64,000 nt of DNA from Secundilactobacillus angelensis (GTDB lineage: Bacteria > Bacillota > Bacilli > Lactobacillales > Lactobacillaceae), in contig NZ_JAAXLJ010000004.1 in NCBI RefSeq assembly GCF_012641075.1, positions 1 to 64,000 on the forward strand, written 5' to 3'. The position numbers and the translations under genes were made by a program. Positions 1 to 64,000 of the stretch are shown one piece after another. The notes beneath the pieces are model-generated. The model was not told the DNA's origin and did no database searches. It saw only the letters and a program-made list of their open reading frames with translations. The number at the start of each line of letters is the position of its first letter. The stretch's first letter is position 1.

Positions 1-41
1 TGTTGCCTTGCCCCTACACTCCGGTCTCTAACCGCCTTGGT

Positions 42-1952
42 TCACACTCTTTTTACCTTTGCCACTTCATCCCCATGTTTAACTTTACCACTTTCGGTTT
101 GCAACTCAACTTGCGCCTGCTTATCCGTTACTACCATGATGACCGTGTCATCGTAGCCCGCCTTTGCAATTGCCGGTTGCCAAAACTCTATCAGGAGATC
201 TCCCTTTTCAACCTTCTGATCCTGCTCAACATATTGTACGAAGCCTGTACCTCGCATATTGACCGTACCAATCCCGATATGAATCAACGTGGCAACTCCC
301 TGGTCTGACACTAAACCAATCGCATGTCTGGTTGGAAAGGTCACTTTAACAGTGCCACTGAACGGCGCATATATTCTACCATCGGTTGGTTTAATGGCGA
401 AACCTTGACCCATTTTCCCCGACGCAAAGCTGTCATCGGAGACCGTATTCAATGGCTCAATCTCACCATCAATCGGTGCAGCGTACTCGTAACTCACCGT
501 CCCATCAACATCAATGAAATCTACATCTTCACCCAGCGTCTTCCCCCAGGTTTTCTCCAGCTCTTCAACAATTTGAGCGTGTTCTTTTTCATCTAGGGTC
601 ACTTTTCTAAAGAAAATGAACGTCCCAATCAAAATTAAAGCGGCTGGTACACCGAACATCATCAACTTGAACACCAAGTGACCATGGTTGGTAATATCGT
701 TGGCCGATGCACCAGCGGTCATCCCCGCCCAAACGGCAGTTAACCCTACGACACCGTTGGAAATTGCGCCGCCCATTTTATCCAGCAATGGTCGAACGGA
801 CAACGTTAAAGATTCATCCCGGTGACCGAATTTCAACTGACCGTATTCTACGGAATCAGTAATGATCATTAACACAACTAAGAAAATCAACGGTTGTGGA
901 ATGTAAAACAGGACTGCAGCTGTTAGCACTAATGGCAGAGAACTCCCTGCGAAAAGGAAGATCACTAGCGCGATAACCATCACAGAAATTGAAATGAAGA
1001 AAACATTACGCCGACTAAACTTTTTCGCCATTGGAGGAAAGGCAATCACCGCGAAGACACCGATAATCGCGTTAATGGAGGCTAGGATACTAAATTGTGA
1101 TGCGTCTCCTAAAATATAAGTGAAATAGTACAGTTCCAGCGCATTAGTAATTTGCATCCCAGCGGTGTATAGCGCATAGGTTAATGACAACCACATCAGC
1201 TGATCATTTCGCGTCAAGACTTTCAGCACCCCGCGGAAGGTTGTCTTTTCCTTGTTTTTTCGTAACTCTGAGTTTTTCTCCTTGGTTCCTAAGCCCACGA
1301 TGAGAGCGGAAATGAAGGAAATGGACGCCACAACAGCGGCGAAGGCAAACCAGCCGCGGTTATCCCCTTGCCCATTATTTGAAACCTGAGAAAACATCAA
1401 GACAATTGGCATCACCATGACACCCACAATGTTGGCACCGATGTTAGAGCCAACCCGGGCAAAGGTCGCCGTCTTCTCACGTTCTCGAGAGTCAAAGGAC
1501 AACGCTGGAATCATTGACCAGAAGCCCACGTCCTTGAAGGAATAAAAGATGTCCATGGTGATGTACAGCACCGCAAACACGATCAGATACAAGTATGGGT
1601 TAGACGTGTTCAATCCACCCATATTAGTAAATAGGATGGCAATAATGACCGCGCTGATGAACCCACCGCCAACGATCCAGGGTTTAAAGTTACCCCAACG
1701 AGTCGTGGTGTTATCAATGGTATTGCCAATAAACGGATCAATTGCCAGTTCAACAAATCGCAGAATAAAAATAATCAACGTGATGTAGCTGATCATTTTA
1801 GCATTCATACCGCCACTACTTTTATCAAATAAGTGAGACGTCACGAACATGATAAAGTAAGTCGACAGTGTGGCATAGAACATATCATGTCCGAACGCGC
1901 CAAAAGCATACGAAAGCCGTGATGTTAAGACCGATTCTTTCTTTTCTTCCAT
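42..1952 (-). CDS. lacS: LacS-type lactose/galactoside carrier with EIIA regulatory domain
   Basis: Secondary carrier of the GPH family (sugar:cation symport or lactose/galactose exchange), 636 aa. Residues about 10-450 form the multi-helix membrane domain with the GPH signature DNTTTRWGNFKPW near 80-92. Residues about 480-636 are a EIIA(Glc)-like domain with the two histidines expected for HPr-dependent control, H543 (TRHAIG) and phospho-site H558 (LIHIGIGTV), which correspond closely to those of S. thermophilus LacS. It is therefore a carrier tuned by HPr, not a PTS permease. The start has AAAGGAG about 8 nt upstream. A cre-like site lies about 75 bp upstream, so catabolite control is likely. 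Substrate fits lacL/lacM some 8 kb away; raffinose or melibiose transport by a close relative cannot be excluded. Confidence 0.93.
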   Translation of the reverse strand: MEEKKESVLTSRLSYAFGAFGHDMFYATLSTYFIMFVTSHLFDKSSGGMNAKMISYITLIIFILRFVELAIDPFIGNTIDNTTTRWGNFKPWIVGGGFISAVIIAILFTNMGGLNTSNPYLYLIVFAVLYITMDIFYSFKDVGFWSMIPALSFDSREREKTATFARVGSNIGANIVGVMVMPIVLMFSQVSNNGQGDNRGWFAFAAVVASISFISALIVGLGTKEKNSELRKNKEKTTFRGVLKVLTRNDQLMWLSLTYALYTAGMQITNALELYYFTYILGDASQFSILASINAIIGVFAVIAFPPMAKKFSRRNVFFISISVMVIALVIFLFAGSSLPLVLTAAVLFYIPQPLIFLVVLMIITDSVEYGQLKFGHRDESLTLSVRPLLDKMGGAISNGVVGLTAVWAGMTAGASANDITNHGHLVFKLMMFGVPAALILIGTFIFFRKVTLDEKEHAQIVEELEKTWGKTLGEDVDFIDVDGTVSYEYAAPIDGEIEPLNTVSDDSFASGKMGQGFAIKPTDGRIYAPFSGTVKVTFPTRHAIGLVSDQGVATLIHIGIGTVNMRGTGFVQYVEQDQKVEKGDLLIEFWQPAIAKAGYDDTVIMVVTDKQAQVELQTESGKVKHGDEVAKVKRV

Positions 1953-2026
1953 GGTTGTACTCCTTTAATAAAGTCGGTAACGTACCAACTGCCGTCACCA
2001 CTTGTATTATTTGTTAGTTAGATGTA

Positions 2027-2040
2027 AGGAAGCGGTTTCA
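2027..2040 (-). promoter_or_regulatory. cre-like site upstream of lacS
   Basis: The minus strand reads TGAAACCGCTTCCT, which differs from the CcpA consensus TGAAANCGNTNNCA only at the last base. It lies between ppdK and lacS, about 75 bp before the lacS start, as expected for catabolite repression of a sugar carrier. Binding is inferred. Confidence 0.6.
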
Positions 2041-2064
2041 ATAATGTGAAATTAATAATATCAA

Positions 2065-2082
2065 TCGGGCCGTTTCACCCGA
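2065..2082 (-). terminator. Weak hairpin after ppdK
   Basis: A 5-bp stem (TCGGG/CCCGA) starts 11 bp after the ppdK stop and is followed on the minus strand by an AT-rich stretch without a clean T run. It may weaken ppdK read-through into lacS but is not a convincing terminator. Confidence 0.25.
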
Positions 2083-2092
2083 CAAATCGCCG

Positions 2093-4708
2093 CTACTGTT
2101 GTTTCAGCGTTGCTTGTGCTGCTGCTAAACGTGCTACTGGCACCCGGTAAGGTGAGCAAGAAACGTACGTCACCCCAATTTGATTAAAAAATTCAATTGA
2201 AGCTGGGTCACCACCGACTTCGCCGCAAACCCCAATAGGTAACTCTGCCTTCGTTTGGCGACCCTTATTAATCGCAATTTCCATCAACGTGCCAACTCCT
2301 TCTGTATCAATGGTCTGAAAGGGATCAGCTGGTAAAATACCTTGTTTAATATATTCCGGCATAAATGAGCCCACGTCGTCCCGGGAATATCCAAATGTTA
2401 ATTGCGTTAAATCGTTGGTGCCGAAACTGAAGAAATCAGACACTTCGGCAACCTGATCTGCGGTAACACAAGCCCGTGGCATTTCCATCATGGTACCAAC
2501 CGTATAGGCCAGTTCAAACTCCTGGTCAGACATCATCGCCTCAATCTGGTCGATAACCAATTGACGAACCCACGCCATTTCACTCTTGGAATCTGTGAGC
2601 GGAATCATGATATGAGGGTGCACTTCAAGCCCCTCATCATGCAACCGAATTACCGCACTCATGATCGCTTTGACCTGCATTTGATAAATATCCGGGAAAG
2701 TTACCGCCAGTCGGTCTCCCCTATGACCTAACATTGGATTAAGTTCCTTCAATGCGTTCGTGCGTTCCCGTAATTTTTCAGGCGCCAAATGAATCTGCTG
2801 TGACACCGCCTGAATCTCTTCTTCATCGTGAGGCAAAAATTCGTGTAGTGGCGGATCCAAGAGTCGGATCGTCACTTCTTTATCACCAGCTAATTTGTAC
2901 AGTTGATAAAAGTCTTCCTGTTGCATCTTCAGCAGTTCTGTCAACGGTTCTGCTCGACCCAAAGCATCTTCCGCCAGAATTAAACGTCTCATTTGAACCA
3001 GCCGTTCTGGCTTAAAGAACATATGCTCCGTCCTGGTTAGACCGATACCATCCGCACCAAAATCCAGTGCTTTTTGGAAATCCTGTGGCGTATCTGCATT
3101 GGTGTAAACCCCCATCTGAGCCACTTCCTTCGCCCAGTCTAGCAAAACTGATAGCTCCCCTTTTACGCCGACTGAAGTCGTCTTAATCTGGCCGAGATAC
3201 AGCTCTCCCGAAGTCCCATCAACCGAAACCCAGTCGCCTTCATGAATAACTTGCTCCCCAATTTTAGCCACTTTAGCGACGTAATCAACTTGAATTTCAT
3301 GAGCACCAACGACCCCCGTGGCTCCCATCCCCCTAGCAACCACTGCCGCGTGTGACGTCATGCCCCCACGAGAGGTAACAATGGCTTGGCTGACAATCAT
3401 GCCATCGATATCTTCTGGTGAAGTATCCTGACGAATCAAGACCACTTTTTCTCCAGCATCCGCTGCTTGCTTGGCATCTTCAGCCGTGAAATAAACTTGA
3501 CCCGTTGCGGCACCGGGTGAAGCCGGCAAGCCGGTCGTCATTGGCGTATGTGAAGCCAGGGCACCTTCGTCAAACTCGGGGTGCAGCATGGTCGAAACTG
3601 ACTCAGGACTAACGCGTTGAATAGCCTGAGCCTTCGTAATTAAGCCCTCATCAACCTGATCCACGGCAATTTTAACGGCTGCGTATGGTGTCCGTTTCCC
3701 ATCACGAGCTTGCAGTAAGTATAGCTTCCCGTTCTCAATGGTGAACTCCAGATCCTGCATGTCTTGATAATGTGTTTCCAGTTTTTCGGCAATAGCCATT
3801 AATTCATCATAAATTTCCGGCATATCTTCATGCAGCACCTCAATAGATTGAGGTGTCCGGATTCCCGCAACAACGTCCTCCCCCTGAGCGTTGAGCAGAT
3901 ATTCACCAAAGACCTTTTTCTCCCCCGTTGCCGGATTTCTGGTGAAGGCAACCCCTGTCCCTGACTGGTCCCCCGCGTTGCCAAACACCATTTCTTGAAT
4001 GTTAACCGCCGTACCCAGCGATTCCGAAATGTGGTTTTGTTGCCTATAAACTTGTGCCCGGTGATTGTTCCAAGATTCAAACACCGCGTTAATTGCAGCT
4101 AACAACTGTTCCTTCGGTGATTGTGGAAACTCCCCCTTCCCAGATTGCTGATAAATCGCCTTGAAGTCGTTCACAATTTGTTTGAGATCGGCGGAAGTAA
4201 GCTCCAAGTCACTCTGGTAACCATTGACATGCTTAGCTGCAGTCAACACGTGGTCGAAAGTGGCTTCATCGATGCCGTAAACCACATTGCCAAACATCGC
4301 TAGCAGACGTCGATAGCTGTCATAAGCAAAGCGCTCGTTGTGAGTCAGTGTAGCTAACGCCTCAACGGTTTGGTCATTTAACCCAATATTCAAGATGGTA
4401 TCCATCATTCCGGGCATCGAAATGGCAGCACCTGACCGCACTGATACGAGTAGTGGCTGACTGGTGCCATCAAATTGCTTGCCAGTAGTCTGACTTAAAT
4501 GAGTGAGTGCCTGATCAAGTTCAGATAGTAACCCATCGCTTAACGTTTGCTTCTGCTGGTAGTCGTGACAGGCCACAGTAGTCAGTGTAAAACCACGAGG
4601 AACCGGGAGACTTAAATGAGTCATTTCAGCCAGATTAGCACCCTTACCGCCTAATAAATCACGCATTGACATATTACCTTCCGAAAATTCATAGATCAGT
4701 TTGGTCAT
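2093..4708 (-). CDS. ppdK: Pyruvate, phosphate dikinase
   Basis: Interconverts pyruvate + ATP + Pi with PEP + AMP + PPi; cytosolic. 871 aa from the ATG at 4708, which follows a GAGAAAGAG ribosome site; an upstream in-frame extension lacks one. The N-terminal ATP-grasp domain (about 1-340) is followed by the swivelling phospho-histidine domain with GGMTSHAAVVARG (H453) and a C-terminal PEP/pyruvate barrel with catalytic Cys828. The motif around that Cys reads CGEVGGDP, whereas CGEHGGDP is what I recall as usual. A CcpN-type regulator lies directly upstream on the same strand and the promoter region carries a cre-like site and two copies of a shared AACGTCATA motif, suggesting gluconeogenic control. 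I see no DUF299 regulatory kinase gene beside it. Confidence 0.95.
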   Translation of the reverse strand: MTKLIYEFSEGNMSMRDLLGGKGANLAEMTHLSLPVPRGFTLTTVACHDYQQKQTLSDGLLSELDQALTHLSQTTGKQFDGTSQPLLVSVRSGAAISMPGMMDTILNIGLNDQTVEALATLTHNERFAYDSYRRLLAMFGNVVYGIDEATFDHVLTAAKHVNGYQSDLELTSADLKQIVNDFKAIYQQSGKGEFPQSPKEQLLAAINAVFESWNNHRAQVYRQQNHISESLGTAVNIQEMVFGNAGDQSGTGVAFTRNPATGEKKVFGEYLLNAQGEDVVAGIRTPQSIEVLHEDMPEIYDELMAIAEKLETHYQDMQDLEFTIENGKLYLLQARDGKRTPYAAVKIAVDQVDEGLITKAQAIQRVSPESVSTMLHPEFDEGALASHTPMTTGLPASPGAATGQVYFTAEDAKQAADAGEKVVLIRQDTSPEDIDGMIVSQAIVTSRGGMTSHAAVVARGMGATGVVGAHEIQVDYVAKVAKIGEQVIHEGDWVSVDGTSGELYLGQIKTTSVGVKGELSVLLDWAKEVAQMGVYTNADTPQDFQKALDFGADGIGLTRTEHMFFKPERLVQMRRLILAEDALGRAEPLTELLKMQQEDFYQLYKLAGDKEVTIRLLDPPLHEFLPHDEEEIQAVSQQIHLAPEKLRERTNALKELNPMLGHRGDRLAVTFPDIYQMQVKAIMSAVIRLHDEGLEVHPHIMIPLTDSKSEMAWVRQLVIDQIEAMMSDQEFELAYTVGTMMEMPRACVTADQVAEVSDFFSFGTNDLTQLTFGYSRDDVGSFMPEYIKQGILPADPFQTIDTEGVGTLMEIAINKGRQTKAELPIGVCGEVGGDPASIEFFNQIGVTYVSCSPYRVPVARLAAAQATLKQQ

Positions 4709-4732
4709 ATAATCACTCTTTCTCGTTAATAA

Positions 4733-4743
4733 AACGTCATATT
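4733..4743 (+). promoter_or_regulatory. AACGTCATATT motif in the ppdK leader
   Basis: Copy 1 of an 11-bp motif seen three times in this region and only in the ppdK and ccpN upstream DNA. It lies 25 bp before the ppdK start. Proposed CcpN operator, by inference from position and sharing. Confidence 0.45.
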
Positions 4744-4779
4744 TGTACGATTTATAATGTATATTAAACAAATGGAAAA

Positions 4780-4793
4780 TTCAAGCGTTTTCA
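4780..4793 (-). promoter_or_regulatory. cre-like site upstream of ppdK
   Basis: The minus strand reads TGAAAACGCTTGAA, one mismatch from the CcpA consensus at the penultimate base, about 75 bp before the ppdK start. It implies that ppdK is also under catabolite control. Confidence 0.45.
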
Positions 4794-4886
4794 GTTTAAA
4801 TTAGCCATAAATCCCGAATTAATAGGAATTGAAAATTTTAACAATCGCTTTTTTAAACGCAAACTGTTTTGAAATATTATTTTAAT

Positions 4887-4897
4887 AACGTCATAAT
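4887..4897 (+). promoter_or_regulatory. AACGTCATAAT motif, distal ppdK copy
   Basis: Copy 2 of the ccpN/ppdK motif (one difference from copy 1), about 150 bp further upstream in the ppdK promoter region and in the same orientation. Confidence 0.4.
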
Positions 4898-4940
4898 GTC
4901 GACTTGTTTGAAAATAAGGCCTGATTTTTCAAATGAGCAC

Positions 4941-4974
4941 AAAAAAATATCACCGCATGACTGCGATGATATTT
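4941..4974 (-). terminator. Intrinsic terminator after ccpN
   Basis: A 13-bp stem (AAATATCATCGCA paired with its complement, one mismatch) is followed on the minus strand by seven T. It begins 9 bp after the ccpN stop, so ccpN and ppdK appear to be separate transcripts. Confidence 0.85.
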
Positions 4975-4982
4975 AATAACAA

Positions 4983-5594
4983 TTAAGCCTGTTCAATAAA
5001 ATGCTGAAAAATTCGGTTCTTGGTAATTCTGCCAATCACTTCTTGCGGTGCTGACTGAGCGACCACTGGTACTGAATCCACCTTATGCTTTAACAATAAC
5101 TGCCCTGCCTGTTTCACCGTCATGTCTGGCGTTACGGTCACAATGTTTGGCATCCGGGTCATAATGACACTGGCCAGAACTGACTCAGGGTTGGAATTAT
5201 TAAAACTGGCCCGCAATAAATCTTTTCGAGAAATCAAACCTGCCAGTTGCCCCTCTTGATCCAGTACAAACAACGTGCCAACGTCTTGCAAAAATAATTT
5301 ACTGATAGCGACTTGCAACGTTGCGTCATCTTTAATGGTCGCTGCCGGTTGCATAATCGCCGAGACTGGTTGTTCGTATAATGTCGCGTAGTCCACCCCA
5401 GCCTGATTATCACCCTGATACACATAGCCAACTTTAGGTCGAGCTGATAGCACTTCTACCGCGGTCAGCAATCTCAAATCCGCCCGAATTGTTGGCACGC
5501 TCAGGTTAAGCTGATTGGCGATTTCTTCTCCGGTAAGCGGACTTTTAGCTTTTAACATCTGAATAATTTTTTGTTGCCGCTCCGTATATTCCAT
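4983..5594 (-). CDS. ccpN: CcpN-type transcriptional repressor (HTH + two CBS domains)
   Basis: 203 aa from the ATG at 5594; GGGGTG precedes it. Residues about 1-65 are a DeoR/HTH_11-like winged helix (TGEEIANQLNLSVPTIRADL) and about 75-203 are two CBS domains. This architecture is that of CcpN (YqzB), which represses gluconeogenic genes in Bacillus and is typically the neighbour of ppdK or of its regulatory protein in lactobacilli. An extended -10 (TG-T-TATAAT) at 5633-5641 lies next to an inverted copy of the motif also found twice at ppdK, which suggests autoregulation. The ligand sensed by the CBS pair (adenine nucleotides in relatives) is inferred. Confidence 0.85.
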   Translation of the reverse strand: MEYTERQQKIIQMLKAKSPLTGEEIANQLNLSVPTIRADLRLLTAVEVLSARPKVGYVYQGDNQAGVDYATLYEQPVSAIMQPAATIKDDATLQVAISKLFLQDVGTLFVLDQEGQLAGLISRKDLLRASFNNSNPESVLASVIMTRMPNIVTVTPDMTVKQAGQLLLKHKVDSVPVVAQSAPQEVIGRITKNRIFQHFIEQA

Positions 5595-5632
5595 TAGAGC
5601 ACCCCATTCCATCCACATTGAATTATGACTAG

Positions 5633-5654
5633 ATTATAACACGAATATGACGTT
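5633..5654 (-). promoter_or_regulatory. ccpN promoter with inverted AACGTCATATT motif
   Basis: The minus strand carries GTGTTATAAT (TG-extended -10). Immediately upstream, 5644-5654 is the third copy of the 11-bp motif found twice in front of ppdK, here in the other orientation. Position over the promoter suggests autorepression. Confidence 0.5.
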
Positions 5655-5684
5655 ATATTATCCCAGATAATCAGCTAATAACCG

Positions 5685-5728
5685 TAAAAAAAGCCTGAAG
5701 AACAATCGATTAACTGCTCTTCAGGCTT
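5685..5728 (-). terminator. Terminator after aldo/keto reductase
   Basis: Perfect 11-bp stem AAGCCTGAAGA/TCTTCAGGCTT followed on the minus strand by a T run. It ends the reductase transcript starting at 6733. Confidence 0.9.
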
Positions 5729-5755
5729 GGTATACGCATTAATAGGACAAACTGA

Positions 5756-6733
5756 TTACCAGAGATAATCGACCGGATTCTTAATGTATTTATCGTACAC
5801 GTCTTGGACGATTTGCATTTGTTCTGGCTTCAATGCGGGTAAGTCAGATGCCACGGTGTTTCTTTCAATCTGATCTGGAGAACTAGCACCAGGAATTGCT
5901 GCTGTCACAGCATCAAACATCAGAATATAGCGTAATGCCATGGCTGCTAGATTATCCGTGCCAAGCCGTTGCTTCAATTCTTGAGCCGCTTTGACCCCAG
6001 TCATATAATCCACACCTGAGAAAGTTTCACCCTTATCAAATAATTCACCGTTACGGTTAGTTGTTCGGTGGTCTTCTTTGCCAAATTTCGTGTCTGCGGT
6101 AAACTTACCCGTCAACAGACCACTAGCTAAAGGTACTCGAGCTAAGATGCCCACGTTATTCTTCTTAGCTAAATCAAAGAACAACTTCGATGGGCGTAAC
6201 CGAAACATGTTGAAAATAATTTCAACAGCCGAAACATCATAGTCCATAGCTTTGATTGCTTCTTCAACCCGTTCAACACTGACACCGTAGTTTTTGATTT
6301 TGCCTTCCTTCTTTAACTTATCCATTGTGAAGAAAGTTTCTGGTGTGTAATAAATTGACATTGGTGGGCAATGGAGCAAAACCAGGTCCAGTGCTTCTAA
6401 TCCCATGTTTTCCAACGATTCGTCAACATAACGAACCAAATGTTCCGGGTTAAAATGCTCAGTACTCAAGGGTTCTTCTTTCCGGCCAATCTTAGTCGTA
6501 AAGTGAACGTCCGCATGGGTCTTAACAAACGCTCCAACCGCCTTTTCACTGTCACCACCCTGATAACCGTCAGCCGTATCAAAGAAGTTAACGCCCTGTT
6601 CATAGGCTTCTTCTAGAGTGGCAGTGGCGTCTTTAATATCAAATTCTGCACCCCACTTACCACCAAGTTGCCAAGTTCCTAAAGAAATATCACTAATATT
6701 AAACCCGGTTTTTCCAAGCGTCCGATAATTCAT
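5756..6733 (-). CDS. Aldo/keto reductase
   Basis: NAD(P)H-dependent carbonyl reductase of the AKR TIM-barrel family, 325 aa, cytosolic. The catalytic tetrad is visible: D52 and Y57 in FDTADGYQGG, K81 in FTTKIGRK and H121 in VLLHCPP. A C-terminal GASSPDQIERN matches the NADPH-binding end of the barrel. It has a strong CGGAGG ribosome site 8 nt before ATG. It is monocistronic, with its own terminator. Natural substrate unknown; the IIFNMFRLRP stretch and overall pattern resemble the oxidoreductases annotated as general stress protein 69/YhdN-like. Confidence 0.88.
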   Translation of the reverse strand: MNYRTLGKTGFNISDISLGTWQLGGKWGAEFDIKDATATLEEAYEQGVNFFDTADGYQGGDSEKAVGAFVKTHADVHFTTKIGRKEEPLSTEHFNPEHLVRYVDESLENMGLEALDLVLLHCPPMSIYYTPETFFTMDKLKKEGKIKNYGVSVERVEEAIKAMDYDVSAVEIIFNMFRLRPSKLFFDLAKKNNVGILARVPLASGLLTGKFTADTKFGKEDHRTTNRNGELFDKGETFSGVDYMTGVKAAQELKQRLGTDNLAAMALRYILMFDAVTAAIPGASSPDQIERNTVASDLPALKPEQMQIVQDVYDKYIKNPVDYLW

Positions 6734-6852
6734 TTCCGCTTACCTCCGTTACACGCGTAATTTTCAAATCTCGTCTTAATTATAGAAGTTAGAGTGGGGT
6801 ATAAGTCAAGCTGTAGCCCAAATATGTGTAATTTATTGATCGTCAGACAACT

Positions 6853-6881
6853 AAAAAGATCAATTCAAATCTGAATTGACC
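6853..6881 (-). terminator. Terminator after the alcohol dehydrogenase
   Basis: 10-bp stem GGTCAATTCA/TGAATTGATC with one G-T pair, loop of 4, then five T on the minus strand. It lies about 95 bp after the dehydrogenase stop. Confidence 0.8.
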
Positions 6882-6976
6882 TTCTTAGACACGATTTAAG
6901 GTGATACAAAGTTGGTAATACGCCCGACTGCTCCCACCTTAGGCAATCAGAATCGCATTAGCAAAATAACAATCTG

Positions 6977-7735
6977 TTATTGTGCGGTGTACCCACCGTC
7001 AACAACAAATTCTGAACCTGTAGCAAACTTAGATTCATCAGAAGCTAAGTAAACGCAAATGTAGGCAATATCGTCTGGTTCACCAATGTGTCCCATTGGT
7101 GTCTTCGTTCTTGCTGACATGGCTTCTTCAGCACCTGGTAAGTTTTCAACCAATGGTGTCTTGATGTATCCAGGGTGAACAGTGTTGACCCGAACACCAT
7201 AGTCCTTCAGAGCACAGTCAACTGCAGCTGACTTGGACATGATCCGCACAGCACCCTTTGATGCATTGTAAGCACCCAAGTTAGGATCGCCGATGAAACC
7301 TTCAATTGACGACATGTTAATGATTGAAGCGCCTAAATTCTTGTTCTTCATTCGTTGAATTGCTAAGCGGGTACCGAAGAAAACAGCGTCCAAGTTGATG
7401 GCCAGTAACTTGTGCCATTCTTCAGTAGTCGTGTTTTCAACACTCTTGTTAACTGCCATCCCCGCGTTGTTAACAAGCGTTGAAACAGGTCCAAAGGCTT
7501 TTTCGGTTTCGTCGAACAGCTTGACCCAGCCTGCCTCATCCGCTGCATCGTGCTGGATGAAACGAATGACGTCTGGTCCGCCAATGCCCTTAGCCGCTGC
7601 TTTACCCACATCAGCGTGCCGACCTGTGATGACCACTTTAGCACCTTCGTCTACAAAGCGCTTGGCAATACCTAAACCAATTCCAAGTGTCCCACCAGTA
7701 ACAATTGCAACCTTACCTTTTAAACGATCTGCCAT
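6977..7735 (-). CDS. (R)-specific short-chain alcohol dehydrogenase
   Basis: 252 aa SDR enzyme that reduces ketones to (R)-alcohols with NADPH. The start chosen is ATG 7735, preceded by GGAGG; an in-frame extension to 7819 lacks a ribosome site. Rossmann motif TGGTLGIG (13-20), NNAG (89-92) and catalytic N114, S143, Y156, K160 are all present, and the chain ends in GGYTAQ, the Mg-binding C terminus of the L. brevis enzyme. From memory the sequence is highly similar to L. brevis/L. kefiri RADH along its whole length, which is the best taxonomic hint in the window. A TATACT -10-like box lies about 50 bp upstream. Confidence 0.93.
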   Translation of the reverse strand: MADRLKGKVAIVTGGTLGIGLGIAKRFVDEGAKVVITGRHADVGKAAAKGIGGPDVIRFIQHDAADEAGWVKLFDETEKAFGPVSTLVNNAGMAVNKSVENTTTEEWHKLLAINLDAVFFGTRLAIQRMKNKNLGASIINMSSIEGFIGDPNLGAYNASKGAVRIMSKSAAVDCALKDYGVRVNTVHPGYIKTPLVENLPGAEEAMSARTKTPMGHIGEPDDIAYICVYLASDESKFATGSEFVVDGGYTAQ

Positions 7736-7992
7736 ATTAAGTACCTCCATTGATTTCATCAAATGATGTTGACCTAAGTATACCGCATTTTTACTAAAAA
7801 TTATAGTGCTTTTCTTCACAATGTTTGTTATGCTTTAACCTTTTTCATAAATAATTAAAAATTGGAAAGCGGCATTGAACATTTCATTGTTGATATATCA
7901 ATATTTTTAGCATAAGTTTTATATACAAAGATAGAAGAGCCACAGATTATGTATCGTTAATAAAATCACATTCTATCTAATTTAACGAAAAT

Positions 7993-8030
7993 AAAAGAGT
8001 AAACAGTGGTCACCTGACCTCTGCTCACTC
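7993..8030 (-). terminator. Terminator after the AP2-domain gene
   Basis: Imperfect 16-bp stem (GAGTGAGCAGAGGTCA against TGACCACTGTTTACTC) followed by TTTTA on the minus strand, 30 bp after the gene. Confidence 0.75.
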
Positions 8031-8059
8031 TTCTATCAGTTAAGCTCTAACTTATGCTT

Positions 8060-8566
8060 TTAAACATCAATTCTCTCGGTTGTCTTGGGTTTAATCCCCC
8101 GCTTAATGCCGAGGTAAGTCTCCTCAGCCTCACGCCGAGCTTCAATCGCTTCGTTGATGGTCTTAAAACTTTTCAACAGCACATACTTATGATCAATCAT
8201 TAAACGAGCAAACCACTTACCAGTCTGACGGTCATATGAAACCCCGATCACACCACTTTTATTGCGGGCAGATTCTGAAATAGAACTCAAAGAAACCCCG
8301 TTTTTGTCTCGTAATTGATCAGAACGCCCCATATAGTCCACAAACTTGGGGTTTTTGTATACTCGCTGACTTGAAAGATCTCGTCTCAAACAACCACAGC
8401 TTTTAGTAATGCCAGAACGTAACCGGACACCATCAACCACCGTCTTATTGCCGCAATCACATTGGCATAACCACATCGCATTGGAGTTTGCTGAGTTATT
8501 ACCATAATACTCTTTGACAACCAACCGGCCAAAACGCTTGTTGGTTAGGTCAATCCTTTTACTCAT
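8060..8566 (-). CDS. Orphan AP2/ERF-like DNA-binding protein with Cys cluster
   Basis: 168 aa. The N-terminal half has a compact Cys motif (CQCDCGN then KSCGCL), probably a small zinc-binding unit. The C-terminal half (about 105-155) matches the AP2 fold: SGVIGVSYDRQTGKWFAR, then KSFKTINEAIEARREAE. In bacteria this pair occurs in phage and mobile proteins, usually with an HNH nuclease; no HNH motif is visible here. No phage or transposon genes flank it, so it may be a stranded remnant or a domesticated regulator. The ribosome site (AAAGGA, 13 nt from ATG) is weak. Function unknown. Confidence 0.75.
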   Translation of the reverse strand: MSKRIDLTNKRFGRLVVKEYYGNNSANSNAMWLCQCDCGNKTVVDGVRLRSGITKSCGCLRRDLSSQRVYKNPKFVDYMGRSDQLRDKNGVSLSSISESARNKSGVIGVSYDRQTGKWFARLMIDHKYVLLKSFKTINEAIEARREAEETYLGIKRGIKPKTTERIDV

Positions 8567-9071
8567 TTTTTGTACGCCATCCTTTAAATATTCTAATGTT
8601 GCTTACTAATCTAATATTAGAATATCCCCCCAATCGGCAAATTAACTAATTAATATGCCAATGATATCTAAGGATAATAAGCACTTAACGAAGCATAATG
8701 TTTTATTGATAAAATGCCTTACATAAATATTATGTAAACCACACGAAAAAATAAAAAAATCAAACTGATATTGAACCCAGTCAAGCGCAATACTATCGCA
8801 TTTAATGCAGTAATTGTATCATTAACGGACGTGGATTGGGAGTAATTTTACTCAAAATGTTACTCTTTACAATAATTGGTACAAAATGTAATATCTGTCC
8901 ACGATTAAAACACTCCATAATCGGACAATTAAATCTAAACGTCTTTTTTTAAAGAAAATATTCCAAAAATATTCTTAACGCCACCCGATCCAATCAGTAG
9001 CAGTAAACGTACTAATCTAACCAGCATTTAGCCTGATTAGATAATCAATAAAATCTTCCCGCTCAGTCAAA
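8567..9071. other. AT-rich intergenic region
   Basis: About 500 bp without a credible reading frame or clear structured RNA. It contains the presumed promoter of the AP2 gene and scattered AT tracts. I see nothing else that I can support. Confidence 0.5.
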
Positions 9072-9120
9072 ATTAAAGAGCACTAGCCGCTCCCAATTGA
9101 GGGAGACTGGCTAGTGCTCC
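9072..9120 (-). terminator. Terminator after second aldo/keto reductase
   Basis: Long stem in which AGCACTAGCC pairs with GGCTAGTGCT and an inner CTCCC with GGGAG around a 6-nt loop, followed by TTTAATTTT on the minus strand. Confidence 0.85.
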
Positions 9121-9143
9121 TTTATTATTGGTTTCAGTTTAAT

Positions 9144-10097
9144 TTACGGTAACGTGTTGCCAGCAGCAAAGTAGAGATCATACCACTCCTGCTTGGTTAA
9201 CTCGACGTCCGCTCCGGCAATGCTTTCTTTCAAGTGATCCTGGTTCATTGAGCCTAAGATCACCTGCATGTTTGCTGGGTGACGTAAGATCCAAGCGGTG
9301 GCAATGGCGTTTTTGGTGACACCCTTTGTGTCGGCCAGTTCCTGTAATTTTGCATTCAATTCTGGGAACTTAGGATTATCGATGAATGGGCCTTCGAACA
9401 TCCCGTATTGATATGGTGACCAAGCTTGGATGGTCATGTTATGCAACCGTGAATATTCGATAATTTCCCCATCGTGGTTGATGCTGCGGTCGTCGCTCAT
9501 GTTCACATGCAGGCCGAAATCAATGGCACCCGTATGCATGACACCAAATTGTAACTGATTGACCATCAGTTTTTGGCTGATGCCTGACTGGATCAGTTCA
9601 ACTTGCATTGGATTGCAGTTTGACAGTCCAAAATGGCGCACCTTACCCTCAGCTTGCAACTCATCAAAAGCAGCTGCAATCTGGTCTGGTTCCATCAGTG
9701 CGTCTGGCCGGTGCAGTAAGAAGAAGTCCAGATAGTCAATGCCCATCCGCTTCAAAATACCGTCAACAGCTTCAATTAAATGTTGTTTAGAGAAATCGTA
9801 ACGCTGGCCAAAGACCAGGTCGCCGTGACTACGTTTAGGGTCAAGGACAATGCCACCCTTGGATTGGATGATCAGGTCTTCACGCTTAACCCCTGACTTC
9901 TTGAGCGCTTGACCGAAAATTTCTTCGGATTTTCCCCCACCGTAAATATCGGCAGAATCAATAAAGTTAACGCCTTTATCCGTTACAGTGTCCAAAACCT
10001 TTGCGGCGTCATCAACGTTCAGACTCACCATGCGCATAATGCCTAACGCAACGGCTGAAGCCTGTAAACTTGTGTTACCTAATGCTACATTCTTCAT
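9144..10097 (-). CDS. Aldo/keto reductase (YdhF-like)
   Basis: 317 aa AKR enzyme. D and Y of the tetrad are in FIDSADIYGGG, K in IIQSKGGI and H in FLLHRPD; the C terminus carries the ILGSMNQDHLKES cofactor loop. The ATG at 10097 is taken; an upstream GTG at 10124 is also in frame and the GAAAGGGG site is 12 nt from the ATG. The promoter has a TATAAT inside a 7+7 bp palindrome, so a repressor probably controls it. Substrate unknown. Transcribed alone. Confidence 0.87.
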   Translation of the reverse strand: MKNVALGNTSLQASAVALGIMRMVSLNVDDAAKVLDTVTDKGVNFIDSADIYGGGKSEEIFGQALKKSGVKREDLIIQSKGGIVLDPKRSHGDLVFGQRYDFSKQHLIEAVDGILKRMGIDYLDFFLLHRPDALMEPDQIAAAFDELQAEGKVRHFGLSNCNPMQVELIQSGISQKLMVNQLQFGVMHTGAIDFGLHVNMSDDRSINHDGEIIEYSRLHNMTIQAWSPYQYGMFEGPFIDNPKFPELNAKLQELADTKGVTKNAIATAWILRHPANMQVILGSMNQDHLKESIAGADVELTKQEWYDLYFAAGNTLP

Positions 10098-10119
10098 CTT
10101 AGTATGATGCCCCTTTCTC

Positions 10120-10141
10120 AACACGTTCTATTATACGTGTT
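10120..10141 (-). promoter_or_regulatory. Palindromic operator over the -10 box
   Basis: AACACGT and ACGTGTT are separated by 8 bp, and the minus-strand TATAAT (10130-10135) lies inside. Dyad over a -10 box is the usual layout of a repressor site; the regulator is not identified. Confidence 0.55.
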
Positions 10142-10186
10142 AATACCTCCAAAATGGTAAACATTTTTATAAATTAATTTACTCAA

Positions 10187-11149
10187 TTAAACGCCTTGAA
10201 TGACAAATGAGAACGAGTGGTCCTCCTCAGCTGAAACATGGTACTGCTGCTCAACATCTGCGCCCCAACTATCGATACCGCCGACACCCCGAACCGCACC
10301 AAAAATCGCGAAGACGGTCCGCCGTGGCGTTGGCAATTCTTCAATGTGGGTGGCGTTTTCCAGCTCTTCAGCGGTATACGGCAAACAACTGAAGGCAAAT
10401 GGCTGCCCGTTTTGCTTAAAGGTAAGGTTAAAATCATGGTTAGCGTGATCCGTATTATCTAACGTACGGTTACGGATGACAGTGGCCTGCGCGGTTTGCA
10501 TATGCATGCCACATTCTTGCGGCACCAAGTACTTGGTTACCGGCAAACCATCAACGGTATAATGACCTTTCTCCCCGCCAGCCATGCGATCGGGATAGGT
10601 TTCTCCAGATAAACCGTCGTAGTTAAACCCTTTGGCAACGGTTGGCATGATAAAGCGTAACCCGAATGCCGGTAACTCTGGTAAGCCGGTCTTACCGTGA
10701 TAAGCTACGCCCACTTTAATGTCACCGTTACCGTTTACCGTATAGGCTACGGTTACCGTAGTGACCGGTACCGTCAGTGTTTCGTACGTGAAGGTGATAG
10801 TAACGTGATCAGCAAATTCATGATCGCTATATTGATTGTTTTCCGGTGAAATCGGCAAATCGATTGGTTGATCATTGACCGCTACGGCAGCTCCTGTGCA
10901 CTTCAAAAACATATCCGTGCCTAACCACTGAGCTGACTTAACTGAGAAACCATTACCGCGGTCATTATCGGTAGTCGCCCGCCAAAAAGTGGGTTTCGGC
11001 GTCCGGTACAGCCATTCCTTACCATGCTGCACCAAAGACTCCATACCGCCGCGTTCGTAACTGAAAATGTAACCGAAACCTTCACCGCGCAATCCTAACG
11101 TTGCGTCACCATATATAATTTGTACTTGCTTAGTTGATGTGTTTGCCAT
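10187..11149 (-). CDS. lacM: Beta-galactosidase small subunit LacM
   Basis: 320 aa C-terminal half of a GH2 beta-galactosidase (the Bgal small-chain/domain 5 region). Conserved stretches include [11 protein letters not shown] near the start and [12 protein letters not shown] around 54-66, which supplies active-site residues in fused LacZ enzymes. It overlaps the end of lacL by 20 bp and its perfect AGGAGGTGA site lies inside lacL, so the two are translationally coupled and form the LacLM heterodimer that hydrolyses lactose. Confidence 0.95.
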
Positions 11150-13028
11150 AATAGTATTTCACCTCCTGAAGGGCTGGTTTAGGCGTCCGGTCAGCAAACA
11201 TCAGCCCGTCACCAGAAAATTCGTAGTCGGAGTGACGATCATCAAAATCGCCACCATATCGCAGAACAGTCTGCCCTGTCACTTCGTCCTTAGTTTCAAT
11301 GGCTTGATCAATAAAGTCCCAGATAAAACCACCTTGATACATCGGATACTTGTCGATGAGCTCATCGTAGGATGACATACCACCCAGTGAATTCCCCATA
11401 TCATGCATGAATTCGCAATCAACAAACGGTTTCTTGGGATTATTGGTCAGGTACTTTTCGATTTCCTTTGGCGGGTCGTACATCATACTTTCCATGTCGG
11501 AAATCTGATCTTCATAAGCCCGGTTACGGCAAACCCCTTCGTAGTGGACTAAGCGGGTATCGTCATGATCCTTATAAAAGGCGTTCATGGCCGCAATATC
11601 ATCACCAGCATACGATTCGTTTCCCAGTGACCAAAATAGAATGGCCGTGTGATTTTTAAAGACTTCGTAATTACTGCGGGCCCGATCCACAACCGCTTCA
11701 CGCCATTCTGACAGGGAACCCGGCACGTTATAAGATGGTTCGACAGCACCCATCTTTTGCCAAGTGCCGTGTGATTCCAAATTATTTTCCGCCATCATGT
11801 AAATGCCGGCTTCATCACACATGTAATACCAGTCGATCCGGTTGGGATAGTGGCAAGTCCGAACAGCATTAATGTTATTTTCCTTGAAGGTCTTCAAGTC
11901 TTGTTTCATATCTTCAATGGAAATGACCCGTCCTGACTTGGCGTCCCATTCGTGACGGTTGACGCCATTTAGAATGATACGTTTACCGTTCAGTAACATG
12001 ATCTTATTCTTCATTTCCACGCGTCTGAAACCGAACTTATAGGGAACGATTTCAATTACTTTCCCTTGTTCATCTTGCACAGTTACTTTCAACTGGTACA
12101 AATATGGATCTGTATGCTGCCACAGATGCACGTTAGGAAACATTTGGTGGTTGATTTCAACTTCATCGTTAGCGGCTTTAGTCACATCAAACAGGCCGTT
12201 GCCGTCAGCATCCGTGATAGATACTTTAACCGTGCCATTCACGTTGGGCTGACAATTTAATTTCAGTTTCAAACTAAAATCTCCAGTGGTTAAATCATCC
12301 GCTAGATTACCAATAATCCGCATGTCCTGCACATGAATTGCGGGTTCTCCCACTAGTCGGACGCTACGGAAAATACCGGAGAACCGGAACATATCTTGGT
12401 CTTCGATGAAGGCCGCGGTGCTGCGTTTAAATACTTCCACTGCAATCAGGTTTTCACTGTCTTGCAAGTACGGTGTTAAATCAAATTCAGACTGCGAAAA
12501 ACTGTCCTCGGCGTAGCCAACAAATTGACCATTGAGCCAGAGATACATTGCCTCTTCCACGCCGTCAAACTGCACGACGATTCGCTGTTGCTGACGCAAG
12601 GCTGGATCCAGTGTAAAGGTTCTCAGATAAGCACCAACGTAATTGTCTTCACCATCGCTGAACATGCCTGCGCCTTTTTGGTCTTTCCCTAAAGCATAAG
12701 CAGGTCGTCGATAGATTTTTCCTTCCCAAGGGTAAGTCGTATTGATATACTTCAGCCGACCGTAGCCAGCAATTTCCATGTGTTCAGGTACCGTAATGGT
12801 ATCAAAGTCACTATGGTCATAATCCGGGGCATAGAACCCGACTGGTCGCTCGCTGGGCTGTTTGGCAAACTTGAACTGCCAAGTCCCATCAAGTGTCTGT
12901 GTCAACTGACTTTGACCCGTCGCTAAATCGGTATCACTTTGATAAAAACGGTGATCACTATGAGCTGGTAGTTGATTAACCCGAAAAGTCTGTGGATCAT
13001 CCAGCCAGCTTAACTCTGGTTTCATCAT
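11130..13028 (-). CDS. lacL: Beta-galactosidase large subunit LacL
   Basis: 632 aa catalytic subunit of a GH2 heterodimer. Order: N-terminal jelly-roll sugar-binding domain (about 40-225), immunoglobulin-like domain (about 230-335), TIM barrel (about 340-632). The acid/base Glu is E471 in FWSLGNES and the nucleophile is E539 in [13 protein letters not shown]. Two consecutive ATG codons follow a GGAGGG site. A cre-like palindrome 30 bp upstream implies CcpA repression. The carrier lacS is not adjacent, so the lactose pathway is split into two transcription units here. Confidence 0.96.
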
Positions 13029-13055
13029 GAATCCCTCCTAATGCTGAGGCGTTTT

Positions 13056-13069
13056 ATTAAGCGCTTACA
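13056..13069 (-). promoter_or_regulatory. cre-like site upstream of lacL
   Basis: The minus strand reads TGTAAGCGCTTAAT with the palindromic core AAGCGCTT. It matches the CcpA consensus except at the last two bases and lies 28 bp before the lacL start. Confidence 0.55.
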
Positions 13070-13212
13070 GAACTATCATAAATGATTTTACGCTCACATA
13101 AAACCCCGTTTAACTAAAACTTTACTGATAATGAGATCTATCAACACGTCATTAATAGAAGTTATCCCAATATATCGGGTCTTAATCCGTTTCCGTGTCT
13201 CAATGCGAGTAA

Positions 13213-13236
13213 GGTATAATGAACTGTAATTATACC
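13213..13236 (+). promoter_or_regulatory. Promoter with palindromic operator for the small DMT gene
   Basis: GGTATAAT and ATTATACC form an 8+8 bp inverted repeat with an 8-bp spacer. The left arm is the -10 box (TATAAT 13215-13220), so a dimeric repressor could block it. The -35 match (TTCCGT) is weak. Confidence 0.55.
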
Positions 13237-13254
13237 TTCGAAGGAGTTTTAACT

Positions 13255-13680
13255 ATGCCCACCTATTTTTTGCCGCTCATCCTCACCATCGTTGCCAACA
13301 CGTTGTATCAACTGTCAACTCGTGGTGTTTCCCATAACGTTGATCCCTTTTTTTCATTAATGGTTACCTATGGCGTTGCTTTGTTAGGTTCTTTCATTCT
13401 CTATTTGGTTAGTGGCAGCCAGCAATCACTGAGCGTGAATTTTCATTCCCTTAACTGGGCCTCTATCACCATGGGCCTGTCCATCATCTTCGTGGAATTC
13501 GGCTACATGTTGTCTTATAAGTCCGGTGCGCCAATCGGCTCAACTGCGATGACCGTCAACATTGCCATTACGCTACTGTTAATTCCCATCGGCATGCTGT
13601 TTTTGCAGGAAAGTTTTACTCTGAGAAATACCATTGGCGTTATTCTGGCAGTAGTCGCGATTTATCTTTTAAATAGCTGA
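13255..13680 (+). CDS. Small DMT/EamA-like membrane protein
   Basis: 141 aa, four to five hydrophobic helices, with a C-terminal pattern (IPIGMLFLQESFTLRNTIGVILAVVAIYLL) typical of one EamA repeat; such half-size proteins work as dimers. The start is ATG 13255 with AAGGAG 8 nt upstream; a 12-codon upstream extension is not credible. The promoter carries a palindrome, so expression is probably regulated. Substrate unknown; the family exports metabolites or drugs. It is divergent from lacL. Confidence 0.8.
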   Translation: MPTYFLPLILTIVANTLYQLSTRGVSHNVDPFFSLMVTYGVALLGSFILYLVSGSQQSLSVNFHSLNWASITMGLSIIFVEFGYMLSYKSGAPIGSTAMTVNIAITLLLIPIGMLFLQESFTLRNTIGVILAVVAIYLLNS

Positions 13681-13754
13681 CGAAACCAACTTACGTCTCC
13701 GCTGATAAAGTCTTATAATTAAATACATCTGTGTTTGTGAAAGAAGGAACCGCC

Positions 13755-14678
13755 GTGACAATTGTAAGGGTCATTTTTGGCCAGACTGCGATCATGTTTC
13801 TGATCATGCTGATTGGCTTCCTCTGTTTTAGAGTGGGACTAGTCGACGAATCAGGCAGTCAGCAAATTTCTAACATCGTCATTTACATATCTAACCCAGC
13901 GTTACTGTTAAATTCCTTTATCGGTAACCTGAAAGCTTCGCAAATGATTGACGGGTTATATACCCTGATCATTCTCGTTATCATGATGCTCGTTTCCGTG
14001 GCGGTGGCGAAACTGATTTTCCGCAGGCCGGAGCAGATGCTTATTCGGTTCGCACTGATATTTGCCAACCTTGGTTTCATCGGTTTACCGCTGTCTAAGG
14101 CCGTTTTAGGCGACGGCAGTATCTTCTATATGAGTATCTTCGTTGGAGTGTCTAACTTTGCTTTGTGGACGTACGGTATTTATATGATCTCCGGCGATCG
14201 CCGAACCATTCAGTTGAAACGGCTGGCGGTTAATCCCGCGATTTTAGCTTTAATTTTCGGCCTGTTGTTTGCCCTTACTGGTATCCAATTACCATCGATT
14301 CTTGGTACCGCTGTTTCTGACCTGGCTGATATGAACCTGCCACTGGTGATGATTGCGATGGGCTGTTATTTAGCTGAAGGAGATCTTCGCGGTGCGCTTA
14401 AAAGTAAAAATTTGTATCAAGCAATTTTTGCCCGACTGATCATCGCACCGTTAATTGTGTTAGTGATTTTACAATTAGTACCGAATCAATTCATGATGGT
14501 CAAAGAAGTTATCCTGCTTGGTCAAGCAACACCGGTTGCGGCGTTGATGGCAATCTTCAGCAACACCTTCCACAAAAATGCCATGTTCAGTACCACAGTG
14601 GTCGGGCTGACCACCCTTTGTTCGCTGGTCACGATTCCACTGTTCATGGGGCTGGCTCAGTGGCTGTGGCACCTCTAA
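13755..14678 (+). CDS. AEC-family (auxin efflux/malate permease) transporter
   Basis: 307 aa, about ten transmembrane segments arranged as two five-helix halves, the AEC pattern (early IMLIGFLCFRVGLVDESG and SNPALLLNSF; late LGQATPVAALMAIFS). The start is the GTG at 13755 with AGAAGGA six nt upstream; the in-frame GTG at 13731 has no site. TATAAT at 13714-13719 with TTACGT 17 bp before is a plausible promoter. In lactobacilli, relatives move malate or related organic acids, but no malolactic gene is adjacent. Confidence 0.87.
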   Translation: MTIVRVIFGQTAIMFLIMLIGFLCFRVGLVDESGSQQISNIVIYISNPALLLNSFIGNLKASQMIDGLYTLIILVIMMLVSVAVAKLIFRRPEQMLIRFALIFANLGFIGLPLSKAVLGDGSIFYMSIFVGVSNFALWTYGIYMISGDRRTIQLKRLAVNPAILALIFGLLFALTGIQLPSILGTAVSDLADMNLPLVMIAMGCYLAEGDLRGALKSKNLYQAIFARLIIAPLIVLVILQLVPNQFMMVKEVILLGQATPVAALMAIFSNTFHKNAMFSTTVVGLTTLCSLVTIPLFMGLAQWLWHL

Positions 14679-14690
14679 ATGTAAAGTAAA

Positions 14691-14728
14691 AGCGTTCATT
14701 TGGCATAATCGTCAAATGAGCGCTATTT
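14691..14728. terminator. Bidirectional terminator
   Basis: Perfect 12-bp stem AGCGTTCATTTG/CAAATGAGCGCT with a 10-nt loop. T-rich on the plus side and A-rich before it, so it can serve the AEC gene and the convergent small gene. Confidence 0.85.
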
Positions 14729-14735
14729 TAATCTC

Positions 14736-15026
14736 TTATTCAGTGATGAAAACGTACTGTTCTAAATCTCTTAACCAGTAGGTGTGAACTTGTTCTGGAT
14801 GATAGCAGACAATGTCTTGTAGAAATTCGTTACCGATCAACGTGTAATAAATCTCCTCAAGATCGTTGCAAGTCTCCAAATAACCAATCTCTTTTTGATG
14901 ACGGAGACTTTCACTTGCCTCTTTCCAGTTGTCTGGAAGAGTTGTTAACCCATATTGACGAGCCAGTTTCTGCCAATTATCCATTGGGACAACCGGCGCC
15001 TTTGTTGCGATTGCACTTTCAGGCAT
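14736..15026 (-). CDS. Small hypothetical protein
   Basis: 96 aa, acidic, soluble, rich in aromatic residues (WQKLARQYGL, EEIYYTLIGNEFLQD, HTYWLRDLEQYVF). No membrane segment, signal or metal motif is visible. The ATG follows AAAGGA by about 9 nt. It stands alone between a convergent transporter and the AlkD-like gene. I do not recognise the family. Confidence 0.65.
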   Translation of the reverse strand: MPESAIATKAPVVPMDNWQKLARQYGLTTLPDNWKEASESLRHQKEIGYLETCNDLEEIYYTLIGNEFLQDIVCYHPEQVHTYWLRDLEQYVFITE

Positions 15027-15128
15027 TTTAGTCAGTCCTTTCCAGTGGTTAAGGATAGCACTGATTCAATTTGCTGGCGGTTATATTTCAATTAGAATTC
15101 TACTAGATTAAGTTGAGAATATTTTGGA

Positions 15129-15791
15129 CTAGCCAGCCTGGTTGCCGAGGTACTTGCTTCCCTCTCGCGTCGCCAAACGAGTTAATTGATGTGATGCCAT
15201 AAACTTGCCGACCCATTGTGGGTCCACTTTGCTGTAGTTACGCAGCGCCCAGCCAATCGCCTTTTGAATGAAGAATTCAGGGGTATCGATGTCCGGCAAA
15301 ATTGCCTCTGTCAGCATTTTGGTATCCGTTTTTTCCTTTTCCATCAACTGTAAGGTGATTGCCACCCGTCGCAACCAGAAATTATCAGCACCGTTGAATA
15401 GCTCAAAAACCTGTCGCTTTTCATTTGGATAAAGCCGAATATAATCGCCGAAGGCCTTTCGAAGGGCATCAACAGTATCCCACCACGATTTTTGAGTCAC
15501 TAATTTGGCTAACTCTTGTATATCAGCAAACGTCAGTCGCTTCACGTTAGCCACCATCAGATCAATGGCGACGTACTGATATTCCCGCTCCTCACGCTGG
15601 AAAAGCAGCACTATCCCAGTAAGCAATTCCGGTATCGCAATTTTTTTGCTGGCAGTCATTAATTCTTTTGACTGTCGTTTACGTTCGGGCGTTTTTAATC
15701 CAGTAAACGGAAATTGATTGCGCATATAACGCGCCATCTCGGTACTGAGAGCCGGATCGCCGATTAATTGAAACTGATTAAAAATGGTCAT
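15129..15791 (-). CDS. DNA alkylation repair protein (AlkD/AlkC-like HEAT repeats)
   Basis: 220 aa, all-helical. The N-terminal MRNQFPFTGLKTPERK, the central SWWDTVDAL and VFELFNGADNFWLRRVAI, and the late FIQKAIGWALRNYSKVDP match the HEAT-like AlkD DNA glycosylases that excise alkylated purines. The Trp and Asp of the WWDTVD motif, important in AlkD, are present. A GAGGTG site precedes ATG. Monocistronic. Confidence 0.9.
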   Translation of the reverse strand: MTIFNQFQLIGDPALSTEMARYMRNQFPFTGLKTPERKRQSKELMTASKKIAIPELLTGIVLLFQREEREYQYVAIDLMVANVKRLTFADIQELAKLVTQKSWWDTVDALRKAFGDYIRLYPNEKRQVFELFNGADNFWLRRVAITLQLMEKEKTDTKMLTEAILPDIDTPEFFIQKAIGWALRNYSKVDPQWVGKFMASHQLTRLATREGSKYLGNQAG

Positions 15792-15943
15792 GACAACACC
15801 TCATTACGAATGATAGTTTGAGCATACCAGATTTTTTGTCACTTCGCCTGACAATCTTCCACCCGACTTGCAAGCCGATTATAAAACAATTATGATAAAC
15901 CAATGCACATATTTATTAATTTTTAATTTAAGGGGAAATTCAT

Positions 15944-16630
15944 ATGATTCTTTTCGGTGCGTTAGCGAATGGTCTGGCCGTCGTACTTGGCGGTGGTATT
16001 GGTCTAGCCTTTAAACAGGGTATTTCAGAACGAATCAAAACTTTAGTGATGCAGAGTCTAGGTATTTGTGTGGTTTACGTGGGTATCAGCGGGTCGTTAA
16101 AGGGAACTAACACCATTTTCGTGGTGGTTTCAATGGTGATTGGGGCCATCATCGGTGAACTGATTGATTTTGATACGCAATTTAATAAATTTGGTGATTG
16201 GCTAGAAAAGTTAATGGGTATGCAGGGTAACAATCATTTTTCGGAAGGCTTCGTCACTGGAACACTATTCATTTGCGTCGGTGCCATGGCCATCGTCGGC
16301 TCACTCCAAAGTGGGATGACCGGTAACAACCAGGTGCTGTACACGAAATCAATGATCGATGGTATCTTCGTCTTGATCCTGGCCACAACACTAGGATTAG
16401 GGGTGGCTTTTTCAGCAATTTCAGTTGTGGTTTATGAATCCGTTTTAACCTTGCTGGCAAAATGGGTGGCGCCACTGTTTACCCATCCCGTCATCAATGC
16501 CATGACAGTCGTGGGCTCGCTGCTGATTTTAATTATCGGCTTGAACATGCTGAAACTCACCAAAATTAAAGTCGCCAATTTACTCTTAGCACCCTTTATA
16601 CCCATTTTACTGTTTGCCATTTTTAAATAG
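15944..16630 (+). CDS. DUF554 membrane protein (YqgA-like)
   Basis: 228 aa, six to seven transmembrane helices. The glycine-rich start (GALANGLAVVLGGGIGLAF), the GTLFICVGAMAIVGSLQSGM block and the SMIDGIFVLILATTLGLGVAFSA block define the family. AAGGGGA lies 7 nt before the ATG. Function is not established; it may be a small-solute transporter. Confidence 0.88.
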   Translation: MILFGALANGLAVVLGGGIGLAFKQGISERIKTLVMQSLGICVVYVGISGSLKGTNTIFVVVSMVIGAIIGELIDFDTQFNKFGDWLEKLMGMQGNNHFSEGFVTGTLFICVGAMAIVGSLQSGMTGNNQVLYTKSMIDGIFVLILATTLGLGVAFSAISVVVYESVLTLLAKWVAPLFTHPVINAMTVVGSLLILIIGLNMLKLTKIKVANLLLAPFIPILLFAIFK

Positions 16631-16674
16631 TTTTTTTACATTCCACCTAAAATGTCTCAAATAAGTCTTGCCAC

Positions 16675-16703
16675 TTTGCATCGTTCATCCCCCTGATTAT
16701 AAT
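16675..16703 (+). promoter_or_regulatory. Promoter of the isochorismatase-fold gene
   Basis: TTTGCA and TATAAT separated by 17 bp, about 30 bp before the start codon. Confidence 0.6.
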
Positions 16704-16734
16704 GGCCGTAATTAAGAGGAAAGGAATGATATAC

Positions 16735-17352
16735 ATGACTAGTTATGCCCCCAGAGATCCTAAAACCGACCGTTTACTGGCACCTGAAAATTGTGTTTTC
16801 GCAATTATTGATTATCAGCCCACTCAAATTGAGTCTATTGAATCCATGAACCGTTATCAGCTCGTACAAAACATCGTGGCAACTACGAAACTGATGCAGG
16901 CTTATCACGTCCCGATTATTCTTTCCACAGTGAATGTGGGTACCGGCCGCAATAAGGACACCATTACCGCTCTAAAAGATCTTCTCGGCGATACGCCATC
17001 CTACGATCGTACCACCATTAACGCCTGGGAAGATAAGGAATTTAATGAGGCCATCACATCAACCAACCGCCACAACATCATCATGGCCGCTCTGTGGACA
17101 GAAGCTTGTCTGACCTTCCCCGCAATCGATGCGTTGGCTGAAGGTTACGACGTTTACCCGGTCGTGGATGCGGTCGGTGGCACCAGTCTTACTGCCCATA
17201 ACGCCGCCCTACGTCGAGTTGAGCAAGCTGGAGCAAAGTTAACCTCTTACGCTCAGTTAGCTTGTGAACTTCAACGTGATTGGAACCGAACAGAGACAGT
17301 TCCAGCCTTCTTAGAAAATATGAGTGAGACGGGTAAATTCTTGATACTGTAA
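16735..17352 (+). CDS. Isochorismatase-family cysteine hydrolase (YcaC-like)
   Basis: 205 aa from ATG 16735, preceded by AAAGGA at 9 nt. The fold is shown by FAIIDYQP (catalytic D26) and MAALWTEACLTFPA, with nucleophile C125 and the preceding cis-peptide region. The sequence pattern (long N-terminal loop, AYDVYPVVDAVGGTS-like segment) is nearest to YcaC, a hydrolase of unknown substrate. No siderophore genes adjoin, so a role in isochorismate metabolism is unlikely. Confidence 0.87.
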   Translation: MTSYAPRDPKTDRLLAPENCVFAIIDYQPTQIESIESMNRYQLVQNIVATTKLMQAYHVPIILSTVNVGTGRNKDTITALKDLLGDTPSYDRTTINAWEDKEFNEAITSTNRHNIIMAALWTEACLTFPAIDALAEGYDVYPVVDAVGGTSLTAHNAALRRVEQAGAKLTSYAQLACELQRDWNRTETVPAFLENMSETGKFLIL

Positions 17353-17580
17353 AAAAATAAGGGCTTGTGACATCAGTCTATATCGACAAGGATTTAGTTC
17401 AATTTCTTGACTCACACACATCATAAAATTTACTTTAGTTCATTACTTGCATATAGCCTTAGCCTGTTCCACAACACAGATTCCGGCCATATAAAGGCAA
17501 ATAACGCCATCCCGATAAAACCATCGGAATGACGTTATTTGCCTTTATATTCTGGAATCTACCGAGTTGTGTCACAGCCT
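17353..17580 (-). repeat. Type I 3'-UTR hairpin element, copy A (full length)
   Basis: Read on the minus strand it starts 10 bp after the stop of the gene ending at 17590. TGTGACACAACTCGG opens a long hairpin (17469-17576) whose inner 24-bp arm pairs completely (two G-U), then a tail runs to a run of T at 17353-17362. A closing helix pairs GGCTGTGACA near the start with TGTCACAAGCC just before the T run, so the whole copy can act as a large terminator-like structure. Copy B shares ends, apex and tail but not the arm sequence. Confidence 0.8.
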
Positions 17581-17589
17581 TAAATCAAT

Positions 17590-18306
17590 TTACCCAACTT
17601 GTTCTTCAGTTTTACTATCCACTAATTCGACCTTAACGCCTTTTTTAACTAACTTGGCGCGTCCAGAAGTCACAAACCGGTTGCGAACACCAGGTTTGGC
17701 AAGGTCTGCCACTTGAGCAAATAGTTTTTTCAACTTCTTGATGGCATCTTTACTGTTTTCAAACCCGGTTACTAACGTCTTGCCCTTAATCGCGTCAAAC
17801 GTCAGTGTTTCAAATTTAAGTTTATTTTTGACGATCCTCAGTCTAGAAAACTCGTAGACCCCTTCTTGTTTCAAAACGAAGTGATAAAGTTCTCTCTTAG
17901 TTCGTTGAAAGGCCTCAAAGCTGGATTCCTTAACTGTAAAAACGTATTCACTCTTGCCTGCTTTAGTTTTCAGCGTATCGCCATCATGCAGCGTGAAATT
18001 CCTGAGGTCTTCATACGAACCCGTTGACACGTTGACTTGGTCATTCAAAAAATCGGCGGAAAAACCAGAGCCGGCATCAAAATCAATGGAGACACTCGTG
18101 GCTTGCTTTTTGTCGTGTGCCACGAAAATTTCACTGTCATCGTACGGCATCCGAAAAGTGCCATCTAAATCCATGTTTTGGACATCACTCAACTGTCTGG
18201 ATAAAGTGACTTCAGACGGTTCATTTTGATCAATAATCTTTGCAAACTTATAACCCTTTTGATGCTTGATAATTGGGATTGTTAACGTTTCAACCTTAGT
18301 TGCCAT
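17590..18306 (-). CDS. Hypothetical soluble protein
   Basis: 238 aa, about one quarter charged residues, no signal peptide or membrane segment. Beta-rich N-terminal half and a Lys-rich C terminus (KKLKKLFAQ, RAKLVKKGVKVELVDSK). The ATG follows a GGGTGAG site. It is transcribed alone and ends in a type I hairpin element. I do not recognise the family and see no catalytic motif. Confidence 0.75.
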   Translation of the reverse strand: MATKVETLTIPIIKHQKGYKFAKIIDQNEPSEVTLSRQLSDVQNMDLDGTFRMPYDDSEIFVAHDKKQATSVSIDFDAGSGFSADFLNDQVNVSTGSYEDLRNFTLHDGDTLKTKAGKSEYVFTVKESSFEAFQRTKRELYHFVLKQEGVYEFSRLRIVKNKLKFETLTFDAIKGKTLVTGFENSKDAIKKLKKLFAQVADLAKPGVRNRFVTSGRAKLVKKGVKVELVDSKTEEQVG

Positions 18307-18496
18307 AAGCTCACCCTTCTTAAGAAAATCGTGGTTGTTCGCTGCATGTCACTGGAAAAATTCCTATTTAAGCGTAGCACATCACTCCATGAAATAACAC
18401 CGATAACTGGGAAATTACTGGGATTCAAAATCCCCAGTTTAATCAATTAAGTAATAATTTAATTTGAATGAAGTGGCAAAAATATTAAAATTAGAT

Positions 18497-18524
18497 TTGA
18501 CATCTCACATTTAAGTGCTATTAT
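18497..18524 (+). promoter_or_regulatory. Promoter of the T-box leader
   Basis: Consensus TTGACA, 16-bp spacer, TATTAT. It lies just upstream of the T-box RNA. Confidence 0.75.
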
Positions 18525-18534
18525 GGGGTCAACT

Positions 18535-18797
18535 TGATAAGCAAATGCGTTAATGAGGACAACGTTAATACACCTTAAGCGAGTTCGGTTAGGTGTAAGC
18601 GAACAATCGTATTAACAAATCACCTCTAAGCATCTTTGACGAACGATAATTAGTAATCAAAGGCGGAGTCAATCTCCGATACCAACTTGGATCTGTGTTT
18701 GCAGATCGTAAGTTTCGTTTGGTGACGAACGGAAAACATAAAGGTGGTAACGCACACGTGCCCTTTAAGTCAGAAATGGCTTGAAGGGCTTTTTTGC
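18535..18797 (+). promoter_or_regulatory. T-box riboswitch leader, probable Ile specifier
   Basis: A tRNA-sensing leader. The T-box core AAGGTGGTAACGC is at 18741-18753, followed by the terminator helix with GCCCTTTAAG pairing to CTTGAAGGGC and a T run. Stem I is seen as GTTAATAC paired with GTATTAAC; below it the 3' side of the internal loop reads AAATCACCTC, in which ATC followed by A is the best specifier codon (isoleucine). Thr (ACC) is a weaker reading. It would switch on the downstream reductase when charged tRNA-Ile is scarce. Confidence 0.8.
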
Positions 18798-18834
18798 TTT
18801 CAAATTAAAAAACTTATTTAAAGGGGTAATACAT

Positions 18835-19851
18835 ATGAAATTCACAGTTGTAGGATCAGGTGCAATGGGTCTGCGTTATGGTGTTTTGCTACAGGATGCT
18901 GGTAATGAAGTTGACTTTGTTGATGGCTGGAAGCCCCACGTAGAAAAAATGCGCGAACAAGGCGGCGTTTACGTTTCCCGTGATCACGAAGATAAGCATC
19001 TCGTACCAGTGAACGTATACTATCCCGAAGAATACGATGGCAATCCAGATTGCTACATCTTCTTTCTCAAACAGATGCAACTATCTGACATGTTGAAACG
19101 TTGCGAACATTTCTTCAAGCCTAACCAATACGCCTTCACCTGCATGAACGGGATGGGCCACGTTGAAAAGCTCTTGAAGTACTTTAAGCCTGAAAAACTA
19201 GTTGCCGGAACTGCACTTGTTGCCACCGTTCTAAACGGCCCTGGCGACGTGGACTTTATCGGTAAGCGCGGTGCTGGTTCCATGAATCTTGCTAACTACA
19301 CCGAAAAACCAGATGACTTCACCCACAAGCTCGTTGAACAACTGAAAAAAGCACAGTTCAATCCAAATCTCACCACCAACTTCCGTGGGACACTAATGGC
19401 CAAAGTTGTCTTCAATTCAGTTGTTAACACGCTTTGCACCATGTTTGAAATGACTATGGGTGAGTACGCTGCTTATGATGGCGCTGATGAAATGAGCCAA
19501 CAGCTCATCGATGAAGCTTACGATGTTTGCGAACGTGATGGTGTCCAAATGCTCAACACTCGTAAGGAAGAACTAGACAGTATCAATTACGTCTCAAAAG
19601 TTGCCAACCCACTCCACTATCCTTCAATGTACCAGGATATGCACAATTACCGGCCAACTGAAGTTGACTTCATCAATGGCTACCTAGTTAAGTTGGGACA
19701 AAAGCACAACTACAATGCCAAAACGCATGCCTTCTTGACCCATGAAGTCCATTTGGCAGAACTTGGTAAGCAACGTGAACTTAAGCGGATGCGCGAAGAA
19801 GAAGCTGCAAACCAAACTGTAGCTGAAAAGCAGCAGGTTGCTGGCAGATAA
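18835..19851 (+). CDS. Ketopantoate reductase family protein (ApbA/PanE-like)
   Basis: 338 aa from ATG 18835 (AAAGGGG site). N-terminal Rossmann motif VVGSGAMGLRYG (4-15), then the family's KQMQLSD and TCMNGMGH segments and a helical C-terminal domain with a conserved Lys in FRGTLMAKVVFNSVVN. PanE reduces ketopantoate for CoA synthesis, but relatives in lactic acid bacteria reduce branched-chain 2-keto acids. Control by an Ile-type T-box favours the second role. Followed by type I element copy B. Confidence 0.87.
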   Translation: MKFTVVGSGAMGLRYGVLLQDAGNEVDFVDGWKPHVEKMREQGGVYVSRDHEDKHLVPVNVYYPEEYDGNPDCYIFFLKQMQLSDMLKRCEHFFKPNQYAFTCMNGMGHVEKLLKYFKPEKLVAGTALVATVLNGPGDVDFIGKRGAGSMNLANYTEKPDDFTHKLVEQLKKAQFNPNLTTNFRGTLMAKVVFNSVVNTLCTMFEMTMGEYAAYDGADEMSQQLIDEAYDVCERDGVQMLNTRKEELDSINYVSKVANPLHYPSMYQDMHNYRPTEVDFINGYLVKLGQKHNYNAKTHAFLTHEVHLAELGKQRELKRMREEEAANQTVAEKQQVAGR

Positions 19852-19881
19852 GTGTCATTAAATGTTTGACTAATGAAAACA

Positions 19882-20110
19882 AGGTGTGACACAACTCGGT
19901 AGATTCCAGAATATAAGACTAACTAGCACCATTCCGATGGTTTTTATCGGGATGGTGCTAGTTTGTTTTATATGGCCGGAATCTGAGTTGTGGAACAGGT
20001 TAAGACTACATTCAAGTAGCAAACTAAAGTCAATTATAAAGCAGCGGTCAGTAACGAAACTAACCGACATACTTACCAGTATCGACTTATGGCACAACCC
20101 GTTTGTGTCT
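19882..20110 (+). repeat. Type I 3'-UTR hairpin element, copy B (full length)
   Basis: Begins about 30 bp after the stop codon, sense strand. Hairpin 19884-19996: 23 of 24 inner arm positions pair, two by G-U. The arm begins AAGACTAACTAGCACC where copy A has AAAGGCAAATAACGTC. Eight of the first 15 positions differ and seven of those are compensated. The tail resembles copy A and ends with TTGTGTC (20103-20109), complementary to GACACAA at 19888-19894. Confidence 0.8.
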
Positions 20111-20187
20111 AGCTTAAGTGCTATTAGCTATTTCGTGTTATGCTTTTACTGATTATTGTCCTGAGTCAACCAAAGGGGGAATCACAC

Positions 20188-21093
20188 ATGCAATTAACCA
20201 ACCTACTGCACATTCAAAAGCCCATTATTCAAGGTGCAATGGCCCGAATATCCAAACCAGTGTTAGTTGGCGCCGTCAGTAATGCCGGTGGGTTAGGCGT
20301 ACTCACGACTACAGACTCATCCGCCCAGTTACTTCAATCAGATTTGAAAGCCATCCGACAAGCCACTAAGAACCCCTTTGGCGTGAATTTGATGCTGCAA
20401 CAACCTAACATCAGTGAGCTTTTACCAGTTCTTCTGGCCAATCCAGTCCCCGTTGTTTTCACTAGTGCTGGTAATCCGGCGCCGTTTCTAAAAGACTTAC
20501 TGGACGTGGGAACCCTTGTTATTCCAGTGATACCTAGCGTTAAAATTGCCAGGAAGATGGCTGATATAGGTGCATCCGCGGTAGTTGCTGAAGGGATGGA
20601 ATCCGGTGGTCACATTGGTATCGAAACCACCATGACGCTGGTGCCACAAGTTGCCGAAGCAGTAAAGATACCGGTCATTGCCGCGGGCGGTATTGGCACC
20701 CAAGCCGGCGTAAAAGCTGCCTTTGCATTGGGCGCTACGGGTGTCCAAGTTGGAACAGCCTTCCTAGTTGCTGAAGAAACACCGGTTGCCGATAATTATA
20801 AACAGCTGGTGATTCAAGCCAACGATAATGGTACAGTAGTTACTGGAACTGGTGCCAATCGGGTGCGTAGCCTGAAGACGCCGCTGACTGAAAAATTGCT
20901 GGCGACTATTGACTCAGACACCTTCAATCAATTATCCAGTGGTTCCCTGCAACGTGCCATTAGTGGCGACATTGAACATGGTACTTTCATGGCTGGCCAA
21001 AGTGCCGGAATGATTACCAAGATTCAACCAGCCAAGGCAATCGTCACTGAACTAAACAAAGGCGTCCCTACTATCATTGAAGAACTATTTTAA
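20188..21093 (+). CDS. FabK-like enoyl-ACP reductase / nitronate monooxygenase family
   Basis: 301 aa flavoprotein TIM barrel, ATG 20188 with AAGGGGGA. Motifs: PIIQGAMA near the start, SNAGGLGVL, VVAEGMESGGHIG with the catalytic His, IAAGGIG and the late GTFMAGQSAGMI. The ESGGHIG and MAGQSAG segments favour FabK (NADH-dependent enoyl-ACP reductase, last step of fatty-acid elongation) over 2-nitropropane dioxygenase. It is shorter than S. pneumoniae FabK. It is not in a fab cluster; def follows 17 bp later. Confidence 0.82.
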   Translation: MQLTNLLHIQKPIIQGAMARISKPVLVGAVSNAGGLGVLTTTDSSAQLLQSDLKAIRQATKNPFGVNLMLQQPNISELLPVLLANPVPVVFTSAGNPAPFLKDLLDVGTLVIPVIPSVKIARKMADIGASAVVAEGMESGGHIGIETTMTLVPQVAEAVKIPVIAAGGIGTQAGVKAAFALGATGVQVGTAFLVAEETPVADNYKQLVIQANDNGTVVTGTGANRVRSLKTPLTEKLLATIDSDTFNQLSSGSLQRAISGDIEHGTFMAGQSAGMITKIQPAKAIVTELNKGVPTIIEELF

Positions 21094-21110
21094 GAAGGAG
21101 TTTTCATTTT

Positions 21111-21521
21111 ATGATCAAGCAAATCAACCATAACCAAGCCTTCCTTTCGAGGAAAGCAACTCGTGCCACAGAAGCGGACACGCAAGCAGTCACTGACTTA
21201 GTGGATACCCTGAAAGCTAATACCAATCGAGCTGTTGGCCTGGCCGCCAACATGATTGGCGTCAATAAACGAATCATTGCCATCCAACTTGGGGTACTCT
21301 CCATCCCAATGATCAATCCAGAAATCACGAAGAGAAGTGATCCTTATGAAGCTACTGAAGGCTGTTTATCATTGGAGGGTCAACGCACGACGACTCGTTA
21401 TAAAACCATTGAGGTCACCTATCAGGATCAAAGTTTCAAGCCACATACGCAAACCTTCAAGGACTTTACCGCTCAGATTATTCAGCATGAGGTGGATCAT
21501 ACGAAGGGGATTTTAATTTAG
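21111..21521 (+). CDS. Peptide deformylase-like protein, short form
   Basis: 136 aa. Metal site motifs are intact: EGCLSLEG (C85) and QHEVDH (H126, E127, H130). Motif I reads GLAANMIG rather than the usual GLAAPQIG, with Met in place of the oxyanion Gln. Such short forms exist beside a main deformylase in lactobacilli; activity cannot be judged from sequence. An AGAAGGAG site follows 10 bp after the FabK-like gene, so the two are an operon. A type II hairpin starts directly after the stop. Confidence 0.82.
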   Translation: MIKQINHNQAFLSRKATRATEADTQAVTDLVDTLKANTNRAVGLAANMIGVNKRIIAIQLGVLSIPMINPEITKRSDPYEATEGCLSLEGQRTTTRYKTIEVTYQDQSFKPHTQTFKDFTAQIIQHEVDHTKGILI

Positions 21522-21647
21522 TTAGAGCGTGAGGAAATTCGGGTTGCTCGCAGAGCCTAATAAGCCCCGGCATGAAATCCTGGTTTTGGATTTTGGGCCG
21601 GGGCTTATTAGGTGGCAGGGGGCAGACTTTCTGAACGCGTTTTAGAT
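21522..21647 (+). repeat. Type II 3'-UTR hairpin element, copy 1
   Basis: Starts at the base after the def stop. TTAGAGCGTGAGG opens it and GAACGC near TTTAG closes it. Arms CCTAATAAGCCCC/GGGGCTTATTAGG; apex AAATCC-TGGTTTT-GGATTT. Copy 2 has the same ends and loop but other arms. Confidence 0.75.
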
Positions 21648-21662
21648 TAAAGAGCGTGAAGA

Positions 21663-21757
21663 ACACGAGTTGACTCCAGAATATAACGACAAACAGGCAG
21701 GTTCCTGAACTCGGGGACTTGCCTGTTTGTCGTTATATGGCCGGAGGCAGTGTTGTG
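21663..21757 (+). repeat. Type I hairpin element, copy C
   Basis: Arms AACGACAAACAGGCAGG... pair over 21 positions with two G-U pairs. The outer flanks (GAGTTGACTCCAGAATAT, ATATGGCCGGA, GTTGTG) match the type I family. It follows type II copy 1 downstream of def; there is no tail. Confidence 0.75.
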
Positions 21758-21805
21758 AAGCGCGTTTGGTCAATCTGAGGGGAAAGTGGTGCCCTGCTTT
21801 CATAT

Positions 21806-21931
21806 CGACTAAATGCGTTCGGGAAACCTGCCCCCTGCCGACTAAGGTGCCCCCGCCAAAAATTCAAAACCGGAATTTTCAGCTGGGGCACCTTACTCTC
21901 TGGGGGCAAAACAGTTTCCCTCACGCTCTAA
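21806..21931 (-). repeat. Type II 3'-UTR hairpin element, copy 2
   Basis: Minus-strand orientation. Its first bases TTAG contain the TAG stop of the FAD-linked oxidase. Ends match copy 1 (TTAGAGCGTGAGG, CAGGGGGCAG, GAACGC), and the apex is AAAATTC-CGGTTTT-GAATTTT. The arms are GTAAGGTGCCCC/GGGGCACCTTA, unlike copy 1 but again self-complementary. Confidence 0.75.
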
Positions 21932-23322
21932 TTAATTTTCCTCTTCGGATTCAAAATTCCCATCGGATCGAACAACGCCTTAATCTGATGTTGGATTTGG
22001 TCCACATCTTCGCCCAGTTCTTCATTATTCCACTGGTTCTTCAACGTTCCAACGGCATGTTCTCCGGAAATCGTGCCACCTAGTTCCAGTGTTTTATGGA
22101 ACATGAGCTGCAGGGCTTCAACCACTGCTTGTGGCGTTTCGGTTTCTTCCTTTGACCAAACGATGGTTGGATGGACGTTACCATCACCAGCATGGCCCGC
22201 AACGTAGATTTTCAGATGTTCTTGTTCACCAAGTTCGTGGATATAATCCATCATTGGTGCCAGCTTGGAAAGTGGCATCGCCATGTCTTCCATAATATGA
22301 TTCTGACCAGCAAACACTGCTGGCAGCATATCACGACGTAGTTTTTCTAAGTTAGCCTGTTCAGCTGGATCCGTGGTGACGGTCGCGTTTACAGCTCCAT
22401 GCTTGTCCATCAGCTCTTTTAACTTATCAACCACTTCTGGAACACTGTTATCGACCTTAAAAATCAGCATAGCGCCACTATTATCACTGTAATGGGTGCC
22501 CTCATATTTATCCAAGGCTTCAATCGTCGCATTGTCCAGCGCCTCCAGCATCGTTGGATACACACCAGAAATTCGGATTTCAGCAACGGCTTCCGCCAAC
22601 TTAGTCATATTTTCAAAGAAGGCAATTCCCATGGTTGGCTTGCCAATCGGAATTGGCATCAACTTAACCGTAACTTCTGTGACCACACCCAAAGTTCCTT
22701 CAGAACCGACAAATAATTGGGTTAAATTATAGCCGAAAGCTTGTTTAAGTGTTCGGCCGCCGACTTTGATCTCGCGACCATCTGCCAAAACGACTTTCAA
22801 TCCCAAAACATTGTCCTTAGTGGCACCATACTTAACGGTACTCATCCCGCCAGCGTTCGTAGCCACGTTACCGCCGATACCAGATATTGGCTTTGAGCCT
22901 GGATCTGGCGCATAAAACATGCCCTGCTCACGAGCTGCCTTATCCAGGTCACCGTTGATTACACCTGGTTCCACTACCGCTAGTGAATCTGCTTTACTGA
23001 TTTCCTTAATGTGATTCATTTGTTTGGTTGAAAGAACGATGCTGCCCGCCAAGCCATCTGCGCCAACAACCGTGCTGGTGTATTGGTCTTGCGGAATTAC
23101 GGCAATGTGAAATTTACGGGCCGCCCGCATCACACCCTGTACATCTTGCGTCGTCTTCGCTTCAATATAAGCTAACGCCAAGCCGCTGTCATCGCTAGTC
23201 ATTTTGGAACTAAATGATTGCTTGTTTAAAGTATCTGAATCAGTAAAAACCTCACCGTCAGTCACTTGTGATTTTAAAAATTCAATAATTTGTTCATCAC
23301 TAAACGCACTAAAAACTGTCAA
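21928..23322 (-). CDS. FAD-linked oxidase, GlcD/D-lactate dehydrogenase type
   Basis: 464 aa flavoenzyme of the GlcD/Dld family (FAD_binding_4 plus C-terminal FAD-oxidase domain). The FAD-binding loop PDPGSKPISGIGGNVATNAGG is near 135-155 and GEHAVGTLKNQW near the C terminus is the family's active-site His region. Likely oxidises D-lactate or glycolate; electron acceptor unknown. Start is uncertain: the ATG at 23331 overlaps the AGGAAGGA site, so TTG 23322 (9-nt spacing) is preferred. The stop lies within a type II hairpin element. Confidence 0.88.
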   Translation of the reverse strand: MTVFSAFSDEQIIEFLKSQVTDGEVFTDSDTLNKQSFSSKMTSDDSGLALAYIEAKTTQDVQGVMRAARKFHIAVIPQDQYTSTVVGADGLAGSIVLSTKQMNHIKEISKADSLAVVEPGVINGDLDKAAREQGMFYAPDPGSKPISGIGGNVATNAGGMSTVKYGATKDNVLGLKVVLADGREIKVGGRTLKQAFGYNLTQLFVGSEGTLGVVTEVTVKLMPIPIGKPTMGIAFFENMTKLAEAVAEIRISGVYPTMLEALDNATIEALDKYEGTHYSDNSGAMLIFKVDNSVPEVVDKLKELMDKHGAVNATVTTDPAEQANLEKLRRDMLPAVFAGQNHIMEDMAMPLSKLAPMMDYIHELGEQEHLKIYVAGHAGDGNVHPTIVWSKEETETPQAVVEALQLMFHKTLELGGTISGEHAVGTLKNQWNNEELGEDVDQIQHQIKALFDPMGILNPKRKIN

Positions 23323-23583
23323 AACTATCATTCCTTCCTGTACTAAATGCTATGAGATTTAGTATAGAACAATATTTGTTTGGTTAATATTATTTACACT
23401 TGTTTGCAACAATTGTTTAGCTAATAAGTACTCCCATCACCAATTATTTTAAATTTTATTAACGTTACTGACTTTCACTTCAAAATAGACCATTTATCCT
23501 TTATTCTTAATTAATTCGTTTGTAATCGTGTTTTGTAAATCATATAATCAATTTACTAATCTTGCTTAACTAAGGAGCCAGTC

Positions 23584-24663
23584 ATGCAATCTCAAAATCC
23601 GAAGCACTCAGCACACAAGCATCGATCTAAAAAGCGGACCTTCATCCTATGGACCCTTTTTATTCTGGTCGTCGCACTTGGCGGAAGTGCTGCCTACGCT
23701 GCCTATCAAGCTAAATCAAGCATCGACAAAACCTTTTCTGCGGCTCACGGCGCCAGTACTGCGAAAGTTTCAAACTCAAAACCAGTTAGCATCTTACTGA
23801 TGGGTACTGATACCGGCGCTCTCGGTCGAACGGACAAGGGTCGCACCGATACCATCATGGTCGTGACCATCAACCCCAAAACTAAGAAGGCGACAATGGT
23901 CAGCATTCCTCGTGATACTTTGGTCAAAATTGCCGGAACTAACGATACAGAAAAGATTAACGCTGCCTATACCATTGGCGGTGCTTCAACTTCAATGCGA
24001 ACGGTTGAAAATCTGTTAAACATCCCTATCAACTATTACGTCTTGATCAATATGGGCGGCCTAGAAAAAGTGGTTAATGCCATTGGTGGCGTAAATGTTA
24101 ACGTGCCATTTTCTTGGAGCGACTCGCATATCCACATGTCATTTAAAAAAGGTAAGGCGCATTTAAACGGCAAACAGGCTCTAGCCTTCGCACGAATGCG
24201 TTATGAAGATCCTAACGGTGACTATGGCCGTCAGAAACGCCAACAACAGGTCATTCAACAAATCGTCAAGAAAGTAACTAGATCAGGTAATGTCACCATG
24301 TACGAAAAGTTACTGAAGCTCATGTCCAGTAATATGAAAACCAATATGGCCTTTAATGACATGATCAGCTTAGCTGAAAATGATAAAGATTCCGTCAAAG
24401 ACGTTAAAAAATCTAGTCTAAAAGGCGTTGGCGCATACATTGATTCCCAGTCGTTTCAGGTACCGACCACTAAAACGTTGCAGTCCACCTCTGACTTATT
24501 GCGAACGTCGCTTGGACTGAATCAGAAAACTTTGAATAACTTCAATACCAAAGAGAATACCCAAAATACGCAGAATAATTTTGACTGGAAATCTGGCAAT
24601 AATCCAGTTTACACGATTTATGATAATAACAGCTCCAGTTCTCAAACAACTACGGCACAATAA
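23584..24663 (+). CDS. LytR-CpsA-Psr (LCP) family cell-wall ligase
   Basis: 359 aa, one N-terminal membrane helix (about 19-40) after a basic cytosolic start, then the extracellular LCP domain: VSILLMGTDTG, GRTDTIMVVTINPKTKK, SIPRDT and FARMRYEDPNGDYGRQKRQQQV with the Arg residues that bind polyprenyl pyrophosphate. It attaches teichoic acid or polysaccharide to peptidoglycan. The C-terminal 50 residues are Asn/Gln/Ser-rich and probably disordered. AAGGAG site; strong terminator after the stop. Confidence 0.93.
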   Translation: MQSQNPKHSAHKHRSKKRTFILWTLFILVVALGGSAAYAAYQAKSSIDKTFSAAHGASTAKVSNSKPVSILLMGTDTGALGRTDKGRTDTIMVVTINPKTKKATMVSIPRDTLVKIAGTNDTEKINAAYTIGGASTSMRTVENLLNIPINYYVLINMGGLEKVVNAIGGVNVNVPFSWSDSHIHMSFKKGKAHLNGKQALAFARMRYEDPNGDYGRQKRQQQVIQQIVKKVTRSGNVTMYEKLLKLMSSNMKTNMAFNDMISLAENDKDSVKDVKKSSLKGVGAYIDSQSFQVPTTKTLQSTSDLLRTSLGLNQKTLNNFNTKENTQNTQNNFDWKSGNNPVYTIYDNNSSSSQTTTAQ

Positions 24664-24709
24664 AAATGGTCTGCTCAGCAAGTTTAAAACTTGTTGAGCA
24701 GACCATTTT
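24662..24709. terminator. Bidirectional terminator between convergent genes
   Basis: About 20-bp near-perfect stem (AAAATGGTCTGCTCA against its complement) with T run on each side. It serves the LCP gene and the APC permease. Confidence 0.92.
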
Positions 24710-24715
24710 CACTGA

Positions 24716-26128
24716 TTAAGCTTTTTTATTCAATAAACTATGGCTCATACCATAAGTCACATAAATCACAACACCAATGCCAAACCAGATGGCTGAGACC
24801 ACCCAAGTCTCTAATGGGAGTTGCAACAGCATCCAGATGCACAGTCCCGCAGAAATAATTGGTAACCACGGGTACAGCGGTACTTTAAAGCCGGTATTCT
24901 CCAAATCATGACGTTTCCGCAATGGTAGAACACCCAGTGACATCATGGTGAAGGCAATCAATGTCCCGATGTTAACTAGTTGGGTCAAACGATCCAGCGA
25001 AACGAGACCGCCCATGATTGCGATAACCACCGTTACTGCTAGCAGACTATGACTAGGAACTTGGTGCTTCATTTCGATTTTACCCAAGCCCTTTGGTAAT
25101 AACCCATCCCGACCAATGGAATAGATCAAACGTGAGGAACTATAGATCATTGAGAGCATCATGGTAAACATCCCAGCCAAAGCGCCGATTGAAATGATGC
25201 CGGCAACCCAGTTTTGATTAACAATCTGAAGTGCGTATGACACAGGTGCGGCAACGTTTAATTTAGTATAGGAAACCATTCCCGTTAAAACGCCAGCCAC
25301 CGCCATGTATAACACGGTGCAAATAACCAATGTACCGATAATCCCAATCGGCATATTTTTCTTAGGATTTTTAACTTCGGCTGCAGAAGCTGAAACACAG
25401 TCGAAACCAAGATAAGCATAGAAGACCAATGAGGCCCCACGCATAATGCCATGTGAACCATACGGCGCAAATGGTGACCAGTTGCTAGGTTTAACGTAGA
25501 ACATACCAACGATCACGAATAGAATAATAATAGCAATTTTAGCTACAACAATAATGTTATTGATTCGCGTAGAGGTTTTAACTCCCTGCGTTAGCAGCAG
25601 ACTGATTCCCAGCACGATCAAAATCGCAAAGAGGTTAAAATACGTCCCGTGAGCCGGATCAAAGCTCCCCGTAATCGCCTTAGGGATGTTAATCCCAACA
25701 CCCTTTAAAAATGAAACTAGGTACGCTGACCAACCGGTGGAAACCGCCGCGACTGATAACATGTACTCCAAAATCAGCGCCCAGCCGATCACCCAACCAA
25801 TAAATTCGCCAAACACAATGTTGCCGTATGAATAGGCGCTACCTGCAACGGGCAATGCTGACGAAAACTCCGCGTAGCACATGGCTGCTGTTGCACACAC
25901 CAATGCCGCCAATACGAACGACATCACAATACCGGGGCCACTATATAACGCTGCTACCGTTCCGGGCAGAATGAAAATCCCGGTTCCAATCACCGTTCCA
26001 ACTCCTAATAGTAACAAATCTTTCGCATCCATGGATTTCTCTAACAGACTATCTTTATCTAAGTAACGGTCTAGTGATTCTTTTTTAGTCAACCGGCCGA
26101 ATACCCGTGAGACCACTGTGTTCTCCAT
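24716..26128 (-). CDS. APC-family amino acid permease (YfnA/CAT-like)
   Basis: 470 aa, twelve transmembrane helices. GVGTVIGTGIFILPG near 42-56 is the APC motif of helix 1; the N terminus (TKKESLDRYL) and YAYLGFDCVSASAAEVKNP are typical of the YfnA/CAT group. A GAGGAGG site precedes ATG. It is controlled by a leader carrying a five-Phe-codon peptide, alternative hairpins and a terminator, which suggests the cargo includes phenylalanine or a related amino acid; relatives usually carry branched-chain, cationic or aromatic amino acids. Confidence 0.92.
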   Translation of the reverse strand: MENTVVSRVFGRLTKKESLDRYLDKDSLLEKSMDAKDLLLLGVGTVIGTGIFILPGTVAALYSGPGIVMSFVLAALVCATAAMCYAEFSSALPVAGSAYSYGNIVFGEFIGWVIGWALILEYMLSVAAVSTGWSAYLVSFLKGVGINIPKAITGSFDPAHGTYFNLFAILIVLGISLLLTQGVKTSTRINNIIVVAKIAIIILFVIVGMFYVKPSNWSPFAPYGSHGIMRGASLVFYAYLGFDCVSASAAEVKNPKKNMPIGIIGTLVICTVLYMAVAGVLTGMVSYTKLNVAAPVSYALQIVNQNWVAGIISIGALAGMFTMMLSMIYSSSRLIYSIGRDGLLPKGLGKIEMKHQVPSHSLLAVTVVIAIMGGLVSLDRLTQLVNIGTLIAFTMMSLGVLPLRKRHDLENTGFKVPLYPWLPIISAGLCIWMLLQLPLETWVVSAIWFGIGVVIYVTYGMSHSLLNKKA

Positions 26129-26165
26129 AGTTCATTCCTCCTCATTATTGCAACTCATCAGTGAA

Positions 26166-26330
26166 CACTACCTGGTCAGACCAACAAAAAACACCAGGGA
26201 CCACGATGTCCGCTGGTGTTTTAACCAGCCAGACAGCCCAAGCGTTTCGCCTAGCTGTCTGACCAGTAGTGCAAGTGCCATGCCAATAGCAACTTCTCTA
26301 ACTTACTGGTTGATAGCCAGGCTGGTTAAA
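26166..26330 (-). promoter_or_regulatory. Alternative pairing segments of the Phe attenuator
   Basis: On the minus strand, TTTAACCAGCC (26320-26330, the last Phe codon onwards) is fully complementary to GGCTGGTTAAA (26220-26230), which abuts the terminator. Nested inside are ACCAGTA with TACTGGT, and CAGACAGC with GCTGTCTG. A second choice pairs 26257-26271 with 26166-26181 (15 pairs, one bulge), across the terminator. A ribosome stalled on the Phe codons would cover the first segment. Confidence 0.6.
26185..26222 (-). terminator. Attenuator terminator in front of the APC permease
   Basis: 10-bp stem AAAACACCAG/CTGGTGTTTT followed by six T on the minus strand, about 55 bp before the permease start and after the leader peptide stop. 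Confidence 0.85.
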
Positions 26331-26378
26331 GAAGAAGAAAAATCGCTGTGAAGTTGAACTTAAACGATTAATTAGCAT
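26298..26378 (-). CDS. Phe-rich leader peptide (26 aa)
   Basis: ATG 26378 to TAG 26298, too short for usual ORF calls. Residues 13-17 are five consecutive Phe (codons TTT TTC TTC TTC TTT at 26328-26342) within SQRFFFFFNQPGYQPVS. It has its own AAGGGAG site 9 nt upstream and a consensus promoter. The layout (promoter, peptide, alternative hairpins, terminator, permease) is that of classical translational attenuation, as at E. coli pheA. Expression itself is inferred. Confidence 0.75.
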   Translation of the reverse strand: MLINRLSSTSQRFFFFFNQPGYQPVS

Positions 26379-26410
26379 GATATGGCACTCCCTTCTGTGT
26401 TAATGAGAGT

Positions 26411-26439
26411 ATTTTAACAATATAATGAGAAAAGTGCAA
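26411..26439 (-). promoter_or_regulatory. Promoter of the leader peptide/permease unit
   Basis: Minus strand TTGCAC, 17-bp spacer, TAAAAT, ending about 33 bp before the leader ATG. Confidence 0.75.
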
Positions 26440-26478
26440 GTCATAATTTCTGTGCAACGCTCATATCGTGTTGACGTG

Positions 26479-27429
26479 TTAATCCAACTCGACATCATGG
26501 TTGCTGTTTAGCGAACTGGACTGCATACTGCGAGCTCGCCCTCTTTGCAATAGATAGATGGCAATCACCACTAGAGCTGATCCAAGCACTTCAACCCAGC
26601 TGATTTGCAGACCTAGAAAAACCACACTCAAAATAAAGGTGACCACCGGCTGAGCAGCATCAACAATACTGATGACGTCAGAGGGTGCATAGTTACTACT
26701 GATCAACAATAGGCAAAACGGTAAAATGGTTCCCAGAACGATCACCGTCAGCATGGATAACACTAAGTCAGTCGTTATCAGCGGGGTATGGACCCAGACT
26801 GGCTGATGCAAATTGAATAATAGCCCTGAAATTAACGTTCCCCATCCTAATATGAGAATCGGTGACCCACCAGCCTTAACAATCGGCCGCGGTAACGTCA
26901 CGTAAAAGGCGGCCGTAATGCCGGAGCCAATCCCCCAGAATAAGGCGTCTAGCGGAATTGCTAACTGCGACACATTGCCCTTAGTAATCGCTAAGAATAC
27001 GCCTAGCATTGAGACCACAAAGGCGATCAGATCACTGCGATAAGGCACTTCATGTTTAAAAATTAAACTACCAACTACGATAAACAATGGGCTGAGATAC
27101 TGCAAAATTGTTGCTGACGCTGCGTTACCTGTCTGCACCGACATGTAAAACGTCAGTAAATTGGCACTAAGGCCAAAAACTGCATAGGCAAAAAGTGAAC
27201 CGACTAATCGCCACGATTTGAAGGCTTCAAAAAGATGACCTCGAGACGTGAACGCCCCAATAATCATCAGTACCACACCGGCACCAAAAGTCCGCGCCGA
27301 TAAAAACCAAGCAGCCGGAATATGCTGATTTTGTGAAATATACTGCAACACAGTCCCGGAAATCCCCCACATCATCGATGCAAGCAGAGCTAACATAATT
27401 CCTCGTGTAACGTGACTTTTACTCGTCAT
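26479..27429 (-). CDS. DMT-superfamily (EamA) transporter
   Basis: 316 aa, ten transmembrane helices in two EamA repeats (first repeat SMMWGISGTVLQY..., second ...VDAAQPVVTFILSVVFLGLQISWVEVLGSALVVIAIYLL). The proline and glycine pattern SPLFIVVGSLIFKHE of the first repeat end is clear. Exports amino acids or metabolites in relatives. ATG with GGGAGAATGG upstream; transcribed alone. Confidence 0.87.
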   Translation of the reverse strand: MTSKSHVTRGIMLALLASMMWGISGTVLQYISQNQHIPAAWFLSARTFGAGVVLMIIGAFTSRGHLFEAFKSWRLVGSLFAYAVFGLSANLLTFYMSVQTGNAASATILQYLSPLFIVVGSLIFKHEVPYRSDLIAFVVSMLGVFLAITKGNVSQLAIPLDALFWGIGSGITAAFYVTLPRPIVKAGGSPILILGWGTLISGLLFNLHQPVWVHTPLITTDLVLSMLTVIVLGTILPFCLLLISSNYAPSDVISIVDAAQPVVTFILSVVFLGLQISWVEVLGSALVVIAIYLLQRGRARSMQSSSLNSNHDVELD

Positions 27430-27614
27430 AAATCCATTCTCCCAATTTTTAAAAATTCATTCTAACAGAATACTAAATCATCATGAAAGGGATATTGGAA
27501 TACGGAAAAATTAATCCTAGTATCTGGTGTGCCTATCTCATAATTTATATCGGCTTTGATATACAATTCGAATTTAAATAATAATCACGCTTATTAATAT
27601 TAATGAGTCACACC

Positions 27615-27655
27615 AAAAAATCGATTACCCGCCAACGATTGACTGATAATCGATC
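27615..27655 (-). terminator. Terminator of the GntR-ABC operon
   Basis: ATCGATTA/TAATCGAT stem with a 19-nt loop and a T run on the minus strand, 35 bp after the last gene. Confidence 0.75.
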
Positions 27656-27689
27656 CCTTTTCTTTACCTATCATTCTGCACTTTAAAAA

Positions 27690-28439
27690 CTATTGAGCAG
27701 TTTCAACGAACTTATGCATCAATAGAATGTTGGCAACAATTTCAAGTGCAGCCACTAAAACAAGGACACCGAAAAGCGCAAGTATTGCTCCCCATCCTAG
27801 TGAGAGGCCGTTCATCAATGTACCATAGATTTGGAAAAAGACCGCTCCCAAACGAATAATGGCAAAACTGATGACGATATATAAGATGCCCCGAATAATT
27901 TTTTGACGGCCAATTGGCAAGAACGCGTCGATGCTGAGCATAATCAAATGAATCAAGGAAATCGTCGCCCAAGCCATTATGATTGTAGCCAGTACAATCC
28001 CAAATGCGACGACGATGGTAGCAGCAATTCGATTGGAACTTGTGCCAAATCCCGTTACACCCATAAAAGGATTACCAGTTATCAAGCTAACAACCAGCTT
28101 CAGAACTAGCTGGACAGCCATAAAGTATAGGAGTCCAATCACGGTGGTGCAGAGGTTACTTAAATAAATTTTAGTATCGCTAGCTGGTATCAAGCGGATA
28201 GCATCATTTTGATAAACGTCTTCGTTAAACTTTGATAGCCTAATAAAGGCAACCAAAAATGCCAGTGAACTCCAAAGACTGGTGAAAGACTGCAGATCAG
28301 CTGCGCGGTACTCCCTATTTAAAACAACCGTGTAGATTTCAGTTGCAATGATTGCAATGAGCATCAATAAAATAATTCGGTTCAATGATTTAAATCGGTC
28401 CCGTAGAAATGCAGGAACCAGCGATGTAAACTTAGTCAT
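27690..28439 (-). CDS. ABC transporter permease-like membrane protein
   Basis: 249 aa, six hydrophobic helices, start ATG 28439 overlapping the ATPase stop by 8 bp. Member of the ABC-2-like permeases that pair with YtrA-type regulators; substrates of such systems are often antimicrobial or cell-wall-active compounds. No specific motif beyond topology. Confidence 0.75.
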   Translation of the reverse strand: MTKFTSLVPAFLRDRFKSLNRIILLMLIAIIATEIYTVVLNREYRAADLQSFTSLWSSLAFLVAFIRLSKFNEDVYQNDAIRLIPASDTKIYLSNLCTTVIGLLYFMAVQLVLKLVVSLITGNPFMGVTGFGTSSNRIAATIVVAFGIVLATIIMAWATISLIHLIMLSIDAFLPIGRQKIIRGILYIVISFAIIRLGAVFFQIYGTLMNGLSLGWGAILALFGVLVLVAALEIVANILLMHKFVETAQ

Positions 28440-29145
28440 TCGAATCAGCCTCCCCGTACAAGCTTTCATAGTAGTCTTCAATACTCTGACCATTCTCCTC
28501 ACGAATAGCATCGGCAGCCTTGTGTACCGCCACAGTGTTATCCTTTATCACCACGATTTCATCTAGAATCGGTGCAATTTCTGAAACGTAATGGTCACTA
28601 ATGATCATTAATGAGTCGGCCGGTTTCCACTGAATAATACTGTTAATGATCTTCTTTCGGCTCATACTGTCGATGCCGCTAAATGGCTCATCAAGTAGGT
28701 AAACATTCGTCTGGCGTGCTAACGTCAAGCTGATAACTAATTTTTCTCGGGTCCCTTTTGATAAGGCTGATAATCGTTGCGATTCATCCAGTTTTAAAAA
28801 CGAACTCATTTGATCATACTTTTGCTCATCAAAATCCGGATAGACACGTTGATAGAAGCTTTTTACATCCGTGATCTTTAAGTTTGTTGCCATACCGCCC
28901 AACGGATCGCTGTAACTAATCATACTCTTGCGGGTTGCCAGGGCGGTTTCATTGTTAACGGCAACCAGCCCCTTAGCGTTCTTTGCAACGCCAGCAATCA
29001 ATCGCATCAGCGTAGTCTTACCTGCACCGTTTTCTCCCAGTAAGCCAACGATTTTATCCCCAGATAGGGTTAAAGAAACGTCCGTTAAAATCTTTTTCAA
29101 GTTCCTGCGATAGTTCAAATTTTCAATACTAAGCGTTGTTGTCAT
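28432..29145 (-). CDS. ABC transporter ATP-binding protein
   Basis: 237 aa from ATG 29145. Walker A GLLGENGAGKTT, signature LSKGTREKLVISL, Walker B VYLLDEPFSGID, and a switch His in ISDHY. The start lies inside the regulator gene (17-bp overlap) behind GGGGG. It powers the adjoining permease; export is more likely than import since no binding protein exists. Confidence 0.9.
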   Translation of the reverse strand: MTTTLSIENLNYRRNLKKILTDVSLTLSGDKIVGLLGENGAGKTTLMRLIAGVAKNAKGLVAVNNETALATRKSMISYSDPLGGMATNLKITDVKSFYQRVYPDFDEQKYDQMSSFLKLDESQRLSALSKGTREKLVISLTLARQTNVYLLDEPFSGIDSMSRKKIINSIIQWKPADSLMIISDHYVSEIAPILDEIVVIKDNTVAVHKAADAIREENGQSIEDYYESLYGEADSND

Positions 29146-29512
29146 TTGAATCCCCCTGCCTTTCAATATATGCCGTTAGCTCATCGATCATCTGTTCATC
29201 ACTAATTCGTAAGCGATGAAGCTGATCGTAGAGTTGCTTTAAATACTGAGTAATCAGTCGTTCCCTTAACTGCTCAATAATCTGCGGATCGTCAGTCACA
29301 AAATTACCACGTCCGCGTTGCGAGACAATGACGCCTTCAGCAATCATTTCACGTAAAGCGCGTTGCACGGTGTTTACGTTAACCGTTAGCGACACTGCCA
29401 GCTGCCGAACTGCCGGCAGTTTATCCCCTGGAGCCAGCTGGCCTGCAATAATTCGATCATAGATAGCCGTTTTAATTTGATAATAAATAGGCACCTTGTC
29501 GTCAAATTCCAT
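29129..29512 (-). CDS. GntR-family regulator, YtrA subgroup
   Basis: 127 aa. Winged helix (PIYYQIKTAIYDRIIAGQLAPGDKLPAVRQLA, then VNTVQRALREM and RGRGNFV) followed by only about 50 residues of helix, the short C-terminal domain of the YtrA subgroup. First gene of a three-gene overlapping operon with its ABC transporter, and preceded by a palindrome over the -10, so it is probably an autorepressor released by the transporter's substrate. Confidence 0.9.
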   Translation of the reverse strand: MEFDDKVPIYYQIKTAIYDRIIAGQLAPGDKLPAVRQLAVSLTVNVNTVQRALREMIAEGVIVSQRGRGNFVTDDPQIIEQLRERLITQYLKQLYDQLHRLRISDEQMIDELTAYIERQGDSNDNNA

Positions 29513-29527
29513 CTTGTATCACCTCTC

Positions 29528-29553
29528 TAGTGTATTATATTACTATTACACTA
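29528..29553 (-). promoter_or_regulatory. Operator-promoter of the GntR-ABC operon
   Basis: TAGTGTA and TACACTA flank a 12-bp centre; the minus strand TATAAT (29534-29539) lies in it. Inverted AGTGTA-type sites are typical for YtrA-like regulators. Confidence 0.7.
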
Positions 29554-29697
29554 TATCACTGTTTCTCTAAATTTCAATCAAAGTCACCGAAATATGTAAA
29601 ATATTTTTTGTAATATAAATGTAATATTTTAGTTTCCAGATCATCGTAGACAACCATTTAACGTGGCAAGCTGCAATGCAGATACCGTTTTACAAAA

Positions 29698-29733
29698 TCT
29701 CCTAAATGCCTATATAGCAGCATTTATAGGAGG
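29698..29733. other. Hairpin containing a ribosome-site-like sequence
   Basis: CTCCTA-AATGC pairs with GCATT-TA-TAGGAG. AGGAGGGTGG at its 3' edge looks like a buried ribosome site, but no reading frame follows. Function unknown. Confidence 0.35.
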
Positions 29734-29846
29734 GTGGTTTTACCAAAAGTTCACCAATTTTAAGCCAAATAAATTCAACGTTCAAGCGTGCATAAACCTA
29801 GCAGAGTTTAACATTTTCGCAATAAAGTAAAATTTGTTATGTCATC

Positions 29847-29863
29847 TTCACACTTTCTTCACA
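29847..29863 (+). promoter_or_regulatory. PhoP-box-like direct repeat
   Basis: TTCACA, five bases, TTCACA: the spacing and sequence of half-sites known for PhoP of the phosphate regulon (TTHACA every 11 bp). Only two good half-sites are present. TAATAT at 29891-29896 could be the -10 box of the RNA that follows. Confidence 0.4.
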
Positions 29864-29889
29864 TTTAAAGACTATATTAAGACCATAGC

Positions 29890-30020
29890 CTAATATCTTA
29901 AAGATATTAAGTGAGCTTTTTCATTTTACTCCTCCAAAGTAAAATTTATATTTCCGTGAACCCCATCACGAAAATGCCTACTCCTATAAGGATCACCCTC
30001 CCCCGGGTGATTCTTTTTTT
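29890..30020 (+). ncRNA. Candidate small RNA with C-rich anti-SD loops
   Basis: Successive hairpins: ATTTTACT-CCTCCAA-AGTAAAAT (29923-29945), CGTGA-ACCCCA-TCACG (29955-29970), a single-stranded CTACTCCT, and the terminator ATCACCC-TCCCCC-GGGTGAT plus T7. All unpaired segments are complementary to Shine-Dalgarno sequence. No reading frame. Resembles in design the C-rich-loop sRNAs of other Firmicutes; identity not established. Confidence 0.5.
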
Positions 30021-30023
30021 GCG

Positions 30024-30079
30024 CAAAAAAAGATTCGCTTTGACGTCTCTCCAGACCGTTAAAGCGAATCTTTTGTTTT
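30024..30079. terminator. Strong bidirectional hairpin
   Basis: 14-bp perfect stem AAAAGATTCGCTTT/AAAGCGAATCTTTT with a 19-nt loop, A-rich before and T-rich after. It may end a transcript on either strand; no gene adjoins. Confidence 0.7.
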
Positions 30080-30189
30080 GAAACTGTGAAACTTGAAAGT
30101 AACTAGGATCCTATCACTAATGCACTTAATGAGAGTGTACAGCCCAACGACCATACTTGAAATACATTACAAGAATCGGAACCATTAAA

Positions 30190-30290
30190 CCGCTGTGGAT
30201 CTCCCCAGACACACACCGTAATTACTTCCCGTGGCCTCCAACCACTTTGGGAATGATACTGTTTGTAAGGTCTCCAAACCTTATCACGGC
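30190..30290 (+). ncRNA. Candidate RNA with three CTCC-loop hairpins
   Basis: TGTG..TCT-CCCC-AGA..CACA (30194-30213), GTGG-CCTCCAA-CCAC (30231-30245) and TAAGGT-CTCCAA-ACCTTA (30266-30283). The loop CTCCAA recurs from the RNA 250 bp upstream while stems differ. A frame of 70 codons overlaps it but has no ribosome site and is not credible. No clear promoter or terminator assigned. Confidence 0.4.
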
Positions 30291-30443
30291 TAATCGCTAT
30301 GATTTATCTAATGGCTGGCGACAAATTCACCGATCCATTAAATGTAGAACAGCATCTGCAACAATCTAAGTAGGCTTTTTCATATACTCGCCAGATTTAT
30401 TAACTCATGAATCCCCCGAAATTAATAAATCAGTGTTAAGAAC

Positions 30444-30530
30444 AAAAAAGACCCATTCATTCGGCCAGCTTAGAAAGCCTCCGAGAACGGGTCGTGTCCT
30501 AACTAAAAGTCAGAACTGAGCATTTAAATT
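30444..30530 (-). ncRNA. Two-copy structured RNA candidate, copy 1
   Basis: Minus strand: AAATGCTCAG, a small hairpin closed around TTTT, GACACGACCCG, then a stem GACCC/GGGTC that encloses the rest and ends in TTTTTT. The same constant blocks occur at 36563-36652. A TGTGATACAT (extended -10-like) lies about 45 bp upstream, as in copy 2. No reading frame. Confidence 0.5.
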
Positions 30531-30678
30531 AACTTTTTCTTGTTCTTAAGTATGTATATAATGTATCACATATTTGTGGCAATAACAAGCTTTTAACTTG
30601 TTTCTTTTTTACCAAAAAGTTATCTAAGGAATCATAATAACTAACCGAAGTCCGCCCTCAGTGGTCTCGAGCACTTTA

Positions 30679-30966
30679 TTAATCTGGTACAAAGCCACTA
30701 ATAATAACATTTTCAATGTAAAAAGCAGCCACCCCATAGGCAACTGCCTCAATCAATTCAATTGTCCATGATGCTCATGCCGCTACAAAGCGATCAGGTG
30801 CCATAATTGTTACGCGATGAACAAGTTAACGATGCTTCACCCAGTCTTCACCTATATTATAAGGGCGAAAGCGAATGAGACTACTTGACCGCTCAACCAT
30901 TACGTGTTGGGATGCACCTGTTTTTTTCAAGATTGCTTCCTCCAATACCCACTCAATAAAAATCAT
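30679..30966 (-). pseudogene. Decayed reading frame with two internal stops
   Basis: A 95-codon frame on the minus strand (ATG 30966, TAA 30679) is broken by TAA after HR at codon 47 and TGA at codon 64. The translated pieces look protein-like (FIEWVLEEAILKKTGAS, LIRFRPYNIGEDWVKHR, WTIELIEAVAYGVAAFYI). I cannot name the ancestor. It could also be chance. Confidence 0.3.
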
Positions 30967-31303
30967 CCGAACCGACAAAATAATATCGTGTAACCTTGAT
31001 TAGTTTAATGCCTCTACACTATCTCCTCCTAACATCACTAGACTGATTTGATCAGACAAACCCCCTGCCTGATATTCACATAGATGATATCTAGCTTAGG
31101 GTTAAATATAGGGATAATAGTTGTCAAAGTCAAGCGTTTTGACCTGGGACTTATAAAAAATCTTCTGCGGAGGCATTTCTGAAATGCTGTACTACAGTTG
31201 GACTATATCAGCCTTTAATATTACGAATCATTCACCGATTTTATAAAAAATTGTCATTTTTGGCTTCATTTTTTTATATAAAGCGACTGCGTTCTCTCTA
31301 AAC

Positions 31304-31945
31304 TTAGCTTAGCCAAGAATCTAACCAGAATCGCTTTTCAGTAATCACGTCCGCTGCCGTTTCGGTAATCAGCTGAATTTCGTTAAAGGCGCTTTGTTGT
31401 CGGACTACCGAAAGTAACGATTCTCGATTATTTTCATCTGGTACTACCCACTTTAATGCTGACATCTGGTTTAAAATTACACAGAGGTTCAATGCCGGCG
31501 TTTGAGTAGTCAACGTATTGGCTAGCCATGAACCAGCAGCAGACCGTGCACTAGCCGTTGGCACATAAATGATGTGGGGCTTAAGATTGTTCTGAAAAAC
31601 AACCCGTTCAACTTGGCGATCCTCAAGTAACTCCGCACCAATACCGTCATAAATCTGATTGGCAATATCCCAGCTGGTAACCGGCTTCAGTGCATTTTTT
31701 AACTGATCATCCTCGGACAACGCCTCAGTTAGCTGACTGACAAAGATTGACAGATAATCAGGTAATCGCACTGTCTTGTCAAAAGTAACGTGTCCAGACG
31801 CAATTTTAAGCACATGAGCCGCAAACAAATCCAAGTATACGGCCAGCACAAAGTAAGCTTGGCTCGTAAAACGGCTTCGCAACATCGGTTTCTTGGCAAT
31901 CCGCTCGGTTAACAGCAGGTAGTTTTCCGCAGTGGTTAATTTCAT
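31304..31945 (-). CDS. Hypothetical protein divergent from the acyltransferase-like gene
   Basis: 213 aa, soluble, mainly helical, no signal peptide. Good GAGGAG site. Segments such as HIIYVPTASARSAAGSWLANTL and VVRQQSAFNEIQLITETAADV show no motif that I recognise. It shares a 180-bp intergenic region with the choline/carnitine acyltransferase-like gene, so the two may be co-regulated. Confidence 0.7.
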   Translation of the reverse strand: MKLTTAENYLLLTERIAKKPMLRSRFTSQAYFVLAVYLDLFAAHVLKIASGHVTFDKTVRLPDYLSIFVSQLTEALSEDDQLKNALKPVTSWDIANQIYDGIGAELLEDRQVERVVFQNNLKPHIIYVPTASARSAAGSWLANTLTTQTPALNLCVILNQMSALKWVVPDENNRESLLSVVRQQSAFNEIQLITETAADVITEKRFWLDSWLS

Positions 31946-32126
31946 TTCGTATCACTCCTCATCAATTAGCATAACACTCAGACTGTTAGACGACGATTTA
32001 GTGAGGTTAAATCCATGACGAATTTTTCATAATATGACATAATGTGGCGCACAGAAAATATGATTAATTTAAAACTACATACTGATTGTTTACGTATTGT
32101 TGTTATATAGAAAAGAGGAATTGAAA

Positions 32127-33821
32127 ATGACTGGAAAATATTCAACTGATTTACTCACACAATTACCTAAATTACCACTGCCGGAGCTAGACGATACCCT
32201 CACTCGTCTTCAAAATCGGGGGATCCCGTTACTAGGCGCTTCACAGCAAAAGAAATTGGCGGCTCAAATTACGAGTTTTAAAGAAAACGACGCACCCGAA
32301 TTACAAGCACTTTTAAAGCAGCGTTGGGCTGAAACAAATGCTAACTGGCTGTCACCACTTTTACGCCATCACGCACTCATCAACCGGGAACCATTGCAAA
32401 ATGGGTCTAACTTTGCGTTTACTGTTTCCCACGACCGATTACCTAGCTTGGATCAAGTCACCATGGCAGCCAAATTATTACAGAATTTTGCTGACCAATA
32501 CCTTGCATACGTTTCGGAAAAAATTCCCGTGGACACCAATTCAGACAACCAGCCTCAAGATATGGATCAGTATGGCAACTTCTTCCGAACTCAACGGCAG
32601 GCTAATATCAGCCGGGATTATTCACAGAGGACCCGGCCCACTTTAACCAATGTTGCCGCAACAATCATCTACCATAATACTGCCTACCAGGTGCGGCTGA
32701 TTGACCACGCCGGCCGTGTGTCTACACTGCATTCTCTAGCCGAATCACTGACTCAAATCATGCAAGAGACGGTCACCGACACCTTCTTTGTTGGCGCATA
32801 TTCTGGTTTACCGCGTAACACTGCAGCCAAACTGAGAAGCCATTTAGCTAGTAATCAACACAACTGGGATAATTTAACCCGTATCAGTAATAGCTTGCTA
32901 GTTCTTACCCTAGAAGATGCTGAGGTTCCACTAACTGCCCAAGCCACTCTCCTAGGCCCACAGAACCGTTTCTTTGATAAAACCACCCAAGTGATCGTCA
33001 GTTCAGAACCCAGCCTAGGCTTCGTCTTTGAACACAGTCAAATTGATGAGCTGCCCGCTTTAAAGTTAGCCGATTCGGTGGTGTCTCGCCTGAATCAGCC
33101 TGAAGACCAATGGGATAGCAAAGGCAAGCCACACTTTGAACGTTTGACGTGGGAATTAGACCATTACACCAAAGAAGCACTCAGTGAGGCCGACCGTAAT
33201 AACGGTGCAGTGGCAAAGCACCTAACCTTTGCCTCCACCACTAACTCAACGTTTGGTGCGAATCGTCTCCAAAAAATCGGCATTGATCCGGATGCCTTCC
33301 TCCAGATTGGTTTCGCATTGGCTGAATTCCAGGCGACTGGTGGCTGGCAAAACATCTCTGAACTGGTGCCAATGCGCGGATTCTATCAGGGTCGGACGGA
33401 AACCCTCTCAACGATTGACCTCGAAAAAAAACAGTTTATTGAAGCATTTGCTACCGGTCAGCGAGATGCTGCTCTCAAACAGGCGTTTAATCAAGCCATT
33501 ACCGCACATACCAAGCGTGTCCAGTTTGTATCAAAGGGTTTGGGCATTAAGGGGCACCTCTTGGGCTTACAGGAAATGATGCTGCGAAACGGCGGTGAAA
33601 AAGCATTCCCAGACGCGGCAAACTTATTTAGTTCAGACTTCTTTAACGAGATATTCACGGACTTTTTTACTACAATTAACGTGCCTTCCAATCTAACAGA
33701 AAGTTTCGTCTCCGCACCCTCACATCCAACTGGGTATGGTATTTATTACAGTATCTTAGATTCACAACTTAAATTGACAGTTTCAGCTTGGCAGGCTAAT
33801 TCCTTCACTGCACAGGAATGA
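32127..33821 (+). CDS. Choline/carnitine O-acyltransferase family protein
   Basis: 564 aa from ATG 32127 (GAGGA site). Family landmarks: PLPELDDTLTRL at the start, LGFVFEHSQIDELPAL holding the catalytic His, and VPMRGFYQGRTETLSTID, the CoA/carnitine-binding region usually written YxGRTET/S. HLLGLQEMM also fits (HLLGLR in animal enzymes). These enzymes move acyl groups between CoA and carnitine or choline and are mostly eukaryotic; lactobacilli are among the few bacteria carrying one. No carnitine transporter is nearby. Substrate unknown. Confidence 0.85.
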   Translation: MTGKYSTDLLTQLPKLPLPELDDTLTRLQNRGIPLLGASQQKKLAAQITSFKENDAPELQALLKQRWAETNANWLSPLLRHHALINREPLQNGSNFAFTVSHDRLPSLDQVTMAAKLLQNFADQYLAYVSEKIPVDTNSDNQPQDMDQYGNFFRTQRQANISRDYSQRTRPTLTNVAATIIYHNTAYQVRLIDHAGRVSTLHSLAESLTQIMQETVTDTFFVGAYSGLPRNTAAKLRSHLASNQHNWDNLTRISNSLLVLTLEDAEVPLTAQATLLGPQNRFFDKTTQVIVSSEPSLGFVFEHSQIDELPALKLADSVVSRLNQPEDQWDSKGKPHFERLTWELDHYTKEALSEADRNNGAVAKHLTFASTTNSTFGANRLQKIGIDPDAFLQIGFALAEFQATGGWQNISELVPMRGFYQGRTETLSTIDLEKKQFIEAFATGQRDAALKQAFNQAITAHTKRVQFVSKGLGIKGHLLGLQEMMLRNGGEKAFPDAANLFSSDFFNEIFTDFFTTINVPSNLTESFVSAPSHPTGYGIYYSILDSQLKLTVSAWQANSFTAQE

Positions 33822-33903
33822 CTGACTGACATTATCGATGGTCTCAATAATCTTTTTGCTTGGTTGACTGCGCAAGACATTGATTAGACTATTAATAGAA
33901 ATC

Positions 33904-33936
33904 AAAAAATATCCATTCCCCCCGGAATGGATATTT
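33904..33936 (-). terminator. Terminator of matrixin gene 1
   Basis: Perfect 13-bp stem AAATATCCATTCC/GGAATGGATATTT with a 4-base loop and T run. Identical hairpin to that of gene 2, so it was duplicated with the gene. Confidence 0.92.
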
Positions 33937-33959
33937 CATTTCTAATTAAATTGTTGAGC

Positions 33960-34613
33960 TTAACGATAACTATGCTCTAAGCCATTAACATCTGGCTTGG
34001 AAACAGACTGATCGCGTGTTGCATAATACATGACGCTGTGTCTACCAACGTTGTGTTCCAGACCTAATGCATGGCCAAGTTCGTGCTGAGCAACGTTAGC
34101 TCGCTCTGTCTTGGAATAATGATAGTGACTGGCAACGTTCTTGAAAACATACGATTTGGCACTGACCAACACGGGTAGATGATTCAACGTCTTATTATTG
34201 TAGTAAGACGAATATGTAATCCCAACTGTTGAACCACAATTACCCATCGGCGAATTGCTGGTTGATAGTGAAATGTCGGCTTTCCCGGTAGTGGCAACTA
34301 AGTGAACAACGCCACTGTGATTCCACTTCTTAACGGCTGAGTGCCAAACAGATCTATAGTAACTTGATCCACTATCAATCTTGTACGTGATCTTAGTTGA
34401 TTGCCAGCGTTTAGCTGCTGGCGTCAGACTAGCTGAACCAGTAGCAACCCCGGCATCCGCCTTGGCAGTTCCAAACGCCACTGAAGTATTTACCGCCTCT
34501 GCAGCATCTACATCAGTAACAATTTTAGCAGCAACGTGACTCGGCGCAATAACGCTCAAACCCGCAGTAACAACAAAAACTGCCAATAGACGACCCACAA
34601 AATGATTATTCAT
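33960..34613 (-). CDS. Secreted matrixin-like zinc metalloprotease, paralogue 1
   Basis: 217 aa. Signal peptide about 1-29 (hydrophobic LLAVFVVTAGLSVIA, cleavage near HVAA). Catalytic zinc motif HELGHALGLEH (H177, E178, H181, H187) and the Met-turn SVMYYATRD (M195) define the M10A/astacin-like metzincins. Only about 150 residues follow the signal, so there is no hemopexin or wall anchor. Differs from paralogue 2 mainly in PMGNCGST (an unpaired Cys) against PMGKNDST. Both have an unusual 14-nt gap between GGAG and ATG. Confidence 0.88.
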   Translation of the reverse strand: MNNHFVGRLLAVFVVTAGLSVIAPSHVAAKIVTDVDAAEAVNTSVAFGTAKADAGVATGSASLTPAAKRWQSTKITYKIDSGSSYYRSVWHSAVKKWNHSGVVHLVATTGKADISLSTSNSPMGNCGSTVGITYSSYYNNKTLNHLPVLVSAKSYVFKNVASHYHYSKTERANVAQHELGHALGLEHNVGRHSVMYYATRDQSVSKPDVNGLEHSYR

Positions 34614-34618
34614 AATAA

Positions 34619-34656
34619 CTGATAAGTCTCCTTTAAAATAAAATTTAGACTATCAG
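34619..34656 (-). promoter_or_regulatory. 5'-UTR hairpin around the ribosome site, matrixin 1
   Basis: Minus strand CTGATAGTC pairs with GACTTATCAG (one bulge) and holds AAAGGAG in the loop. The 3' arm fills the 14 nt between SD and ATG. The stem is identical at paralogue 2 while the loop sequence differs, arguing for a kept structure. Confidence 0.55.
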
Positions 34657-34659
34657 CTT

Positions 34660-35130
34660 TTTCTAAATAATCCTCCAAAAATAATACACAATAAAAACGT
34701 TTGTCATAAATACACTGACTAACCAAACGAATAAAAATGAAAGTATCGTTGTCCCCGCTTATTAATTATTGACCCCCCAATAACCAATCAACAAAGGGAC
34801 TATAACACCAGTTTATTTATAAAACCATTACAAAAATGTTACATAAAATCATCGGTGAAGAGTTTGTGAAAATGTTATAACGAACTATTGCCGTGTATAA
34901 TACCCGGTTTAACGGGAATCAGCCAAGGTCGACTATCATTTAGATTTGCGAATGTAAACAATTTAGTTTACACATATTTTTTCAAAAAAAACGGCTTACT
35001 TTTGATAAATCTCAAAATTTTACTCATTTTATAGACACTTTATCATTTATGTGCCATTTTGTATTTTGAAATATCTTTCAACAAAAACGTTGAAAATGTT
35101 GTTATAACATGTTGTGAATAGATTTTTAAC
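34660..35130. other. Upstream region of matrixin 1 (duplicated)
   Basis: No gene. Shares blocks with 35890-36240: GACTATAACACCAGT, ACCATTACA, and AATGTAAACA. At 34827-34843 ATTACA and GTTACA are five bases apart (11-bp period), a layout used by OmpR-type regulators. AT-rich otherwise. Confidence 0.5.
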
Positions 35131-35131
35131 C

Positions 35132-35165
35132 AAAAAAATATCCATTCCCCCCGGAATGGATATTT
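35132..35165 (-). terminator. Terminator of matrixin gene 2
   Basis: Same 13-bp stem and loop as at 33904, with a longer T run on the minus strand. Confidence 0.92.
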
Positions 35166-35189
35166 CATTTCTAATTGATTTAATTCAGT

Positions 35190-35843
35190 TTACCGATAAG
35201 AGTGTGCTAACCCATTAACATCTGGCTTAGAAACAGACTGATCACGGGTTGCATAATACATGACGCTACCCTTGCCAACATTGTGTTCCAGCCCTAAGGC
35301 GTGACCAAGTTCATGTTCGGCAACGTTGGTACGTTCTTTCTTTGAATAGTGATACCGATTAGCAACGTTCTTATAAACGTAAGATTTAGCATTAGCCATT
35401 ACTGCCAAGCTATTCAACGTCTTGTTGTTATAATACGATGAATACGTAATGCCAACCGTTGAATCATTCTTGCCCATTGGTGAGTTGCTAGTAGACAGTG
35501 TGATATCAGCCTTACCAGAAGTCTTCACTAAACGAACAACTCCGGTTCGGTTCCATGTCTTTACAGCAGAACTCCAAACCGACTTGTAATAACTTGATCC
35601 ACTAGCGATTTTATAACTAATGGTTGTGGCTTGCCAACGCTTAGCAGCTGGCGTCAAACTTGCGGAACCAGTTGCAGCACCATCATCAGACTTAGCTGTC
35701 CCAAACGAAGTTGCCGTTTTAACGACTGCTGTCTTATCAACGTCAGTAACAATTTTAGCACTGGCATGACTAGGAACAGCAAAACTCAAACCTGCAGCGA
35801 CGGCAACAAATGTTAACAAACTACCCATTAAACGATTATTCAT
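35190..35843 (-). CDS. Secreted matrixin-like zinc metalloprotease, paralogue 2
   Basis: 217 aa, collinear with paralogue 1. Signal peptide about 1-29, HELGHALGLEH at 177-187, Met-turn SVMYYATRD. The first half of the mature chain (DSGSSYYRSVWHSAVKKW in paralogue 1) is conserved with substitutions. Promoter region, 5' hairpin, gene and terminator are all duplicated, so this is a tandem duplication of about 1.2 kb with later divergence. Likely acts outside the cell on proteins or peptides; target unknown. Confidence 0.88.
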   Translation of the reverse strand: MNNRLMGSLLTFVAVAAGLSFAVPSHASAKIVTDVDKTAVVKTATSFGTAKSDDGAATGSASLTPAAKRWQATTISYKIASGSSYYKSVWSSAVKTWNRTGVVRLVKTSGKADITLSTSNSPMGKNDSTVGITYSSYYNNKTLNSLAVMANAKSYVYKNVANRYHYSKKERTNVAEHELGHALGLEHNVGKGSVMYYATRDQSVSKPDVNGLAHSYR

Positions 35844-35848
35844 ATATA

Positions 35849-35889
35849 CTGATAAGTCTCCTTAAATTCTAGAGTGTCTCGACTATCAG
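35849..35889 (-). promoter_or_regulatory. 5'-UTR hairpin around the ribosome site, matrixin 2
   Basis: Same CTGATAGTC/GACTTATCAG stem as paralogue 1, enclosing AAGGAG and a different loop. Confidence 0.55.
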
Positions 35890-36245
35890 CTTTTTCTAAG
35901 AAATTCTCCAAATATAACACACGAGAGAGAGTCGTGTTTGTCATTAAAAAAATCACTAAACCATTATGCTTATGAAAATATGAATCATTGTCCCCGTTTG
36001 TTAATTATTGACCCCCAATAACTAACGCAACTGAATGACTATAACACCAGTCTGTTGAGATTACCATTACAGTTATATTACAGAGCAAATCCTGAAAGCG
36101 TATTTTTGAAAACGTTATAACCCGGCCTACTTCGGTTTAAATCCCGTGGTAAAAGCATTTACAGAACAATTGGTTCCACATTTATTCTGAAAATGTAAAC
36201 AGTTTCAATCACAAATATTATTTTTAAAAGAAATCAAATTTTCGC
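35890..36245. other. Upstream region of matrixin 2
   Basis: Diverged duplicate of 34660-35130. ATTACA repeats at 36065-36070 and 36076-36081 keep the 11-bp period seen at paralogue 1. No gene. Confidence 0.5.
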
Positions 36246-36246
36246 A

Positions 36247-36284
36247 CAAAAAAACGCCTAATAGTTAATATTAGACGTTTTTTT
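36247..36284. terminator. Bidirectional hairpin with T runs
   Basis: CTAATA-GTTA-TATTAG core with ACG/CGT flanks, seven A before and seven T after. No coding gene ends here, so it may terminate a minus-strand RNA from the 36.4-36.6 kb region. Confidence 0.65.
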
Positions 36285-36303
36285 AATTAGAAATGAAATA
36301 TCC
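36284..36303 (-). repeat. Inverted remnant of the matrixin 3' region
   Basis: TAATTAGAAATGAAATATCC is the exact complement of the 20 bp at the edge of both matrixin terminators, here inverted and without its gene. It suggests a lost third copy or rearrangement. Confidence 0.45.
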
Positions 36304-36439
36304 TTATCTTTTCATTGCTTTATCACAATTGACCTTTGTTCTCAACTCGACGGAGACATCGACGAATCTCAAACGGTAGGTTACTGATAAGCATCTGCCT
36401 GAATGTGAACAGCTATGTATGATCCATAGTGCACACTCG

Positions 36440-36535
36440 TAATCCGTTAAGATTACGCGGGGGTCTCTGATTATTCATCAGGATGAGTTAATTGGGGGGA
36501 ATTAACTCTTCAGGGGTTTGATACTCTCAAACCAA
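36440..36535 (-). ncRNA. Candidate RNA with a C6 hairpin loop
   Basis: Minus strand: GTTTGA-GAGTA-TCAAAC, then CCCC, then the perfect 9-bp hairpin GAGTTAATT-CCCCCC-AATTAACTC (36485-36508), CTGAT..ATCAG, ACCCCC, and GTAATC..GATTAC. Three C-rich unpaired segments. On the plus strand the loops would be G-rich, so the strand is not certain. No reading frame longer than about 25 codons. Confidence 0.4.
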
Positions 36536-36562
36536 AAGATAGTCATCTGAAACAGATCAACT

Positions 36563-36652
36563 AAAAAAGTCTCTGAAGGCACAGAAACCCGGCCAGGTCT
36601 CTCTCCTGTCCGGGTCGTGTCACTAGAAAATTCCTAGTGCTGAGCATTTTTA
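36563..36652 (-). ncRNA. Two-copy structured RNA candidate, copy 2
   Basis: Minus strand: AAATGCTCAG, hairpin CACTAG-GAATTTT-CTAGTG, GACACGACCCGG, a stem CCCGG..CCGGG, and terminator GTTTCTG-TGCCTT-CAGAGAC with TTTTTT. Blocks and order match 30444-30530; arms differ. TGTGATAAAT lies upstream at a similar distance. Either a small RNA or a leader without a gene. Confidence 0.5.
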
Positions 36653-36843
36653 TTTAATTAATCGTTCCAAATATTTATCACATCTACTAACATACACCGT
36701 GTAATTAGATTGTGCAAGACATTTTCCCAATTTTTTTTATTTTTCCCAATAAAAAGGTGAACTTTTCATTGGCATTGCATCTCACGTAAAACTCCATTAA
36801 GCTTGACACAAAGCAATTTTCCCATCAATTACTGGAGGCCACT

Positions 36844-37593
36844 ATGCAAATCATTATTGCACCAACTAAGAAAATGATTGTCAATACGAATGACTTTGAC
36901 GTCCAAGATATGCCTATTTATATAGAAGAAACTCGTCAAATTTTGAAGAAAATGCGCACCCTCGACTACGATCAGGCTAAGAACATGTGGCATTGCAGCG
37001 ATAAACTGGCTCGCCCAAACTTTGACTGGCTGCAAAAAATGAATCTAGATAATCAACTCACACCAGCCATCCTTTGTTATAGCGGGATTCAGTACCAATA
37101 TATGGCACCTGACCTCTTCACTGCTCCTGCACTAGCGTACGTTCAGCAGAACCTGAGAATTCTCTCCGGTTTTTATGGTATTTTACGCCCGTTTGATGGG
37201 GTAGTCCCCTATCGACTCGAAATGCAGTCCGAGATAAAAGTTGACGACACACGAAACTTATATGATTTCTGGGAAAACCGCTTGTATCAGTCCCTTCGCT
37301 TCGATCAAGGACCAGTTCTTAATCTGGCCTCAAAGGAGTATGCCAAAACAATCACGCCATATTTACAACCCGACGACCAACTCATCGACGTTATCTTTGG
37401 ATCAGAAGTTGACGGCAAATTAAAAATCAAAGCGACGTTAGCCAAGATGGCCCGTGGCGAAATGGTACGTTACTTAGCTGAACATGATATTCATGATGTG
37501 GCAGGAGTCACCCGCTTCGACCATCCCGACTGGCATTTCGATGCCACACGATCAACAAACGGACAATTAGTATTCGTTAACAATAATCGGTAA
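36844..37593 (+). CDS. yaaA: YaaA family protein (DUF328, peroxide stress)
   Basis: 249 aa cytosolic protein. Family motifs: IIIAPTKKM at the start, AILCYSGIQYQYMAP, LRILSGFYGILRPFDGVVPYRLEM and the late FDATRSTNGQLVFVN. In E. coli YaaA lowers free iron under peroxide stress. GGAGG site before ATG. Convergent with the TetR gene, 2 bp between stop codons. Confidence 0.93.
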   Translation: MQIIIAPTKKMIVNTNDFDVQDMPIYIEETRQILKKMRTLDYDQAKNMWHCSDKLARPNFDWLQKMNLDNQLTPAILCYSGIQYQYMAPDLFTAPALAYVQQNLRILSGFYGILRPFDGVVPYRLEMQSEIKVDDTRNLYDFWENRLYQSLRFDQGPVLNLASKEYAKTITPYLQPDDQLIDVIFGSEVDGKLKIKATLAKMARGEMVRYLAEHDIHDVAGVTRFDHPDWHFDATRSTNGQLVFVNNNR

Positions 37594-37595
37594 CA

Positions 37596-38183
37596 CTAAG
37601 CGATCTCTGGGCGTTTCTGGTAATGATTAATCCGCTTTGTCCGCATCAGAAAACCATTGATACCATCTTCTAAATACGCCTTTAGATATTGATATTCCTG
37701 CTGCAAATCAACATCGCCTTGCTGGTAAAGCCAATCTTTTAATGAAAGAAAGAGTGTCCCACCCAGCGTCTTTTGAAGAAATTCGCAATAACACGTATCG
37801 ATGCTAATTCTTTCGGCTTCACCGAGACTAACGAATATTTCACCAACCATCGTTTTTAAGTGGGCGATAATAACCTCTTCTGGTGCATTTTGTACATCTA
37901 ATTTTAGAACATGCTGATAAAAGAGCCGATTGCGATCAAAATAGGTCAGCATAGCTAACAACGTCTGCGGCCAAAACTGGTAATTTCCGCAATACTTCAC
38001 TGCTGCTTTAACCTCGGTTGAGTAAATGTCAGCTAGCACGTCATATTTGTCACGAAAATGATCATAGAATGATTGCCGCCGCATACCCGTAACCGCCATG
38101 ATCGTCGTCACGGTAATTTTATCAAATGGCTGTGAGACGACCAGTTGCTTAGTTGCTACCATGATTTTTTCCTTTGTCGTCAT
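37596..38183 (-). CDS. TetR-family regulator, DhaS-like
   Basis: 195 aa. N-terminal helix-turn-helix ITVTTIMAVTGMRRQSFYDHFRDKYDVL (about 24-51), in which the second helix carries RRQSFYDHF as in DhaS-type regulators. C-terminal helical domain of about 140 residues. AAAGGGG site. It is divergent from the ThrE gene (about 115 bp apart) and may control it; otherwise target unknown. Confidence 0.85.
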   Translation of the reverse strand: MTTKEKIMVATKQLVVSQPFDKITVTTIMAVTGMRRQSFYDHFRDKYDVLADIYSTEVKAAVKYCGNYQFWPQTLLAMLTYFDRNRLFYQHVLKLDVQNAPEEVIIAHLKTMVGEIFVSLGEAERISIDTCYCEFLQKTLGGTLFLSLKDWLYQQGDVDLQQEYQYLKAYLEDGINGFLMRTKRINHYQKRPEIA

Positions 38184-38300
38184 GTCATTGCCCCTTTCAG
38201 ACTTAATTCATCACTAGCCTACCATAACACGATGGGCTTGTGAAAATTAATGATTCAAGTCTATAATGAAGCATACATATTGATTGGGAGGTTAAAAGAA

Positions 38301-39650
38301 GTGACAGAAGAGGGAGACCAATCAGAGAATTTTGTTCCATCAGAACAGCATCATATGGCAATTCCATGGAAGGAATTCGCCCCCAACCAAAGTCTGCCAA
38401 TCAAGGAGGCCCGGGTTAAAGCAAGGGCTTCTATCGTTGGTAGAATTGGGATTATGATGCTCTCCTGCGGTACTGGGGCTTGGCGGGTCCGTGACGCGAT
38501 GAATACCATTGCTCGCGTATTGGACTTGACCTGCTCCGCCGATATCGGTTTGACATCCATCAGTTACACCTGCTTTGATGCCAACCATAGTTACTCGCAA
38601 ATTTTGGCGTTACCAAATACTGGCGTGAATACTGATCGCCTTTTTGTGTTAGAAACCTTTGTGAAACAATTTGAGGCTAAGTATGCACAGCTGACCGTGC
38701 TCCAGTTGCACCACACACTGGACGAAATCCAGCAAACACCTGGTAACTATTCACCAATCATAAAGGGATTGGCAGCCGCCATTGCCTGTGCGTCATTTAT
38801 TTTTTTGCTTGGCGGTGGCTGGATTGAAATGTTTTGTACCTTCATTGGTGCTGGCGTTGGGAACTGGGTTCGTGGTGAGATGGGTAAACGAAAAATGACG
38901 ACCATTTCTAGTATTGCTGTCAGTGTCGCCCTTGCAGAATTGACCTACTTTCTTACCTTTAAAGGCCTACAATTTATGATTCCAATTGCTGGTAATCATG
39001 AGGCTGGTTATATCGGTGCCATGTTATTCGTGATTCCTGGCTTTCCGTTCATCACCAGTTTCTTGGATTTATCAAAACTGGATATGCGATCTGGGCTAGA
39101 ACGCCTAAGTTACGCAATTATGATTACGAGTGTCGCAACACTGGTGGGCTGGTTAATCGCTCTATTTATTAATTTCCAACCAGAAAATTTCATTTCACTG
39201 GGTTTGACTCCCCTGATGTTACTGTTGTTGCGGTTGCCAGCAAGTTTCTTCGGGGTGTACGGCTTCTCCATGATGTTTAATTCCTCGCAAAAAATGGCCA
39301 TCACGTCTGGCTTAATTGGCGCCGTGGCAAATACCTTACGACTTGAACTGGTGGACTTCCATACGATGCCAGCACCAGCCGCAGCCTTTTGTGGCGCATT
39401 AGTTGCTGGACTATTAGCTTCGATCATCAACCGGACAAATGGCTATCCAAGAATTTCCTTAACCGTCCCTTCAATCGTCATTATGATTCCGGGCCTTTAC
39501 ATTTACCGTGGCATCTTCTATATTGGCCTGAATGAAATTGCAAACGGTGGTCTGTGGCTAACACGGGCAGCATTGATCATTATCTTTCTGCCACTGGGCC
39601 TGTTTGTTGCCAGGTACCTATTGGATAAGGATTGGAGACACTTTGATTAA
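38301..39650 (+). CDS. Threonine/serine exporter (ThrE family)
   Basis: 449 aa from GTG 38301, chosen because GGGAGG sits 9 nt upstream; the longer frame from 38250 has none. N-terminal cytosolic DUF1212 part (RIGIMMLSCGTGAWRVRDAMNTIAR), then ten membrane helices in two blocks, the second (from about 300) of the DUF3815 type. In many bacteria these are two genes; here they are fused. Exports threonine/serine. TATAAT at 38263-38268. Followed by three tandem type I elements. Confidence 0.87.
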   Translation: MTEEGDQSENFVPSEQHHMAIPWKEFAPNQSLPIKEARVKARASIVGRIGIMMLSCGTGAWRVRDAMNTIARVLDLTCSADIGLTSISYTCFDANHSYSQILALPNTGVNTDRLFVLETFVKQFEAKYAQLTVLQLHHTLDEIQQTPGNYSPIIKGLAAAIACASFIFLLGGGWIEMFCTFIGAGVGNWVRGEMGKRKMTTISSIAVSVALAELTYFLTFKGLQFMIPIAGNHEAGYIGAMLFVIPGFPFITSFLDLSKLDMRSGLERLSYAIMITSVATLVGWLIALFINFQPENFISLGLTPLMLLLLRLPASFFGVYGFSMMFNSSQKMAITSGLIGAVANTLRLELVDFHTMPAPAAAFCGALVAGLLASIINRTNGYPRISLTVPSIVIMIPGLYIYRGIFYIGLNEIANGGLWLTRAALIIIFLPLGLFVARYLLDKDWRHFD

Positions 39651-39779
39651 AAGCAGTGCGCGGAACAACTCGGGTAGATGCCAGAATGTAACATAAAGAA
39701 TGCCAGTTCCGGCGAACTTTGTTGAATTGGCATTTTTTATGTTACATGGCAGGCATCTGAGTTGTGGAGCGCGATTAAA
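39651..39779 (+). repeat. Type I hairpin element, copy D1
   Basis: First of three tandem copies, starting at the ThrE stop. All 20 inner arm positions pair (AACATAAAGAATGCCAGTTC with its partner), two through G-U. Apex GGCGAACTTTGTT resembles copy F. Outer flanks AACAACTCGGGTAGATGCC and GGCATCTGAGTTGTGGAGCG. Confidence 0.8.
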
Positions 39780-39909
39780 GCAGTGCGTGAAACAACTCGC
39801 CTTGATGCCCGAGTGTAAGTGAATTAAAAAGGTGTAGCCCTGAACTTGGGGCTACGCCTTTTTAATTTGCTTACACGGCAGGCATCTGAGTTGTGGAGCG
39901 CGATTAAAG
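39780..39909 (+). repeat. Type I hairpin element, copy D2
   Basis: Same flanks as D1, different 24-nt arms (begin AAGTGAATTAAAAAGGTG). All 24 pair, three by G-U. Loop TGAACTTG. Confidence 0.8.
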
Positions 39910-40033
39910 CAGTGCGCGGAACAACTCGGGTAGATGCCAGAGTGTAAGTGAATTGAAAAGGTGTAGCCCTGGTCTTGGGGCTACGCCTTTTTGATTTGCT
40001 TACACGGCAGGCATCTGAGTTGTGGAGCGCGAT
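39910..40033 (+). repeat. Type I hairpin element, copy D3
   Basis: Near-copy of D2. Two A-T/T-A pairs of D2 are G-U here because both arms changed (ATTGA and TTGAT against ATTAA and TTAAT), so pairing is kept. Unit period about 126-130 bp. Confidence 0.8.
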
Positions 40034-40110
40034 TAGGCAACATAACAGCAATCAACCAAAAGCTCCGACTTATGTCATCTGGAATCTACCGAGTTTTGTC
40101 ACTCACTGTC
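40034..40110 (-). repeat. Type I hairpin element, truncated copy E
   Basis: Minus strand. GTGACAAAACTCGGTAGATT begins at the TGA stop of the AI-2E-family gene. An arm GACATAA/TTATGTT follows, but the distal outer half is absent, apparently lost at the junction with D3. Confidence 0.6.
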
Positions 40111-41232
40111 CTTCAAAATACCCTCTTTTTTAAACGTCGCATTACGCATCAATCGATATAGTGTTGCCGTAACCGGCACCGCCAACATCATCCCAACAAT
40201 GCCAGACAGCCCACTACCAATAGTAATGGCTGCTAAAACTAAAATACCGGGCAGCCCAATCGTGCCGCCAACAACCCGAGGATAAATCAGATTACCCTCA
40301 ACTTGTTGCAAAACGATAATGAATACGACAAACAAGACAGCTTTAATTGGTGATGTAACTGCAATGAGAACGAAACCAACAACCCCACCGATCCAGGCAC
40401 CGATCATTGGGATCAAAGCACTGATACCAACTAATGCACCGATTGAAAGGGCATCTGGGAAGCGGAATAGCATCATACCTAAAGTACATAACGTCCCTAG
40501 AATGAAGCCTTCCAAGACTTGACCAGCAATGAAACTGGAAAACATTTTATCCGTCACATTTACAACATAATGGGTTTTAGCAACGACCTTAGCTGGCAGA
40601 AAGTCATCCATTAATCGGTTTAACCAGCCACCAATTTTTTCTTTCCCACTAATTAAATAGATCGAAAAAACGAAGGATAAAACAAAATTAATCAAACCAG
40701 AAAAAATGTTGCTGAAGATTGATACTGTGGAACTGAAAATGCCCGTTGCACCGGCAGTTAAATACTTAGTAACCTTGGCTTCGACCGATTGCCAATTAAA
40801 ATTAGCAGTAGCAGCCGCAATCCGTTTACTGATCGTATGATTTTGGTCAATCTGATTCAACCAATGAGTGACATCATTGATGGTGCTCGGCATAGCTTTA
40901 AAGAAACTGTTGATGGCGTCAACGAATTGTGGAATCACTAACCGCATGACACCGGCAATCACCAGCACAATAATCAGTAAGGCAAATAAGATGGCAAGCG
41001 GTCGTCTTGAACCCTGTGCCCACTTTTGTTTAGCATGCGGCCACAACCACTTTTCTAATTGACGTGACAGTAAGTTCACTGCATAAGCCATCACACCACC
41101 TAAGATCAGTGGATTAAGCACTGATATCAATTTCCCAATTGCCCCGAAAATCTCTCCAGGATACACTAGGCATGCCAGAAAGATGGCCACCACGACACTA
41201 CTCCATATAATCGATTTTTTGGATATGGTCAT
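40099..41232 (-). CDS. AI-2E family membrane transporter
   Basis: 377 aa from ATG 41232 (GGAGGTG, 9 nt). Seven to eight helices; LIPMIGAWIGGVVGFVLI, VLQQVEGNLIYPRVVGGTIGLPGILVLAAITIG and a Gly-rich end are the PF01594 signature. Members include AI-2 exporters and Na+/H+ antiporters, so substrate is open. The last codons run into a truncated type I element. Confidence 0.88.
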   Translation of the reverse strand: MTISKKSIIWSSVVVAIFLACLVYPGEIFGAIGKLISVLNPLILGGVMAYAVNLLSRQLEKWLWPHAKQKWAQGSRRPLAILFALLIIVLVIAGVMRLVIPQFVDAINSFFKAMPSTINDVTHWLNQIDQNHTISKRIAAATANFNWQSVEAKVTKYLTAGATGIFSSTVSIFSNIFSGLINFVLSFVFSIYLISGKEKIGGWLNRLMDDFLPAKVVAKTHYVVNVTDKMFSSFIAGQVLEGFILGTLCTLGMMLFRFPDALSIGALVGISALIPMIGAWIGGVVGFVLIAVTSPIKAVLFVVFIIVLQQVEGNLIYPRVVGGTIGLPGILVLAAITIGSGLSGIVGMMLAVPVTATLYRLMRNATFKKEGILKDSE

Positions 41233-41364
41233 TTGAACGAACACCTCCACAACAGAATTAATTACTTCTAGTTTACCTTATTTGAAGGCCGCACAAAAAT
41301 TTCTTTTAACTTTCTTCGTGTAATTTTAGACTCAAGAGCGGTTTTCCTTCAGACTTCAACTGCA

Positions 41365-41408
41365 AAATTAAAAGCGATGAGCTCCCGAAATTAGGAGTCC
41401 ATCGCTTT
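41365..41408 (-). terminator. Terminator after the cytochrome b5-like gene
   Basis: AAAGCGATG/CATCGCTTT plus inner CTCC/GGAG stem, T-rich on the minus strand. Confidence 0.85.
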
Positions 41409-41425
41409 ACTGATTCAAAATGCGA

Positions 41426-41656
41426 TTAAACTAATTTACCAACCACTGGCAATTTAGCCAGTACACTCTTCTTATGCGGTGCAGTGGTGATAACCTCTGA
41501 CAGGTCTTTACCCGCAACGTTGCCATGATGTTCGCCGTTCTTCCAGGCCTCAACATCCGTTACATCATAGATCGTGCCATCAATTGCAACGTACGCCTTA
41601 TGCCCATCCTTGCCATCGTATTGTTTCAGTTCTTCTTTAGTTAAGTTTACTGCCAT
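41426..41656 (-). CDS. Cytochrome b5-like heme-binding domain protein
   Basis: 76 aa, a bare cytochrome b5 domain without membrane anchor. LTKEELKQYDGKDGHKAYVAIDGTIYDVTDVEAWKNGEHHGN contains one heme-ligand region (HHGN in place of HPGG); the second axial His is probably that of TTAPHKKSVL. Lactobacilli make no heme but can take it up. Role unknown; single-gene transcript. Confidence 0.87.
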   Translation of the reverse strand: MAVNLTKEELKQYDGKDGHKAYVAIDGTIYDVTDVEAWKNGEHHGNVAGKDLSEVITTAPHKKSVLAKLPVVGKLV

Positions 41657-41729
41657 GAGTCATCCGTCCTTTCTTGTCTCTAACCTTTAGTGTATCATTT
41701 ATCACCTGAAAAGTCAGTCAAAATAATCA

Positions 41730-43121
41730 CTAAACGCTTGCCTCAACCTGCTTATCTGCCACGTGTAGCCCAATACCGGTAATGCCACTAACCAGCGACA
41801 TGACTGGGCACAGCAGACTGAAGAAAACGAATGGTAAGTATGACATAGTCGGCACGCCGAGCGTATTGGCCAGGAAGACACCGCCGACACCCCAAGGAAC
41901 CAAGTAGTTCAGCACGGTCCCACCATCTTCAAGGGTTCGACCTAGGGCTGAACTTTCAAGGCCACCATTATTGAAGGTCTCTTTAAATGAACGACCGGGT
42001 AAAATAATAGATAAGAATTGTTCACCAACGAAGATGTTGATTCCGATACAAGTGGCTAACGAAGCGGTAATCAACTTGGCGTGTGAGTTCAAATGAGCAG
42101 CTAACGGCGTCATTACCGCACTAACTAAACCGAAGTTAACTAACAAACCACCAAGGGACAAGGTCAAAACAATCAGTGCTACAGTTGGCATCATGCTGAC
42201 AATACCACCACGTGATAACAGCAGATTAACTTCTCCATTAGAGGTTTTAGCGACAAAACCATTAGTAATAATATTGCTGGCCTTCGTCACGCCCAGTGAA
42301 GGATTGTTGATGAACATCATAATGGCTGACACCAAAACGTTTAGTAACATCGTTGGAATGGCGGCCATTTTAAAGCCGGCGCAGACGAACACCAGGACGA
42401 TTGGTATAAGGGCGACCCACGAAATATGGAAGTCCTGTGACAGTGCGGCAACGGTGGTATTAATTTTCGCAAAATCAGCGTGGTTGTGACCAAAGCCAAG
42501 CAGGGCAAAGGCCACGGTTGAAATGGCAGCTGCGGGGACCGTCGACCATAAAATCGTCTTCATGTGGTCGAATAGATCCGTGTCTACAACGGCGGCAGCC
42601 AAGTTATTGGTTTCGGATAACGGTGAGCATTTATCACCGAACACCCCACCGGAAATGACTGCTCCAGCAACTAAAGCTGGGCTAAAGTTCATGGTGACCC
42701 CGATGCCAAAGAAAGCGATCCCCACAGTGGAAACTACCGTGAAACAACTCCCGACAGCGGCACCAACTAATGAACAAACCAAAAAAACTGTTGGTAGGAA
42801 CCACTGTGCGCTAATAGCTTTAAACCCAATCACCATTAATGTGGGGATGGTACCAGCAGCAATCCAGGTACTGATCATGGCCCCGATTAGAATAAAAATA
42901 ACGATGGGAATGATTCCCTTATCGATGCCATCCTTGATACCATGATTGATATCGTCCCAGGATAACCCCTTGAATTTGGCCCAGAAAATGGTCACAGTGA
43001 TTGCCAGCAACACCGGTACTTGTGGCGATAAACCTAAACCAATCACACCTAACCCCATAATGGCTAAAATAATCACTAACATAATAATGGCTTCTCTTAA
43101 ACTCAATTTAATTTTTATCAT
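41730..43121 (-). CDS. NhaC-family antiporter, predicted tyrosine-linked transporter
   Basis: 463 aa, about eleven membrane helices; GVFGDKCSPLSETNNLAA and GAAVGSCFTVVSTVGIAFFGIG are the NhaC signatures. Ribosome site GGGAG. It is preceded by a T-box with a probable TAC (Tyr) specifier, so it should be induced by tyrosine shortage, implying tyrosine uptake or tyrosine/tyramine-type exchange rather than plain Na+/H+ antiport. No decarboxylase gene adjoins. Confidence 0.88.
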   Translation of the reverse strand: MIKIKLSLREAIIMLVIILAIMGLGVIGLGLSPQVPVLLAITVTIFWAKFKGLSWDDINHGIKDGIDKGIIPIVIFILIGAMISTWIAAGTIPTLMVIGFKAISAQWFLPTVFLVCSLVGAAVGSCFTVVSTVGIAFFGIGVTMNFSPALVAGAVISGGVFGDKCSPLSETNNLAAAVVDTDLFDHMKTILWSTVPAAAISTVAFALLGFGHNHADFAKINTTVAALSQDFHISWVALIPIVLVFVCAGFKMAAIPTMLLNVLVSAIMMFINNPSLGVTKASNIITNGFVAKTSNGEVNLLLSRGGIVSMMPTVALIVLTLSLGGLLVNFGLVSAVMTPLAAHLNSHAKLITASLATCIGINIFVGEQFLSIILPGRSFKETFNNGGLESSALGRTLEDGGTVLNYLVPWGVGGVFLANTLGVPTMSYLPFVFFSLLCPVMSLVSGITGIGLHVADKQVEASV

Positions 43122-43225
43122 CCGCTTGATCTCCCTTTTAGTTGTTAGTTAATTTCTCACGATTTGGTCGATCAATATCGTGCCATCCCACCACTAGTTG
43201 TTCTCATCATGATTACTCCTCCCAA

Positions 43226-43462
43226 ATAAAAAATCGCCCCCATTGCATTATTGCAACAGGGACGATCAGACTCTACCGTGGTACCACCCAAATTGTGCAC
43301 ATCACTGTACACCACTCACCAGAAGATAATGGATTCTAGCGGTAACCATTGTCGATGTCTACGTATTTCGTCAACTTTATCCTGATTGGCTCGCAGCAAC
43401 CGCCAACTTCCTGACGCCCAGATAAAGTGCTACTTGTTTGTAAGTCCGACATTAAATATTAA
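43226..43462 (-). promoter_or_regulatory. T-box riboswitch leader, probable Tyr specifier
   Basis: Minus strand TGGGTGGTACCACGG (T-box core, complement of 43275-43290) followed by the terminator ATCGTCCCTGTTGCA-ATAA-TGCAATGGGGGCGAT with T6. Stem I uses ACTTTATC/GATAAAGT; the 3' loop below it reads TGACGAAATACG, with TAC followed by a purine as the likely specifier. Confidence 0.85.
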
Positions 43463-43467
43463 TTAGA

Positions 43468-43495
43468 ATTATAACGGAATTTTTGTAAAATGCAA
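43468..43495 (-). promoter_or_regulatory. Promoter of the Tyr T-box leader
   Basis: Minus strand TTGCAT, 16-bp spacer, TATAAT, directly before the leader. Confidence 0.8.
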
Positions 43496-43602
43496 GTCGG
43501 AGAATCAAATTGAAGGCCCGACAGCTTGAAAAATGCCAAGCCTTCCAGTGCCAATCACCAACTTAATAATGATATGATAATTTGGAAGGGAGTCGACATT
43601 CG

Positions 43603-44157
43603 ATGCATATTTTACTGATCAACGGCTACACACCGCACCCCGATGCAGGTGGTAAATTAACCGAAGCACTGGTAGATATCAGTCGCGAAAAACTAGCTCA
43701 GCATAACGAAGTCAAATACACAGCTGTCACAGATTATCAGGCCAGTGAAGAAGCCGAAAAGTTTCGCTGGGCTGACTTAATTCTGCTGTATTTTCCGCTC
43801 TACTGGTACGCGGTGCCGTGGGGTCTGAAACGATACATCGATGACGTTTTCGCGCTGCACGTTTTTTACGATTCGGATGAAAACGCTCAGCCGGTAGCGT
43901 TAATGCCCGGCAAACAGTTTGGCTACGTGACCACCTTGGCGGCAGTTCCTGAAACTTACGCACCCGGTAACCCGTTAACGGACGGTCTCACAGTTACCGA
44001 CTTGTTGAAACCGCTGGACGTCACCTTCCGTTACGTGGGTATCGAACCTGCCACCCAGTTTCACAACTGCATCTTCTATGACGTCTATAATCCAACAGTG
44101 ATTGAACCAATTAAGACATCACTTCTAGCTGAATTGTCAAAATTAGATGATGAATGA
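43603..44157 (+). CDS. NAD(P)H-dependent flavin oxidoreductase (MdaB/YwrO type)
   Basis: 184 aa flavodoxin-like quinone reductase. ILLINGYTPHPDAGGKL is the FMN phosphate loop and LILLYFPLYWYAVPWGLKRYIDDVF the flavin contact segment. ATG 43603 with GGAAGGGAG upstream. First gene of a three-gene redox cluster (SDR and AKR follow on the same strand, gaps 59 and 10 bp). Confidence 0.87.
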   Translation: MHILLINGYTPHPDAGGKLTEALVDISREKLAQHNEVKYTAVTDYQASEEAEKFRWADLILLYFPLYWYAVPWGLKRYIDDVFALHVFYDSDENAQPVALMPGKQFGYVTTLAAVPETYAPGNPLTDGLTVTDLLKPLDVTFRYVGIEPATQFHNCIFYDVYNPTVIEPIKTSLLAELSKLDDE

Positions 44158-44216
44158 CGCGTCTCCCCCAGAAAAGAACTAAAATAGAGGTAAAGACAAA
44201 AAGGAGTACTTAATTT

Positions 44217-45062
44217 ATGGCAAATAAAACATGGCTTATCACAGGAACTTCAACGGGTTTCGGACGCTCACTAGCAACCCTATTGGCACAGAAACCGGAT
44301 TTAAACTTAGTGGCAACTGCTCGGCATACCGATCAGTTGGACTACTTGGATCAATATGATCACGGTCAAATTCAAAAGCTTACGCTAGATGTCACTAAAA
44401 AAGACGAAATTGACCAAGTGGTTAAACAAGTCAACGACCGTTTTGGCAGTATCGATGTCCTGATCAACAACGCTGGCCTAGGCTACTTTGGTACCTTTGA
44501 AGAAAGCGACCGAGACGCTGTAGAATACATGTTTAACGTCAACGTTTGGGGGTTAGTCGATATGACTCGCGCCGTGTTACCAACCATGCGTCAACAGCGA
44601 AGTGGCGTCATCGTCAATTTCTCGTCCATTGCCGGTCTACGCTCATTTCCAACACTGTCCTTCTACCATGGCACCAAGTACGCCGTGGAAGGTCTAAGTG
44701 AATCGCTGGCCCAAGAAGTTAAAGACTTAAACATCAAAGTCTTACTTATCGAGCCAAGTGGCTTCCGGACTGATTGGGCAGGTCGCTCGTCACAAAAAGC
44801 GATGCCAACAACGCCAGACTATCAACAGTTCGCCGAATCCATCGAACAATCCAGTGCTTCTGCTCACCACGAGGCTGGCGATCCCAACGTGGCAGCCGAA
44901 ATCATTTACGACCAGGTCACTAATCACCACGACGACCTGCCATTGCGCTTGCCATTAGGGAAGTTCGCCTCAGACATGGCCATTGATAAATACACGAAGT
45001 CACTAGCTGATTTCAAGCGACTCCGGGATACTTCCATCTCAGCCGACCAACCTGAAGAATAG
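44217..45062 (+). CDS. Short-chain dehydrogenase/reductase
   Basis: 281 aa. Cofactor motif TGTSTGFG, NNAG at about 83-86, catalytic Ser in NFSSIAGLR and YxxxK as YHGTKYAVEG. The longer C terminus (EAGDPNVAAEIIYDQV) is that of the oxidoreductases related to 11-beta-HSD/YusZ. AAGGAG site. Substrate unknown. Confidence 0.9.
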   Translation: MANKTWLITGTSTGFGRSLATLLAQKPDLNLVATARHTDQLDYLDQYDHGQIQKLTLDVTKKDEIDQVVKQVNDRFGSIDVLINNAGLGYFGTFEESDRDAVEYMFNVNVWGLVDMTRAVLPTMRQQRSGVIVNFSSIAGLRSFPTLSFYHGTKYAVEGLSESLAQEVKDLNIKVLLIEPSGFRTDWAGRSSQKAMPTTPDYQQFAESIEQSSASAHHEAGDPNVAAEIIYDQVTNHHDDLPLRLPLGKFASDMAIDKYTKSLADFKRLRDTSISADQPEE

Positions 45063-45072
45063 GAGTAAAAAT

Positions 45073-46038
45073 ATGGAAAAAGTAAAATTGGGCAATAGTA
45101 ATTTAAAAGTTTCTCAAATTGGCTTGGGCACCATGGCATTCGGCCGGTGGATCTCAGAAGAAGATTCTGCTGCCATCCTGGACCACGCTGTCAACAGTGG
45201 GATTAATCTGATTGATACCGCGGACTACTACGGCCCTGGTCAAGATGAAAAACCGCCGTATGGTGACGGTACATCCGAAACCATCATTGGTAATTGGCTC
45301 AGTCAAAATCCGGGTGTCCGTTCAAAAATCGTTTTGGCGACTAAAGTTGGCTCGAACACTAATCCAGTGATGAGTAACCCAACACTTTCTCGGGAACATA
45401 TTCACCAGCAAATTGATTCTTCACTAGAGCGGCTACAAACTGATCACATTGATTTATATCAGGCTCATTTATTTGATAACAACACACCGTTAGCAGAAAC
45501 CTTAACCACTCTAAGCGGCTTGGTTGACGAAGGTAAGATTCGCTACTATGGTGTTTCTAACTACACGGAGTATCAGTTAACGCAGGCGCTGGCTATTATC
45601 AAAGACCGCCGTTTAAATCCGCTGACTTCCTTGCAAAACCGCTACAACATCCTCAGCAAACACAATGATCATGATGTCTTAAAGCTGGCTCAGCGTTCAC
45701 ACGTTGGCTTTCTAGCTTATAGCCCGCTAGCTCGTGGTGTTCTTACGGGTAAGTACTTGAACGGTGCCATGCCAAGTAATAGTCGCGCTGCTCAGGGCGA
45801 GCCGCTCATTCAGGAGTACTTCAATGATGCTGATAAAGCAGCCGTTGAACAATTAAAGACCATTTCGGATCAGTCAGGTATTCCTATGTCACAGCTGGCT
45901 TTTGCCGGGGTCTTATCGATTCCTGGTATCACCACCGCACTGCTGGGTGCAAGCAAAGTTAAATACATTGATGATGCTATTAAGGCAGCTGGACTAAAGT
46001 TACCGCAAAGCGTCATGTCCGAACTTAAGTCATTGTAA
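45073..46038 (+). CDS. Aldo/keto reductase
   Basis: 321 aa. LIDTADYYGPGQDE (D, Y), VLATKVGS (K) and LYQAHLFDN (H) give the catalytic tetrad; YGVSNYTEYQ and GVLTGKYLNG are typical of the YajO/YakC-like group. AGGAG lies before ATG, 10 bp after the SDR stop, so the two are co-transcribed. Confidence 0.9.
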   Translation: MEKVKLGNSNLKVSQIGLGTMAFGRWISEEDSAAILDHAVNSGINLIDTADYYGPGQDEKPPYGDGTSETIIGNWLSQNPGVRSKIVLATKVGSNTNPVMSNPTLSREHIHQQIDSSLERLQTDHIDLYQAHLFDNNTPLAETLTTLSGLVDEGKIRYYGVSNYTEYQLTQALAIIKDRRLNPLTSLQNRYNILSKHNDHDVLKLAQRSHVGFLAYSPLARGVLTGKYLNGAMPSNSRAAQGEPLIQEYFNDADKAAVEQLKTISDQSGIPMSQLAFAGVLSIPGITTALLGASKVKYIDDAIKAAGLKLPQSVMSELKSL

Positions 46039-46048
46039 GTCGGATTTC

Positions 46049-46098
46049 AAAAAGCTTCCCCCACAAACTCATTATTAGAGCTGTGGGGGAAGCTTTTT
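46049..46098. terminator. Bidirectional terminator
   Basis: AAAAAGCTTCCCCCACA paired with TGTGGGGGAAGCTTTTT around a short AT loop. It ends the redox cluster and the convergent iron-transport operon. Confidence 0.93.
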
Positions 46099-46105
46099 CG
46101 TTTAC

Positions 46106-47056
46106 TTAATGCGCTTGCACGATCATCTGATTCGTGATCAGTGTCATCTGCTGGTAAACCGCAGTTGGATCAAAGTAATACATTTTGTTAAATGGTAACG
46201 ACACCACGTGCTCCGCCTTAACAGCTGGCAACGATTTCCAAACTGTGTTCGACTTTAAATCACTGACGGCCGCCTCACCCTTTTTGGTTTGGGTGGTGTT
46301 CGTGAAGAATAACCAGTCAGCCGAATACTTGTTCAGCGATTCCAGTGAAACTTGCTGGTAGCCAGCCCCATTAGAAATCTGTTGAATGTTTTTCGGTAAC
46401 TGAAAACCTAGACCGGTTGTCAATGCCTGACCGCCACGACCCCAGGTGCTGCCATCCACGAATAACTTACCGTTTTGTAAATCATACATGCCAACGGAAG
46501 TATTCGCCGGGTCGATGCCCGCCTTCTTTAGCCTGGCATCTTGTTTAGCAGCCAGCTGTTCAAACTTTTGATTCCATGACTTGGCTTGCTGCTGCCGATT
46601 CAAAATTCCGCCAAACTTGGTGGCCGTCTGTTTGATATTGCCGGTGGTTCCATATGGCACGTAAACTACTGGGGCAATCTTTTTCAAGGCCTTCACATCC
46701 GCTTCGTTGCTAGTGACGATTAAATCTGGTTTCAGCTTCAACACAGCCTCTGGTTTTAACGTTAACCCGAGATTTTTAATCCCACTCGTCTGCTGTTGAG
46801 TTAGAAACGGGCTAGCTAAATCCGTTGACGTCGCACCAACGACGTGCCCACCAAGGGAAAGCACATCTCCGGTGTAGACGTTGGTCACGATTCGTTTTGG
46901 GTGAACCGGAATTTTAATTTGACGCTTATTCACTGTGACCGTACGAGTAACCTCTTTTGACGCATTAGATTTTGACGTAGACCCACAGCCAGCTAGTACT
47001 AACATGCCGACCATGGCAATAACCGCGCCACTAATGATTGATTTTATCTGTTTCAT
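46106..47056 (-). CDS. Iron/siderophore ABC transporter substrate-binding lipoprotein
   Basis: 316 aa. Lipobox LAGC with lipidated C24. Class III binding-protein fold: RIVTNVYTGDVLSLGGHVVG, LKPDLIVTSNE, and the late LFFTNTTQ. Most like the ferric-siderophore/heme binders (FecB/FhuD group). Last gene of a four-gene operon with two FecCD permeases and an ATPase. Confidence 0.9.
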   Translation of the reverse strand: MKQIKSIISGAVIAMVGMLVLAGCGSTSKSNASKEVTRTVTVNKRQIKIPVHPKRIVTNVYTGDVLSLGGHVVGATSTDLASPFLTQQQTSGIKNLGLTLKPEAVLKLKPDLIVTSNEADVKALKKIAPVVYVPYGTTGNIKQTATKFGGILNRQQQAKSWNQKFEQLAAKQDARLKKAGIDPANTSVGMYDLQNGKLFVDGSTWGRGGQALTTGLGFQLPKNIQQISNGAGYQQVSLESLNKYSADWLFFTNTTQTKKGEAAVSDLKSNTVWKSLPAVKAEHVVSLPFNKMYYFDPTAVYQQMTLITNQMIVQAH

Positions 47057-47074
47057 AATCGTTTTTTCTCCAAA

Positions 47075-48064
47075 TTATTGCGTGATTTTTTGCCAACTAA
47101 ACAGTTGCAAAATAAAGTACGGCATTGTCACTACTGCCACAATTAGACCCACAGGTAGTGTGACCTTGCCAAATGCATTATTAGCGACCACATCCGCTAA
47201 CATCATCAAACTAGTTCCTAACAGCCAGCTCAAAGGCAGCATCACTCGGATACGCTGACCCACCAGCCGTTTAGCAATATTAGGGGCCATCAGACCCACA
47301 AAACTAATGGCGCCACCCACTGAAACCGCCACGGTAGCCAAGCCAACAGCCAGCAGTAATAACGTGCGCTGACCTACGCGAACGTTCACTCCAATGCCCA
47401 TTGCCATTTCACTACCAAGGGTCAGGCTGCTCAGGACCGGAGCTAAGAGTACCGTTATCAGCAGCAATATCATGTACGCCACGCCATTGATGGATAAAAA
47501 ATGAGCATCTAGATTCCAAAAACTGCCGCTAAGCCAGATTAGCGCCTTGTCGAAGCTAAATTGGTTCATCTGCATTTCTAAAATTAAAATTAAGCCGTTC
47601 ATCACTGCGGTTAACGCCACACCGCCTAACAGCACCTGAATCGTTGAGTCATGGCGATTGGCAAGCATCACAAGCAAACAACTGATCATCGCGCCAATCA
47701 AGGTTGCGAGCGGCAGCAATTTCATACTGGTACTGATTGCGGTGAGCACCACGGCACCTAAACTGGCCCCAGCGTTAATTCCCAAAATACTACTATCAGC
47801 CAAAGAATTTCCCGTAGTGACCTGCAGGATCAGTCCGCTAACGGCTAAAGCGCCACCAGTAATCAACGCAGCAATGAGATTAGGGAATCGCAGCTGCCAC
47901 ACTACAAAATTAGCGGTGTAATCACGATTAACTCCTAATAGCGTGCTGACCACCTGACCAAAACTGAGCTGAATGTCGCCAACCGACAGCAACAGCAACA
48001 TGGCCAAAATAAACAAACAGCCACTTAAAAACAGGATCCACCCGTTTCGATATTTTATGGTCAT
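47075..48064 (-). CDS. FecCD-family ABC permease, subunit 2
   Basis: 329 aa, nine to ten helices. GALAVSGLILQVTTGNSLADSSILGINAGASLGAV and the late GAISFVGLMAPNIAKRLVG (coupling segment) are the FecCD hallmarks. It overlaps the first permease by 4 bp (ATGA), a sign of coupled translation. Confidence 0.92.
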   Translation of the reverse strand: MTIKYRNGWILFLSGCLFILAMLLLLSVGDIQLSFGQVVSTLLGVNRDYTANFVVWQLRFPNLIAALITGGALAVSGLILQVTTGNSLADSSILGINAGASLGAVVLTAISTSMKLLPLATLIGAMISCLLVMLANRHDSTIQVLLGGVALTAVMNGLILILEMQMNQFSFDKALIWLSGSFWNLDAHFLSINGVAYMILLLITVLLAPVLSSLTLGSEMAMGIGVNVRVGQRTLLLLAVGLATVAVSVGGAISFVGLMAPNIAKRLVGQRIRVMLPLSWLLGTSLMMLADVVANNAFGKVTLPVGLIVAVVTMPYFILQLFSWQKITQ

Positions 48065-49041
48065 ACCTTCACCACCTGACGTCCAAAGACCACCATGACA
48101 AACAACAGGCAGCCCCCAAACAGAGCGCTTAAAGCCGCCATCGGTAACTCAACGGACGGTACCGCCGCTTTCGCAATCAAATCTGCCGTGGTCATAAAAA
48201 CACCACCGGCTAATAGCGTCACACCAAAGTTTTGTTTAAATGACCCCGGCCGAATCGCAGACATGAGTTGAGGAATCCCTAAGCCGACAAAGCCGATGTT
48301 ACCGCCAACCGCAACGGCTGCAGCAGTGGCTAGAACGATCAATCCGGCAGCCACTTGCCACAACAATCCAGTGGAAACACCCAATCCACGGGTGGTCTGC
48401 TGATCCATGGCGAGTAAGGTAAACCCACTTTGAAACCGCCACACGCCAAAAACAACGATGACCAACACGATTGCCAGTAATTTATCTTGCCCATATGTAC
48501 TGCTACTAAAACCACCGACCAGTAAATTACGATACTGTTCAGTCGTATTGGTCATCACACTGATTGCATACGAAATGCAACTAATAAAACCGGAAAAAAC
48601 GGTCCCACCTAAAATCAGCCGTAACGGTGCCACACCTTGTCGCGATAGCGCTAAACCCATCACGACAACAAAAGCGATAAACGCACCGGTGATTGAAAGC
48701 CAGACCGTATTAAAAATACTGCTGGAAAGGCCAGCCACACCACCAACAATCAATGCCAGATTGGCACCGGCATTGATGCCTAAAATCGACGGATCCGCGA
48801 TCGGATTGTGAGACAACGTTTGCAGTAAAAGACCACTGACGGCTAATAATGCGCCAACCATGACACTGGCCAACATTCGCGGTACTCGCATGTCCCAAAT
48901 CACCTTGCCAGAGAGCGTCTGCGTACCTGACCAAAGTTCAGAAAGCAGATACCAGCGACTGCCACCCAAGACATTTGCCACCATAACAATCACCAATAAA
49001 CCGACTAAGATGGCCGCTAAATGACGTTGCCACCACCTCAT
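48061..49041 (-). CDS. FecCD-family ABC permease, subunit 1
   Basis: 326 aa from ATG 49041, which overlaps the ATPase stop (ATGA) and has GAGGTGG upstream. GALLAVSGLLLQTLSHNPIADPSILGINAGANLALI and GNIGFVGLGIPQLM are conserved. Forms the heterodimeric channel with the next permease. Confidence 0.92.
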   Translation of the reverse strand: MRWWQRHLAAILVGLLVIVMVANVLGGSRWYLLSELWSGTQTLSGKVIWDMRVPRMLASVMVGALLAVSGLLLQTLSHNPIADPSILGINAGANLALIVGGVAGLSSSIFNTVWLSITGAFIAFVVVMGLALSRQGVAPLRLILGGTVFSGFISCISYAISVMTNTTEQYRNLLVGGFSSSTYGQDKLLAIVLVIVVFGVWRFQSGFTLLAMDQQTTRGLGVSTGLLWQVAAGLIVLATAAAVAVGGNIGFVGLGIPQLMSAIRPGSFKQNFGVTLLAGGVFMTTADLIAKAAVPSVELPMAALSALFGGCLLFVMVVFGRQVVKV

Positions 49042-49838
49042 GATACCACCTCTAGCGGATGACAATTCAGCATCTGAGGGCAATCCTGATTTTGATCATA
49101 AGTGACCTCCGCAGCAACTTGGAAAACATCCGCTATCAGCTGCTGAGTTAAAACTTCCCGCGGGGTGCCAACCGCTTTGACTTGCCCACCAGATAAGCAA
49201 ATCAGATGCTGGCAGTAGGCTGCGGCCTGGTTTAAATCGTGAAGAATAATGACGATTGTTTTATTAAGTGTCTGATTAAGTTCCTGCAATAAGCTCAAAA
49301 TCTGCAGCTGATTGGTGAGGTCTAGATACGTTGTCGGTTCATCCATCATCATAACGGGACTATCTTGAGCCAAGGTCATGGCAATAAATGCCCGTTGCCG
49401 CTGCCCGCCTGACAGACTGCTGACTTGCCGATTGGTAAACGTCGTTAAATGAACTGCTTCAATGGCCCCCGCAATCGCACGAGAATCAACTTTCTTGGAA
49501 TGGCGCAGACCAACATGGTGAGCGTAACGCCCATAGCCCACTAGTTCATGAACGGTAATGCCATCCGGCGCTGTTGGGTGCTGGCAAAGACAAGCCACCT
49601 TTAGAGCTCGCTGTTTAGCTGTCAGGTCACTCACCGTGTGTCCTGATAGTCTGACTTCCCCTGCTAAAGGCTTTTCAAAGCCATTTAACACGTTAAATAA
49701 GGTCGTTTTGCCACTCCCGTTAGGCCCGATGAGCCCGGTAATTTTACCGGTTGGAATCTGAATCATTTGATCGTTAATAATCACGTGATGACCATACCCA
49801 GCAGAAAGATGCTGAGCACTAATCATATTTTCAGTCAT
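49038..49838 (-). CDS. Iron/siderophore ABC transporter ATPase (FecE/FhuC-like)
   Basis: 266 aa. Walker A GLIGPNGSGKTT, signature SSLSGGQRQRAFIAM, Walker B VMMMDEPTTYLD, H-loop ILHDLNQA: exactly the FecE/FhuC pattern. GGAGG site. First gene of the operon. No clear Fur box is visible in the 150 bp upstream; a cloverleaf-like structure lies about 200 bp upstream. Confidence 0.93.
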   Translation of the reverse strand: MTENMISAQHLSAGYGHHVIINDQMIQIPTGKITGLIGPNGSGKTTLFNVLNGFEKPLAGEVRLSGHTVSDLTAKQRALKVACLCQHPTAPDGITVHELVGYGRYAHHVGLRHSKKVDSRAIAGAIEAVHLTTFTNRQVSSLSGGQRQRAFIAMTLAQDSPVMMMDEPTTYLDLTNQLQILSLLQELNQTLNKTIVIILHDLNQAAAYCQHLICLSGGQVKAVGTPREVLTQQLIADVFQVAAEVTYDQNQDCPQMLNCHPLEVVS

Positions 49839-50034
49839 GACAAAGCCTCCTAAACACCAAATAAGTCCTATATTCCAACCATCTTATATGAAAAAAGAAT
49901 ATTTTTAAGTAACCAAAAAGTAATTTAACTAGGTTTATTATGGCTGATAAAGAAGTTTTCATCAATAGTTTTTTAATTAAACTCTCATTTCAAGTTTGGG
50001 CAGAGATTTCATATGACGCCGGCATGTAACCGTA

Positions 50035-50206
50035 GGCGCCCGGGTTTTGGTCAGCTGTGAAAGTGGTGTTGGATTGGGTGACTTTCCCAATCTTACACCA
50101 CGGGAAGACATTCAAGACGCGCGGGTTGGGCGTGGCTTGAATGCGAGGTGAAAGACCGCCTCTCAGGCTTTCACCGTTCCTCACAGCAGACCAAAACCCA
50201 GGCGCC
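50035..50206. ncRNA. Four-way-junction structured element
   Basis: Outer stem: GGCGCC, GGGTTTTGGTC and GCTGTGA pair with TCACAGC, GACCAAAACCC and GGCGCC (24 pairs, two mismatches). Inside are three hairpins: 50063-50101 (GTGGTGT and GGATTGGG arms), 50109-50143 (CATTCAAG/CTTGAATG plus ACGC/GCGT) and 50147-50175 (GGTGAAAG/CTTTCACC). Strand is unresolved: each strand has one wobble pair that the other lacks. It lies after the ahpF terminator and before the iron operon. I do not recognise the RNA class. Confidence 0.6.
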
Positions 50207-50215
50207 GAAGGTGAC

Positions 50216-50251
50216 AAAAAGGCCACGGTCTTCTATCAAGAAACCGTAGCC
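50216..50251 (-). terminator. Terminator of ahpCF
   Basis: GGCTACGGTTTCTT pairs with GAAGACCGTGGCC, followed by five T on the minus strand, 20 bp after the ahpF stop. Confidence 0.88.
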
Positions 50252-50270
50252 TTAATTTTAAAGTATGATA

Positions 50271-51824
50271 TTAAGCTTTAACCGTAACCTCACGAGCTAA
50301 AGCATCAAAAGCACCAAGGGCAGCGGTAGCACCGGAACCCATGGAAATAATGATTTGTTTGTATGCGGAATTGGTGCAATCACCAGCAGCAAAGACGTTC
50401 GCTAAACTAGTAGCGCCCTTTTCGTCCACGATGATCTGACCTTGTTTATCCATATCAAGGCATTCAGATAACCAGCCCGTATTTGGAACTAAACCAATTT
50501 GAACAAAGATACCATCAACGGCTAATGACTTGGAGTCACCGCTTAAACGATCCGTGTAGACCAAACCGTTCACCCGGCCGTCACCTTCGATACTAGTGGT
50601 TTGGGCGTTAGTGATGAGGTCAACGTTAGCTAAAGACCGTGCCTTCTCGACCAGTACGGCATCAGCGCCAATCTTAGGCCCAAATTCCAGTACGGAAACG
50701 TGGCTAGCGATGCCAGCTAAGTCGATAGCGGCTTCGATACCAGAGTTTCCGCCACCGATAACGGCAACATTCTTGCCCTTATACAGCGGACCGTCACAGT
50801 GCGGGCAGTATGCCACACCCTTGTTGCGGAATTCTTGCTCCCCAGGCACGCCAATATTCTTCCAGTGTGCACCAGTAGCGATAATGACAGTGCGACCTTT
50901 CAAGGTAGTGTCGCCCTTTAATTGAACTTGAACCGGTGAACCAGCCGTTAAACCAGTTACAGTTTGGCCATCAATCAAGGTCACCTTGTATTTCGTCATT
51001 TGAGTTCGGATGTTTTGCATCAGCTGCTCACCTTCGATATAGTCGGTACCGATCAAATTTTCGATACCAACCGTTTCAAGGGGCTGGCCGCCGATATGGT
51101 CAGCAACTACCGCAGTGGATAGACCCTTACGAGCCGAGTAAATTGCGGCTGAGCCGGCAGCGGGACCACCACCAATGATCAAAACATCGTAAGTCTTGTC
51201 AGAAACATCATCGTTAACTGCGGCAACAGCAGCTTTCCCCTGTGCCTTGTTAACCAGTTGTTCCAAGGTAGCCCGACCGTTATGCCATTCTTCACCGTTC
51301 AAGAAAACGGTTGGCACCGCCATAATATCGTTGGCTTCGGCTTCATCTTGGAACATGCCACCTTCGATCATCGTGTGGGTAATGTGCGGATTCAGCAAGC
51401 TCATAATATCTAACGCTTGAACCACGTCTGGACAGTTATGACAGCTCAAGCTGGCAAAGGTTTCAAAGTGGAGGTCCTGATCAATCGCCTCGATTTGTTG
51501 ACGGACTTTCTCTGAAATCTTCGGTGCGTGACCGGAAACCTGCAAGAGTGCCAATACGAAGGACTCGAATTCGTGACCTAGTGGAATTCCCGCAAATGTA
51601 ATCCCAGAAGGTGCTTCGCCCTGTGCATCCAACGTGAAGCTGGGCTGTCGTTTCAAGTGCCCTTCAACAATCGACAATTTAGGTGACAAGGCCGCCACTT
51701 CGTTCAAGAAGTCGCGGACCTTAGTACCATTTGCCGAACTGCCAGCGTCTAACGTAAAGACCACCGGCTGCTGAAGCAACTGTAAGTAACTGCTCAGCTG
51801 TTGTTTTAATTGGTCATCTAACAT
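50271..51824 (-). CDS. ahpF: Alkyl hydroperoxide reductase flavoprotein AhpF
   Basis: 517 aa. N-terminal tandem thioredoxin-like domain with redox pair C128-C131 (SCHNCP), then the thioredoxin-reductase-like part with FAD motif IIGGGPAAGSAA, active disulfide C340-C343 (CPHCDG), NAD motif VIGGGNSGIEAA and a final FAD segment FAAGDCTN. Transfers electrons from NADH to AhpC. Its ATG overlaps the ahpC stop by one base (TAATG). Confidence 0.96.
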   Translation of the reverse strand: MLDDQLKQQLSSYLQLLQQPVVFTLDAGSSANGTKVRDFLNEVAALSPKLSIVEGHLKRQPSFTLDAQGEAPSGITFAGIPLGHEFESFVLALLQVSGHAPKISEKVRQQIEAIDQDLHFETFASLSCHNCPDVVQALDIMSLLNPHITHTMIEGGMFQDEAEANDIMAVPTVFLNGEEWHNGRATLEQLVNKAQGKAAVAAVNDDVSDKTYDVLIIGGGPAAGSAAIYSARKGLSTAVVADHIGGQPLETVGIENLIGTDYIEGEQLMQNIRTQMTKYKVTLIDGQTVTGLTAGSPVQVQLKGDTTLKGRTVIIATGAHWKNIGVPGEQEFRNKGVAYCPHCDGPLYKGKNVAVIGGGNSGIEAAIDLAGIASHVSVLEFGPKIGADAVLVEKARSLANVDLITNAQTTSIEGDGRVNGLVYTDRLSGDSKSLAVDGIFVQIGLVPNTGWLSECLDMDKQGQIIVDEKGATSLANVFAAGDCTNSAYKQIIISMGSGATAALGAFDALAREVTVKA

Positions 51825-52387
51825 TAAATCTTACCTACGAGATCGAGGCCTGGGGTTAAGGTTTCTGAACCTTCCTTCCACTTAGCAGGACATACTTCAC
51901 CTGGGTGGGATTCAACGTATTGACCAGCTTTGATCCGGTCGATGTATTCGGAAGCGTTCCGGCCAATGCCGTCTGCATTGATTTCAAGGGATTGAACAAC
52001 ACCATCTTTGTCCAAAATGAACGTCCCGCGTTGTGCCAGACCGGCTTCTTCATCGAAGACGTCAAACATCTTAGCTAATTGGTGTGATGGATCGCCAATC
52101 ATAGCATATTGCAATTTACCCACAGCGTCTGATTCATCATGCCATGCCTTGTGGACAAAATGAGTATCTTCAGATACGGAGTAAACTTCCACACCTAAAC
52201 TTTGTAAGGTTTGATATTGATCTTGTAAATCTTCCAATTCAGTTGGGCAGACAAATGAGAAGTCGGCTGGATAAAACATCACAACGCTCCAGTGTCCCTT
52301 CAAATCTGCATCAGTAATATCGATAAATTCGCCCTTTTGATAAGCCTGTGCTTTAAATTCCTCAATCTGTTTTCCTACTAAACTCAT
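51824..52387 (-). CDS. ahpC: Alkyl hydroperoxide reductase peroxiredoxin AhpC
   Basis: 187 aa typical 2-Cys peroxiredoxin. Peroxidatic C47 in DFSFVCPTE, resolving C166 in GEVCPAKW. Reduces H2O2 and organic hydroperoxides. GGAGG site before ATG. A long palindrome overlaps its promoter region, so a redox regulator probably controls ahpCF. Confidence 0.97.
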
Positions 52388-52437
52388 GTTCGAAAACCTC
52401 CTTAGAATTTGCTACAAGTTCATTGTACAATGTAATG

Positions 52438-52464
52438 ATTCTAATTTAAAGGGTAAATTAGAAT
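52438..52464 (-). promoter_or_regulatory. Palindrome in the ahpC promoter
   Basis: Perfect 11+11 bp inverted repeat ATTCTAATTTA/TAAATTAGAAT with a 5-bp spacer. TACAAT lies downstream as a likely -10, so the dyad covers the -35. AT content and TTAGAAT core recall PerR-type boxes but the spacing differs. Confidence 0.6.
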
Positions 52465-52581
52465 ATTTCTAGATTTCCGATACAGATCTGCTGTTAAGTT
52501 GTATTTTTAACTTTACTCGATTTATCAAGTTAATGATCCGCGGTATTGACTCCGCTTTCATTTTAACACCGATTTTTCACA

Positions 52582-52611
52582 AAACAAAAACCGCACGTCT
52601 GCCGTGCGGTT
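52582..52611 (-). terminator. Terminator of the small stress operon
   Basis: AACCGCACG/CGTGCGGTT perfect stem with a 5-nt loop and TTTGTTTT on the minus strand. Confidence 0.9.
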
Positions 52612-52622
52612 CTCATCATCGA

Positions 52623-52763
52623 CTAGCGGTGCAGCTTCTCCTGAATCTTATCACCGATTGAGTCGACCTTTTTTGCTGCAAACACTGTGCCGCCGACTAA
52701 AACACCGCCGACAACCAACGTGCTGGCAACCATGAATTTAAATACTGATTGAATGGCATCCAT
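52623..52763 (-). CDS. Small membrane protein (46 aa)
   Basis: ATG 52763 to TAG, preceded by AAAGGTGG. One hydrophobic helix (FMVASTLVVGGVLVGGTVFAA) and a short amphipathic charged tail (KKVDSIGDKIQEKLHR). It begins 17 bp after the GlsB-type gene, shares its terminator, and so forms a two-gene operon. Probably an envelope-stress companion; function unknown. Confidence 0.7.
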   Translation of the reverse strand: MDAIQSVFKFMVASTLVVGGVLVGGTVFAAKKVDSIGDKIQEKLHR

Positions 52764-52780
52764 AATATCAGCCACCTTTC

Positions 52781-53035
52781 TTAGGCATCATCTTTTCGTA
52801 GGCCAAAGATTACCGAGACAATGACGACTAGGATCACCGCGCCGATAATCGAAGGGATCAGCGCCATACCTGCTAAGCTTGGGCCCCAGGTACCTAATAA
52901 CGCCTGACCTAACCACGCACCGATCAACCCGGCAACAATGTTAGAAATCCAGCCCATGGCGGCACCGTGGTTAGTGATTGCTCCTGCAATTGCGCCAATA
53001 ATAGCGCCAACAATGAGTGACCATAATAAACCCAT
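52781..53035 (-). CDS. GlsB/YeaQ/YmgE-family stress membrane protein
   Basis: 84 aa, three hydrophobic segments rich in Gly and Ala (GLLWSLIVGAIIGAIAGAI, then NIVAGLIGAWLGQALLG). Length and pattern are those of the transglycosylase-associated protein family, often near Asp23/Gls24 genes. AAGGAGG site. Likely induced by stress. Confidence 0.9.
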   Translation of the reverse strand: MGLLWSLIVGAIIGAIAGAITNHGAAMGWISNIVAGLIGAWLGQALLGTWGPSLAGMALIPSIIGAVILVVIVSVIFGLRKDDA

Positions 53036-53248
53036 AGTAATTCCTCCTTATCGACTTGACTGACATCATTTTTCTATAATCCTAGCATAGCAAACTTCAA
53101 CCACTGAATACCACAAATGTGATAATAATTCTTTTATGTAAACTATTATTTATAATTTATATTAGACGAGCCCATTCCAGATATTTCCCACGGTTACTGA
53201 TTTACGTTAAAATGGAACCATTCAATTAATAGAAAGTCAGGTGCTCAC

Positions 53249-55771
53249 GTGGTTCAACCAATTGATCATATTGAAGTTCGTGGCGGTAACGTTAATAACC
53301 TGAAAAATATCGATGTTGATATTCCGCTAAACAAGTTTGTCGCTATTTCTGGGCCTTCCGGATCCGGTAAAAGTTCCCTTTCCATGGGGATTCTCTATGC
53401 TGAAGGTTCCAGGCGCTACTTAGATGCACTATCTACCTATACACGGCGCCGCATTGCCCAGAATAAGAAGTCCCAAGTCCAATCAGTAAAGCACATTCCC
53501 TCGGCACTGGCACTGCGTCAGCGACCTAGCATTCCATCTGAACGCTCCACGGTTGGCTCGCTTACCGAAGCGTTCAACGTTGTTCGCTTGATTTTCTCAC
53601 GGTTAGGTTCAGTTGTCTGTCCAAACGGTCACCGGATTCCGCCAACTATAGAAATTGCGCAAAATATGGACCTGTCTGGCGACGACATGGGCATGATTAC
53701 CTGCCCAACTTGCGGCGTGCGCTTCATGGCCAATAGTGCTGAAGATTTCTCCTTTAATTCCACCGGTGCCTGCCCCACTTGCAAGGGCTTAGGCGTTGTC
53801 CGTGAACTGGATGAATCCAAGCTGATTGGTGATGAAAGTCTCACCATCGACCAAGGGGTGGTTGCTTCTTGGCATCTGCCTGGCCGTAATTTTATGCCTA
53901 AAGTCGTTGCTACGCTGGGTGTCCGTACCGACGTCCCTTACAAAGACCTCACGGATAAAGAACGTGACATTGTCTTGCACGGTAAAAAGCAGACCCATCC
54001 GGTGAACATCAGCTCCGGTACCGGCCGCGTCTTTCACATGGATAACGCGCTGTACGAAAACGCGTATGCGGCTGTTGAGGATTCTCTGGAATCAGTAACG
54101 AGTGAACGTTCGATTAGCCGAATTAATCAGTTTTATCATTTTTCAACCTGCCCTACTTGCCACGGTTCACGCCTGAATCCTGAACGGTTGAAGCAGCTAG
54201 TAGGTGGTAAGAACATCGCTGAAGTGGCCGACATGCAGCTCAACGATTTGGCCAAATGGGAAGCTGATACTAAAACGTCACTCCCCAATGACATGGCGTC
54301 CTTAGCCAAAATTCTCTTCACCGAATTAGATGATACGTTACGACCGTTGCTGGAACTCGGATTGGAATACCTCAGCCTATCACGTAGTGGAAATACCCTG
54401 TCGACTGGGGAACTCCAACGGATTCAGCTAGCACGCACCCTTCGTACCGAGACCACTGGGGTGTTATATGTATTAGACGAACCTTCCATTGGACTGCATC
54501 CCGATAACATTAAGGGGCTGATCAACGTTTTCCGCCAGTTAATTGCTCAAGGCAACTCTTTGGTAGTCGTTGATCATGAAGTTGATATTATTTCTGCAGC
54601 GGATTGGGTGATTGAGATTGGTCCCGGATCCGGTGCTGAAGGTGGCCAGGTAATCGCTCAGGGAACGCCAAATGAACTGGTCAATAATCCGAAATCACTG
54701 ATTGGCCCGTTTATCTCCGGTCAATCGAACATTCTGCAGACCAAACATGCTGCCAAGACCCCCACCGGTAAGTCTACCCACGTCAAAATCAATGATCATT
54801 TCAACCTGCATCACGTTGACGCCACTTTCCCAGACAACAAAGTGACCGCAATCACCGGCTTTTCCGGTGCTGGTAAAACTAGTCTGATTATCGATTCACT
54901 GGTCCCAGCAATTCAGGCCCGTAAGAAGCAACAGAAATTACCGAAACATGTCAGTGAACTCACGACCGACTTACAGGATGTAGTGAGTGTCGATGCTAGT
55001 CCTGTGGGTAATAACGCCCGCTCAACGTTGGCAACCTATACCAATATCATGAACGCTCTGCGACACATGTTTGCTAACTTACCCGAATCAAAAGCCAAGG
55101 GTTACGGAATCGCCTACTTCTCGTACAATAATAAGCAGGGAGCCTGCCCGAATTGCGGCGGCCTAGGTAATATTACATTAGATATTCAGTATCTGCCTGA
55201 CATGGAAGAAGTCTGCCCGGTCTGCCACGGCACCCGGTATAAGGATGAAATCCAGCAGATCAAATGGCAAGGTTATTCCATTGTAGATTTACTCAACTTA
55301 TCGGTTGAAGAAGCGATTCCAGTGTTCAAGGATGTTCCGCGGATCGAACACCAGCTCAAACAGCTCAAGGAGGTGGGCCTTGCTTACCTTCATTTAGGTG
55401 AAAGCACCCCAACCTTATCTGGTGGTGAAGCCCAACGACTGAAGCTGGTCAGCCACCTCACCAAGAAGCAAGCAGGAACCCTATTTGTCTTTGATGAACC
55501 ATCAATCGGCCTTCATCCGCTAGACGTGCAAACGCTCCTGCAGATCATCGACCGGTTGCGGATCAGCGGCGCCACGATCCTCATCATCACCCACGATGTA
55601 GACCTGATGCTAAACGCTGATTATCTGATTGACATGGGGCCTCGAGGCGGGGCTGCCGGGGGTAAAATCGTTGCTTCCGGCGCACCGCTAAAACTGGTCA
55701 CTCAGCCCAACAGCTTAACCGTTCAATACTTGGCCAAGCACTGGCAGAAATTCGGGAAACCGGAAAATTAA
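53249..55771 (+). CDS. UvrA-like ABC protein (UvrA2/DrrC type)
   Basis: 840 aa, about 100 shorter than housekeeping UvrA. Two ABC ATPase halves: Walker A GPSGSGKSS near 34-42 and GFSGAGKTS near 540, signatures LSTGELQRIQLAR and LSGGEAQRLKLV, Walker B VLYVLDEPSIGL and LFVFDEPSIGL. Zinc-finger cysteines CPTCG, CPTCKG, CPTCHG and CPNCGG/CPVCHG are present; the insertion that binds UvrB appears reduced. Such paralogues give drug or DNA-damage tolerance. GTG start with AGGTG five bases upstream. Confidence 0.9.
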   Translation: MVQPIDHIEVRGGNVNNLKNIDVDIPLNKFVAISGPSGSGKSSLSMGILYAEGSRRYLDALSTYTRRRIAQNKKSQVQSVKHIPSALALRQRPSIPSERSTVGSLTEAFNVVRLIFSRLGSVVCPNGHRIPPTIEIAQNMDLSGDDMGMITCPTCGVRFMANSAEDFSFNSTGACPTCKGLGVVRELDESKLIGDESLTIDQGVVASWHLPGRNFMPKVVATLGVRTDVPYKDLTDKERDIVLHGKKQTHPVNISSGTGRVFHMDNALYENAYAAVEDSLESVTSERSISRINQFYHFSTCPTCHGSRLNPERLKQLVGGKNIAEVADMQLNDLAKWEADTKTSLPNDMASLAKILFTELDDTLRPLLELGLEYLSLSRSGNTLSTGELQRIQLARTLRTETTGVLYVLDEPSIGLHPDNIKGLINVFRQLIAQGNSLVVVDHEVDIISAADWVIEIGPGSGAEGGQVIAQGTPNELVNNPKSLIGPFISGQSNILQTKHAAKTPTGKSTHVKINDHFNLHHVDATFPDNKVTAITGFSGAGKTSLIIDSLVPAIQARKKQQKLPKHVSELTTDLQDVVSVDASPVGNNARSTLATYTNIMNALRHMFANLPESKAKGYGIAYFSYNNKQGACPNCGGLGNITLDIQYLPDMEEVCPVCHGTRYKDEIQQIKWQGYSIVDLLNLSVEEAIPVFKDVPRIEHQLKQLKEVGLAYLHLGESTPTLSGGEAQRLKLVSHLTKKQAGTLFVFDEPSIGLHPLDVQTLLQIIDRLRISGATILIITHDVDLMLNADYLIDMGPRGGAAGGKIVASGAPLKLVTQPNSLTVQYLAKHWQKFGKPEN

Positions 55772-55795
55772 TCCCATCTTAAACCATCAACTTAA

Positions 55796-55825
55796 TTGAC
55801 TATGTCGTCTAATAGATGCTAAACT
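55796..55825 (+). promoter_or_regulatory. Promoter of antitoxin RNA 1
   Basis: TTGACT, 18-bp spacer, TAAACT, about 8 bp before the conserved RNA begins. Confidence 0.6.
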
Positions 55826-55832
55826 ATCTATG

Positions 55833-55946
55833 TAAGTGAAAGGCGTTAGAGCACCTCTCACTGTAGAGCCGTTAATGACGGCTGGCTGATATTAAGTCAA
55901 AAAAGACCGCTTAACTTTGCCAAAAGTTTTGTCAGCGGTCTTTTTT
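55833..55946 (+). ncRNA. Antisense RNA of a type I toxin-antitoxin-like locus
   Basis: About 110 nt: GTGAAAGGCGTT, GAGCACCTCTCACTGTAG, hairpin AGCCG-TTAATGA-CGGCT, then a bidirectional terminator. CACCTCT (55852-55858) is repeated in the toxin mRNA region as the complement of its leader SD, and the terminator overlaps the toxin's last codons; together these allow two-site pairing as in Fst/par loci. Nearly the same RNA recurs at 56315. Confidence 0.65.
55905..55946. terminator. Shared terminator of toxin and antitoxin
   Basis: GACCGCT/AGCGGTC stem with T6 on the plus side and T6 on the minus side (complement of AAAAAA before it). Confidence 0.85.
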
Positions 55947-56084
55947 GATGTTTTTCAAAAATTCCCGTGCAACCGTTACTAGATCGGTTAATTCTTCAAC
56001 CAACAAGTCCACATAGTGAACTGTCAGTGTCAGACCAACTAGTAAACTGATTAACACGGAAAACAACCAAATCATGGTTGCCAT
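55932..56084 (-). CDS. Putative type I toxin, hydrophobic peptide (50 aa)
   Basis: ATG 56084, with AGAAGGAG about 6 nt upstream. One membrane helix (MIWLFSVLISLLVGLTLTV) and a charged amphipathic tail ending EFLKNIKKDR. The last codons form part of the terminator shared with the convergent antisense RNA. Architecture (short membrane peptide, convergent RNA, overlapping terminators, repeat at the SD) fits Fst/TxpA-type toxins, though I do not recognise the peptide itself. Toxicity untested. Confidence 0.65.
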   Translation of the reverse strand: MATMIWLFSVLISLLVGLTLTVHYVDLLVEELTDLVTVAREFLKNIKKDR

Positions 56085-56128
56085 CAAGGCACTCCTTCTA
56101 AAAGATGGTCAATGCAACGAATTATCAT
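56084..56128 (-). CDS. Leader ORF coupled to the toxin (14 aa)
   Basis: ATG 56128 after AGAGGTG, ending in TGATG that overlaps the toxin start: coupled translation, like mok-hok. Its SD lies in a hairpin (GGTGATGCAA against TTGCATTGACC) and is complementary to CACCTCT of the antisense RNA. Confidence 0.45.
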   Translation of the reverse strand: MIIRCIDHLLEGVP

Positions 56129-56278
56129 TTGCATCACCTCTTTACTTAGAATTGCCAACCGCCACTAACTTTCCTACTTGATTGATTTTATCATGGATTT
56201 TGTGTTTGGTCTGTACCATTTCAAAACTCAGACAAAATTAACCTCTTGTTCCAACTTTTCAAAACCAACTTGCTTTCA

Positions 56279-56308
56279 TTGACCACGCGTTGATGTCCAT
56301 GCTACAGT
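56279..56308 (+). promoter_or_regulatory. Promoter of antitoxin RNA 2
   Basis: TTGACC, 18-bp spacer, TACAGT; same spacing as copy 1. Confidence 0.55.
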
Positions 56309-56314
56309 AATGAT

Positions 56315-56436
56315 GCCAATGGTGAAAGGCGTTTGAGCACCTCTCACTGTAGAGCCGTTAATGACGGCTGGCATTGTTTATACAATCAAAAGAGATCGCT
56401 TAACTTTGCCAAAAGTTTTTGTCAGCGGTCTTTTTT
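56315..56436 (+). ncRNA. Second, orphan copy of the antitoxin RNA
   Basis: Repeats copy 1 (GTGAAAGGCGTT, GAGCACCTCTCACTGTAG, AGCCG hairpin, terminator). No convergent peptide gene follows; only the terminator-encoded AAAAAAGACCGC-TGA tail remains. The minus-side T run is degraded to TCTTTT, consistent with loss of the toxin. Confidence 0.6.
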
Positions 56437-56458
56437 AATACCCAATATTTTCTACCAG

Positions 56459-56488
56459 TTGACAGCAGCTAACCAAACATGTTAGTTT
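56459..56488 (+). promoter_or_regulatory. Promoter of the ABC-F leader
   Basis: TTGACA, 18-bp spacer, TAGTTT preceded by TGT (extended -10-like). Confidence 0.55.
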
Positions 56489-56518
56489 AATGACACTAAT
56501 AAAAAGGAGGCCTCGCCC

Positions 56519-56602
56519 ATTGAAGATCTAAGTCAACCGTTAGAACCTAGCACCGTGATTCCCATTACAGGGGAATACTGCGCAGTTCTGGCACTGACCT
56601 AG
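56519..56602 (+). CDS. Possible leader peptide of the ABC-F gene, ATT start
   Basis: A perfect AAAAAGGAGG (56501-56510) is followed 8 bases later by ATT and a 27-codon open frame (starts IEDLSQPLEPS, ends YCAVLALT) closed by TAG. No ATG is available. An alternative is TTG AAG ATC TAA. Leader peptides sensing stalled ribosomes are common before ABC-F genes; an ATT start would be unusual. Confidence 0.35.
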   Translation: MEDLSQPLEPSTVIPITGEYCAVLALT

Positions 56603-56642
56603 ACCTTCTCTAGCGAGCCTAAACGTATGCTAACTATGCGCG

Positions 56643-56676
56643 AAGCACCTGGAGAATTGTTCTCAGGTGCTTTTTT
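56643..56676 (+). terminator. Attenuator terminator before the ABC-F gene
   Basis: AAGCACCTG/CAGGTGCTT perfect stem, 12-nt loop, T6, ending about 50 bp before the ABC-F start. Confidence 0.85.
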
Positions 56677-56724
56677 GATGCCTTAAAACTGCCACGGTGC
56701 CCGCCAAGAAACTGGAGGACATCT

Positions 56725-58215
56725 ATGTCGACAATTCAAATCACACACTTAACCTTTGCCTACCCTGGGCAAGATAACTTATTTACCAATCAAAATTTAA
56801 CCTTTGATAGCAGCTGGAAGCTCGGCTTGACTGGTCGTAACGGACGTGGAAAGACCACTCTGCTCAACTTAATTCGCGGCAAGCTTAGCGGCCAAGGCAC
56901 GATTGTCATGCCGCTTACACCGCTGTATTTTCCACAATCTGTTGCAGATTCTACCCAACCTGCTTGGATCGTGGCCACCGAAGCCAGCACAGCAGAATTG
57001 TGGGAAATTCAAAGGGAACTATCCCTGATGCACACTGACGACGACCTGCTTTACCGACCCTTCGAAAGTCTGTCTGGCGGCGAGCAAACGAAAGTCCTGC
57101 TTGCCGCTACCTTTGCTAGTCAGACGGGTTTCCCACTGCTGGACGAACCAACAAATCATCTGGACGTCACTGGTCGTCAGCAAATTGCTGATTACCTCCA
57201 CCATGCGCAGCAAGGATTCATCGTCATTTCACATGACCGTCACTTTCTGGATGTGGCTACAGACCACACACTGACAATTGAGAAGCAGCAGTTAGTGCTG
57301 ACACAGGGAAATTATTCCGCGTATGAACACGCCAAACAGCTCAAAGACCAGTCAGAATTCGCTGAGCAGGCTAAATTACGTCACGATATTGGCCGACTAA
57401 AACAAACAGCGGCTAATAAGCGTCAATGGAGTCAATCTCGTGAAGGTGACAAATACGGGAACCCGCATAAAAAGGGCAGCGGTGCCGTCTACGATACCGG
57501 CTTTATCGGTGCTCGGTCAGCACGAGTAATGCAAAAAGCCAAGAACCTGGAACATCGGATGGACAAGACCATCACCGATAAAGAAGCGTTACTGCAAAAC
57601 GTCGAATTTATTGATCCATTGAAAATGAACTATCAGCCTGATCACCACGAAACTTTACTTCGTCTGAGAAACGTTCAGCTCAGCTACAATCATCGGCCAC
57701 TGTTCTCAAAGCCCGTCAGTTTTGAACTCAACCGTGGTGATCGACTAGCGCTGGTTGGCCCCAATGGCAGCGGTAAGTCGTCACTGATTGCCGCCATTCT
57801 AGGGATCTTCAGAGGAGATGTGACCGGTGAAATCCAACTCACTGAAACTGCTCGTCGCAGCCTAGTCCGCCAGCACTATCCTGACAATCTAGGAACGCTG
57901 ACTGAATTTGCCGAAAAACGTGGGCTGAGTTATCAAGATTTATTGAATAACCTGAAAAAATTAGGCATGCCCCGCAGCAACTTTAAAACCCCGATTCAGC
58001 AACTATCGGCGGGTCAGCAAAAGAAGGTTGAGCTAGCCGCCAGCTTAGCCACTCCTACCAGCCTGTACCTGTGGGATGAACCCGTGAACTACCTGGATAT
58101 TTTCAACCAAGAACAGCTCAGCACGCTCATCCAAACCGTTCAGCCAACAATGCTGGTAACTGAACATGATCAGGATTTCATTCAGGCTATCAGCACCAAA
58201 ATCGTGACCCTTTAA
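56725..58215 (+). CDS. ABC-F ribosome-protection ATPase, Lsa-like
   Basis: 496 aa, two ABC domains and no membrane helices. Walker A GRNGRGKTT and GPNGSGKSS; signatures LSGGEQTK and LSAGQQKK; Walker B PLLDEPTNHLD and YLWDEPVNYLD. Length, start (MSTIQITHLTFAYPGQDNLF) and linker size are like Lsa(A), which protects ribosomes from lincosamides, streptogramin A and pleuromutilins. A promoter, SD-led short frame and terminator upstream suggest drug-induced attenuation. Confidence 0.9.
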   Translation: MSTIQITHLTFAYPGQDNLFTNQNLTFDSSWKLGLTGRNGRGKTTLLNLIRGKLSGQGTIVMPLTPLYFPQSVADSTQPAWIVATEASTAELWEIQRELSLMHTDDDLLYRPFESLSGGEQTKVLLAATFASQTGFPLLDEPTNHLDVTGRQQIADYLHHAQQGFIVISHDRHFLDVATDHTLTIEKQQLVLTQGNYSAYEHAKQLKDQSEFAEQAKLRHDIGRLKQTAANKRQWSQSREGDKYGNPHKKGSGAVYDTGFIGARSARVMQKAKNLEHRMDKTITDKEALLQNVEFIDPLKMNYQPDHHETLLRLRNVQLSYNHRPLFSKPVSFELNRGDRLALVGPNGSGKSSLIAAILGIFRGDVTGEIQLTETARRSLVRQHYPDNLGTLTEFAEKRGLSYQDLLNNLKKLGMPRSNFKTPIQQLSAGQQKKVELAASLATPTSLYLWDEPVNYLDIFNQEQLSTLIQTVQPTMLVTEHDQDFIQAISTKIVTL

Positions 58216-58275
58216 TCATGTTGCAGGCTTGCCTGAAAACAGATATACTGGGGAAAATTATCTGGAAGTGACAGC

Positions 58276-58665
58276 ATGGCAAAATATGACACATTAGACG
58301 AGTACATGGCTTCAATCACGAAACCCGAAAACGCGCAACAACTCAGTTCAACGCTAGACTGGATCAGCACCCAATATCCGCAGCTTGAATTACGGCTTGC
58401 TTGGAATCAGCCTATGTTCACCGATCACGACACATTTATCATCGGCTTTTCTGCGGCCACCAAAGACTTTGCGGTGGCTGTAGAAGCGCCTGTTTTCGAA
58501 AAACATTTACCCCAGATTACTGCTTTAGGCTACCGGGCGACCAAGCGCCAGTTCCACGTTGCCTGGGGAACTGAGATTGATGAGTCGTTGCTTCATCATT
58601 TAATTGACGATGCCATTGCTCTCAAGAAGAATGTGACCACTTTTTGGTTGCCTAAAGACAAGTAA
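58276..58665 (+). CDS. DUF1801 protein (YdhG/frataxin-like iron chaperone family)
   Basis: 129 aa. YPQLELRLAWNQPMFTDHDTFIIGFSAATKDFAVAVEAP is the DUF1801 core and the late FHVAWGTEIDESLLHHLIDDAI completes it. The family includes a frataxin-like protein of B. subtilis; function here unproven. GGAAGTG site. Confidence 0.87.
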   Translation: MAKYDTLDEYMASITKPENAQQLSSTLDWISTQYPQLELRLAWNQPMFTDHDTFIIGFSAATKDFAVAVEAPVFEKHLPQITALGYRATKRQFHVAWGTEIDESLLHHLIDDAIALKKNVTTFWLPKDK

Positions 58666-58707
58666 AAACCTAGTACTCAGTCAGATTGGCTGATTACTAG
58701 GTTTTTT
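58665..58707. terminator. Bidirectional terminator
   Basis: AAAACCTAGTA/TACTAGGTTTT with an inner CAGTCAGATTGGCTG stem and T run; serves two convergent genes. Confidence 0.9.
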
Positions 58708-58721
58708 GATTGGATCAAAAC

Positions 58722-59270
58722 TCACTTAGCTCGGGTAACGCGCTCAACAATTCCGATTAAAAATGCCCTCACTCTTAACCGATCCCGCTGGTTGGACAAG
58801 TCAGCCTGAGCTAAAACGCCAAACGTGCCATCAAGCAAAAAAGCGCTTAGCAGCATCGGGTCGTGGGCCTTTCTAATTTTATAGATAATTGGCGTTGCTG
58901 ATTGGTCTTCCGCCGTAATATGGTTCATTAGCCAGGTTTGCAGTAATTTTTGAATTTCTGCATAATGCCGATTACACGGATTGACTCTCAAATGAGATAA
59001 CACATCATAATTATCCATGAAAAAGTCAGCAATTTTCGCAGCGGTAGGTACCTTCCCGCCAGCGCTTTGCCAGTCTTCCAATAATTTATCGAGGACTGCT
59101 TGCGTTAGTTCAATTTTGTCGTGAAAATAACGGTAAAAGGTACTACGCTTAATAAATGCTGCTTCACAAATTTGAGTAACTTCAATGTTTTCAATCCGGT
59201 GAGTTTTTAATAAGGTCAGCATCGCACTCGTAATCTGGTTACGAGTGCGTAAGCGTGCATATGAGACCAT
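58722..59270 (-). CDS. TetR-family regulator
   Basis: 182 aa. HTH IENIEVTQICEAAFIKRSTFYRYFHDKIEL (about 25-54) then a helical C-terminal domain. GGGGGG site before ATG. Divergent from uppP (about 300 bp apart) and convergent with DUF1801; target unknown. Confidence 0.85.
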   Translation of the reverse strand: MVSYARLRTRNQITSAMLTLLKTHRIENIEVTQICEAAFIKRSTFYRYFHDKIELTQAVLDKLLEDWQSAGGKVPTAAKIADFFMDNYDVLSHLRVNPCNRHYAEIQKLLQTWLMNHITAEDQSATPIIYKIRKAHDPMLLSAFLLDGTFGVLAQADLSNQRDRLRVRAFLIGIVERVTRAK

Positions 59271-59477
59271 TATTGAACCCCCCTTGGGTAAAATAAAACC
59301 TTAAACTCCGATAATTAAATTTTATAACAAGCTATGTATGGCTGTAAACGTATATGCTCTCGAAATGACTATTATATTGGCACATAAGTAATGATGTGCC
59401 GTCAAAACACACATCAAATAGCATATGTTCCTTTTATGAAAAAATATAAACATGGTTAAAACTAGGTTCCCACAACC

Positions 59478-59516
59478 TTTACACAAGTTTTACACATTTC
59501 AAACATTCGCTTTACA
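59478..59516 (+). promoter_or_regulatory. PhoP-box-like repeats upstream of uppP
   Basis: TTTACA at 59478, 59489 and 59511 with CAAACA at 59500: four hexamers in strict 11-bp phase, the form of a PhoP-type (OmpR-family) binding site. They lie about 55-95 bp before the uppP start. Confidence 0.5.
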
Positions 59517-59571
59517 ACCGCCCCGTAAAATTAACGGAAATGGCATGTTATAACGGAGGATGTTTGTTATC

Positions 59572-60399
59572 GTGATTGAAATATTTAAAGCTATTATTCT
59601 TGGAATTATCGAAGGAGTCACAGAATTTTTACCAATTAGTTCTACGGGACACCTCTATTTGGCGAATGAATTTGTCAAACTCAAGGAATCAACAGCCTTC
59701 ATTAATATGTTTATGGTTGTCATACAATTAGGGGCCATTATGGCAGTAATCGTGCTGTATTTCAATAAATTGAACCCTTGGGCAACAGCTAAAAACCGGT
59801 TGGAGCGCCGCCAAACATGGGCGTTATGGGGTAAGGTCATTGTAGCTGTCCTACCATCTGTCATCATTGGCCTGCCACTGAACGACTGGATGGATGCACA
59901 CTTGACCAGCTGGCAAGTGATCTCTGCCACTCTGATCATCTACGGGGTCCTATTTATCCTGATTGAAAACTGGAATCACCACCGCACGCCAGTCCGCACT
60001 GACTTGAACCAGCTACCGATAAAAACCGCGCTTGTGATTGGCCTCTTCCAAGTCTTGTCGTTGATTCCAGGGACTTCTCGGTCTGGCGCAACCATCCTTG
60101 GTGCCATATTGCTGGGTACCTCGAGATTCGTAGCGACCGAATTTTCCTTCTTTTTGGCGATTCCAACCATGTTTGGCGCATCACTGCTAAAGATCACCAA
60201 GTATCTGGTTCATGGCAACACTTTTACAGGTGCCCAATCAATGGTGCTATTGACCGGTGTAATCGTCTCGTTCCTAGTAGCTTATCTAGCAATCAAATTT
60301 CTGCTAGATTACATCAAGCGAAACGACTTTAAAGCTTTTGGCTGGTATCGGATTATCTTAGGATTCATCGTCATCGCTTATTTTAACTTTCTTAGCTAG
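59572..60399 (+). CDS. uppP: Undecaprenyl-diphosphatase
   Basis: 275 aa integral membrane enzyme that recycles the lipid carrier of cell-wall synthesis and gives bacitracin resistance. [14 protein letters not shown] (14-27) and PGTSRSGAT hold the catalytic Glu, Ser, His and Arg residues of BacA/UppP. The start is taken as GTG 59572, giving the family's usual [15 protein letters not shown]; the ATG at 59560 touches its GGAGG. Preceded by phased TTTACA repeats. Confidence 0.95.
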
Positions 60400-60476
60400 T
60401 GTGCCAAATAAGCTTGTGCACAATTGATTTTACGTCCCCATCAGCGTACACTACAAGCTAAAGGAAGTGTTGTGAG

Positions 60477-60872
60477 ATGAACGAGATTACAGTTACACCT
60501 GCAGTCGTTGACATTTTAAAACAAAAACAATTAGCTGATAAAACGTTGCTGCTGATTACTGACGATGCTGGCGGCAAGTATTCGCTCCAGGGTGGCGCTT
60601 GTAGTATTGGCACGAAGTTCACCATCGTGGTGTTAGATCAACCAGATGATGAGTACAACGTCGCACTCAAAAATAATGCTGACTTGTCCCTCTACACCTC
60701 AGATTACGACGTCTATTTTCTGGGACAGGGGTTAAAGCTGGATGTTCAAAAATCGATGATTAAGTTAACTAATAATGGTCAACTACTCGATAATAATGTG
60801 CAAATTGCCGATGGAAAAGCTATTCTAGCAGCCTTTCAACAGGGTGTTTTTGCTAATAGTGGTAATTGCTAA
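60477..60872 (+). CDS. HesB/IscA-fold (Fe-S biosynthesis-like) protein
   Basis: 131 aa, soluble. ITVTPAVVDILKQKQ at the start and LLITDDAGGKYSLQGGACSIGTKFTIVVLD resemble the beta-rich core of the Fe-S_biosyn family found in lactobacilli; the classical C-x60-CGC pattern is not complete (only GGACS and the terminal NSGNC), so cluster binding is doubtful. Good AAGGAAGTG site. Followed at once by type I copy F. Confidence 0.65.
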   Translation: MNEITVTPAVVDILKQKQLADKTLLLITDDAGGKYSLQGGACSIGTKFTIVVLDQPDDEYNVALKNNADLSLYTSDYDVYFLGQGLKLDVQKSMIKLTNNGQLLDNNVQIADGKAILAAFQQGVFANSGNC

Positions 60873-61019
60873 AGTTGTGACACAACTCGGTAGATTCCAG
60901 AATTTAACACAAATCATGCCTACCCTGGCGAACTTCGTCGGGATAGGCATGATTTGCGTTATATGGTCGGAATCCAAAGTGCCTTACCAATATAGACTTA
61001 CGGCACACTCGTTTTCCAT
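60873..61019 (+). repeat. Type I 3'-UTR hairpin element, copy F
   Basis: Begins at the base after the stop with GTTGTGACACAACTCGG. Arm AACACAAATCATGCCTA pairs over 16 of 17 positions; apex GGCGAACTTCGTC as in D1. The end (ATATAGACTTACGGCACA) matches the tails of A and B, but the middle of the tail is missing. Confidence 0.8.
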
Positions 61020-62180
61020 TTATTTAACTGCAGCAATACCTTGTTTCAAACGGTTCAGCCCATCCATCAAGCGTTCTTTAGGACAAGCCACGTTCATGCG
61101 GAGAAATTCACGGCCATCGCCACCGTATACCGTCCCATCTGAAAGATACAGACCGGTTTCTTTTCGAATAAATTGTTCCAGCTTGTCTGACGGCATGCCA
61201 ACTTCACTCGTATCTAGCCAAATCAGATAAGTCGCGTCCCCTGCCACAGTCTTCACACCGGGGATGCTCTCTGCCACAAACTTAGCGACGGTCTGCTTGT
61301 TATCTTCGACGTAGGCGCGTAACTCATGGACCCATTGATGTCCTTGAGTGTAAGCGGCAATCGTTGCTGGCACAGCGAATGAATTAGGCTCCGCTAACTC
61401 ATCCGTATTTAGCCCACGATTAACCACCGCACGTAATGCCTCATTGGGAATAATCACCGTCGCAGCATGCAAGGCAGCAACGTTAAAGGTCTTACTTGGC
61501 GAAACCGTAGTCACACTATTCTGCGCGTTAGTTTGGTTCACGGAAGCAAACGGAACATACCCCTTATCCGGCGCGGTAATATCGCCGTGAATCTCATCGG
61601 ATAAGACCACCACATGGTGTTTAGCCGCCAGTTCGCCGATACGGGCTAAGGCCTCCGCTGACCAGATCATCCCAACTGGGTTATGGGGATTACATAAAAT
61701 CATCATGGTCGTCAACGGTTCCGCCATTTTAGCTTCTAAGTCTTCCCAGTCAATGTGGTACGTATCTTGGTCATCCAAGACGAGATCACTGGAAAGCACG
61801 TGGCGTCCGTTGTTCAAAATCGAATTATAGAAAATGTTATAGACGGGCGCTTGAATCAAGACGTTGTCACCAACGTTGGTCAACCGTCTCACGCTGGACG
61901 AAATCGTCGGCACAACTCCAGTCGCAAAAATCATCCAGTCGGTCTCAGGCCGCCAGTCATGCTCCTGTTCATACCACGACTGCACTGCATCAAAGTAGGC
62001 TTGTGGTACTTCTTCATAACCAAAAATCCCATTATCAGCTTTTTCTTGAATCGCCGACACAATTGCGGGTAAGGTCCGAAAGTCCATATCCGCCACCCAC
62101 ATGGGCAGTTCGTTATCTTTAACGTCCCACTTCACGGAGTTGGTATGTCGCCGATCAATTAATTCTGAAAAGTTTGTCAT
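61020..62180 (-). CDS. MalY/PatB-type aminotransferase (cystathionine beta-lyase)
   Basis: 386 aa fold-type I PLP enzyme. N-terminal FSELIDRRHTNSVKWD and WVADMDF are typical of MalY/PatB; CNPHNPVG and VLSDEIHGDI bind PLP and SPSKTFN contains the Schiff-base Lys. Cleaves cystathionine/cysteine C-S bonds. Starts within the stop of the upstream gene (ATGA). Confidence 0.92.
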   Translation of the reverse strand: MTNFSELIDRRHTNSVKWDVKDNELPMWVADMDFRTLPAIVSAIQEKADNGIFGYEEVPQAYFDAVQSWYEQEHDWRPETDWMIFATGVVPTISSSVRRLTNVGDNVLIQAPVYNIFYNSILNNGRHVLSSDLVLDDQDTYHIDWEDLEAKMAEPLTTMMILCNPHNPVGMIWSAEALARIGELAAKHHVVVLSDEIHGDITAPDKGYVPFASVNQTNAQNSVTTVSPSKTFNVAALHAATVIIPNEALRAVVNRGLNTDELAEPNSFAVPATIAAYTQGHQWVHELRAYVEDNKQTVAKFVAESIPGVKTVAGDATYLIWLDTSEVGMPSDKLEQFIRKETGLYLSDGTVYGGDGREFLRMNVACPKERLMDGLNRLKQGIAAVK

Positions 62181-63028
62181 GCCGTTTTCCTCCTCACATT
62201 GATTTTAATAGCCGACTTGTCAATGTCTGGATCATCCATAATCACTTCACCAATAGCCGGTGCGTTAATCACGCCGTTAACGGGATTCTTCACACTATCG
62301 ATGGTCGTAATGATATCGGCGTTAATATACGTGCAGTATTCGAAGGCCAAATCGGTATTGACGAGTGAACAGTTCTCAAGTGTTAGATCATCCACGTAAC
62401 ACAGCCCTTGATCACTTTCAATCCAACAGTTCACAAAACGAATGTGTTTCGAGTTCCAAGCCAAATATTCGCCAACAAAGGTGGAATCGTAAACCGTTAC
62501 GTTGTCGCAGTTCCAAAACGCATCGTGGGTTTCAAAGGTTGAATCATGAACTTCGATGTTTTTGCTGCCGTCAAAGGCATAGTTGCCGCTCAACTTAAGG
62601 TGGTCAACCACCACGTTCTCGCAATTCTTGCCAAAGTAATCACCCGTGGCGGTAATGTTATCCAGCTTAACGTCATTGCACCACCATAGCGTTTCGGCAG
62701 CGTTACTCATGGTAATATTGGACAACTCCGCGTGGTCAATGTGCCGGAACGTCTTAGTCGCTTCAATCATCACGTTATCCATCTTTAGATTTTTGGTATA
62801 CCAGATCCCTGCGTGGGCTTCCAGCTTCAGCGTACTGCGTGAAACATTAATATCATCCGCATACCACAATGGGTATTTCCACTTAAAAATATTGTGTTCG
62901 ATATTCAGATGTTTCCCGTGTTTCAGTGGCGATTCGCCATTTTGAAACGTACTGTTTCTTATGTTGAGGTCGTGAGCCTTAAACAATGCTCGTTCGCCTT
63001 CAAAGACTCGCTGATTAATTTCTTTCAC
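62177..63028 (-). CDS. DUF3737 family protein, beta-helix-like
   Basis: 283 aa built of repeating roughly 20-residue turns with N/D-x-x-hydrophobic periodicity (NLKMDNVMIEATKTF, DHAELSNITMSNAAE, DNVTVYDSTFVGEY), typical of a right-handed beta-helix. GTG start with GAAGG upstream. Overlaps the aminotransferase start by 4 bp. Function unknown; genes of this family often neighbour cysteine/methionine enzymes. Confidence 0.85.
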   Translation of the reverse strand: MKEINQRVFEGERALFKAHDLNIRNSTFQNGESPLKHGKHLNIEHNIFKWKYPLWYADDINVSRSTLKLEAHAGIWYTKNLKMDNVMIEATKTFRHIDHAELSNITMSNAAETLWWCNDVKLDNITATGDYFGKNCENVVVDHLKLSGNYAFDGSKNIEVHDSTFETHDAFWNCDNVTVYDSTFVGEYLAWNSKHIRFVNCWIESDQGLCYVDDLTLENCSLVNTDLAFEYCTYINADIITTIDSVKNPVNGVINAPAIGEVIMDDPDIDKSAIKINVRRKTA

Positions 63029-63162
63029 AATCGTTACCTTCTCAATTTATTTCGTATAGTATATTTTAGTTTTAATTCTCGAAGTTGTCTAATCAACATC
63101 AAGCTGTCTTAATCATACAACCTTAGAGTAGGTTTAACGCAAGTGAATTTATAGTGAAAACG

Positions 63163-63212
63163 ATAAAAAGTTCAACAACTGCCAACACACGCCAATGACA
63201 GTTATCGAACTT
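63163..63212 (-). terminator. Terminator of the SDR gene
   Basis: AAGTTC..AACTG pairs with CAGTT..GAACTT (three-base internal mismatches), followed by TTTAT on the minus strand. Confidence 0.7.
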
Positions 63213-63220
63213 ATTTAAGG

Positions 63221-64000
63221 CTATTTATTCTTTGTCAAAGCATTCACCAGAAAACTCATGCTTTCGTGATAAATGCTAGGATGATTCCGTGCCAGCCGTG
63301 ACAGCAGGCGGTCTGCAATACTGTAGTAATACCGCCGTTTAGGATGGCGTTCGGTGGCAGCACGGTAAAAGACTTTTGCCAGGTCTTTAGCCGTAGCTTC
63401 TGAGGTGTTCAGCATTCCACCCAGCAACTTTCGGGTGGCGTCAGTCAAGGTGGTGTACGGTGAATCTGGTTTTAAATTGTCACTGACGTTATCCATGGCA
63501 ATGTCCAACCAGGATGATTCCGTGCCACCTGGCGCAACGATCACCGAACGCAAGCCAAACTGACGAATTTCGGTGTCCAACACATCAGACCAGACGTTTA
63601 ATCCGCGCTTCGTCACGTAATACCAACCGCCCAGTGGTGAATAGACGTCACCGCCAATTGAAGAATTGTTGACGATTCGGCCGGAGCCTTGTTGGCGCAT
63701 TTGCGGCAGCACTAATTTTGTCAGTTCAGAGGCACCGACTAGATTAGTCTCCAGTTGCTTGTGAACCTTCTCCACGCTGACTTCTTCCAACGGTCCAAAT
63801 TCACCATAACCAGCGTTGTTTAACAAAACATCTACCCGCAAACCATCGGCTAAGGCATCTTTGACGAATTGCAGTCGTGAATCGGCATCCGTCACATCCA
63901 AGTACAGGGGATGAATAACCGAACCCGTGGGAATTTTCTCAACTCGTCTTGCACCGGCATAAACTTCCCAGCCATGTTGCGCAAATAGTTGTGTGGCTGC
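63221..64000 (-). CDS. Short-chain dehydrogenase, 5' end cut by the window
   Basis: 260 codons visible; the frame is open through base 64000, upstream of the internal Met at 63901. LNNAGYGEFG, NNSSIGGDVYSPLGGWYYVTKRGLNVWSD (Ser, Tyr, Lys of the SDR active site) and IVAPGGTESS are present. The missing part holds the cofactor motif. Related to the NADP-dependent oxidoreductases of the 11-beta-HSD/YusZ type like the SDR at 44217. Confidence 0.9.
   Translation of the reverse strand, partial: AATQLFAQHGWEVYAGARRVEKIPTGSVIHPLYLDVTDADSRLQFVKDALADGLRVDVLLNNAGYGEFGPLEEVSVEKVHKQLETNLVGASELTKLVLPQMRQQGSGRIVNNSSIGGDVYSPLGGWYYVTKRGLNVWSDVLDTEIRQFGLRSVIVAPGGTESSWLDIAMDNVSDNLKPDSPYTTLTDATRKLLGGMLNTSEATAKDLAKVFYRAATERHPKRRYYYSIADRLLSRLARNHPSIYHESMSFLVNALTKNK

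Follow-up and report, generated by a model that had tools for sequence, protein, structure and literature searches.

What controls the BcaP-like amino acid permease gene on the minus strand of the 64,000-nucleotide stretch of Secundilactobacillus angelensis DNA analysed here (the window), in a genome that reads tRNA charging mostly through T-boxes? The initial annotation saw a leader peptide with Phe codons, mutually exclusive helices and a terminator ahead of the permease, and this core interpretation holds. We put the probability at about 0.8 that the region is a ribosome-mediated attenuator of transcription sensing charged tRNA-Phe; Phe as its signal is well supported. This is a testable and well-delimited case of peptide attenuation, and it sits in an unusual place, with a leader that would control a transporter rather than a biosynthetic operon. 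The features of the locus are collected in Table 1.

Table 1. Features of the leader region and the permease gene in the window
Feature	Coordinates	Strand	Basis or remark
-35-like hexamer TTGCAC (weak)	26434..26439	-	By eye
Extended -10 TGTTAAAAT	26411..26419	-	Sequence
Leader-frame Shine-Dalgarno AAGGGAG	26394..26388	-	Sequence
P1 5' strand, Shine-Dalgarno end and start codon region	26371..26389	-	Pairs with 26274-26287
Leader peptide frame, 26 codons and stop	26378..26298	-	ORF listing; sequence MLINRLSSTSQRFFFFFNQPGYQPVS
Five Phe codons	26342..26328	-	Last three invariant in 36/36 leaders
Strand 1 CUUCUUUAAC (Phe codons)	26325..26334	-	1:2 helix, 97% of cells paired, 20 leaders
Strand 1b GCCUGGCU	26315..26322	-	Pairs with 3a for read-through
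Strand 2	26293..26310	-	ACCAGUA 26310-26304 and GUUAGAGAAG 26302-26293, the latter pairing with strand 1
P1 3' strand	26274..26287	-	Fold, 36 leaders
P3 hairpin 3:4, anti-antiterminator	26223..26268	-	90.8% of cells paired, 7 pairs double-changed
Strands 3 and 3a	26249..26268	-	UACUGGU 26268-26262 and AGCUAGGC 26256-26249
Strand 4 UGUCUGGCUGGU	26224..26235	-	4:5 helix, 84.7% of cells paired
Intrinsic terminator 5:6 with T run	26222..26186	-	97.3% of cells paired, 9 pairs double-changed, 20 leaders
Strand 5 ACCAGCGGACA	26207..26217	-	Terminator 5' arm and loop side
Strand 6 (terminator)	26202-26186	-	Part of 5:6
Permease Shine-Dalgarno AGGAGG	26137..26142	-	By eye
BcaP-like APC amino acid permease, 470 aa	26128..24716	-	PF13520, PF13906; NF053761 below cut-off

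The 26-codon frame, its own AAGGGAG motif and the five consecutive Phe codons are present on the minus strand where the initial annotation had placed them. An alignment of relatives had been proposed as the refuting test, and the frame and a Phe run are kept in all 36 leaders found (35 distinct sequences). Each has an open leader frame and a purine-rich, Shine-Dalgarno-like stretch before the ATG, the leaders having been selected by pattern. Three consecutive Phe residues (FFF) occur in 36/36 leaders, followed by Asn in 29 and by Lys in 7, and preceded by N in 18, F in 9, S in 7, Y in 1 and G in 1. The run of five that had been taken as the conserved feature occurs in only 7 leaders; two have a run of four and 27 a run of three. 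The N-terminal part of the peptide differs widely between genera while FFF is constant. Among the leader codons the Phe run is the sole invariant part; Leu, Ile and Val codons show no conserved run.

Within our first alignment (A1, 12 leaders), every gap between the ATG and FFF is three bases long. A run of five TTY triplets occurs once in the window against an expectation of 0.04, and 4 of 100 shuffles contain one. In collinoides and in genome G005 (leaders L010 and L012) the leader stop codon lies 15 bases further downstream, a shift that passes through strand 2 and still keeps the RNA helices; the position of the stop thus appears to be free within limits. As strand 1 is codons and helix at once, conservation of this strand alone is no proof of Phe sensing.

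The leader transcript folds at -93 kcal/mol (z -6.3), and none of 200 shuffles folded as well. Three helices make up the terminating state: strand 1 with strand 2, the latter lying at or beyond the leader stop codon; strands 3 and 4, which form the P3 hairpin; and strands 5 and 6, which form the terminator, located ahead of the permease as claimed. Over 20 leaders, this set (1:2, 3:4 and 5:6) has 94.2% of its cells paired and 19 pairs changed on both sides (double-changed), against at most 53.9% of cells paired in slid controls. Given 12 Secundilactobacillus leaders, RNAalifold chose the terminating set together with P1, a helix that involves the leader start codon.

A second set, [1b+2]:[3+3a] and 4:5, excludes the first. 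Strand 1b lies just after the Phe codons, and 3+3a is the 5' arm of P3. In the window GCCUGGCU pairs with AGCUAGGC and ACCAGUA with UACUGGU, and elsewhere the read-through pairing takes other letters (GCCUAGC with GCUAGGC in malefermentans; ACCCAGU with GCUGGGU in graminis). Over the 20 leaders, 85.0% of the cells of [1b+2]:[3+3a] are paired versus at most 42.3% when slid, with 7 pairs and 28 cells changed on both sides. For 4:5 the values are 84.7% and at most 58.5%, with 3 pairs and 8 cells double-changed. The read-through helices exceed column shuffles, which ignore the relatedness of the leaders, in paired cells, double-changed cells and score; their counts of double-changed pairs and of pair types are no higher than in these shuffles. 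Given 27 leaders from the three genera, RNAalifold settled on 1b:3a and the terminator without prompting, and 11 of 19 pairs were double-changed. The fragment from 1b to 3a has at least 8 long-range pairs in 36/36 leaders, and at most 2 of 200 shuffles fold as well in each of the 20 leaders (z -3.2 to -6.7). In 7 of the 20, 4:5 folded in isolation does not stand out from its shuffles. All 20-leader sets, for helices, shuffles, masks and energies, exclude the leaders of the third genus (see below). The mutually exclusive helices described by the initial annotation are thus backed, in both sets, by complementarity and covariation, which supports a six-strand scheme in which 1:2, 3:4 and 5:6 would bring termination and [1b+2]:[3+3a] and 4:5 would bring read-through.

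The antiterminating partner that had originally been pointed out is a different one. A perfect complementarity of 11 bases does exist in the window (26330..26320 with 26230..26220), but as an antiterminator it is not conserved across the leaders: 65.5% of its cells are paired against a shuffled mean of 65.4% and 50.8% when slid by one column, and the pairing was rejected in this role.

Energies were computed as summed parts, which omit the pairing of strand 4 with parts of strand 6. By these sums, as long as strand 6 has yet to be transcribed, read-through pairing is ahead of 3:4 in 18 of 20 leaders (by 0.5 to 13 kcal/mol) and is disfavoured in two Latilactobacillus leaders (+0.5 and +1.4 kcal/mol); with strand 6 present, the terminating state is the more stable in 20/20. 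In whole-leader folds with a ribosome mask, malefermentans and oryzae were the only ones, among the lines listed for the 20 leaders, to reach an antiterminated optimum, and of the stalls only those at the first or second of the three invariant Phe codons produced it. The oryzae leader had such an optimum also when the mask covered nothing but the sequence before the Phe run, with no stalled ribosome. When the Shine-Dalgarno region was left unmasked (8 leaders), the folds listed kept the terminator, the one exception being malefermentans stalled at the first invariant codon. Energies alone fail to predict read-through after the terminator is complete, so the switch would be decided during transcription.

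We propose that the attenuator works as follows. With sufficient Phe, the ribosome would pass the Phe codons and reach the stop codon, with strand 2 covered or paired with strand 1; 3:4 would form, strand 5 would be free, and the terminator 5:6 would halt transcription before the permease. When charged tRNA-Phe is short, the ribosome would stall on the Phe codons and cover strand 1, and 1b+2 would pair with 3+3a. Strand 4, released in this way, would pair with strand 5, the terminator would come too late, and the permease would be transcribed. In a leader that is left untranslated, 1:2 would form and transcription would stop.

The helix P1 may add to this scheme. In 34/36 leaders the optimum fold pairs two or more of the three bases of the start codon with the segment that separates strands 2 and 3; in the other two, one start-codon base and 9 of 10 bases of the Shine-Dalgarno region are paired. 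Compensatory P1 changes are found in the Secundilactobacillus leaders L010-L012. By folding the leader Shine-Dalgarno and start codon onto the 2-3 segment, P1 would probably limit re-reading of the leader afterwards. If these signals are buried once the 2-3 segment has been transcribed, only the pioneer ribosome would read the Phe codons and the decision would be taken once per transcript; we put forward such a one-shot attenuator as a tentative idea, somewhat against the odds. With its 3' strand placed in the loop that the read-through helix encloses, P1 can coexist with that helix only as a pseudoknot; it crosses the helix topologically, so leaders that go untranslated would also be held in the terminating state by it.

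Three covariance models, each broader than the last (R1, R2 and R3), matched 15, 22 and 38 of 397 Lactobacillaceae genomes. The leader stands ahead of a related permease in 36 of these 397 genomes: 14/15 of Secundilactobacillus, 6/6 of Latilactobacillus (a name taken from two named members with identical leaders) and 16/16 of a third genus with genomes of 1.2-1.6 Mb. R1 found four of the six Latilactobacillus cases, and the remaining two came by eye and by R2. R3 was trained on 27 leaders, which match it by construction; nine third-genus genomes lay outside the training set. A DNA search detected the leader in 12 of 100 genomes, its own included, all of them Secundilactobacillus, and a class-wide R2 scan of 398 genomes returned its own genome and one chance match only. 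In the latter (G070, E 0.0017) no listed frame of at least 80 aa resembles an amino acid permease.

Some further matches were set aside. Those in G058 and G317 (R3, E 0.006 and 0.013) have no FFF run at the site and no permease in the stretch and are ascribed to chance. The match in G028 (R2, E 0.08) and a second match in G336 (E 0.96) were likewise counted as chance and dropped from the tally, and a second match in G038 (L112, E 0.048) was left out of the tally of 36. At E<=1, R3 found no leader in 68 related permease loci without it, and R1 gave none below E 0.4 at other named permease loci. The one Secundilactobacillus genome without the leader (G011) has only a 67% relative, which groups with the paralogs.

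The gene downstream is an APC permease, as the initial annotation had it, with matches to PF13520 and PF13906. A BcaP-like permease follows the leader in 36/36 cases, and the association persists where the upstream gene differs. The score against the BcaP equivalog NF053761 is 617.4 bits, under the curated cut-off of 690, and the closest solved relatives by sequence, 5oqt and 6f34, are named only as amino acid transporter. A permease tree of 54 rows, picked from named and unnamed loci, places the 19 rows with a leader in a single clade (100/97). In a quick-method tree enlarged by the third genus and all 80 named loci to 92 rows, 25 of them with a leader, one change is still enough, at a weak support of 63. 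One gain of the leader would be enough to account for its distribution over the permease tree, and the leader therefore offers a Phe-linked functional clue for a BcaP-like subfamily that is otherwise known only through its similarity to BcaP.

Several related loci differ in their arrangement. Secundilactobacillus has a permease paralog, 65-68% identical, without the leader by R3 (G000:C48:34887-36281 (L119), L063, L070, L074, L088, L094 and L107), and no T-box was found near the paralog loci L118 and L119. In Secundilactobacillus silagincola (L030:1638-2848), an insertion with two TnpB-like frames (IS200/IS605 type, by eye) sits between leader and permease, just after the leader-side Shine-Dalgarno, and represents a natural uncoupling of the switch. 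The spacer between terminator and permease is longer in two Latilactobacillus loci (L114 and L115), at ~240-340 bases, with apparent repeats (by eye).

The consensus promoter of the initial annotation did not stand up in the window. Its candidate, TTGCAC-17-TAAAAT with TG before the -10, has by eye only 8/12 consensus matches, which about half of the shuffles reach, and a promoter scan of the window listed no site there. Promoters nearer to consensus, at 10-12 of 12 matches, occur in ten of the 20 leaders, where the -10 ends 31-35 bases ahead of the ATG; six third-genus leaders that were checked have 7-9 of 12, at varying distances.

These promoters bear on one alternative, a plain intergenic terminator of the upstream EamA gene with everything else due to chance. 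That gene (26479-27429) does lie on the same strand as the leader, but the explanation is extremely improbable: a near-consensus promoter separates upstream gene and leader in half of the 20 cases, the alternative helices covary, and the permease association persists under other upstream genes. A structured RNA that acts without translation, such as a riboswitch or a protein-bound terminator in which the frame is incidental, would fit the large conserved structure and its strong fold without a ribosome. We think it very unlikely, as the frame, the Shine-Dalgarno and the start codon are kept in 36/36 leaders over three genera, the A1 gaps before FFF are all of three bases, and no known RNA family matches. 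Translation could also matter in another way, with FFF[N/K] acting as a nascent-chain arrest peptide that stalls the ribosome alone or with a small ligand, irrespective of tRNA charging. The presence of this short motif in 36/36 leaders is what such a peptide would predict; the wide differences between genera in the peptide before FFF, and the constraint that the 1:2 helix also places on the last Phe codon and the Asn/Lys codon, make it a distinctly unlikely account.

The cargo of the permease is harder to assign than the signal of the attenuator. Attenuators usually sense the amino acid whose supply they control, and the Phe run is the only one that is invariant among the leaders, with no Leu, Ile or Val run beside it; both points speak against a different cargo. 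The same attenuator could nonetheless serve a permease for other amino acids (branched-chain, methionine), with Phe as a mere proxy of supply. This has an appreciable chance of being right, though one below even. BcaP is the nearest family (617 bits against 690), the cargo of APC permeases is not settled by sequence families, and Lactococcus BcaP takes up mainly branched-chain amino acids and also methionine, according to the cited part of its description (PMC7058034). Because this nearest characterised relative takes mainly branched-chain amino acids, we only infer that the permease takes up Phe. Sensing of charged tRNA-Phe by a translated leader is the preferred reading in either case.

The two T-boxes that the initial annotation had noticed in the window are both present, at 18541-18768 (+; 67 bits, E 2e-12) and 43255-43443 (-; 62 bits, E 5e-11); they fall under the Rfam cut-off of 93, are unlisted at the gathering cut-off and were found at E<=1. 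At E<=1e-4 the whole genome has 41 T-box (RF00230) matches, and one of its genes matches prephenate dehydratase; a permease with a Phe leader peptide is thus the exception in this genome. Two T-boxes lie near this pheA-like gene, with specifier codons that allow no safe reading. Nine permease loci that lack the leader showed no T-box; one of them, L041, is masked over part of its upstream region. A simple pattern had overlooked one of the window's two T-boxes, so the absence of T-boxes ahead of related permeases is taken from those nine loci. A search of the leader against the 4227 families of Rfam 15 gave no match at E<=5, T-box and RF01743 included. A T-box or other known Rfam family was thus rejected as its identity, and the leader represents an RNA family absent from Rfam 15. 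A search of the open-access literature, with subscription papers outside its scope, found no paper on this leader.

Leader-peptide attenuation is a mechanism long known from E. coli. The his operon attenuator of E. coli and Salmonella has six strands, which pair as A:B, C:D and E:F or as B:C and D:E. The leader described here resembles it in its run of the sensed amino acid and in the six-strand alternation; the his attenuator differs in that it senses His, belongs to a biosynthetic operon and comes from another phylum. The pheA and pheST leaders of E. coli share the Phe codons in the leader peptide, but these systems of Proteobacteria control biosynthesis and a tRNA synthetase, not uptake.

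Other systems offer partial parallels. The Leu/phe leader RF01743, listed for Lactococcus lactis in the cited part of a survey (PMC2864571), is a leader-type RNA too; it comes from the same order and carries Leu or Phe in its name, whereas the present leader has no match to its Rfam model at E<=5. In Staphylococcus aureus, a T-box-using Firmicute, attenuation of ilv-leu by a leader peptide has reporter support, and the same passages name predicted leader peptides of branched-chain synthesis for Lactococcus lactis and Streptococcus (PMC5794164, in part). The S. aureus leader likewise combines peptide attenuation with a T-box-using host, but has Leu codons and precedes a biosynthetic operon. A predicted uORF with Phe and a terminator, uORFC-13-1, lies before Acholeplasma aroF (PMC8632094, in part); unlike the present leader, it belongs to a biosynthetic gene and is credited there with at least one Phe only. 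A statement from 2005 held that no Firmicutes aminoacyl-tRNA synthetase gene was known under classical attenuation (PMC1262725, in the part cited). T-box leaders (RF00230) are the usual sensor of tRNA charging in this genome, although the leader has no T-box match, and Phe T-boxes control an NSS transporter in the B. cereus group, as stated in an excerpt of PMC2494555. In bacilli, the His leader peptides ahead of hisZ and of a hisS paralog (PMC2965389, in part) likewise present a leader peptide in place of a T-box in Firmicutes; they differ from the leader described here in sensing His and in serving the tRNA synthetase family.
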